A DNA stretch of 32,164 bases, taken from positions 1 through 32,164 of the forward strand of contig CALZHT010000029.1 in the NCBI GenBank assembly GCA_945787445.1, read 5' to 3'. This stretch comes from an uncultured Desulfobulbaceae bacterium (GTDB lineage: Bacteria; Desulfobacterota; Desulfobulbia; Desulfobulbales; CALZHT01). This document shows, piece by piece, positions 1 through 32,164 of the stretch; positions within the stretch are counted from its first letter, which is position 1, and the number at the start of each line of letters is the position of its first letter. The notes beneath the pieces are model-generated. The model did no database searches. It was not told the origin of the DNA and saw nothing but the letters and a program-made list of their open reading frames with translations. The position numbers and the translations under genes were made by a program.

Positions 1-544
1 CGACAAGAAGTTCGATCTCGAAAGCCAATCCGAGATAGGGTCGTCCGTCAGTGAGGTCCTGCGCAACAAGGCCCTGCAGGCCATTGCCATATCCCTGCTC
101 GGCGTCATTATCTACCTTGCCCTACGTTTTGACCTGCGTTTCGGGGTTGCCGCGGCCATTGCCACCTTCCACGATGTCGTTGTCGTCCTCGGCATCTGCT
201 GGATATTCAATATCGAAATCACCTTGCTGATCGTCACCGCTCTTTTGACCCTTGCCGGGTACTCACTCAACGACTCGGTTGTCGTATTTGACAGGATCCG
301 CGAACACATCAAGAAAGTAGGCGATCACGACTTCGGGCGGATCATCAACCTGAGTATCAATGACGTGCTCAGCCGGACAGTGGTCACTTCTCTCACCACC
401 ATATTAGTGTTGGCGGCTCTTTATTTTCTCGGCGGCACCGTGATCCATGACTTTTCCTTCGCCCTTCTTGCCGGCATCTTGGTGGGTACGTATTCATCAG
501 TGTTTATCGCCAGCCCGGTCCTCTATCTCTGGCAGAAAAAATAG
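1..544 (+). CDS. secF: Protein translocase subunit SecF, C-terminal part (5' end outside window)
   Basis: The reading frame is open from base 2 to the TAG at 542-544, about 180 residues. SecF is the inner-membrane partner of SecD, and the complex uses the proton motive force to help complete Sec-dependent export. Visible hallmarks are the segment with FDLRFGVAAAIATFHDVVVV, the LAGYSLNDSVVVFDRIRE block, a conserved TSLTT stretch and the closing hydrophobic segments (LVLAALYFLGG and ALLAGILVGTYSSVFIASP). These correspond to the last transmembrane helices of the family. The start and the periplasmic domain lie upstream of the window. It is followed after 8 bases by the Cys-cluster gene, and tatC lies 2.3 kb downstream, so two export genes share this plus-strand run. 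Confidence 0.95.
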   Translation, partial: DKKFDLESQSEIGSSVSEVLRNKALQAIAISLLGVIIYLALRFDLRFGVAAAIATFHDVVVVLGICWIFNIEITLLIVTALLTLAGYSLNDSVVVFDRIREHIKKVGDHDFGRIINLSINDVLSRTVVTSLTTILVLAALYFLGGTVIHDFSFALLAGILVGTYSSVFIASPVLYLWQKK

Positions 545-552
545 AGGGAGCT

Positions 553-1287
553 ATGATTCAAGATATTCATCCCGAGCAGGTTCGGGAATTACATCCAGAC
601 GAATCCTTTCACTTCAGGTGCCATGCCGGCCTGGAATGCTTTACCGATTGTTGCCGGCAGTTGGAGCTTGCTCTCACCCCCTATGATGTGCTTCGATTAA
701 CAAAAAATCTCGCCCTTTCCGCTGACGAATTTTTGAATACATATTGCGTTATAGAGCAGGAAGAAGGTGAAGCCTTTCCCAAGGTATATCTGGGAATGAA
801 CAATGACGAACAGGGCACCTGCCCATTTGTACGAAAGGACGGTTGTCTGGTCTATGGTGATCGGCCGGGCGCCTGCCGCGCTTATCCCATTGGCCGGGCA
901 GCATTCAGAACACCGGACAACATATTCCATGATTTTCACGTGCTGCTCTCAGAACCGCATTGTAAAGGATTTTCCCAGGCAGCCTGCCAAACTGCCGGGC
1001 AGTGGACCCTGGATCAGGGTCTGCGGGAATACAACACTATTAACGATGAAACCATGGTAATTGTGCACCATGAAAAGGCGAAGCAGAGCAGTTTCAACAA
1101 AGACCAGCTTGATGCATTTATGCTTGGTCTTTATAGGCTTGATGTATTCAGGCAATATGTCCTGAGCCCTGATTTTAAAGGGAATACGCCCCCTTCGAGC
1201 CGGGAGGCCGAGGAGATTGGCGCTGACGACACCGCCCTTCTCCGCTTTGGCATCAAGTGGTTGAAAAAGGAACTCTATGATGAATAG
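553..1287 (+). CDS. YkgJ-family cysteine-cluster protein
   Basis: This is a 244-residue soluble protein with the N-terminal cluster C23-x5-C29-x3-C33-C34, the signature of the YkgJ/UPF0153 family, which is predicted to bind zinc or an iron-sulfur centre. A second Cys-containing block follows (CPFVRKDGC, then GDRPGACRAYPIGR), also typical of the family. The biochemical role is not established. The start ATG has GAGGGAG just upstream (543-549), and the gene begins 8 bases after secF. Its last 11 bases overlap the start of the HD gene, which implies translational coupling. The C-terminal 100 residues after the cluster have no motif I recognise. Confidence 0.88.
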   Translation: MIQDIHPEQVRELHPDESFHFRCHAGLECFTDCCRQLELALTPYDVLRLTKNLALSADEFLNTYCVIEQEEGEAFPKVYLGMNNDEQGTCPFVRKDGCLVYGDRPGACRAYPIGRAAFRTPDNIFHDFHVLLSEPHCKGFSQAACQTAGQWTLDQGLREYNTINDETMVIVHHEKAKQSSFNKDQLDAFMLGLYRLDVFRQYVLSPDFKGNTPPSSREAEEIGADDTALLRFGIKWLKKELYDE

Positions 1288-1999
1288 TTCTTCGCAATTA
1301 TCAGCTTCTGCCACGCATATCAGCGATGCATTAATGCACGATGAAGAAATGGCATGTCCCCTTGGCCTGGAGACCACCGAACGCCTGAGAGCAATCGCAG
1401 CCCGTTACTGTGACGGTGATGGCGGCTGCCATGGGCCTGATCACGCAGACCGCGTCCACCGCGTTGCCCTCTATATAGGGAGCGGCATGAACGCCAAGCT
1501 TGATGTGCTAAGTGCTGCGGCCCTGCTCCATGATATCGGCAGGTTGCACGAAACCAAACAGAAAGGAAAGGTCTGTCACGCAAACAAAGGGGCCACCATG
1601 GCCAACGATATTTTACGCGACATGGCCTTCCCACAAGATAAAATTGATGAGATCGTGCATTGCATTGCCACCCATCGGTATCGCTCCACTGATATCCCGC
1701 TCAGCCTGGAGGCAAAAATCATTTTTTGTATCGGCGCCATCGGCATCGGCAGGGCTTTTTTGTTTGCCGGTCAGTTGGGCGCCAAACTGCATAACCATAA
1801 CGGCAATGTGGACGGCACCCGGCCGTATTCCGTTGAAGACACGGCCTACCGGGAGTTCAAAGTCAAGATGTGCAAAATCAAGGACCGCATGCTGACGCCC
1901 ATGGGCAAAAAACTTGCCCTTGAACGTCATGCTTTCATGGAGGTATTCTTCAGCAGGCTTGAAACGGAAATTTATGGTCCCAGGCACCAACAGTCATAA
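1277..1999 (+). CDS. HD-domain phosphohydrolase (YedJ-like) lacking the second aspartate motif
   Basis: This 240-residue protein has an HD-superfamily core: PDHADRVHRVALYIG (H56), then ALLHDIGRLHE (H85-D86), then IVHCIATHRYR. Relatives of this type are metal-dependent phosphohydrolases, mostly of unknown substrate. In those relatives I expect a segment like LEAKIL-QDADKLD-AIGAIGIARAF. Here residues 144-162 read LEAKIIF directly joined to CIGAIGIGRAF, so the DADKLD motif carrying the last metal-ligand aspartate is absent (junction near 1726/1727). The reading frame is otherwise intact. The gene overlaps the YkgJ-type gene by 11 bases; AAGGA at 1268-1272 serves as ribosome binding site, and a second ATG at 1280 is possible. 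Activity is doubtful unless another residue replaces the missing ligand. Confidence 0.8.
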   Translation: MMNSSSQLSASATHISDALMHDEEMACPLGLETTERLRAIAARYCDGDGGCHGPDHADRVHRVALYIGSGMNAKLDVLSAAALLHDIGRLHETKQKGKVCHANKGATMANDILRDMAFPQDKIDEIVHCIATHRYRSTDIPLSLEAKIIFCIGAIGIGRAFLFAGQLGAKLHNHNGNVDGTRPYSVEDTAYREFKVKMCKIKDRMLTPMGKKLALERHAFMEVFFSRLETEIYGPRHQQS

Positions 2000-2045
2000 T
2001 ATCTTGAAAAAACCATATATCTCCCGCAATCAAAAAGGATGAGAC

Positions 2046-2873
2046 ATGGGGAAAAAAGTAAAAGCAATAGTTATCACCGGATACGGGACAAATTGTGAAA
2101 TGGAAATGGCGCACGCCTGCAAGCTCGGTGGTGCGGAGCAGGTGGATATCGTCCACATGAGTGAACTGCTCCACGGCGAGTATTCTTTTGATGACTACCA
2201 CCTTCTTAATCTTCCCGGCGGTTTTCTGGATGGCGATGACCTTGGCGCCGGTCAGGCCGGCGCCCACCGCATTAAATATGCCACGGTTAAAGGAACCGGA
2301 GAAAAAATCCACGACCAACTGCTGCGCTTCATTAACGATGGCAAACTGGTTATCGGGGTGTGCAACGGCTTTCAGCTCATGGTAAAAATGGGCCTTCTGC
2401 CGGGCTTTGCCGGAAACTTCAACAACAGAATCGTCAGCCTCACTTACAACGACTCCAGCCGCTTTGAAGACCGCTGGACAAACCTCTTGGTCAATGAAAA
2501 TTCTCCCTGTGTCTTTACCCGAAACTTACAAAATCTTTATTATCCGGTGCGGCACGGCGAAGGTAAATTTGTTACCAAGGACGAAGCCACCCTAAAAAAT
2601 ATTCAGGATAATAACTTGGTAGTCCTCAGGTACGCCCACCCGCAAAGCCTTGAACCGACCATGGAACACCCATATAACCCCAATGGCTCGCCGGATGCCA
2701 TTGCAGCAATCTGCGATCCTACCGGTCGTCTTTTCGGCCTGATGCCGCATCCCGAGGCTTTTCTCCACCGCACCAACCATCCGCGCTGGACCCGAGAAGA
2801 TCTTCCGGATGAAGGACAGGGCGTGGCTTTATTCCGGAACGGCATTGAGTTCATCAGGGATAATCTTCTTTAA
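2046..2873 (+). CDS. purQ: Phosphoribosylformylglycinamidine synthase, glutamine amidotransferase subunit
   Basis: This 275-residue class I glutamine amidotransferase supplies ammonia from glutamine for conversion of FGAR to FGAM in purine synthesis. The catalytic triad is readable: C106 in GVCNGFQL, and H235 and E237 in LMPHPEAFLHR. The oxyanion region is LLNLPGGFLDGDDLGAGQ. It is longer than the usual ~225-residue PurQ and resembles the amidotransferase end of large-type enzymes, including the C-terminal HPRWTRE segment. AAAAGGATGAG lies just before the ATG. It sits 46 bases after the HD gene and 18 before tatC; no other purine genes are in the window, so a separate PurL must be encoded elsewhere. 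Confidence 0.93.
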   Translation: MGKKVKAIVITGYGTNCEMEMAHACKLGGAEQVDIVHMSELLHGEYSFDDYHLLNLPGGFLDGDDLGAGQAGAHRIKYATVKGTGEKIHDQLLRFINDGKLVIGVCNGFQLMVKMGLLPGFAGNFNNRIVSLTYNDSSRFEDRWTNLLVNENSPCVFTRNLQNLYYPVRHGEGKFVTKDEATLKNIQDNNLVVLRYAHPQSLEPTMEHPYNPNGSPDAIAAICDPTGRLFGLMPHPEAFLHRTNHPRWTREDLPDEGQGVALFRNGIEFIRDNLL

Positions 2874-2891
2874 CCTAATCGAGCAGGTCCC

Positions 2892-3584
2892 TTGGAATCC
2901 CATCAGCGTTTAGTCGTCTTTGTCAACGAAATTAGGAAATCGATTCGCGCCCTGGGTTTCAGCATGATCTTATGCTGTCTCGGATATTACTTTCTCTCTC
3001 CCATATTGCTCGCCAGACTTCAGGGCCATCTTGACCAGAACCTCGCCTTTTTCACGGTGGCAGAGCCTTTTCTGGCCCATGCCAAGCTTGCCTTCTTTGT
3101 CACCCTATTTACTCTCATGCCCTGGATAGCATATTGCTTTTGGTTTGCCCTTGCCAAGCCGTTTTCCCTGTCCGCCATGAGCCGCAACTGGTTTATCATT
3201 TTCACCTGCTTCCTGTTTTATGCCGGGGCTTTTTTCTGTTTCCTGATAACCCTGCCCTACGGGGTGAATTTCCTTCTCGGCTTTCAGTCGGATCAGCTCA
3301 AGCCCGTTATCTCGGTGGGGAAATTCGTTACCTTTGTCTCCATGTTCATTCTCGCTTTCGGAATTATCTTTGAACTGCCCATCTTCATGATATTTACCGC
3401 AAAAGTAGGGATCTGCCCCAGAGAAACGTTTGAGAAAAGCCGCCGCTACGCCGTGCTGATCATCGCCATCCTGGCCGCCTTGCTCACCCCCACACCGGAC
3501 ATCGTCAACATGCTGCTCATGGGCTTGCCCTTATACTTATTGTATGAGCTGGGGATTATTATTCTGAAAATCCTAAAGTACTAA
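2892..3584 (+). CDS. tatC: Sec-independent (Tat) protein translocase TatC
   Basis: This 230-residue polytopic membrane protein has about six hydrophobic segments. TatC is the twin-arginine signal receptor of the Tat pathway, which exports folded, often cofactor-containing proteins. Supporting segments are VAEPFLAHAKLAFFVTLF near the first periplasmic loop, FAFGIIFELPIF-like text (LAFGIIFELPIFM), the loop FEKSRRYAVLIIAILAALLTPTPD, and LPLYLLYELGI at the end. These match the conserved order in the family. The start is taken as TTG at 2892 with GAGCAGG upstream; no ATG fits the N-terminus. TatA/B are not in the window. The gene lies between purQ and the DUF6485 gene in a tight plus-strand run. 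Confidence 0.92.
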   Translation: MESHQRLVVFVNEIRKSIRALGFSMILCCLGYYFLSPILLARLQGHLDQNLAFFTVAEPFLAHAKLAFFVTLFTLMPWIAYCFWFALAKPFSLSAMSRNWFIIFTCFLFYAGAFFCFLITLPYGVNFLLGFQSDQLKPVISVGKFVTFVSMFILAFGIIFELPIFMIFTAKVGICPRETFEKSRRYAVLIIAILAALLTPTPDIVNMLLMGLPLYLLYELGIIILKILKY

Positions 3585-3611
3585 TGAACTTGAACGATTA
3601 AGGAGAGGTAC

Positions 3612-3815
3612 ATGGAATGCAATAAGGAAAGAAATTTAGACTCCTGCAACTGCAGCTATGATCCATGCCCCAGGAAAGGCATATGTTGCGAGTGTCTCAA
3701 ATATCATCTCAACATGCGGCAACTTCCGGGCTGTTGCTTTCCCGATGACGCTGAGCGTACTTATGACAGATCCTTCGAGCATTTCGCCAGACTGGTTTCA
3801 GCTAAGAACGTCTAG
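3612..3815 (+). CDS. Small Cys-rich DUF6485-family protein
   Basis: This 67-residue protein has eight cysteines, mostly in CNCSYDPCPRKGICCECLKY and then GCCFPDDAERTYDRS. The pattern is that of the DUF6485 family as I remember it, common in anaerobic bacteria; its function is unknown, though the spacing suggests a metal-binding module. The start has AAGGAGAGG ten bases before the ATG. The stop codon TAG at 3813-3815 lies inside the CTAG that opens the palindromic repeat element at 3812-3896, so the element probably sets or replaced the original end of the gene. It is the last gene of the secF-tatC run and is convergent with the cytochrome gene. Confidence 0.8.
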   Translation: MECNKERNLDSCNCSYDPCPRKGICCECLKYHLNMRQLPGCCFPDDAERTYDRSFEHFARLVSAKNV

Positions 3816-3896
3816 CCCGCGTTTTTCATAAAGGTCGCAACGCGATGCTGGAGGTGTTGCGGAAAGAAGGCGCGGGAAGGAAAAACACCCGGCTAG
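3812..3896. repeat. Short copy of palindromic element family A (MITE-like)
   Basis: This 85-bp block is bounded by CTAG at both ends. It matches the left part of the 182-bp element at 14048-14229: both read CTAGCCCGC, then TTT-TCA-AAAGG, GATGCTGGA, TGTTG, and GGCGCGGGAAGG followed by AAACACCCG. It can fold through CCCGCG (3816-3821) and CGCGGG (3871-3876). It fills the gap between two convergent genes and supplies the TAG stop codon of each through its two CTAG ends. It may also act as a bidirectional terminator; that is inference. Confidence 0.8.
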
Positions 3897-5203
3897 AATA
3901 AATGTTCCCCGCCATTGTATGACTCATAAAGAGTGGTTGTGCCGTTATAGATCTGGGTGCTGCCGTGGTAATGGCAGACGGTGCAGTCCCTGTACTCAGT
4001 ATTAAAGACACCGGGCGGGTCAACCCATACCTGCCAGTGGCATTGCCAGGTGCAATCGCCGGGATTAATCAAATGATGCTTATCCGGGATTCCGAAATGG
4101 CAGGTGTCGCATAATGATTTCCAGTTGCCGCGGCCACCGGGGATGGTGACATTCAGTCTATTGACGGCCCTGCGGGTGAGCATGCTGTTGGGCGAGCCGT
4201 GCGGTTCATGGCAGTCGGTGCAGGAGAGGACGTACTGCCCGGCACTGGTTTCCTGATAGGGCGCTTTAAAATCCGTGCCGGTATCATTGCTGGCTGCTCC
4301 TTGCCCATGTTTTTCCAAAGACCAGTCAAAGTTTCGCACATTTCTGGCCAGTGCCGTTGATACGATGGTATCTGTCGCATTATGGCAATCGGTGCAAAAG
4401 GTTACAAAATCGGTGAGGTTGGAACCGTCAGAGGTGGTGGTGGAGCCGTCCGGCTCATAATTAGTAGTTGTAGGACCGAAACGGTAAGGTGCTTGATAGG
4501 TTTGCGATGCAGCGTAGTTATTCATTCTTTCACCATTACCAGCCCCTGGCCCGGTGTAATCATCACCCCACAATCCCCAGGTATCGAGGGCGGCATGGGC
4601 GCTCGGTCTTGAAACCGGATAGCCGCGGGTTATGTTACTTTTTGCCGCGCTCATAGCATTTGCCGGGTCTCCCTGGACTGCATGGGGGTTATGGCAGGCA
4701 GCGCATGGATTAGAGTTGGCCGTATACCCCCACTTGCCGGTAATGAAGGTGGAGATGTCATCCAAACTATGGGAGGAGGTGAGGCTGAAAGCCTCTTGTA
4801 TATCGTTCACCGTATCGGCCGACCAATCGCCGGCCCGGTAGCTGTAGCTGCGATTGATCAGCCCGCCAGTCTGCACGGAATTCGTGTCGGTATGGCACTT
4901 GAAACAGAAATTGTCGGTCTGGTTCACATGGTTGGGAGAAAAGAGCGTATATGCTGAGGGAGTGCCGGACGCCGGGGCTGGTTCTCCTCCTTCAATACTC
5001 ATATGAGGCTCATGGCAGTGTGAACAGTTGCCTCTTGAATAGGTCGCAAGCTTCGAATCGGTTCTGGCAACCCCAAAACTGCTGTTGCCATGGGCGGAAT
5101 CAAGATACTCTCCGGCGTTGGCTGCCGGGCAGAAAACCAATAACAAGATCAAAATACAAATTGTGTTAACCATAATCTTTTCAATAGCTTGCCATGAATT
5201 CAC
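3893..5203 (-). CDS. Secreted multihaem cytochrome c, seven CxxCH plus one Cx3CH
   Basis: This 436-residue protein has an N-terminal hydrophobic export signal (ICILILLLVFCPAANA, cleavage after residue 30 likely). Seven canonical haem c motifs occur: CSHCH (60), CFKCH (100), CAACH (167), CTDCH (270), CTDCH (328), CDTCH (365) and CTVCH (407). An eighth, CTWQCH at 384, has an extra residue between the cysteines. Several are followed by EPHGS, EPHMS or NPHA, typical of doubled-CxxCH cytochromes in anaerobic metal- or sulfur-cycling bacteria. It probably works in periplasmic or extracellular electron transfer; the partner is unknown and no other redox gene is adjacent. The start is ambiguous: GTG at 5203 gives a charged n-region, while ATG at 5173 gives a shorter signal. 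Its stop codon lies in the element at 3812-3896. Confidence 0.9.
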   Translation of the reverse strand: MNSWQAIEKIMVNTICILILLLVFCPAANAGEYLDSAHGNSSFGVARTDSKLATYSRGNCSHCHEPHMSIEGGEPAPASGTPSAYTLFSPNHVNQTDNFCFKCHTDTNSVQTGGLINRSYSYRAGDWSADTVNDIQEAFSLTSSHSLDDISTFITGKWGYTANSNPCAACHNPHAVQGDPANAMSAAKSNITRGYPVSRPSAHAALDTWGLWGDDYTGPGAGNGERMNNYAASQTYQAPYRFGPTTTNYEPDGSTTTSDGSNLTDFVTFCTDCHNATDTIVSTALARNVRNFDWSLEKHGQGAASNDTGTDFKAPYQETSAGQYVLSCTDCHEPHGSPNSMLTRRAVNRLNVTIPGGRGNWKSLCDTCHFGIPDKHHLINPGDCTWQCHWQVWVDPPGVFNTEYRDCTVCHYHGSTQIYNGTTTLYESYNGGEHLF

Positions 5204-5784
5204 AGGAATTTATTCTGGCATGTTAAAATTTAATGCGTTTTATGTAATGGAATATTGGTTCCTTAACTATCAGATTAAAGTAATTACCAATAAAAATCAA
5301 CCTAGCTTGCCGTCTTGATAAATTATAAGACAGCTTTTGCTTATATTAAAGAATCGATTGGCAATGGCGTACTGTTCTCGACAAAGTGTCACCAATCAAT
5401 AGGCTCCTTGTCAAGGAGCAAACTACGTCGTTCAAGAAAAAATTTGTTTTTCCCTTGGCAAAAAGTATCATGGACGTCTCTGGATTTTTTAGAATACAGA
5501 ATTCCTCTGTTGTTTTATCTACTCTGATTGAGGCTCCTTGCGGCCCCAGTTGAACAGGAATTCCACTTTGCTCCGACAAACGACGGTGACAGACCATGAA
5601 AAGAACAAACGCTCGTTTTACATATTCAAACGATAATCATCTAAAGATCCTCCTGCGGAAAAAACTTGTGCTCAATGACTTGAATGGTATTCTCTGATAG
5701 AAAAGCAACGGATTGTATTACAGTCATTGATGCCATCTAAGCATTTATCTTGCCGAACAAAAATTGATTAAAGGGTTGTCCTTC
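5204..5784. other. Intergenic stretch between divergent genes, no convincing gene
   Basis: This 580-bp AT-rich gap lies upstream of both the cytochrome gene and the RelA/SpoT-like gene, so promoters of both should be here. I see a short hairpin at 5403-5419 (GCTCCTT, loop GTC, AAGGAGC) without a T-run. A 33-codon frame from ATG 5596 to 5697 has no clear ribosome binding site and no recognisable similarity. Longer frames on either strand look random. Confidence 0.6.
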
Positions 5785-6924
5785 ATGAAACCGCTCATAA
5801 ACACCCAGGAGTTTCTGGCTCTTTCATCTTTTCTCAACTATCAACTCGCCGGTGAACCAATCAACTGGCATGGTATCCTGAACCTCCTGGTGGAAAATCC
5901 ACTGGATAAGTCTTCAGAAAATTTTCTCATGGAAGCCTTGGAGTATCTTGGCGACGCCTACGGCCAACAGAAACGCCGTCTTGGCCCCCTTGCCATTCTT
6001 CATCCGATTCGGGCCGCCTCATTGCTTGCCAAAGCCCATGAGAAACCCAGCACCCTGGATCTACTGACGGCCCTGCTTCACGACAAAGATGAGGATATGA
6101 CCGCAGACCGTTATAGCCCGGAGAACTGGCGCCGGCTTGAAAAGAAGTATGGAGAGTTTCTGGAAAAAATTGATGCAGAGGCAAACTGGTTCCTCAATGA
6201 ACGGATTGCCTTTCTCACTAAAGCGATGGGCCAGAAATATACGGAATATCTTGGCAAGCTGCTAAGCAGGGCGAGATCAACGCCGGAACTTGCAGCCGTC
6301 AAATTGGCGGACCGCTTGGATAACACGCTGGATCTCAGAATTGATCTGCAGGATTTTACTGATCGCACCCATTCCTTTCAAGTTATTTTCGATATTCTAT
6401 TTGCCAATTCCTATAGTGGGCTGCCCTTGCAGAAACCGCATCCCGTTGCTCGAAAAATCAATGGCTCCATGCGGCTTTATCAGCTTTATAAAAATGCGGT
6501 TTTTCTATCAATACTGCGGGATGAGAAGGTTCCTCTGGGGGCCGGGGCACAAAAGCTATTTTACTCCCTTGCCGTGGCAAGCATCAGAGAAGCCCAGACC
6601 ATCATGATGCACCTCTTCGCCTATCATCTGACACCACCTGAAGAACAACGTGCCATTTTGCTCGAAGCCATGGAGTATTCCCATAGCGGCGGTTTCGAGT
6701 GCATCAGCGAGGAAGGCCCCCATGGTTTGGATGGCCTTTTCACCAGATATTTCGTCCATGAGGATCTGGAAATAAAGAAGAAGTGTCTGGCTGATCTATA
6801 CCAGGACAAAAGACTCATGGGACTTACGGCTGTTGCCTTCTTGATTATTTTTGCCAATTTCATCAACAGCGACGAGTATATGATTAGGGGAATATCGTCG
6901 GCTGGTATAATCCCACAAACATGA
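5785..6924 (+). CDS. RelA/SpoT-like HD-domain protein, hydrolase-type, no synthetase domain
   Basis: This is a 379-residue protein. Residues 55-180 carry the four-part HD pattern of (p)ppGpp hydrolases: LHPIRAASLLA (H73), LDLLTALLHDKDED (H99-D100, acidic pair 103-104) and LAAVKLADRLDNTLDLR (D176). This matches the SpoT/MESH1 layout of HP, HDxxED and KLADRLxN. No synthetase domain or TGS/ACT region follows; residues 200-379 are a mostly helical extension of unknown role ending in a hydrophobic patch (TAVAFLIIFANFI). By analogy it could hydrolyse ppGpp or NADPH in the cytoplasm, but substrate is inference. ATG 5785 is chosen because AAAGGG lies nine bases before it; the upstream TTG at 5764 has none. 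It is monocistronic. Confidence 0.75.
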   Translation: MKPLINTQEFLALSSFLNYQLAGEPINWHGILNLLVENPLDKSSENFLMEALEYLGDAYGQQKRRLGPLAILHPIRAASLLAKAHEKPSTLDLLTALLHDKDEDMTADRYSPENWRRLEKKYGEFLEKIDAEANWFLNERIAFLTKAMGQKYTEYLGKLLSRARSTPELAAVKLADRLDNTLDLRIDLQDFTDRTHSFQVIFDILFANSYSGLPLQKPHPVARKINGSMRLYQLYKNAVFLSILRDEKVPLGAGAQKLFYSLAVASIREAQTIMMHLFAYHLTPPEEQRAILLEAMEYSHSGGFECISEEGPHGLDGLFTRYFVHEDLEIKKKCLADLYQDKRLMGLTAVAFLIIFANFINSDEYMIRGISSAGIIPQT

Positions 6925-6973
6925 ACAGCTCTGAGAGATGTGTATAGCAAAACGCCTTTATTTGCGAACAGGT

Positions 6974-7198
6974 TCAGCCGACAATTGGACCTGCGCCAAT
7001 GACATGCTCCAGACAATTGTCCATGTACTGGACTAAATTCTCGCAAAATAGAAGGGCAAGCCTGCGGTTCTGGTTGTCATAGTCTGCAGGGTCTGACCAG
7101 GTCAGACGTGGATTGAGAATTTCTTTCGGCACTCCGGGAACCTCCAGTGGCATCCGGAAACCGAAAACAGGGTCCCCATACACTTCAGCCTCATGCAA
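6974..7198 (-). pseudogene. pckA: 3' remnant of ATP-dependent phosphoenolpyruvate carboxykinase
   Basis: About 74 codons match only the C-terminal end of ATP-type PEP carboxykinase: DPVFGFRMPLEVPGVPKEIL, then NPRLTW, a run like LALLFCENLVQYMD, and an ending AGPIVG, which parallels the family's DPMFGF...PGV...ILDPRNT...FIDNF...AAGP ending. The full enzyme has about 530 residues; the whole nucleotide-binding and catalytic part is missing. The frame stays open upstream to about 7225 but loses similarity. No start codon with a ribosome binding site is present. It lies directly beside the glycosyltransferase debris, so one or more deletions seem to have joined the two. Confidence 0.8.
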
Positions 7199-7217
7199 GC
7201 AGCCTTCAAAGCAACAC

Positions 7218-7461
7218 TTAACAAGCCTCCTGTATACTTGATTTCCATTCTTCTACCTTGCGGTTTTCCTCATCAACGCAGCGTGCAAGTTTGGGAACAA
7301 ATTCCGATAGAGCCGCGCGCATCCGGGCCTAATCAGGCAAGAGCGGTATCATCGCTGTAATAGGCAGGGATGCCGACAACAGTATCGGCCTCTGGCAGTT
7401 GCTCGATCTGCTTACGCGCATAGTCTCTCAAAGCAGTGGAAAATCTGCCGTCACGCCCAAT
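7218..7461 (-). pseudogene. Glycosyltransferase remnant (N- and C-terminal pieces out of frame)
   Basis: Reading from 7461, codons for GRDGRFSTALRDYARKQIEQ are followed by LPEADTVVGIPAYYSDDTAL, then a TGA near 7340. The ADxVVGIPxY pattern is the usual opening of a family-2-type glycosyltransferase. A second frame, shifted by one base, gives MRAALSEFVPKLARCVDEEN then RKVEEWK and ends with TAA at 7218-7220, which looks like a C-terminal tail. Everything in between (several hundred codons) is missing. GGAGG lies seven bases before the first codon, which is now ATT instead of ATG. With a sugar-phosphoglycerate phosphatase and glycerate kinase just upstream, the original gene may have been a glucosyl- or mannosyl-3-phosphoglycerate synthase; that part is inference. 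Confidence 0.6.
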
Positions 7462-7474
7462 TGTCTTCCTCCCT

Positions 7475-8782
7475 TCAGGTCACGAGTATCATAGTCAGAT
7501 CCATTACATTCGTGCCGGTGGGACCGGTAAAAATTAAACCGTCAATTGCACGAAAAAAATTATAGGAATCATTTTTGGCCAGATACTGGTCGCTGTCAAG
7601 TGCTTTAGCCCGCGCCTTTTCAAGCCCTGAGGCGTCCGCCAGTGCACCGGCGGCATCGGAATTGCCATCTATACCATCTGTGCCGACACTGGCAAGTAAA
7701 ACACCGGGACTATCGCCGATAGACTTTAATGCTGCCAAGGCGAGTTCCTGATTACGGCCGCCTTTGCCATCACCGTCAACCTTCACTGTAGTTTCACCGC
7801 CAAACAGAAGACATACCGGGGGATTGAAAGGACCATGCCCTGAAATGATCTCTTTGGCAATGGCGACCAGAACCTTGCCAACCTCTCTTGCTTCCCCCTC
7901 CAAACTTGAAGTCATGATATGGGTAGATAATCCAAGTGATTCAGCTTTGGTTTCTATAGCTTTCAGTGACCGCATATTATTGCCCAGTATAAAATGGGAA
8001 AGCAGAGGATTGGATTCTTTAGGGGTTTCCGGAACTTTGCCGGCAACTCCTAATTCAATATAGTCCCGCACATTTGCCGGCACTCTGTCCCACAACCGAT
8101 GGCATGAGATAATCTCTTTGGCATCACCAAAAGTGGTTGGATCACAATATAACGGCCCTGAGCCGATGGTGCGGAGATCGTCGCCTATTACGTCCGATAT
8201 CACCAGAACCACGCCCCTGGACTTTATGGCTGCGCCCATTTGCCCGCCCTTCACGGCTGAAAGATGCTTGCGCACCGTATTTACTTCGCTGATCGTCACA
8301 TTGTTGGCAAGGAGCAGCCGGTTTACCTCCTGTATCTCCTCAAGGGAAAGCGATTCGGCGGGCCTTTCGAGCAAGGCGGATGAGCCGCCGGACAGGAGAT
8401 AGAGAAAAAAATCGTTCTCACCAAGAGAAGACATTTCCTCAACTATCATATCTGCAGCTGAAACGCTATTTTCATTCAGCACCGGATGTCCGCCCTGAAG
8501 AACTTTAAGATCCGATATTTCTTCGTCCGGCATATAATTACTCACCACAATCCCACCACCAAACCTGTCACCCAGGACTCCGTGAACGGCTTTGGCCATT
8601 TCAAAAGACGCCTTGCCGCTGCCATATACGTGGACCATCTGTTCATTTTCTAAAGCAAATGGGGTGTCTCCAATGGAAAGCGTATCATCCGTTAGCTTCA
8701 CATTATTTTTTATAAGACTATCAGGGAGCACGGAGGCGATGCCTTCCCGCAAGAGAATCCGAGCAGTTTTACGCAAGTCCAT
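7475..8782 (-). CDS. Glycerate 2-kinase (GckA/TtuD, DUF4147-MOFRL)
   Basis: This 435-residue protein is full length for the family. It phosphorylates D-glycerate with ATP to 2-phosphoglycerate, feeding lower glycolysis. Visible signatures are VYGSGKASFEMAKAV in the N-terminal DUF4147 domain, LLSGGSSALLE, the VISDVIGDDLRTIGSGP block, and the C-terminal MOFRL region with LLFGGETTVKV, GKGGRNQELALAAL, ASVGTDGIDGNSDAAG and FTGPTGTNVMDL. The start is ATG 8782, with AGGAGGT (8788-8794 on the plus strand as ACCTCCT) six bases before it; a GTG at 8800 is less likely. It overlaps the upstream phosphatase remnant by 14 bases. It seems the only intact gene of this sub-locus, perhaps kept because glycerate has other sources. 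Confidence 0.9.
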   Translation of the reverse strand: MDLRKTARILLREGIASVLPDSLIKNNVKLTDDTLSIGDTPFALENEQMVHVYGSGKASFEMAKAVHGVLGDRFGGGIVVSNYMPDEEISDLKVLQGGHPVLNENSVSAADMIVEEMSSLGENDFFLYLLSGGSSALLERPAESLSLEEIQEVNRLLLANNVTISEVNTVRKHLSAVKGGQMGAAIKSRGVVLVISDVIGDDLRTIGSGPLYCDPTTFGDAKEIISCHRLWDRVPANVRDYIELGVAGKVPETPKESNPLLSHFILGNNMRSLKAIETKAESLGLSTHIMTSSLEGEAREVGKVLVAIAKEIISGHGPFNPPVCLLFGGETTVKVDGDGKGGRNQELALAALKSIGDSPGVLLASVGTDGIDGNSDAAGALADASGLEKARAKALDSDQYLAKNDSYNFFRAIDGLIFTGPTGTNVMDLTMILVT

Positions 8783-9143
8783 ATAAAACCTCCTGCGCAC
8801 TCCCTCCCCATCCTCGGCTGCCTGGCCATGGAACTTTTTTCAGGTTTGCTACATCCAATTGTTCATAACTCCCTTCATGATGTAGGATTAATGTGGGAAT
8901 ATCCATTGCGGCCAGCAGAAGGGCATCATTGGCTCTATCACCCACACCAGGAGGTTTTAATGGTTTTTCCAATGAGAGTATCTGCTGCAGCCTTTCCACC
9001 TCCGGCCTTGTTTTTCTTGCGGTCATTATAAATGGAAAAGCTCTTTCTTTTATGTATAGAAGCGTTCTTGGGGCACCGTCAACAGAATAATCATCATGGT
9101 TGAACAGACAGCCGTCAAGATCTGTGGTAATGAGGCCCCTCAT
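8769..9143 (-). pseudogene. Internally deleted HAD phosphatase (mannosyl/glucosyl-3-phosphoglycerate phosphatase type)
   Basis: The 124-codon frame is open but joins two parts of a ~270-residue HAD enzyme. The first 60 residues show TTDLDGCLF (catalytic aspartates) and FIMTARKTRPEVERL, as at the start of sugar-3-phosphoglycerate phosphatases. From about residue 62 the text jumps to GVGDRANDALLLAAMDIPTL, the family's C-terminal GDxxND motif, and a tail resembling GWGGSAQEVL. The cap domain and the motif III lysine region, about 130 residues, are missing, in frame. It therefore may still be translated but is unlikely to be active. The start has GAGG upstream and lies 24 bases after the CoA-transferase gene; its end overlaps the glycerate kinase start by 14 bases. 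Confidence 0.75.
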
Positions 9144-9167
9144 TACCAATCACGTCCTCTGGATCCG

Positions 9168-11045
9168 CTAAAAAAGAATCTGAAAACTGTAAACATCCTC
9201 CTCGCGCCTCCTTTTTACCCTGTAGCCGCAATGGTTGAGAATAGCCTGCATCCTGCGGTTGTCCCGCAACACTTCTGCCGTGAAACCGGCAATTCCATTT
9301 CGTTTGGCAATAGTCACCAGATGTTTGAATAGGAATCTACCGAGGCCGCGGTTTTGCCATTCATCCCTGATGACAAAAGCCACTTCGGCTAGATTGGTCT
9401 TCTCATCAAGATAATACCTGCCCATGGCAATAATGTCCTCACCGTGGGCCTCCGGTAAGGTTCCAACAATTGCTACGTCCTTGCGGTGGTCGATATATAC
9501 AAAATCCTGGATCTGTTTATGACTGAACTTCTGTTGCCGGGTCATGAACCTGTAAAACAGCGTTTCCTGGGAAAGAGCATAGAGGATATCCCGCATGCGC
9601 GTTTCGTCCGTAGGGTGCACCGGGCGAAAATTGACCTTACTGCCGTCTCTAAGAACCATGGCGGTTCTCATTTCCATTGAGGCGATGACGAATTTCCCTT
9701 CCACGCCGGCAAAATCGCTGCGTAAATACTTGGCCTCAATTGCTTCCCGCAGCAGCTGTTCCCGGAATTTCGGATGGGAAATACTGATTAAAGCCAGAGC
9801 CCTTTCCTGGACGCTTTTACCATGCAAATAGGCTACACCATATTCCGTCACCACATAATGCGCTTCTCCCCGGGTGGTTACAACCCCCGCTCCCTGGTTC
9901 AGGCGGGTGACAATCCGTGAAAGAGTGCCGCCCCTTGCCGTGGATTCTAAGGCGATAATGGCCTTACCGCCTTTTGAACGTGCCGCTCCCCGGTTGAAAT
10001 CCACCTGGCCGCCGATCCCTGAAAAAAACTTGCTTCCCAGAGAATCCGCACAAACCTGCCCGGTAAGATCAACTTCCAGGGCCATATTAATAGCCACCAT
10101 CTTGTGCTGCCGCGAAATGATAAACGGGTCATTAACATTCTCGGTGGGCCGGAAACAAAACATGGGATTGTTGTTGATAAGGTCATACAATTTCTTGGTG
10201 CCCATGCAGAAACTGGCGACAATTTTATGCTTGTCCATGGTCTTTCTGGCCCCGGTCACCGCCCCGGACTCAACCAATTCAATGATGTTGTCCGTAAGGA
10301 GTTCCGTATGGATGCCCAGATCCTTCTTGTTGGTAAGAAATCCGACCAGGGCATGGGGTATGCGACCAATCCCGAATTCCACCGTGGAGCCGTCCTCAAC
10401 CAGGGAGGCGATATGTTCGCCAATACGCAAAGTTTCCTTGGTAGGCTTGGACGAAAACCGTTCAATAATTGGCGCATCAATGGGAACGAGAATGTCCAAA
10501 TCATAAATATCAAGAAAACTGTCGCCCAGTGTCACCGGCATCTGGGGGTTGACCTGGGCAATAACCAGGGAAGCATTCTCGACCGCGCTCTTGACGATAT
10601 CAACCGACACACCTAGGCTCACTTTGCCCCGTGCATCCGGCTCTGTTACTTGAATGAGCGCCACATCAAGCGGGAGTTGTCCGGAACTGAATATCCCGGG
10701 AATGTCGGAAAGTAACAGCGGCGTGTAATTACCCAGCCCTTCCTGAATATAACCGCGGATAGCGATACCGATAAAAAATGTGTTGATTATAAAACTGTCG
10801 GCAAACTCTTTTTTGGCGTAGGGCGCTTCGCCCTTGGTGAGCATCTGGACGATTTCCACGTCCGCCAGTTCCCCGGCGCGCTTAGTTAATGCATGCACTA
10901 GTTCCTGCGGCTCTCCGCATCCCGTACCTATGAAAACCCGCTGTCCCGGCTTGATATTTTTACTGGCAAGCTCCGGACTGGCAATCATGTCCCTATATTT
11001 CTGCTGCCAGTTCGGATCTACTGTAAAAGTATTATGCTCAGCCAT
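9168..11045 (-). CDS. Acetyl-CoA hydrolase/CoA-transferase fused to a GNAT acetyltransferase domain
   Basis: This 625-residue protein begins with a class I-like CoA-transferase of the acetyl-CoA hydrolase/4-hydroxybutyrate CoA-transferase type (residues 1 to about 465). Its features are GQRVFIGTGCGEPQELV, the GIGRIPHAL loop, the likely catalytic E248 in LGIHTELLTDN, and GGQVDFNRGAARSKGGKAII near the C-terminal half. From about residue 480 a GNAT domain follows, with FRPVHPTDETRMRDIL and the acetyl-CoA loop VIRDEWQNRGLGRFLFKHL. The fusion is common in deltaproteobacteria as I recall. It probably moves CoA among short-chain acids; the GNAT part may modify a protein or small amine. It follows the acyl-CoA synthetase gene after 6 bases, so the two should be co-translated. 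Confidence 0.88.
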   Translation of the reverse strand: MAEHNTFTVDPNWQQKYRDMIASPELASKNIKPGQRVFIGTGCGEPQELVHALTKRAGELADVEIVQMLTKGEAPYAKKEFADSFIINTFFIGIAIRGYIQEGLGNYTPLLLSDIPGIFSSGQLPLDVALIQVTEPDARGKVSLGVSVDIVKSAVENASLVIAQVNPQMPVTLGDSFLDIYDLDILVPIDAPIIERFSSKPTKETLRIGEHIASLVEDGSTVEFGIGRIPHALVGFLTNKKDLGIHTELLTDNIIELVESGAVTGARKTMDKHKIVASFCMGTKKLYDLINNNPMFCFRPTENVNDPFIISRQHKMVAINMALEVDLTGQVCADSLGSKFFSGIGGQVDFNRGAARSKGGKAIIALESTARGGTLSRIVTRLNQGAGVVTTRGEAHYVVTEYGVAYLHGKSVQERALALISISHPKFREQLLREAIEAKYLRSDFAGVEGKFVIASMEMRTAMVLRDGSKVNFRPVHPTDETRMRDILYALSQETLFYRFMTRQQKFSHKQIQDFVYIDHRKDVAIVGTLPEAHGEDIIAMGRYYLDEKTNLAEVAFVIRDEWQNRGLGRFLFKHLVTIAKRNGIAGFTAEVLRDNRRMQAILNHCGYRVKRRREEDVYSFQILF

Positions 11046-11051
11046 TCTTAT

Positions 11052-13157
11052 TTACCCGATATTCTTCAAGGTCATTCTGGCATCCGCCACAAAAGGTTCA
11101 CTGCCCTTTTCCCCCACAATGAGAGGGTTGATATCAAGCTCCATTATCTGGGGAAAATCGGTGGCCAATTGACTTATGCGTTGCAGCCCTATGGCAATGG
11201 CAATAAGATCCACTCCCTTCTGGCCCCGTTTGCCCCGCAGGATTTCATAGGATCGGGTGGCCTTCAGCATCTGGATTGCCTCATCCGCTGTTACCGGAGC
11301 GAGATGGAAGGAAACGTCCTTCATGATTTCCACGAATATGCCGCCAAGACCGAACATGAGCATGGGGCCGAATTGAGGATCCCTATTCATGCCGATAATT
11401 ACCTCCAATCCCCGGTTGAGCATTTTCTCGATATACACTCCTTCAATGCTTGCCTGCGGCGCATGCCTGGAGATCTTGATTTTCATCAGATCAAAATAAT
11501 CCTGCACCGCCTCGCCATCGGCAATACCGAGACGAACGCCGCCCAGATCCGATTTATGGATGATATCGGGAGAAACGATCTTCATGGCCACTGGATAGCC
11601 AAGGCGCTCGGCAGCCTCAATTGCCTCTTCCTGGGTAACTGCGAGATAGCCTTCCGGCACTTGGAACCCATAAGCCTGAAGAATGGATTTTGATTTGACC
11701 TCGCCGAGGTGGATCTTGCCGCTCCTGAGGCTCCTGGTGATTATCCTTTCAGCTCTACGGCGGTTTACTCGGAAACGGGTGACGACTCTCGGAGGACGAT
11801 CCCGCCAGGAGGCATAATCCACCATGGCCTTCAGGGCTTGCACCGCCCGCTCGGGTGCATCGTAATCAGGCAATCCGGCAGCAACCAGCTCTTCACGGCC
11901 CGGCAGCACGTTTTTACCTCCCATAAAACAGGCAAGCACCGGTTTATCTCCCCGCAAACTTCCGGCAATGGCCCTGGCAGTCTCAGCAGGCTTTGTCATG
12001 GCCTGCGGGGTAAGAATAACGATAATGGCATCGACATTTTCATCTTCCTGGGCGGCCTGTAAAGCATCCGTATATCTGGCGGGATCTGCATCGCCGAGTA
12101 CATCAACCGGGTTCCCCAGGCTGGCTGCGGTGGGCAATTTATGGCGCAGGCCGGTGGCCGTATTTGTTGAAAGCTGGGAGACCTGCATGCCCGCTTTTTC
12201 CACACCATCAGCGGCAAGGGTGCCAGGTCCGCCGGCATTGGTAATGATCAACACCCTGTCACCTTTGGGAAGGGGCTGCATTGCAAAGGCGGTTGCATAG
12301 TCGAACAGGGAGCCAAAACTATCTGCCCGAATAACGCCGGATCTTTTGAAAGCAGCGCCATAAGCCATATCCGCGCCCGCCAATACCCCGGTATGGGAAG
12401 ACGCGGCCCTGAGTCCTGCCGCGGTAGTGCCGGACTTGAGAATTACCACGGGCTTGAGCAAGGTTGCTTCCGTGGCGGCTTTGATAAACTCTTCACCCAC
12501 TGAAATGTCCTCGAGGTATCCTACAATGACCCTGGTCTGCTCATCATGGGCCAGGGCCTTCAACAGGTCCACTTCGTTGATATCCGCCTTGTTGCCGATG
12601 CTTACCATTTTAGCCAAACCCAGATGTCTGCCGGCAGTAATGTCCAATATGGCGGTGCACAATGCACCGGACTGAGAAATGACCGATATGTTGCCTTGTT
12701 CCGGCAGACCGCCGGCGAACGATGCATTCATTTTATTGGCGGTGTTCACCAACCCCAAGCAATTCGGGCCTAAAAGGCGTACATCCCTTGCCGTGCAGAG
12801 AGAAGCAATCTGGCGTTCGAGTTCAGCTCCTCGGGCATCGGTCTCCTTGAAACCGGAGGTGACCACAACTATGGCCTTGGCCCCGGCCTTGATGGAAGAC
12901 TTTGCTGCTTCAAGAACAAATTGCTGTGGCAGGGCAATGATGCTCAGATCCAGGGTGCCGTCGTATTTTTCGGGGCTCTCAAAGCATGCCAGACCGAGAA
13001 TTTCCTTGGCATCAGGGTTGACCGGCACGAGAGTGCCTGCATACCCGCCGACCATAAGGTTTGCCAGTATATCATGCCCCACCTTTCCTGGCTGCCTGGA
13101 TGCGCCTACAACCGCAATTGTTTCAGGATAGAACAAGGATTCGAGCATTGACTCCAT
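11052..13157 (-). CDS. NDP-forming acyl-CoA synthetase (acetate-CoA ligase, fused alpha-beta)
   Basis: This 701-residue protein interconverts an acyl-CoA plus ADP and phosphate with free acid, CoA and ATP. The N-terminal CoA-binding Rossmann part shows FYPETIAVVGASRQPGKVGH and LLGPNCLGLVN. A succinyl-CoA-ligase-like domain follows with VISQSGALCTAILD and the phosphohistidine region AASSHTGVLAG (H255). The C-terminal ATP-grasp beta part (about 480-701) contains GYPVAMKIVSPDIIHKSDLG and GMNRDPQFGPMLMFGLGG. In anaerobes it can conserve energy from acetyl-CoA or activate acetate. ATG 13157 is used; ATG 13148 with AAGGA ten bases upstream is equally possible. It is the first gene of the long minus-strand unit. 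Confidence 0.92.
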   Translation of the reverse strand: MESMLESLFYPETIAVVGASRQPGKVGHDILANLMVGGYAGTLVPVNPDAKEILGLACFESPEKYDGTLDLSIIALPQQFVLEAAKSSIKAGAKAIVVVTSGFKETDARGAELERQIASLCTARDVRLLGPNCLGLVNTANKMNASFAGGLPEQGNISVISQSGALCTAILDITAGRHLGLAKMVSIGNKADINEVDLLKALAHDEQTRVIVGYLEDISVGEEFIKAATEATLLKPVVILKSGTTAAGLRAASSHTGVLAGADMAYGAAFKRSGVIRADSFGSLFDYATAFAMQPLPKGDRVLIITNAGGPGTLAADGVEKAGMQVSQLSTNTATGLRHKLPTAASLGNPVDVLGDADPARYTDALQAAQEDENVDAIIVILTPQAMTKPAETARAIAGSLRGDKPVLACFMGGKNVLPGREELVAAGLPDYDAPERAVQALKAMVDYASWRDRPPRVVTRFRVNRRRAERIITRSLRSGKIHLGEVKSKSILQAYGFQVPEGYLAVTQEEAIEAAERLGYPVAMKIVSPDIIHKSDLGGVRLGIADGEAVQDYFDLMKIKISRHAPQASIEGVYIEKMLNRGLEVIIGMNRDPQFGPMLMFGLGGIFVEIMKDVSFHLAPVTADEAIQMLKATRSYEILRGKRGQKGVDLIAIAIGLQRISQLATDFPQIMELDINPLIVGEKGSEPFVADARMTLKNIG

Positions 13158-13300
13158 ATCCTTGGCATACTATCGAATTGCCACCATTAATTACAGACAA
13201 ATACTTCTTCTTTCATCTCAATATACTTTGAGGGTGAAGGAAGCTGTCAAGGTATTCTTGTCATATTAAAACAATAACAAATAATTAGGCTCAACAACCT

Positions 13301-13508
13301 CCGTCTAAAGACGGTATATTTTGAATGAAGAGGACTGAAAACGGGTCAAATAGACCCGTTTGTATCGTGCTCGTAATCGTGATCGTGATCGTGATCGAAA
13401 AGGAAGCATTACGTGTTTGATTATGAATACAAGGAAATTCGATTACGATTACGCGCACGAGCACGAATATAACAAATACGAGCTAAAGCTGCCTGCCTGA
13501 AAGACAGG
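13301..13508. repeat. Palindrome-rich block, possible PATE/IS200-related non-autonomous element
   Basis: The block is bounded by two small hairpins of similar design, CCGTCTAAAGACGG at 13301-13314 and CCTGCCTGAAAGACAGG at 13492-13508. Between them are a perfect 9-bp hairpin (13339-13361) and a long imperfect inverted repeat (arms about 13365-13396 and 13439-13466) built from tandem ATCGTG/CGATTACG units. Subterminal hairpins of this kind are recognised by IS200/IS605-type TnpA enzymes, and palindrome-associated elements moved by them are known from other bacteria. No transposase is present here, so the assignment is inference. Confidence 0.45.
13339..13361. other. Perfect 9-bp stem-loop
   Basis: AAACGGGTC (13339-13347) pairs with GACCCGTTT (13353-13361) around an AAATA loop. 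It lies in the 517-bp gap between the acyl-CoA synthetase gene, read away from it, and the small coiled-coil gene. No T-run follows directly, so it is not a classical terminator. The rest of the gap 13158-13674 holds the palindrome-rich block and no convincing gene. Confidence 0.6.
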
Positions 13509-13674
13509 GGTATTAACCTTAACTGAGACTAATAAATGCTATAGTGCTCCAGCCACCTTCCCTTGACTGCCTGAGAATTATGCATAATGTAGTGTATATA
13601 GAGAGGAATAATTCCTATTGGCGACATAAGATGCCGCCTCTGTACTTGTAATAATAAATTAATGGAGGCAGGTA

Positions 13675-13968
13675 ATGAACACTTCTGAATATTGTAATAA
13701 TTTAGAATATGAACTCACCTCATGGAGAAACAGGCTTTCCCATGTAACCAGCAAAATGGATAGCATGCCCTCAATAGACAAATTCAGATTAACGGAACAC
13801 ATTGAAGGCCTTCATATCCTTTTGACCGAACTTGACGACAGGATCAATCTCCTGCAGACCCAATGTGAAACTTCATGGAAGCTGGAAGAGGAGGTTCCCG
13901 TAAAAGCTGATATCGGCTTAAAAAACAGAGACGCAGGCGTACACCACGATTACGACTTCGGTGGCTGA
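13675..13968 (+). CDS. Small coiled-coil protein of unknown function
   Basis: This 97-residue protein starts at an ATG with GGAGGCAGGT immediately upstream, one of the strongest ribosome binding sites in the window. Residues 5-70 are heptad-like and helical (YELTSWRNRLSHVTSKMD, then LHILLTELDDRINLLQTQCE). The last 25 residues are charged and end in HHDYDFGG. I do not recognise a named family, although short coiled-coil proteins of this type occur in sulfate reducers as I remember. It is monocistronic and closed by a clear terminator, with repeat elements on both sides. Function unknown. Confidence 0.72.
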   Translation: MNTSEYCNNLEYELTSWRNRLSHVTSKMDSMPSIDKFRLTEHIEGLHILLTELDDRINLLQTQCETSWKLEEEVPVKADIGLKNRDAGVHHDYDFGG

Positions 13969-14001
13969 TTTTTCATTTACTGAAAAAACAGCCATTTTAA
14001 T

Positions 14002-14035
14002 AGGAGACAGCTTTTCATCAACTGTCTCCTTTTTA
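14002..14035 (+). terminator. Rho-independent terminator after the coiled-coil gene
   Basis: AGGAGACAG (14002-14010) pairs with CTGTCTCCT (14022-14030) around an 11-base loop and is followed by TTTTTATT. It lies 33 bases after the stop codon of the coiled-coil gene and before the palindromic element at 14048. Confidence 0.88.
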
Positions 14036-14047
14036 TTCGTAATTGGC

Positions 14048-14229
14048 CTAGCCCGCATTTCTCACAAAGGCCGTAGCGAGATGCTGGAAAGTGTTGTGGA
14101 TACAAGGCGCGGGAAGGAAAACACCCGCAGGCGTACTTTCAGTACGTTGAGGATGTTTTTCAAGCGCAACGCAGTAGACGCAATACTTTCCAGCATCGCA
14201 GTAGATCGCTTGTGAGAAATGCGGGCTAG
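14048..14229. repeat. Full-length palindromic element family A (MITE-like, 182 bp)
   Basis: Both ends read CTAGCCCGCATTTCTCACAA, a perfect 20-bp terminal inverted repeat, and the arms stay similar further in (GATGCTGGAAAGT on both strands). The centre holds a small hairpin CGTACTTTCAGTACG. The related 85-bp copy at 3812-3896 covers the left part. It has no coding capacity. CTAG at each end could be a target-site duplication of a YTAR-targeting IS5-type transposase, or the element's own terminus. A 167-codon minus-strand frame through it is an artefact of the repeat. Confidence 0.85.
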
Positions 14230-14477
14230 ACCTGTGGACGACCTCCATTATCTGCAAACATCGGTAAGCGATCCGGTCTTTATCGTCACTGCGAAAAAGA
14301 AAGAATGAAAGGGTAATGGGATGAAGATCAAACACGGCTGATTTAATGATAACAGCCTTGAAGCATTGGTTTATCATAGTCGCATTATCTGATACTGGAA
14401 CCGCATTTCTTATTATGGTAAACTTAATGCTGGATATATGAGCCTGATCATGACCAGCAAACAAAAGGAGTATTCGA

Positions 14478-15809
14478 TTGAATGATGCAGAGGCCTTTAA
14501 TCGGCGCGGAAAAGAACTATTAGATGCCGAAAAGTTCGAAAAGGCCATTCAGTATTTTAGCAAGGCCTTGGAACTCAATACGGAATTTGCCGATGCCTAT
14601 CATAATCGTGGTGAGGCCTATACCAAGCTCGGCCGCAACGGCGATGCGCGGGCCGACCTCGAGCAGGCAATTGCCTTGCGGTCGCAAAAGCCTGCCGATG
14701 ACCCAAAAAATAACATTAATTTAAATGATGTCGACTACCTCTATGATGAACTGGCCACCCATGGCTTTGCAGGAATGGTGGTTGACAATCTCTATGATGA
14801 GTTCTACCCCGGTTCCTCTGAAAGCCAAAAATCCTCATCCATCCTGGAATTCCTCGATGGCATTAAGGAAAATGTCGCGCAGGTTGCGTTATTTCAACCC
14901 ACCAACAATGATATCTCCATACTAGGGGAAGATGGCAACGCCGAACGTACCTTGCCGTTGGTCAAATTCAAGTGCATCAGAACATCGAGCGCCCCGGCGG
15001 GTTTCCCTGAAGAGACTGCTTCCAGTCATGTTGAGATAATTGAGACCAAAGATGGCAACAGCTATGAGGAATATGTACCGGTTGAACAGGATAATGAATC
15101 AGGAATTTTTGGATTCACCACCAAAGAAGACACCCAGTGTAAATACTCCTTCTTCCCCTCCTCCAACATAAAGCATCGTTTTCAAAAGCGTTTTATCGGA
15201 GAGATCCTCGTCGAAAAAGGGATGATTACCAACCCGGAATTTATGCGGGTGCTCACGGAACTCAAGCAGTTAAAAAGTCTAAAAATAGGGCAGATTGTTG
15301 CCAAACAGGCCAAGATCAAGAATATTATTGTAGAGCGCACCATCCAGCAAGCCTATAAACAAAATATAAAAAACATTAAGGTAGGGGAAATATTGGTGAA
15401 AGCCGGCGTGGTTAACGAAAAGCAGGTAAGCGCCGCCCTGGCAGTCCAGGAAACATTGAGGAAAAAGAAGATCGGTCAATTCCTAATTGAAAAGGGCGTT
15501 CTGCAAGAGGAACAGGTTTATATCGCCCTGGCAGAGAAATTCAGAACTCCATACGTTGATCTGCGGAAGGAACCCCTCTCCAAAAAGGTGTTACAAATTC
15601 TTCCACGGGAATTGGTATTGAAATTCCAAATCCTGCCCCTCTCCTACAGGAACTCGAGCCTGGTGGTCGCCACGATGGTACCGGATATTCCTGCCATGAA
15701 GGATGTTATCTCCAAACATATAAAGGGACAAAACATCCAATTCGTTCTGGCTCGACCTTCACAACTCAGAGCGGCCATCAATCAATTGTACCAAAAAAAG
15801 ACAGCTTGA
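14478..15809 (+). CDS. TPR protein with C-terminal MshEN/GspE_N-type domains
   Basis: This 443-residue protein begins with two TPR units (residues 3-68, e.g. YFSKALELNTEFADAYHNRG). A middle region of about 150 residues, rich in acidic residues, is unassigned. From residue 235 the motif (K/R)xGEIL-x3-G repeats three times: FIGEILVEKGMI, KVGEILVKAGVV and KIGQFLIEKGVL, followed by a typical GspE_N/MshEN tail (TPYVDL, ILPLSYRNSSLVVATMVP). MshEN domains bind c-di-GMP in type II/IV secretion ATPases, but no ATPase domain is attached here. The start is TTG 14478 with AAAAGGAG seven bases before it. It could be a c-di-GMP-responsive adaptor. It is convergent with the CBS gene with only nine bases between the stops. 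Confidence 0.78.
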   Translation: MNDAEAFNRRGKELLDAEKFEKAIQYFSKALELNTEFADAYHNRGEAYTKLGRNGDARADLEQAIALRSQKPADDPKNNINLNDVDYLYDELATHGFAGMVVDNLYDEFYPGSSESQKSSSILEFLDGIKENVAQVALFQPTNNDISILGEDGNAERTLPLVKFKCIRTSSAPAGFPEETASSHVEIIETKDGNSYEEYVPVEQDNESGIFGFTTKEDTQCKYSFFPSSNIKHRFQKRFIGEILVEKGMITNPEFMRVLTELKQLKSLKIGQIVAKQAKIKNIIVERTIQQAYKQNIKNIKVGEILVKAGVVNEKQVSAALAVQETLRKKKIGQFLIEKGVLQEEQVYIALAEKFRTPYVDLRKEPLSKKVLQILPRELVLKFQILPLSYRNSSLVVATMVPDIPAMKDVISKHIKGQNIQFVLARPSQLRAAINQLYQKKTA

Positions 15810-15818
15810 ATGAACCCA

Positions 15819-16265
15819 TTATCTTTTTTCTTCCTCACATTTCTTTTCCCGGTCCGGCACTTTAGCAAGCGCTGCTAGTTCCTCGGCAAGCAAATCGAGT
15901 AGATCATCTACGGTCAGGATACCCTCAAGACCACCATCATCGTTGACCACCGGTACGCGTCTTACCCCTCCACTCCGCATGTGCTGGATAGTATCCCATA
16001 TTCCGTCATGCTCCCTGGCCGTGATCAGATCGAAACTCATGACATCACCTGCTGTGAGCCCATCAAGTGCTACCTCGCAGGCGATCAATTCCACTACAAG
16101 GTCACGATCGGTGATAATTCCAATCGGCCTGGGTGGATCGGATTCGGAATCAACCACTATTACGTCGCCGACATGGTGTTGCCGCATAAGTTGGGCCACC
16201 TTGACAATACCGGTGGTTTTTTCGGTTATCACTACCTCACGATTACAAAACTCTCCTACCGACAT
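15819..16265 (-). CDS. Two-CBS-domain protein
   Basis: This 148-residue protein consists of a tandem CBS pair: VAQLMRQHHVGDVIVVD with PIGIITDRDLVVELIA, and TIQHMRSGGVRRVPVVN with LEGILTVDDLLDLLAEEL. Such pairs sense adenine nucleotides or related ligands and usually regulate a partner; stand-alone versions are common and mostly uncharacterised. ATG 16265 is chosen because AGGGAG lies seven bases upstream, while the TTG at 16295 has no such site. It lies downstream of the PfkB and pyruvate kinase genes on the same strand but 172 bases away, so co-transcription is possible rather than certain. Confidence 0.88.
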   Translation of the reverse strand: MSVGEFCNREVVITEKTTGIVKVAQLMRQHHVGDVIVVDSESDPPRPIGIITDRDLVVELIACEVALDGLTAGDVMSFDLITAREHDGIWDTIQHMRSGGVRRVPVVNDDGGLEGILTVDDLLDLLAEELAALAKVPDREKKCEEEKR

Positions 16266-16437
16266 AAATCCACTCCCTGGCTGATTATTTTCCAATTTTC
16301 ATATTACTCTGCCTGCTTTGGACCAGACTTCTCTTGTATTGGCATGCGCATGGAACCTTTTCCTTCATCCTTCATGCAGGAAGCATGGCATAGGTCATTA
16401 ACGGCGGAGGCTCCCTTAGTTCTCCGCAGATACTCGA

Positions 16438-17364
16438 TCAAAGCTCTTGCAGGATGACCTGCGGCACAAGGTTTTCAAAGTCATCCTTTTGGCATAAGGC
16501 GGTACCTGGCCGCATTATCGTTGCCGTTCCTGCCGCAACTGCCCAGGCAAGGGACTCTTTCATGCTTTTCCCTAAAACCTGGCCATAAATAAAACCGGCT
16601 ACTGCAGAATCACCGGCGCCAATGGTATTTACTGCCTCCACCTTTGGCGGTGAAGCAATGTATTGCACTCCTTCACCAACCAGCATCATGCCTCTGACCC
16701 CCATGGAAACGAGAACTATTTCAATACCTTCTTCCTGCAATCTGCGGGCAGAGCTTACGATTTCGTCTATGGTTTCGAGCGTTACACCTTGCAGGCGAGA
16801 TAATTCATGGACATTAGGCTTTATAATGTCGGGAAGGCCGAGCATGCCTACCCTGAGGGCTTCCCCGTCAGTATCGAGTACTGCCTTTGCACCGTTGCTT
16901 TTTACGATTTCGATAATCTTTCGATAAATTTCCGGATTGACGCCGGGCGGCAAACTGCCGCTTAATATAACCATCTCCGGCGTATCAAGTATTTCCACCT
17001 TGCGTATCACCTGCATCAATTCATAAGCTTTAATTTCAGGCCCTCTGGCATTGAAAAGGGTTTGGCTGCCGGAATCGATTTCATTGATAATGATGTTTGT
17101 CCGCGTTCCTCCGGATATTCTCACAAAATCACAGGCAATACCCTGGTTAACCAATAATCCTTCAAGTTCTTCACCGGCAAAGCCGCCAACAAAACCGAGA
17201 GCCTTGTTGTTGACCCCAAATCTTGTCAGGACCTTGGAGACATCCACCCCTTTACCGCCCGCATATACTTGCTCCTTTTCAATGCGGTTGCAATCGTCAG
17301 TACAGATGGACTTGACCCAGATCGTCCTATCCAGGGCAGTGTTGAGTGTTATCGTATAAATCAT
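16438..17364 (-). CDS. PfkB-family sugar kinase, 1-phosphofructokinase type
   Basis: This 308-residue kinase is of the FruK/LacC/PfkB branch. It opens with MIYTITLNTALDRTIWV, carries the substrate-binding GGKGVDVSKVLTRFGV with LGFVGGFAGEELEGLL, the SGSLPPGVNPEIY segment, and the ATP/anion-hole motif VNTIGAGDSAVAGFIYG with its catalytic aspartate. The likely reaction is ATP-dependent phosphorylation of fructose 1-phosphate or fructose 6-phosphate; the substrate cannot be fixed from motifs. AAGGAG lies six bases before the ATG, and the gene follows pyruvate kinase by 19 bases, so the two glycolytic kinases form an operon. No phosphotransferase system genes are nearby, which slightly favours fructose 6-phosphate or tagatose 6-phosphate. 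Confidence 0.85.
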   Translation of the reverse strand: MIYTITLNTALDRTIWVKSICTDDCNRIEKEQVYAGGKGVDVSKVLTRFGVNNKALGFVGGFAGEELEGLLVNQGIACDFVRISGGTRTNIIINEIDSGSQTLFNARGPEIKAYELMQVIRKVEILDTPEMVILSGSLPPGVNPEIYRKIIEIVKSNGAKAVLDTDGEALRVGMLGLPDIIKPNVHELSRLQGVTLETIDEIVSSARRLQEEGIEIVLVSMGVRGMMLVGEGVQYIASPPKVEAVNTIGAGDSAVAGFIYGQVLGKSMKESLAWAVAAGTATIMRPGTALCQKDDFENLVPQVILQEL

Positions 17365-17383
17365 CTCTTTCTCCTTGGAACTC

Positions 17384-18820
17384 TTATAATCCTCTGAGCA
17401 TTGCCTGCATGCGATCGAATGATTGGCGGTCCATGAGCTGGATCTGGTTGGTCGTACCGCTCAGATTGGAATGGTGCCCGATTGTTATGATATATGTGTC
17501 TTCTTCATTGATAAAACCGGCCTGCCGCGCATGTTTGACAAAGAGCGATATGGCCTTGTCGCTGTTTACATGGGATATTTCGACAAAAAAGGGCTCAATT
17601 CCCCAGACCAGGGCAAGCCGCCGGTATGTTCTGTTATTGCTTGTCGTGGCAACAACCCTGGTTTCTGGGCGGTGCCGCGCTATCATCTGGGCCGATAATC
17701 CTGAATGGGTAAAACAGATGATACCGCCTGAGTTACTGCTCTGCGAGAGGCTCGTTGCCGATGCGGCAATGGCCGCGCGGGAACCTGCTATATGGAATAG
17801 ATCCCGGTTCCATGGATAGATGGCTTCGGTTTCTTTGATAGTTGCATCCAGGACCTTAATCGCCTGTTTTGGAAAACTTCCCACCGCAGTTTCGTCGGAA
17901 AGCATGACCGCGTCGGTACCGTCCAAAACAGCATTGGCTACATCGGAGACCTCGGCCCGGGTGGGATAGGGTGAAGAAAGCATGGAGGTGAGCATCTGCG
18001 TGGCGGTAATAACCGGGATTCCACGATTACATGCATCTTGGATGATTTTTTTCTGGATTACCGGCACTTTGTGAACTCCAAGCTCGACCCCGAGATCACC
18101 TCTGGCCACCATGATGCCGTCGGCTACCGACATAATCTCATCAAGGTGGTCAAGAGCGGCGGCCTTTTCTATTTTGGCAATAAGAGGAATATCGCTTCCT
18201 GCTCCCGAAATAATATCCTTGGCCCTGATTATATCATCGGCTGTCTGGACAAAGGAAAGCGCGATGTAGTCCACCTCCAGCTCAATGCCGAAGGCAATAT
18301 CAGCTCTATCCTTGTCGGTGATTGCGTCAATTTGCAGATCGGTTAAGGGGAAATTGACCCCTTTCCGAGAAGAGAGCTGACCGCCGACCAACACCTGGAC
18401 AATGACACAATCTGCTTTCTTTTCCAGGACCTCCGTGCGGATGGCGCCATCGGCAAAGTAGATAGAGTTGCCGCACTCAAGGGTTTTCAGGACTTCCGAG
18501 TGGTTGATTGTGATTTCAAAATCCTTGCCATCAGTTTTTTCAGGGTATATGGACAGCCGGTCACCAGCTTCGAGCTGCATAATTCCGTCAATATGGCCCA
18601 CGCGTATCTTGGGACCCGAAATATCCTGCAGCACGGCAATGGGTACATCTAGGCGTCCGGCAATGGCCCTGATGCGCTTGATCAAGATGCGGTGATACTC
18701 ATGATCGCCATGGGAAAAATTCAGGCGGAAAACATTGACACCGAGAGAAATCAACTTTTCGATCATCTCCCGTTTTTCGCTGGCAGGCCCGAGTGTTGCT
18801 ATGATTTTAGTTTTCCGCAT
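17384..18820 (-). CDS. pyk: Pyruvate kinase
   Basis: This 478-residue protein has the normal length. It converts phosphoenolpyruvate and ADP to pyruvate and ATP. Signatures in order are RKTKIIATLGPASEK, GVNVFRLNFSHGDH, LQDISGPKIRVG, the PROSITE-type LIAKIEKAAALDHLDEI, GIMVARGDLGVELG, ITATQMLTSML and AVMLSDETAVGSFP, then a C-terminal allosteric-type domain with CFTHSGLSAQMIARHRPETR. The frame is open further upstream, but ATG 18820 has GGGGAGGG ahead of it and gives the expected N-terminus. The GET to DET change in the SGETA motif is seen in other pyruvate kinases as I recall. It heads the operon with the PfkB kinase. Confidence 0.95.
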   Translation of the reverse strand: MRKTKIIATLGPASEKREMIEKLISLGVNVFRLNFSHGDHEYHRILIKRIRAIAGRLDVPIAVLQDISGPKIRVGHIDGIMQLEAGDRLSIYPEKTDGKDFEITINHSEVLKTLECGNSIYFADGAIRTEVLEKKADCVIVQVLVGGQLSSRKGVNFPLTDLQIDAITDKDRADIAFGIELEVDYIALSFVQTADDIIRAKDIISGAGSDIPLIAKIEKAAALDHLDEIMSVADGIMVARGDLGVELGVHKVPVIQKKIIQDACNRGIPVITATQMLTSMLSSPYPTRAEVSDVANAVLDGTDAVMLSDETAVGSFPKQAIKVLDATIKETEAIYPWNRDLFHIAGSRAAIAASATSLSQSSNSGGIICFTHSGLSAQMIARHRPETRVVATTSNNRTYRRLALVWGIEPFFVEISHVNSDKAISLFVKHARQAGFINEEDTYIITIGHHSNLSGTTNQIQLMDRQSFDRMQAMLRGL

Positions 18821-19271
18821 TGCATACCCTCCCCAGACAAAGATTGGAAGAGACTGATCACCGGGCAAGGCAACCACGTATAGCGTTTGCTCCGCCTTCT
18901 GTGAGCGGTTACAGGACCAAGCTTTCATTACCACTGTATATTGGAAAGAAAGCAAAGATCAACAGTGGTCGCAACTTTTTTTGTTTGTGCAGATTCTCAT
19001 GGCGGAATATCAAAACCATCTTTTAGTGAGGGATTATGGGGAGGACAACAGTGCCTGCAAGGTAATAATAACGGGATGGAGGTCCAGCAAAACCGATACC
19101 TGCCGGCCCCTATGCTGGATTGCTAGGAACGATTACCTGATCAGAATGTGGAGCAACCTCTCTTGGCGTAATAAGGCGAGGCAGGAGGAGGTCATTTGCT
19201 CCTGCCATCAAATGATAGTCGACTGATGGCAATGGACACCTATCCTTTGTGGCGCTAAGCAAAAACGCTGC
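18821..19271. other. Intergenic stretch, no convincing gene
   Basis: This 450-bp gap lies between the pyruvate kinase start and the end of the zinc-ribbon gene. It contains the candidate pyk promoter and a hairpin at 19180-19206 (GGCAGGA and TCCTGCC arms) without an adjacent T-run. Short frames here have no ribosome binding sites or recognisable similarity. Confidence 0.55.
18935..18962 (-). promoter_or_regulatory. Candidate sigma70-type promoter of the pyk-pfkB operon
   Basis: Read on the minus strand: TTGATC (18962-18957), 16 bases, then TATACA (18940-18935), about 115 bases before the pyk start codon. Four of six bases match each consensus box. This is by eye only. Confidence 0.35.
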
Positions 19272-20501
19272 TCAGTTTGCCAGCATATATCCTTTTTTGG
19301 CCATTGACCAATCAAGGAAAGCATCTACACCATTATATACAATAAGAAGAACTACTGCGGCTGCCATGGGCAGGATTTTGCCGTTGTTAAGGAACATAAG
19401 AAATGATTTGATGAGAACAACCCACATGGCAAGCGCGCCAAATATTTCAAGGGAACCAAGGAGGTGGTGGCCGAGATAGATGTCTCCCAACCCCGGTAGA
19501 ATCAGTGACCTGATCAATGCATGTGCTGGGCGTTTGAATTCGACCTCACAGGAAGGGCAATACTCAAGCCCTTGTTCCAGGGGAGAACAGCAGGAAGGAC
19601 AAAGATCCTCCAGAAGTCCTGTTGTTACCGTGGCTTCTTCCTGACCCAGTTTGCCTTGGATGAATTCAACCAACTCTGCCGAAATATACTTCTTCACATT
19701 CTTAAAAATCCTTTTCCGGCCCAGTTTGGTGATAAAAGTTATATTTCTGCCAAAAAAGCTTTGTTCGACCTCTTGAATTTCCGAATAATACATTTGAAAA
19801 TAGTAGTGCGTCGTCCGGGTGTTACGGCTGGAAATATTGCAGAATATTATGCGTCTTTCCGTGCAGATTATGGCGTAATTATTATACATTCGAGTAAAAA
19901 ATCCATAACCGAAAAATAATTCCAACGGATAATGGGCATATCCTTGCCCGATGCGGCAGACATATTCCTGAGCGTGCAATAATTGCTGGAGCTTAGGGGC
20001 TACTGCAGCTAATATTTTCATTTTAAACGTATTTTCGCGGGTTAAATAGTTCGGTTGCAGCGTTTCCCGGAAATGAATTCTTTTACTGAATACTTCTTGG
20101 TGTTGGGGAAAAGAGAGCTTTATCGTCTCAAGAATTTCAGCTGCAATGGTAGAGGAATCAGCGTCCTTGCGGGCTACCCTAACAGGGGCAACAAATGGTT
20201 CTTCAGGCTGCGACTCTTCAAATGGAAAATACATACCTATGCTGCCTTCCGGTTCCATACCCTCGGCATCATCCAAATTTTCCTCTGGCTCAGGACTTTC
20301 ATTGTAGAGCCCTTCCTCAGTTGCCGTTGTCTTCTCTGCCTCTATGCTCTTCATCAGATCCACAGGTGTTATTTCAGGAGCAGAGGGGGTGATGATGATA
20401 CTCTCGCCACACTTTGGACATTTTGTTTTCACATCTTTATCGCCGATCTTATCTTCCGGAAGGTCATAACTGGCATGACACTGTGAACAGTTGATTATCA
20501 T
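19272..20501 (-). CDS. Zinc-ribbon protein with PH-like domain and C-terminal membrane segments
   Basis: This 409-residue protein starts with an MJ0042-type zinc ribbon (C5, C8, C28, C31; INCSQCHASYDLPEDKI and TKCPKCGE). An acidic linker (40-110) and a helical stretch follow. Residues about 200-285 look like a bacterial PH-type beta domain (YAIICTERRIIFCNIS, then EIQEVEQSFFGRNITFITK). A second zinc ribbon has C301, C304, C315 and C318 (LCPSCCSPLEQGLEYCPSC). After it come two or three hydrophobic segments (LILPGLGDIYLGHHLLGSLE and AVVLLIVYNGVDAFLDW), reminiscent of TM2-type hairpins. The function is unknown; the design suggests a membrane-anchored sensor or scaffold. GAGGATAA precedes the ATG, and the frameshifted small gene ends 14 bases upstream. 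Confidence 0.72.
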   Translation of the reverse strand: MIINCSQCHASYDLPEDKIGDKDVKTKCPKCGESIIITPSAPEITPVDLMKSIEAEKTTATEEGLYNESPEPEENLDDAEGMEPEGSIGMYFPFEESQPEEPFVAPVRVARKDADSSTIAAEILETIKLSFPQHQEVFSKRIHFRETLQPNYLTRENTFKMKILAAVAPKLQQLLHAQEYVCRIGQGYAHYPLELFFGYGFFTRMYNNYAIICTERRIIFCNISSRNTRTTHYYFQMYYSEIQEVEQSFFGRNITFITKLGRKRIFKNVKKYISAELVEFIQGKLGQEEATVTTGLLEDLCPSCCSPLEQGLEYCPSCEVEFKRPAHALIRSLILPGLGDIYLGHHLLGSLEIFGALAMWVVLIKSFLMFLNNGKILPMAAAVVLLIVYNGVDAFLDWSMAKKGYMLAN

Positions 20502-20515
20502 AAGTTATCCTCTTT

Positions 20516-20756
20516 TCATCGCGTTTTCCATTGGCACACGGCCTGATCAATAAGAGGCAAATCGCCCCACCGCTCTCTTTTAACAATCGTGATATTGAAC
20601 CCTAATCTGCGCCTGTTCAGATAAAAACTGCCTGGTGCATAGGGAATCAGTGCTGGCTTTTTAGGAGTCTACAGGGTGACGGAGCAACATTTTTCCTTTT
20701 CCGGGAAACTGCTGCACAGGACAGTATTCGGCAAGATAAGTATCTTTCTGGTTCAT
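20516..20756 (-). pseudogene. Probable small gene broken by a one-base frameshift
   Basis: From ATG 20756, preceded by GAGAGGAG six bases upstream, codons read MNQKDTYLAEYCPVQQFPGK, then GKMLLRHPVDS and a TAA at 20661. One base out of frame the text continues as coding-like KKPALIPYAPGSFYLNRRR, then LGFNITIVKRERWGDLPLID and QAVCQWKTR, ending at TGA 20516-20518. Joined with a +1 shift, the product would be about 79 residues. The good ribosome binding site, the protein-like composition of both halves and the position 14 bases before the zinc-ribbon gene suggest a real gene in that operon. I do not recognise the family. The shift point (TCC TAA AAA) could be a mutation, a sequencing error or, less likely, programmed frameshifting. 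Confidence 0.5.
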
Positions 20757-20997
20757 ATGAAACTCCTCTCAAATAGGTGTTTGGGCGTCCGGCTGCAAGA
20801 AATTTCATTACTCACAAATATTTATTTTATCACATGTGGTGGCATGGATTTAAGAATAATTCTCAAGGAAAGATATTTTATGGAATTTTTTACGCCAAAA
20901 CAATGTATGAGAACAGGGCGGGGAAGAGATATGGTGGCTAACAAAAACTGAAAAAGATGGGAAAAATAAAAATTTACTGAGCAAGTGCTCCTGGGGA

Positions 20998-21197
20998 AAG
21001 TCGCAGACTTGGAGGATGCTGGAACAAGTTGTTTCCAATTCGGAAATTGACAATTTTGCGAAAGGTCAAGGAGATCAAGGAATTGCCCTAAAGGAATTCC
21101 TTTGGTCAGGTGGAGACCTACTCGAGTACGCCGCACAAGCAATTCCGCAGATCGACGCAGAGATTCCGAAAAAGGGGCGTTTCCGGATGGAAACTAG
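20998..21197. repeat. Palindromic element family B, long copy
   Basis: This 200-bp block shares most of its sequence with 25229-25405: AAGTCGCAGACTTGGAGGAT at the left, GAAAGGTCAAGGAGATCAAG in the middle, a GTAC-type palindrome (CTCGAG-TACG), and TTTCCGGATGGAAACTAG at the right. This copy has about 25 extra bases (21086-21110) that contain the palindrome AAAGGAATTCCTTT. Its right-end CTAG (21194-21197) supplies the TAG stop of the adjacent histidine kinase. The remainder of the gap 20757-20997 is AT-rich with no convincing gene. Confidence 0.82.
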
Positions 21198-23020
21198 CTA
21201 TGATCGGTTTGCTCATGCGCCATCGGAAAGGTTATAACGAATCGCGTAAAACCATCTCGGACATCAATATCCATATTGCCGTGATTGGCTAAGACAAACT
21301 TGGAAATAATATTCAACCCCCTTCCCTTTACTTCGGCCTGCCGGATATTTTCCAGTTGATCCGATGGGATCTCGCCGGTGTTTTCAACTGTAAATTTAAC
21401 ATTGTCTCCTTGTTTATGGCCGTAAATGGCAACGACGCCACCTTCTTCAGGCACGGCACGGGCTGCGTTGCCCAGGAGGTTATCCAAAATCCTTTCAAGA
21501 CCAAACCTGGGGCAAAACACATAGAGACCTTCTTCAATATCCGGCGCAACCAAGGTGACATGTTTCAACTTTGATGCAAATGCAACCTCCCCCAGTATAC
21601 GGTAACGCTGCCGGGCTATGGCGCTGAGGTTGAGAACTTCTTCGCGGCCGGCCCCCCCCATAGTTTGGGTCAGATCCTGCATGCGGGCGGCTTCTGATGA
21701 CATGATTTCAAGATAGGAGGCAAGTTTCGGCCGAATCTCTTCAAAATTTTCTTGTTCCAGAAGATTTAGGGCCCGATTGGCAAACCCTGCCAGAGCAATG
21801 GCCGGGTTTTTTATATCGTGGAGGACATCGTCAAGAAATTCCAGTTTGGAAGCTTTCATGATTTCCTTGCCGAAAAAAGTTAACAATTCCACCTCTTCTT
21901 CGGTAAAGGCTTTGCGCTGTCTGGATGCATAAAAGATCAGCAAGTGCCGGACCTGGTCGACGACTTTCAAGGGTACGAGAAGAATGGAATGGATATGATG
22001 CTCTGATACAAGTTCATGGAGCCGGTCGCTGATCAATGGACTTTTGATAGGGTCCTTGATGAGGACATAAGAGGAAGTGATTCGCTCATAATCCCTGTCT
22101 CCGAGCGGTTGTTCGCCGGCAATGGCGGTCTGGAAATACGGGTGGTGCGCTACCGTAAAGCTATAATTGGCCTTATGATAAGTAATATCAGGCGGATAAG
22201 AGGCCTCCAGATGAATGTGTTGCTGGTCATCTGATACGGTAAACAGGGAGCAGCCCTGTACTTCAAGCATTTCATCAAGTTCAGGAATAAGCAGGATAAA
22301 GAGATCTTTGAGCTTGATTCCTTCGCGGCGGCTGAGCTTGAAGAAAATGTTATCAACAATGGTCTCCTTGCGGCGGTTGAGTTTCTGCAGATCCAGGATC
22401 TTTTTTTTCGCCAGCACAAAGCTAATGCGCCGGGCCATAAGTTCCGCCAGAATAATTTCTAAATTATCAAACTTTTTGTCCTCTTCGCGGTAATAGATCT
22501 GCATGGTTCCAAGCAGGTTCTGGCCGGTGGATACTAAGGGCACAGGAGTAAAGAGCGGCACAGCCAGGAGAGAGTTAAAACCACGTACTTTGACGATGTT
22601 TTTATCTTTAAAAAGAGGGTGTTTGAGGATATTAGGCACTGCCATGGCCTGTTTTTGCTTAACTACCTGACCGGCAATGGATTCATTGAGGGGAATAGCG
22701 GCATGACGACTGTAATCAGGTACACCATAGGCGCCGAAACTCGACATGTGCATGGACACTGAATCAATAATTCTTATGGTGGCGGCATCGGCCTCCAGGT
22801 ATTGCACAATCCGCTTGGCAGCAATTTCAAGGATTTTTCGCGTCGGATTATCCGGGTCAATGGCCATGATATCTTCAGTTTCATTGATAACCGAGGAAAG
22901 AAACCAGGCCTGGTATTCGCTTTCAAGGGCTTTGGTCAGTTCCTTTTGTTGGGCGTTGGAAAGCATTTTTTCATGGAACAGATGGTATCGGCTAAAGAAC
23001 TCTTCCAGCTTTTTTTCCAT
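21194..23020 (-). CDS. GAF-GAF sensor histidine kinase
   Basis: This 608-residue kinase has no transmembrane segment and is probably cytoplasmic. Residues about 60-205 form a GAF domain (AADAATIRIID-type text, AIPLNESIAGQVV, GFNSLLAVPLFTP), and about 235-385 a second one (GCSLFTVSDD, HIHSILLVPLKVV). The dimerisation/phosphoacceptor helix contains LDDVLHDIKNPAIAL with H401. The ATPase domain shows the N box LLGNAARAVPEEGG and a G box around VKGRGLNIISK. It phosphorylates itself in response to a small ligand or redox signal; no response regulator gene is adjacent. CAGGAG lies nine bases before the ATG. Its stop codon lies in the CTAG of the repeat at 20998-21197. Confidence 0.9.
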   Translation of the reverse strand: MEKKLEEFFSRYHLFHEKMLSNAQQKELTKALESEYQAWFLSSVINETEDIMAIDPDNPTRKILEIAAKRIVQYLEADAATIRIIDSVSMHMSSFGAYGVPDYSRHAAIPLNESIAGQVVKQKQAMAVPNILKHPLFKDKNIVKVRGFNSLLAVPLFTPVPLVSTGQNLLGTMQIYYREEDKKFDNLEIILAELMARRISFVLAKKKILDLQKLNRRKETIVDNIFFKLSRREGIKLKDLFILLIPELDEMLEVQGCSLFTVSDDQQHIHLEASYPPDITYHKANYSFTVAHHPYFQTAIAGEQPLGDRDYERITSSYVLIKDPIKSPLISDRLHELVSEHHIHSILLVPLKVVDQVRHLLIFYASRQRKAFTEEEVELLTFFGKEIMKASKLEFLDDVLHDIKNPAIALAGFANRALNLLEQENFEEIRPKLASYLEIMSSEAARMQDLTQTMGGAGREEVLNLSAIARQRYRILGEVAFASKLKHVTLVAPDIEEGLYVFCPRFGLERILDNLLGNAARAVPEEGGVVAIYGHKQGDNVKFTVENTGEIPSDQLENIRQAEVKGRGLNIISKFVLANHGNMDIDVRDGFTRFVITFPMAHEQTDHS

Positions 23021-23409
23021 GTCATGCTCCTGACTGTCTATATAGTAAATTAATTTTTTGAGATATGGATTGGATTGTATATTTTGATGGTAATGAATGG
23101 AAATTCAGGAGTCAAGCAGTATGGATCGGAGCGGCTATTGAAGCACCCGCCGTTGCTTGGGCAGACAATCTTTTTGCGCACCCTGGGGGTGTAGACGTTC
23201 GCTGATCGGATGCAATCCCGTGGATTATTGACTTGACAACCGCCACTAATGGAAAGATTTTGATAAATATGGATCTTTTAAGAAATGCAGGGGAAAGGTA
23301 AAGGGGGAGGACCAGGGGATTCGCTCTTTTTTACAGGGCAATTCATTGTTCTTCGATATTAGCCATTGATCAAATAGTAGAAAGTGCTCTCTCAGTAGAG
23401 GTGGCGGTG
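23021..23409. other. Divergent intergenic region, no gene seen
   Basis: This 389-bp stretch separates the start of the histidine kinase gene from the start of the Vgb-like gene, so it should hold promoters for both. TTGACA near 23233-23238 is a possible -35 box, but no well-spaced -10 follows. No coding-like frame was found. Confidence 0.5.
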
Positions 23410-24405
23410 ATGAAAAAACTCATATGGGTGGTACTTTGTTTCTGTTTTACACTGTTTCTGCGAGATGCGGTAGCAGGGGGCGGGAGCGTCCAAATCAGAG
23501 AATGGCAGGTGCCCTGGAAATTTTCGCGCCCCAGGGACCCTTATGTTGACCAGAACGGCTTAGTCTGGTTCGTGGGACAACTTGGCGACTATGTAGCCTA
23601 CCTGAATCCGCAAAGCGGTAAATTCAAGCGCTTTGAGCTGGAAAAGGAAACAGGGCCCCACAACCTGATTGTCGATAAGCAAGGAAAAGTTTGGTATGCG
23701 GGTAACCGTGCCGCCCATATTGGTTTGCTGGATCCGGACAAGGGGGGCGTCATTAAAAAATACCCAATGGTTCTGCGCGATGCCCATGACCCCCACACCT
23801 TGGTTTTAGACAAGGCAGGAGATATCTGGTTTACCGTGCAGGGAGGTAACTTTATCGGCCGCCTCGAGGTGTCTTCCGGCGAGATGCAGGTGTTGGCCGT
23901 TCCCACCAAAAGGGCGCGGCCTTATGGAATTGTCGTCAGCGGGGCCGGTGATATCTGGTTTACCGAGTTTGGCAGCCACAAACTGGGCTGGATAGATAGA
24001 GACAGCATGTCCATAAAAGAGGTGGTACTGCCCCGCAAAGGTGCCCGGCCCCGCCGCCTGGCTGCTACGTCCGACAGCAATATCTGGTATGTGGATTACC
24101 GGAAAGGATATCTTGGTAAGTATGATGTCGCTCAAGAGAAATTCTCCGAGTGGCAAGTACCTGGTGGTAAAAATGCTCATCCTTACGGCATGGCCGCCGA
24201 CGATAAGGACCGCCTCTGGTTTGTGGAAACAGACCCGGCTCCCAATCGTCTGGTCGGCTTTGATCCGAAAACAGCCTCATTTTTCAGTATAACGGAAATA
24301 CCCAGCGGTGGCGGCTCTATCCGGCACATGTTCTATGATACGAAAAGGAGCCAAATCTGGTTCGGCACAGACACCAACACCATTGGTCGAATAAATGTGC
24401 CCTGA
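23410..24405 (+). CDS. Secreted Vgb/virginiamycin B lyase-like beta-propeller protein
   Basis: This 331-residue protein has a cleavable signal (MKKLIWVVLCFCFTLFLRDA, then VAG). The mature part has six or seven repeats of about 42 residues with the pattern (D/G)xxGxxWFxxxxxxxIGxLDPxxG, such as DQNGLVWFVGQLGDYV, DKQGKVWYAG, DKAGDIWFTVQGGNFIGRL and GAGDIWFTEFGSHKLGWID. This is the streptogramin B lyase (Vgb) family fold. Most members are not antibiotic lyases; many are periplasmic propellers of unknown use, so a resistance role is not claimed. ATG 23410 is chosen with AGAGG nine bases upstream; the ORF could start at GTG 23401. It is monocistronic. Confidence 0.85.
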   Translation: MKKLIWVVLCFCFTLFLRDAVAGGGSVQIREWQVPWKFSRPRDPYVDQNGLVWFVGQLGDYVAYLNPQSGKFKRFELEKETGPHNLIVDKQGKVWYAGNRAAHIGLLDPDKGGVIKKYPMVLRDAHDPHTLVLDKAGDIWFTVQGGNFIGRLEVSSGEMQVLAVPTKRARPYGIVVSGAGDIWFTEFGSHKLGWIDRDSMSIKEVVLPRKGARPRRLAATSDSNIWYVDYRKGYLGKYDVAQEKFSEWQVPGGKNAHPYGMAADDKDRLWFVETDPAPNRLVGFDPKTASFFSITEIPSGGGSIRHMFYDTKRSQIWFGTDTNTIGRINVP

Positions 24406-24772
24406 ACAGCCTGAAATGATCTTAACTTTAGGCACTTTTTACTAAAAAATATGGCAAAGACAATCACGGAAAAGATACTCATTGGTACCTTTGTGGCGGG
24501 ATTTACCATGATCTGCGCACGGGGTGTCAGGCTGGCTCTTGTCGGCTTGCATCTCGGCTGGCGAAGGATTCAAAAAAGAGAAAAATCTGCCGGGACTTCC
24601 GATCCACCTTAACGTAACCTATCACGGGGAATGCTACTCAGGCTTGAACTTCCCCCAACCTGTAAGCAATTTCAAGGCGGGGCAAATGCGCGAAAGAGAC
24701 CTGTTCGCTATACATCAGTATGCGAACAGGCCGATGACAAAGCAGATGCCGTGCCTTGTGGTCGCTGACATC
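24406..24772. other. Intergenic stretch with a hairpin at 24700-24730
   Basis: This 367-bp gap is between the convergent Vgb-like and orphan genes. CCTGTTCGC and GCGAACAGG arms form a stable stem-loop at 24700-24730, possibly ending transcription of the minus-strand gene, though no T-run follows. A 53-codon plus-strand frame at 24451-24612 begins MAKTITEKIL, like LeuC/aconitase N-termini, then diverges; it has no ribosome binding site. Confidence 0.5.
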
Positions 24773-25186
24773 TTACCTGAAATAATCAACCAGCTTTGGG
24801 TCCATCTTACTGTTCCCAGGATGATCATTGATCACCTTTTTCCCCTGAATCACCTCAAGGAGATTGACATCATCTCTGTGCCTGATCCACCACTCCGCAC
24901 TGCTGATTGCCTGGGCAAGATCGATCAGTTTTTCCTGTGCTTCCTCCAACGGTACTGCCAATTTATCTTGCAAACGTCCTTGATTGTGCCATCGCTTCAA
25001 AACAATAAAAGAGAGGCCCAGGGTTTCGGCCTTAATAATTCTGGCCAATGTCACCTGCTCCACAACGCCATACATGGAATCGGGATAGATGCTGTTCAAA
25101 ATAGTAGCTGCATCTTTTTCCTGCAGGGCTAATAATCTCGTGAGGCTGTAATGAAGGGAATCCTTGTCGGATAGGCGTTGTTTCAT
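24773..25186 (-). CDS. Hypothetical protein, 137 residues
   Basis: The frame encodes a soluble, helix-rich protein (LTRLLALQEKDAATILNSIY, LEEAQEKLIDLAQAISSAEW, ending in DPKLVDYFR). It contains no motif, cysteine cluster or membrane segment I recognise. The open frame extends upstream to 25456, but the upstream part runs through the family B repeat and is not protein-like; ATG 25186 is therefore taken as the start, although its ribosome binding site is poor. The plus-strand frame overlapping it looks like a shadow. Function unknown; confidence that it is a real gene is moderate. Confidence 0.55.
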   Translation of the reverse strand: MKQRLSDKDSLHYSLTRLLALQEKDAATILNSIYPDSMYGVVEQVTLARIIKAETLGLSFIVLKRWHNQGRLQDKLAVPLEEAQEKLIDLAQAISSAEWWIRHRDDVNLLEVIQGKKVINDHPGNSKMDPKLVDYFR

Positions 25187-25228
25187 ACCGGTTTTTCTGA
25201 TGTTTTTGCCAGTTCGTTCCCATCCGGT

Positions 25229-25405
25229 AAGTCGCAGACTTGGAGGATGCTGGAACAAGTTGTTTCCAATTCGGAAACCGACAATTTTGCGAAAGGTCAA
25301 GGAGATCAAGGAATTGTGCGGAGACGTACTTGAGTACGTCGCACAAGCAAATTCGTAGATCGACACAGAGATTTCACAAAAGAGGCGTTTCCGGAAGGAA
25401 ACTAG
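25229..25405. repeat. Palindromic element family B, short copy
   Basis: This 177-bp block is the second copy of the element at 20998-21197, lacking the 25-base internal segment. It ends in GGAAACTAG at 25405. Just outside its left edge, TTCCCATCCGGTAAG (25218-25231) resembles the complement of the right end (TTCCATCCGGAAAC in the other copy), so the element may begin near 25211 with imperfect terminal inverted repeats. The centre reads GTACTTGAGTACGTC. It lies just upstream of the start of the orphan gene and may affect its transcription. Confidence 0.82.
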
Positions 25406-25600
25406 TTCGAATCTCAATTCATACCTTGCATATACAATATGGCAGGTAAAAGACAACTATTTTTCTCCCTAATGATTAATCATGTGGATCGTGGTTATAA
25501 CTCTGTGCACAGGATTGAATTTTACTTTTTGAATTGTTTACCATCATTTCTCAGCTACCCTAACGATACGAAGCATAACCTGTTGACTTTTGCTATGTCG

Positions 25601-25668
25601 GTCATTTCGAACGAATGTGAGAAATCTTTTCCGGGGCAATACGATTTCTCACATTCGTTCGAAATGAC
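25601..25668. repeat. Perfect 26-bp inverted repeat (stem-loop)
   Basis: The left arm 25601-25626 (starting GTCATTTCGAACGAATGTGA) is the exact reverse complement of the right arm 25643-25668, with a 16-base loop. It is in the 635-bp gap before the ABC exporter. Similar GTCATTTCGA...GAGAAATC palindromes occur in many bacterial genomes as dispersed repeats, as I recall. No T-run follows. The remainder of 25406-25821 has no convincing gene. Confidence 0.85.
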
Positions 25669-25753
25669 AAGGATTCTAAAGCGCGAATAAAAAAATAGCT
25701 GTGTTTAAGTGGTAATCAGGGAAAGATATTTAGTAGCTCCGACCCTGGATTAT

Positions 25754-25782
25754 TTGCTATGCTGCGATTAAGCGTCTAAAAT
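25754..25782 (+). promoter_or_regulatory. Candidate sigma70-type promoter of the ABC exporter operon
   Basis: TTGCTA (25754-25759), 17 bases, TAAAAT (25777-25782). The -10 box matches the consensus at five of six positions. Transcription would start about 30 bases before the first ABC gene. Confidence 0.45.
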
Positions 25783-25821
25783 TCCAGAACTATAATTATA
25801 AAGGTTTGTTTACTGCGTACC

Positions 25822-27597
25822 ATGAAAATGTGCATGCGAATGGATAAAAAAAATAACCGGAGTTCGTGGAAATCGGTTCGCCTAATTTTTCCATTTTTCA
25901 GGCAATACAGAATGCGTCTGGTTTTTGGTTTTTCGGCCCTGCTTTGTGTTGATTTTTTCCAGCTCTGGATTCCCCGGGTCATTAAACATGCCGTTGATGA
26001 ACTGCAGCAAGGCATAGCATCAGAGGCAGGACTTTTAAAACATGGTGCCTTTATTGTGCTTCTGGCTTTGGGCATTGCTTCCATGCGTTTTTTTTGGCGC
26101 TATCTTATCTTGGGCTTTTCCCGCCTGCTGGAAACTGACCTTCGCTCCTGGATGTTTGCCCACCTCCTAACCCTTGACCGCAAATTTTTCCAACGCAGGC
26201 CGCCAGGGGAACTCATGGCCCTTTCCACCAACGACCTGGCATCGGTGCAATTGGCATGCGGTATGGGATTGGTGGCCTTTGTTGATGCCCTTGTCATGAC
26301 TTTTGCCGCCTTGGGCTTTATGGCCTATATCCACCCGACCCTGACCCTGATCGCCGTGTCTCCCATGCCTATTCTTGCCATGCTCACCAAGCTGCTGTCA
26401 GCCCGGCTCCATCATCGTTTCAAAAAGGTGCAGGAGCAGTTCTCAAAACTCACCGAAATGGCAAGGACCACATTTTCATCTAACCGATTGCTCAAGGCCT
26501 ATACCCAAGAATCTTACCAGAACGAACGTTTTGATAAGATGGGCAAGGAATATGTTCAAGATAATCTCAAATTAGCTCGGGTGCAGGGCGTTTTGTTCCC
26601 AGCTTCGGGATTCATCGGCAATATCAGTATGCTCCTGGTCATCTTTTTTGGCGGCCGTTTGACAATTAATGCAAACATCACTGCCGGAGATTTTGTCGCC
26701 TTCATTTCCTATCTTTTCATGCTGACCTGGCCGATGATGGCGCTTGGCTGGGTCACGAATCTCTTCCAAAGAGGAGTCACATCGCTTGATCGGATTCAGA
26801 CTTTGATGCACGAATGTCCAACCATCGAAGAACCTGAGCAAGTCCGGAAACTGCCGGCAGTTACAGGAAATATCACAGTGAAGGATCTTTCCTTTACGTA
26901 TGGCAGGCAGCTTGATCCTGCATTACGGGGTGTGTCCGTCAGCCTAAAACCAGGGCTGTTAGGGGTGGTCGGCAGGACAGGGTCCGGAAAAACAACACTC
27001 TGCCAACTACTGGCCAGGATGTATGCTGTTGCGTCCGGATCCATTTTCCTTGAAGGGATAGATGTTAATACTCTTTCACTTGAAGCTGTACGCAGCTGTA
27101 TCGCCTATGTTCCGCAGGATGTTTTTTTATTCTCAGATACAATCGAAGCAAATATTACCATGGGCAGACCCGGGGCAACGCAGCGGGAGATCGAGGAAGC
27201 GGCGCGCACTGCCGTGATCCACGACGAGATTATGGCCATGAAAGATGGGTATCACACCAGAATCGGCGAAAAAGGGGGCAAGATCTCCGGTGGACAGCGC
27301 CAGCGTATTGCCCTGGCCAGGGCGCTCTTGATGGACCGTCCGATCCTGATCATTGATGACGGGCTTTCCGCCGTGGACATGCAGACCGAACATCTCATTA
27401 TCCGCTCTCTAGCAAAATTCGGCAAAGGAAGAACCTGCCTGGTAGTCTCCCATCGAGTAGCACCCTTAGTGGAAGCGGACCAAATAATTGTTATGGATCA
27501 TGGTCGTATTGTTGAACGAGGCAAACATGAAGAGCTTATCAATTCCAAGGGATTCTATGCCACCATTTATAAGCACCAGATGGAAACTGAAAAATGA
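25822..27597 (+). CDS. ABC exporter half-transporter with degenerate Walker B (MdlA-like)
   Basis: This 591-residue protein is an N-terminal six-helix exporter domain followed by an ATPase domain. The nucleotide-binding motifs are GRTGSGKTT (Walker A, about residue 383), YVPQDVFLFSDTIEANI (Q-loop region), ISGGQRQRIALARAL (signature, about 488), ILIIDDGLSAVD (Walker B, about 510) and VVSHRV (switch histidine). The Walker B catalytic glutamate is replaced by aspartate, as in the degenerate-site subunit of heterodimeric exporters such as TM287/288 or LmrCD. It pairs with the next gene, 52 bases downstream. Substrate unknown; lipid-like or drug export is usual. No strong ribosome binding site precedes ATG 25822; ATGs at 25828, 25834 and 25840 are alternatives. 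Confidence 0.9.
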   Translation: MKMCMRMDKKNNRSSWKSVRLIFPFFRQYRMRLVFGFSALLCVDFFQLWIPRVIKHAVDELQQGIASEAGLLKHGAFIVLLALGIASMRFFWRYLILGFSRLLETDLRSWMFAHLLTLDRKFFQRRPPGELMALSTNDLASVQLACGMGLVAFVDALVMTFAALGFMAYIHPTLTLIAVSPMPILAMLTKLLSARLHHRFKKVQEQFSKLTEMARTTFSSNRLLKAYTQESYQNERFDKMGKEYVQDNLKLARVQGVLFPASGFIGNISMLLVIFFGGRLTINANITAGDFVAFISYLFMLTWPMMALGWVTNLFQRGVTSLDRIQTLMHECPTIEEPEQVRKLPAVTGNITVKDLSFTYGRQLDPALRGVSVSLKPGLLGVVGRTGSGKTTLCQLLARMYAVASGSIFLEGIDVNTLSLEAVRSCIAYVPQDVFLFSDTIEANITMGRPGATQREIEEAARTAVIHDEIMAMKDGYHTRIGEKGGKISGGQRQRIALARALLMDRPILIIDDGLSAVDMQTEHLIIRSLAKFGKGRTCLVVSHRVAPLVEADQIIVMDHGRIVERGKHEELINSKGFYATIYKHQMETEK

Positions 27598-27649
27598 AGA
27601 ATGAAAAGACAACCTGCAAAGGAATTTCAATACCTATAGGAAAAATCCC

Positions 27650-29455
27650 ATGAAACACGGGTATGGATATTTTGAAGAAGACACACTGGCCACGGTCAGC
27701 GATTTTGGTCTTTGGAAACGGATTCTGAGCTACACCGGCCGTCAATGGCGAGGAGTGGGCCTGGCCGTCATCCTGGCGCTGTTCATTTCCGGAACAAGCC
27801 TGGCCCTCCCTTATATTGTCCGTATCGCTATTGATTCATATATTATCAACGAGGAGCTCGCTATCCAGGCCCGTTTTGCAGGGCTTACAAAACTTGCCCT
27901 ACCCTATATCGGATTGATTGCACTTGGCTTTATCGCCAATTTTCTGCAGGTTACCCTGCTGGAATGGACCAGCCAGAACATCATGCATCGACTTCGTCAA
28001 CACTTGTTTTCACATTTGCAGGGGCTTGATCTTTCTTTTTATAACCGAAATCCCATCGGCAAACTGGTCACCCGCCTGACCAATGATATCCAGAACATGC
28101 ACGAAATGTTCACTTCCGTCATTGTGACCCTGTTTAACGACCTCATACGAATTGTCGGGATTCTTGGAGTTCTTCTATGGATGAATTGGCGGCTGGCCCT
28201 GATCATGAGTCTGCTCATCCCTGTGATGATCATCTACACTATCTGGTTCAGCAAACTGGCCAGAAAGGTCTTCAGGGAAATCAGAACTGGATTGGCAAGG
28301 ATCAATTCATATCTGCAGGAATCCCTCACCGGCGTCTCCATAATCCAGCTTTTTTTACGGACAAAAGAGACATATCAAAAATTCAATGAATTAAATCAGG
28401 CCTATTTCCAAAAGACCCTTTATCAGATAAAGATCTTCGGCATCTTCATGCCTCTGATCGAAGTAATGAGTGCCTTTTCCATCGGGCTCATCATCTGGTA
28501 TGGGGGAAGCAATATTATCGCGGGTCAGATGACTTTAGGCATTTTGGTCGCCTTTATATCATACATGCGCCTGTTTTTCCAGCCGTTACGAGAACTGTCC
28601 CAAAAGTATTCCATCGTGCAATCAGCCATGGCCTCGGCTGAACGTATCTTTCAATTGCTGGACACCAAGAGCACGTTACCGGTGCAGAGCGAACCACTGT
28701 CGCCTTCAACGGTAAAAGGGATAATTGATTTCAGGAACGTTTCCTTTGGTTATGAGCCTGGAGAGCCTGTTATCAAAAACTTTACTCATACGGTACAGCC
28801 AGGTGAAACGTTGGCCATTGTCGGCGCTACCGGAGCCGGGAAATCAACCATTATCAACCTGCTGGAACGATTTTATGATCCGGACCAGGGAGAAGTGTGT
28901 ATAGACGGTCATGATCTGCGCCGGATGGATCCTCACTGGCTGCGGAAGCAGGTCGGTCTGGTGATGCAGGATGTGTTTATTATCCCTGCCAGTATAAAAA
29001 AGAATATTTTGCTGGACCGGCAGATGAGTGACAATGACCTGCAACGGATTATAGCCGATGCACAGCTCACAGAAGTTGTCAGCCAATTGCCTCAAAGTAT
29101 GGATACCAGAATCGGCGAGGGGGGCATGGAGCTTTCAGCCGGACAGAAGCAGCTTCTGGCCTTTGCCCGGGTACTGGCCCGCGATCCCCGTATCTTAGTA
29201 TTGGATGAAGCCACTTCCAATGTAGACACGGAAACGGAAATCCTCATCGAACGGGCCATCGAGATCACCCTGGCAAACCGGACCTCCATTGTGATTGCCC
29301 ACCGGCTCTCAACAATAAGGCGGGCTGACCGGATTCTGGTTATGGATCAAGGCCGCATCGTGGAACAAGGTACCCACGAAAGTCTAATGGACAGCCAAGG
29401 CATTTACTACACCCTGCAGCGCTTACAAAATGGTGAACATTTTGCCTTGGCGTGA
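27650..29455 (+). CDS. ABC exporter half-transporter, catalytic-site subunit (MdlB-like)
   Basis: This 601-residue partner of the preceding gene has six transmembrane helices (LAVILALFISGTSLALPYIV at the first) and an ATPase domain. The motifs are GATGAGKST (Walker A, about residue 391), VGLVMQDVFIIPASI (Q-loop), LSAGQKQLLAFARVL (signature, about 494), ILVLDEATSNVD (canonical Walker B with glutamate) and VIAHRLSTI. The signature has alanine in place of the first glycine (LSAGQ rather than LSGGQ). In a heterodimer, this signature faces the degenerate Walker B of the partner, so both defects fall in one ATP site, as expected for asymmetric exporters. ATAGGAAAA lies before the ATG. Confidence 0.92.
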   Translation: MKHGYGYFEEDTLATVSDFGLWKRILSYTGRQWRGVGLAVILALFISGTSLALPYIVRIAIDSYIINEELAIQARFAGLTKLALPYIGLIALGFIANFLQVTLLEWTSQNIMHRLRQHLFSHLQGLDLSFYNRNPIGKLVTRLTNDIQNMHEMFTSVIVTLFNDLIRIVGILGVLLWMNWRLALIMSLLIPVMIIYTIWFSKLARKVFREIRTGLARINSYLQESLTGVSIIQLFLRTKETYQKFNELNQAYFQKTLYQIKIFGIFMPLIEVMSAFSIGLIIWYGGSNIIAGQMTLGILVAFISYMRLFFQPLRELSQKYSIVQSAMASAERIFQLLDTKSTLPVQSEPLSPSTVKGIIDFRNVSFGYEPGEPVIKNFTHTVQPGETLAIVGATGAGKSTIINLLERFYDPDQGEVCIDGHDLRRMDPHWLRKQVGLVMQDVFIIPASIKKNILLDRQMSDNDLQRIIADAQLTEVVSQLPQSMDTRIGEGGMELSAGQKQLLAFARVLARDPRILVLDEATSNVDTETEILIERAIEITLANRTSIVIAHRLSTIRRADRILVMDQGRIVEQGTHESLMDSQGIYYTLQRLQNGEHFALA

Positions 29456-29671
29456 GCATGTATAGCAAATTCAACGTTCCCTCTGAAAATCTTTAGTTCT
29501 TGATTTGTGCAACTTTTAATCGACTGGAAGCAGAACTTTACAGTCCGGCTTTTCTCTATCCCATTGATGACTTCCAACTGTCAGTTGTTACATTGGAAAA
29601 TTCCTTGGACATCATAATGACCATACCGTATAGGAAATTTGAAGCCTCTGATAAACCATTATCAGGAGAAT

Positions 29672-30055
29672 TTATGAACTTGGCGCTTTGAATTTCAAAA
29701 CACTTAAAATTCTCTCAAGTAAGTCATTAAAATTAATAGGCTTACATAAGAAATCGTCAGCCCCCAAACCCAATATTTCATCGGTAGAGCCTTTATCCTC
29801 ATAGCCGGAAAAAATTATCACTTTGATCTGCGGGTAAAGTTTTCTGGCCAGTTTCATCAACTCGATACCATTCATTCCCTCCATGAGATAATCGGTAAGC
29901 ACTAGACCGAAGGAGCGTTCTTGCAATATGGCCAGTGCCTGCTCACCATCTTCTGCCGACCTCACATCAAAGCCTTCTCTTTGGAGATTGTATTCAAGCG
30001 CCCGCCGGATTAATAATTCGTCATCAACCAGTAGTATACTTTGTTTATCCATCAT
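29672..30055 (-). CDS. Single-domain response regulator (CheY-like receiver)
   Basis: This 127-residue protein is a lone receiver domain: acidic pair in LLVDDELLIRRAL, phosphoacceptor D55 in LVLTDYLMEGMNG, conserved serine in IIFSGYED and lysine in DDFLCKPINF. There is no output domain. Its ATG overlaps the TGA of the upstream histidine kinase by two bases, so the pair is translationally coupled and it is the likely phosphorylation partner. It may act by protein-protein contact or pass phosphate to another protein. The short gap 29456-29671 that separates it from the ABC gene holds a 7-bp stem hairpin at 29648-29665. Confidence 0.92.
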   Translation of the reverse strand: MMDKQSILLVDDELLIRRALEYNLQREGFDVRSAEDGEQALAILQERSFGLVLTDYLMEGMNGIELMKLARKLYPQIKVIIFSGYEDKGSTDEILGLGADDFLCKPINFNDLLERILSVLKFKAPSS

Positions 30056-31794
30056 GTCTCCGTTTTTATCGGCAGAATGATGGAAAAGGTTGTACCCTTG
30101 CCTGGTTCGCTCTCAACCTGAATATCTCCACCATGGCTTTTGATAATCCCATAAGAGATCGACAATCCAAGGCCAGTACCTTTCACAGCAGATTTTGTCG
30201 TGAAAAACGGTTCAAAAATATAATTCTGTTCCTGGGGCGAGATCCCGGTCCCAGTATCTTTAATTCTGATAACAATTTGTTGATCAAGTCTCTCGGTGGT
30301 GACTGTAACGCTGCCTCCAGTGTCCTCCATTACTTCTTTTGCATTGGTCAGCAGATTCAAGAGAACCTGTTTGATTTGATCAGGAACAGCATGGATTTCC
30401 GGCACCTCGGCAGCAAATTCTTTACGTATAGAGACATTAGTGTTTTTCAATTCCTTCTTGCACAAGATGATCATATCATTGATGACCTCGTGAATATCCA
30501 TTAATACCTTTACCCCGGAAGAGGGCTTGTTGAAGTCTTGGAGATCCTTGATGAGTTTTTTTACCCGTTCACACTCTGACAAGGCCAGGTCAATTAATTG
30601 CACATCATGCTCGTTAAGAGAGGTATTTCTTTTAAGCCCTTCAAAAACACTTTGAAAGCCATACAGGGGATTGTTAAACTCATGTGCGATGGAGGCGGAC
30701 ATTTTGCCGATCGCGGAAAGTTTTTCCGCATGGAGCAACTGTTCATGCGTTCTTTTCAGTGCCTCGGAACGTTCTTCAACACGCTGTTCCAATTCGTTAT
30801 GAGCTTTTTGAAGCGCCTCTTCAGCCTGCTTTTTTTCAATGATATGCCCCAGCCTTTCCGCAATGGCATTGATCAAATCCCTCTCCTCCTTGAGAAAGGG
30901 ACCTTCATCAATTTCAGGTTTCTCCTCAGTATAATAAATCTCTACTAATCCAGCTTTTTCTCCTTTAACAGTTATTTTTTGAGTCTGCCGCCATTCGGTT
31001 TCTGTGAAATTACCTGTCTTGTATGTCTGATCGTCCAGTTTGATCTGTGCGCAGGTGACCTCAGGGTATTGCCAAGAGGGCGGAATAAGATCTGCTGTTC
31101 CCTGAAGTATCTCTTCTTTAGTAGTATTTTCTTTTTCAACGAGTTTTGAAATGCTGTATAAGCAATTCAGTTCCTTTACACGCTCGCCAAGATCATGAGT
31201 TGTTTTGCGAAGTTTCTCCTCAGCCGTCTTACGCTCGAAAATTTCCGCCTGTAAGTCCTTGTTGGCTTTTGCAAGTTCTGCTGTACGTTCCTTAATGCGT
31301 ATTTCTAATGTATCGTGTGCTTTTTTCAGTGCCTCCTTTGTCTCTCTTTGCTCAGTGATGTTCGAATGAACTGCTACCCAGACCTTTCCAAAATCCGGAT
31401 GCTCAAACTCTGAGGTTTGAGCCATGCACCAGAATGCTGTGCCATCTTTCTTGACATTTTGGACCTCGTACTTAGCTTCACCGTGGTCAGATAATTCTTG
31501 AATGATTTCAGAAGCCACCTGTTTGGCAGTTTTACTGTCGTCTTCGTAGTTTACTATGGTGACAGGCTTTCCAATAAGTTCTCCCGGTTCATAGCCGAAC
31601 ATATTCTCAAAGTGTGGATTGGCATATACAATTTTAGCGTCTTTAACTCTGACGAGGCATACCCCTTCGACCATATTTCTCATGATCACTTCATGAAGTT
31701 CCAGGTCGCCCCTAACCTGCTTGAGTCCTACAAGCTCTTTATCCAGCTCCGTGACCCCTTGCTCTAGTTCCTCATAGGTTGGTTTGTCATTCAT
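30052..31794 (-). CDS. PAS-containing sensor histidine kinase
   Basis: This 580-residue kinase has no membrane segment. A PAS domain (about 35-155) shows AKIVYANPHFENMFGYEPGE, DDSKTAKQV and a PAC-like FWCMAQTSEF. A coiled coil (160-215), a region resembling a GAF domain (about 215-330, YSISKLVEKENTTKEEILQG) and a second coiled coil follow. The phosphoacceptor site is ASIAHEFNNPLYGF (H371). The ATPase domain shows LLNLLTNAKEVMEDTGG, IKDTGTGISPQEQ and GTGLGLSISYGIIKSHGG. It is coupled to the single-domain response regulator downstream. The signal is unknown, though PAS and GAF modules often sense redox state or small ligands. Confidence 0.93.
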   Translation of the reverse strand: MNDKPTYEELEQGVTELDKELVGLKQVRGDLELHEVIMRNMVEGVCLVRVKDAKIVYANPHFENMFGYEPGELIGKPVTIVNYEDDSKTAKQVASEIIQELSDHGEAKYEVQNVKKDGTAFWCMAQTSEFEHPDFGKVWVAVHSNITEQRETKEALKKAHDTLEIRIKERTAELAKANKDLQAEIFERKTAEEKLRKTTHDLGERVKELNCLYSISKLVEKENTTKEEILQGTADLIPPSWQYPEVTCAQIKLDDQTYKTGNFTETEWRQTQKITVKGEKAGLVEIYYTEEKPEIDEGPFLKEERDLINAIAERLGHIIEKKQAEEALQKAHNELEQRVEERSEALKRTHEQLLHAEKLSAIGKMSASIAHEFNNPLYGFQSVFEGLKRNTSLNEHDVQLIDLALSECERVKKLIKDLQDFNKPSSGVKVLMDIHEVINDMIILCKKELKNTNVSIRKEFAAEVPEIHAVPDQIKQVLLNLLTNAKEVMEDTGGSVTVTTERLDQQIVIRIKDTGTGISPQEQNYIFEPFFTTKSAVKGTGLGLSISYGIIKSHGGDIQVESEPGKGTTFSIILPIKTET

Positions 31795-32164
31795 TGGTAA
31801 ATCCCCAAATTTGAGAATATAGAAATGCCATGACGTTTTGTCTTCGTTAAAATAAGAAGGATGTTCAAGGTTATGACTTGCGAAGACACCTTAAGCTGGT
31901 CTCCTAAGAGTTGAACTGATACTTCCCGCCATTAATCTTCAATCGTATTCCATGATAATAAATTGAAGATATCTTCAAACTCTATTTGATGTTTGCACGG
32001 AATTTAAAATCATGTCAAGCCGGATTACTTGACCAATTCAGAGGAGCTAAAAGTGATATTCAAGACACTAGTGTCCGGAATGTTTCAGCCAAGAGTTCCT
32101 TAATATACTATTAATAAAGAAGAAATAAAGCATTATGCCTGTTATCGACTTGAAATCTTGTTCC
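31795..32164. promoter_or_regulatory. Upstream region of the PAS kinase with a 16-bp palindrome
   Basis: The palindrome TTGAAGATATCTTCAA at 31963-31978 is perfect and lies about 170 bases before the kinase start. On the minus strand TTGACA (plus-strand TGTCAA, 32013-32018) lies further upstream as a possible -35 box, but the -10 at normal spacing is weak. A regulator site is plausible, not shown. The rest of the stretch holds no gene. Confidence 0.4.

Follow-up and report, generated by a model that had tools for sequence, protein, structure and literature searches.

A probable IS1380-type MITE in a CTAG stop shared by two convergent genes of an uncultured Desulfobulbaceae bacterium

Two convergent genes end on the CTAG tetramers that bound an 85-bp repeat at positions 3812-3896 of the window, the whole stretch of 32,164 nt that was analyzed. 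We consider it highly probable that this repeat is an IS1380-type MITE that inserted into a single CTAG serving as stop codon for both genes, duplicated this target, left both C-termini unchanged and was later deleted internally. An IS1380-type MITE is an ordinary type of object, and what is instructive here is a target that acts as a stop codon in both directions.

The CTAG boundaries, at 3812-3815 and 3893-3896, and the coincidence of both gene ends with them are as described in the initial annotation. The 67-aa DUF6485 gene on the plus strand (3612-3815) ends with TAG at 3813-3815, within the left CTAG, and the 436-aa multihaem c-type cytochrome gene on the minus strand (3893-5203, with a GTG start as predicted from the ORF) ends with TAG at 3895-3893, within the right one; the tetramers themselves were assigned to neither strand. 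Pfam matches identify both ORFs as real genes. The first matches PF20095 at 46 bits (cutoff 24), and the second carries MtrC/MtrF-like and paired-CXXCH cytochrome domains. CTAG is scarce in the window, with 18 occurrences against approximately 65 expected from shuffles, and edges of repeat copies make up 6 of these 18, so the CTAG flanks at 3812-3896 are not due to chance.

Between the two tetramers, the body of the shortened MITE (3816-3892, plus strand) carries the left terminal inverted repeat (TIR) CCCGCGTTTTTCAT, which has three mismatches relative to CCCGCATTTCTCAC, the TIR of the repeat family to which we assign it (family A). A 20-mer singled out in the initial annotation occurs at 3812-3831 with three mismatches and exactly at 14048-14067 and 14210-14229, with 0 occurrences expected; the latter two positions are the ends of a full-length 182-bp family A copy (14048-14229, plus strand) that has CTAG on both sides and lies away from gene stops. 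The 85-bp element, described as palindromic, is a genuine repeat, but this copy is no full palindrome, as most of its right terminal repeat is missing: a single gap of 97 bp separates it from the 182-bp copy in the alignment, with the right CTAG kept and most of the right TIR gone. Because the local right TIR is gone, family membership of this copy is drawn from its left 80 bp, which are 84% identical to intact copies. We interpret it from this alignment as a 182-bp IS1380-type MITE with a 97-bp internal deletion and, since that deletion would have removed most of the right TIR, as a presumably immobile remnant.

The source genome assembly (4.46 Mb, 227 contigs, 96% complete) contains approximately 17 two-ended family A copies, mostly of 176-233 bp (overall span 85-233 bp). 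In this genome and in many phyla the ends have the same structure, YTAR followed by CCCGCATTTCTCAC on the left and GTGAGAAATGCGGG followed by YTAR on the right. The outer tetramers in the source genome are CTAG/CTAG in many copies, TTAA/TTAA in some and CTAA/CTAA in one (C1:29686). Among the matches listed from many genomes, 170 edge flanks comprised CTAG (85), TTAG (31), TTAA (21), CTAA (20) and other tetramers (13), figures to be read with the fact that the multi-genome edge scan demanded YTAR; source-genome edges were selected without that requirement. Beyond YTAR, the 170 flanks showed no preferred base. Family A copies have the properties of MITEs in being small, multicopy and without a transposase gene, and in carrying short direct YTAR duplications. 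One copy, C61:18569-18750, has an identical C-to-T change beside CTAG at both ends (CTAGTCCGC...GCGGACTAG), which suggests that one end was corrected to the other or that the parent had a variant TIR.

The nature of the tetramer can be read from flanks that are not palindromic. Direct repeats of this kind (TTAG/TTAG or CTAA/CTAA) were found in 6 of 50 two-ended elements among the matches listed, as well as in C1:29686 and in the transposase-bearing element L130 described below, compared to 2 cases of the inverted type. Because non-palindromic tetramers are directly repeated, the tetramer is a target-site duplication lying outside the inverted repeat; on this reasoning the CTAG at our locus is no part of the element but a duplicated 4-bp target that follows the consensus YTAR. 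We ruled out CTAG as a part of the inverted repeat, as the non-palindromic tetramers repeat directly and not inverted, and also ruled out a TA duplication of the IS630/mariner kind at CTAG, as constraint and duplication extend over all four bases and the parent is an IS1380 element.

Evidence on the parent came from other genomes. In Bradyrhizobium sp. sGM-13, a 1,650-bp element with family A TIRs and CTAA/CTAA flanks (L130) encloses one transposase ORF, which matches the IS1380 model NF033539 with 398 bits (cutoff 180) and PF13701 with 496 bits. The terminal repeat CCCGCATTTCTCAC is common to L130 and the intact family A copies, while the copy at 3812 retains only the left TIR. Two further loci (L157 and L231) have an exact CTAG plus TIR adjoining a related transposase, an order-level relative carries a 1,620-bp IS1380 element with CTAG flanks and diverged ends (L237), and a viral contig holds an IS1380 element with CTAA flanks (L341). 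Other IS1380 genes of order-level relatives are surrounded by ends unrelated to the family A TIR, and two candidates for full elements in the multi-genome set (L120 and L201) were rejected, their enclosed ORFs being unlike transposases. The IS5 family likewise uses a YTAR-type target, and the target consensus and 4-bp duplication would fit an IS5 parent equally well; the enclosed transposase of L130 and the further IS1380 transposases that lie beside this TIR or diverged forms of it, with CTAG, make such a parent very improbable.

The source genome itself gave no NF033539 match to an IS1380 transposase (227 contigs, 96% complete), and its mobilizer is missing or lost. A co-resident autonomous parent is usual for a MITE but not obligatory, since the MITE may persist after its parent is lost; with the assembly also fragmented, the absence of a resident parent limits any claim of current mobility and not the claim of origin. 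The identical 14-bp TIR CCCGCATTTCTCAC spans many phyla, occurring in at least 119 contig stretches from Gammaproteobacteria, Alphaproteobacteria, Acidobacteria, Planctomycetes and others, which suggests a widespread IS1380 subgroup that probably moves horizontally. In the library of papers that was searched, none contained this TIR sequence.

The position of the repeat between convergent genes, together with folding somewhat better than that of shuffled sequences (z -2.08), would also fit a host element kept there, either a bidirectional terminator or a REP-like extragenic palindrome. We regard such an origin as highly improbable. No intrinsic terminator (GC-rich stem followed by a T-tract) was found within 3812-3896 on either strand, an Rfam search gave no match, other family A copies occur in regions with co-directional or divergent genes, and YTAR duplications are the mark of transposition. 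REP/BIME sequences are short single palindromes without target duplication that are mobilized by RAYT; the target duplications and 14-bp TIRs of the family A copies rule against them.

With the repeat read as an IS1380-type MITE, we considered whether its insertion had changed the flanking proteins. It had been proposed from the initial annotation that the insertion shaped both C-termini, and the comparison with homologues, which the annotation had itself named as a refuting check, refutes this. In each gene the duplicated target contains the complete stop codon, which means that this codon stood in frame before the insertion. Element-free homologues, a term that here means free of family A only, since the DUF6485 gene of relative G011 stops at a CTAG beside a different palindrome, have their last residue at exactly the same position, followed by TAG, TAA or TGA. 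All three close DUF6485 homologues (76-81% identity) end at residue 67 (+0), their stops being TAG, TGA and TAA. For the cytochrome, the homologues L079, L080, L085 and L087 have a +0 end with TAA or TGA and an identical terminal Phe. A second copy with stops at both ends, C58:11040-11221, lies between a GGDEF gene and a tyrosyl-tRNA synthetase gene that both stop at the CTAGs, and there the GGDEF homologues (n = 5) end at +0 in three cases and at +1 and +6 in the others, with TGA. Since the stops predate the insertion and the homologues end alike, the insertion shaped neither C-terminus. The exact placement of both stops at the element edges could also be explained if the insertion had created both codons and thereby fixed both C-termini; given that the codons lie entirely within the 4-bp duplicated target and that homologues at both loci end as described, we hold this to be extremely improbable.

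In relative G011, the CTAG end of the DUF6485 gene (L072) and that of the cytochrome gene (L082) are followed by small palindromes (CTGCCCGACGAAAAACGGGCTGCTAG, CAGCCCGTTGAAAAACGGGCTG), possibly a third CTAG-associated repeat or a terminator at stop codons.

The history of the locus can be reconstructed by rejoining the flanks over one CTAG, which gives ...AAGAACGTCTAGAATAAATG... with DUF6485 ending in GTC TAG and the cytochrome, on the other strand, in TTC TAG. In the ancestral state the 3′ ends of the convergent genes would have shared four bases (ACGT-CTAG-AATA), with a TAG stop on both strands. An IS1380-family transposase acting in trans would then have inserted an ancestor of approximately 182 bp into that single CTAG, and through duplication of the 4-bp target each gene would have retained its original stop in its own CTAG, with unchanged C-termini. 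The element would afterwards have been shortened from 182 to 85 bp. Our search for an orthologous empty site found none with both genes adjacent in relatives, where the genes are present and not side by side, and synteny was lost in relatives for the GGDEF/TyrRS and cytochrome neighbourhoods; the ancestral 4-nt overlap is therefore reconstructed rather than observed.

We compared the frequency of element edges at gene stops with chance expectation, using 432 kb of the source genome as control and a home-made dicodon ORF caller. Family A edges lie at gene stops in 9 of 34 cases in the source genome, compared to control rates per usable (non-interior) edge of 5.9% for CTAG and 4.0% for any YTAR (p ~1e-4 against the CTAG rate, and p = 0.0095 under a pessimistic true rate of 11%). 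Both edges are at gene stops in 2 of 17 family A copies (p ~4e-4); of the 1,183 usable YTAR sites in the 432 kb of control, only 2 act as the stop of both genes of a convergent pair. Under an ORF control that treated both sets alike, stops were found at 20-25% of element edges versus 5.8-11% of CTAG control edges. For the 134 edges from other genomes among the matches listed, open frames of 200 aa or more ended there 29 times in the TAR frame, versus 7 and 6 times in the other two. The enrichment at stops is real but moderate, approximately 2.5 to 5 fold, and is read as moderate because the ORF caller is crude and misses genes, which inflates the number of usable sites, and because the control includes promoter-side sites that selection clears. 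The earlier suggestion that CTAG at gene ends is the target of the element has in part been borne out, as the target is YTAR, mostly CTAG, and stops are over-represented (9/34 versus 4-6%), but the over-representation may reflect survivorship.

A second repeat family in the window, family B, also meets gene ends. Its copies, found at 47 matching places in the source genome, are approximately 187-210 bp long, have the TIR GTTYCCATCCGGAAA and are flanked by a 6-bp TAnnTA duplication. One copy lies at 20989-21194 (plus strand; left end degraded, so that the start is approximate), with its target TAGCTA at 21195-21200, and another extends from 25218 to approximately 25402-25405 (plus strand), with flanks CAGTTC and TAGTTC that differ by one mismatch and with approximate ends. 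At family B junctions, the terminal TA of the target and the first G of the element form TAG. A histidine-kinase ORF stops in this way at 21196-21194 on the minus strand, its composite TAG being made of the element-end C and the target TA. The initial annotation saw at 21194-21197 the same arrangement as at our locus; a histidine-kinase gene does stop there, at a repeat of a different family, but the CTAG is a junction of element C and target TAG and not a duplicated CTAG. Family B edges coincided with the end of a long open frame (200 aa or more) in the TAG frame in 7 of 54 cases and in the other two frames in none. The codon before insertion, read by eye, was already TAA or TAG in 5 of 6 readable copies. 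Family B does contribute the third base of the stop, though mostly of one that already existed. A perfect 26-bp inverted repeat (GTCATTTCGAACGAATGTGAGAAATC) with a 16-bp loop forms an intergenic hairpin at 25601-25668 of the window and is apparently unrelated to families A and B.

Read inward from either side, YTAR (CTAG, TTAA, CTAA or TTAG) always gives TAA or TAG, so that elements with this target can land exactly on stops harmlessly. Survivorship may be taken as the default cause of the stop enrichment, with active targeting as a live rival. The latter would direct elements to gene ends through terminators, 3′ transcription boundaries or a longer recognition sequence; it bears on why stops are enriched and does not conflict with the identity of the element as an IS1380-type MITE. 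We think it rather unlikely. It would account for a coincidence with stops 2.5 to 5 times above that of usable YTAR/CTAG sites and for its recurrence in two unrelated families, A and B, and transposition by replacement of inverted repeats has been reported for IS1272 of the IS1182 family (PMC5678879), but the 170 edge flanks lack any preference beyond YTAR, the control is affected by selection-cleared promoter-side sites and by missed genes, and within convergent regions the CTAG control rate is already 19% per edge. A literature search on target duplications that overlap stop codons found nothing direct. Tentatively, stops could be a preferred safe landing site, at which two unrelated MITEs (with YTAR and TAnnTA targets) rebuild an in-frame stop at both junctions. 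It is similarly a tentative proposal that landing or survival at stops is several-fold above that at other usable sites, including stops shared tail to tail by convergent genes.

Integration that regenerates the gene it hits is known from attTn7 and from phage att sites in tRNA genes. Family A resembles these systems in that the host gene stays intact and the target is rebuilt or spared at the junction, whereas it differs in that they use one specific locus and family A any YTAR, with stops as one harmless subset. With IS1380-family and bacterial IS-derived MITEs it shares a TIR in common with an IS1380-transposase element, a 4-bp duplication, a non-coding body and many dispersed intergenic copies. 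MITEAba12 and MITEPye1 are likewise short, IS-derived, non-autonomous bacterial elements, but the first has a 9-bp duplication with no sequence preference (PMC6382973) and the second has IS1182-type ends (PMC11578231). For IS1247, of the IS1380 family, a 5-bp duplication is listed (PMC3281130), in contrast to the strict 4-bp YTAR of the family A TIR group, which for this reason looks like a distinct IS1380 subgroup. The eukaryotic piggyBac superfamily has a TTAA-type 4-bp target and a TIR starting with CCC, some animal copies are reported to have TTAG and CTAA duplications (PMC10813416, PMC7351741), and bacterial IS1380 is the outgroup in piggyBac trees; family A differs in its preference for CTAG over TTAA, its bacterial host and a transposase that falls in the IS1380 model. 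The YTAR duplications and CCC-starting ends link the IS1380 subgroup of family A to eukaryotic piggyBac.

A story of mobile DNA reshaping two proteins is tempting here but wrong, and a simpler rule replaces it: YTAR is a stop from both sides, and an element that duplicates it can sit at gene ends with the proteins unchanged. Because this TIR is found across many phyla, the rule is a general one, and it predicts the places at which such elements build up.
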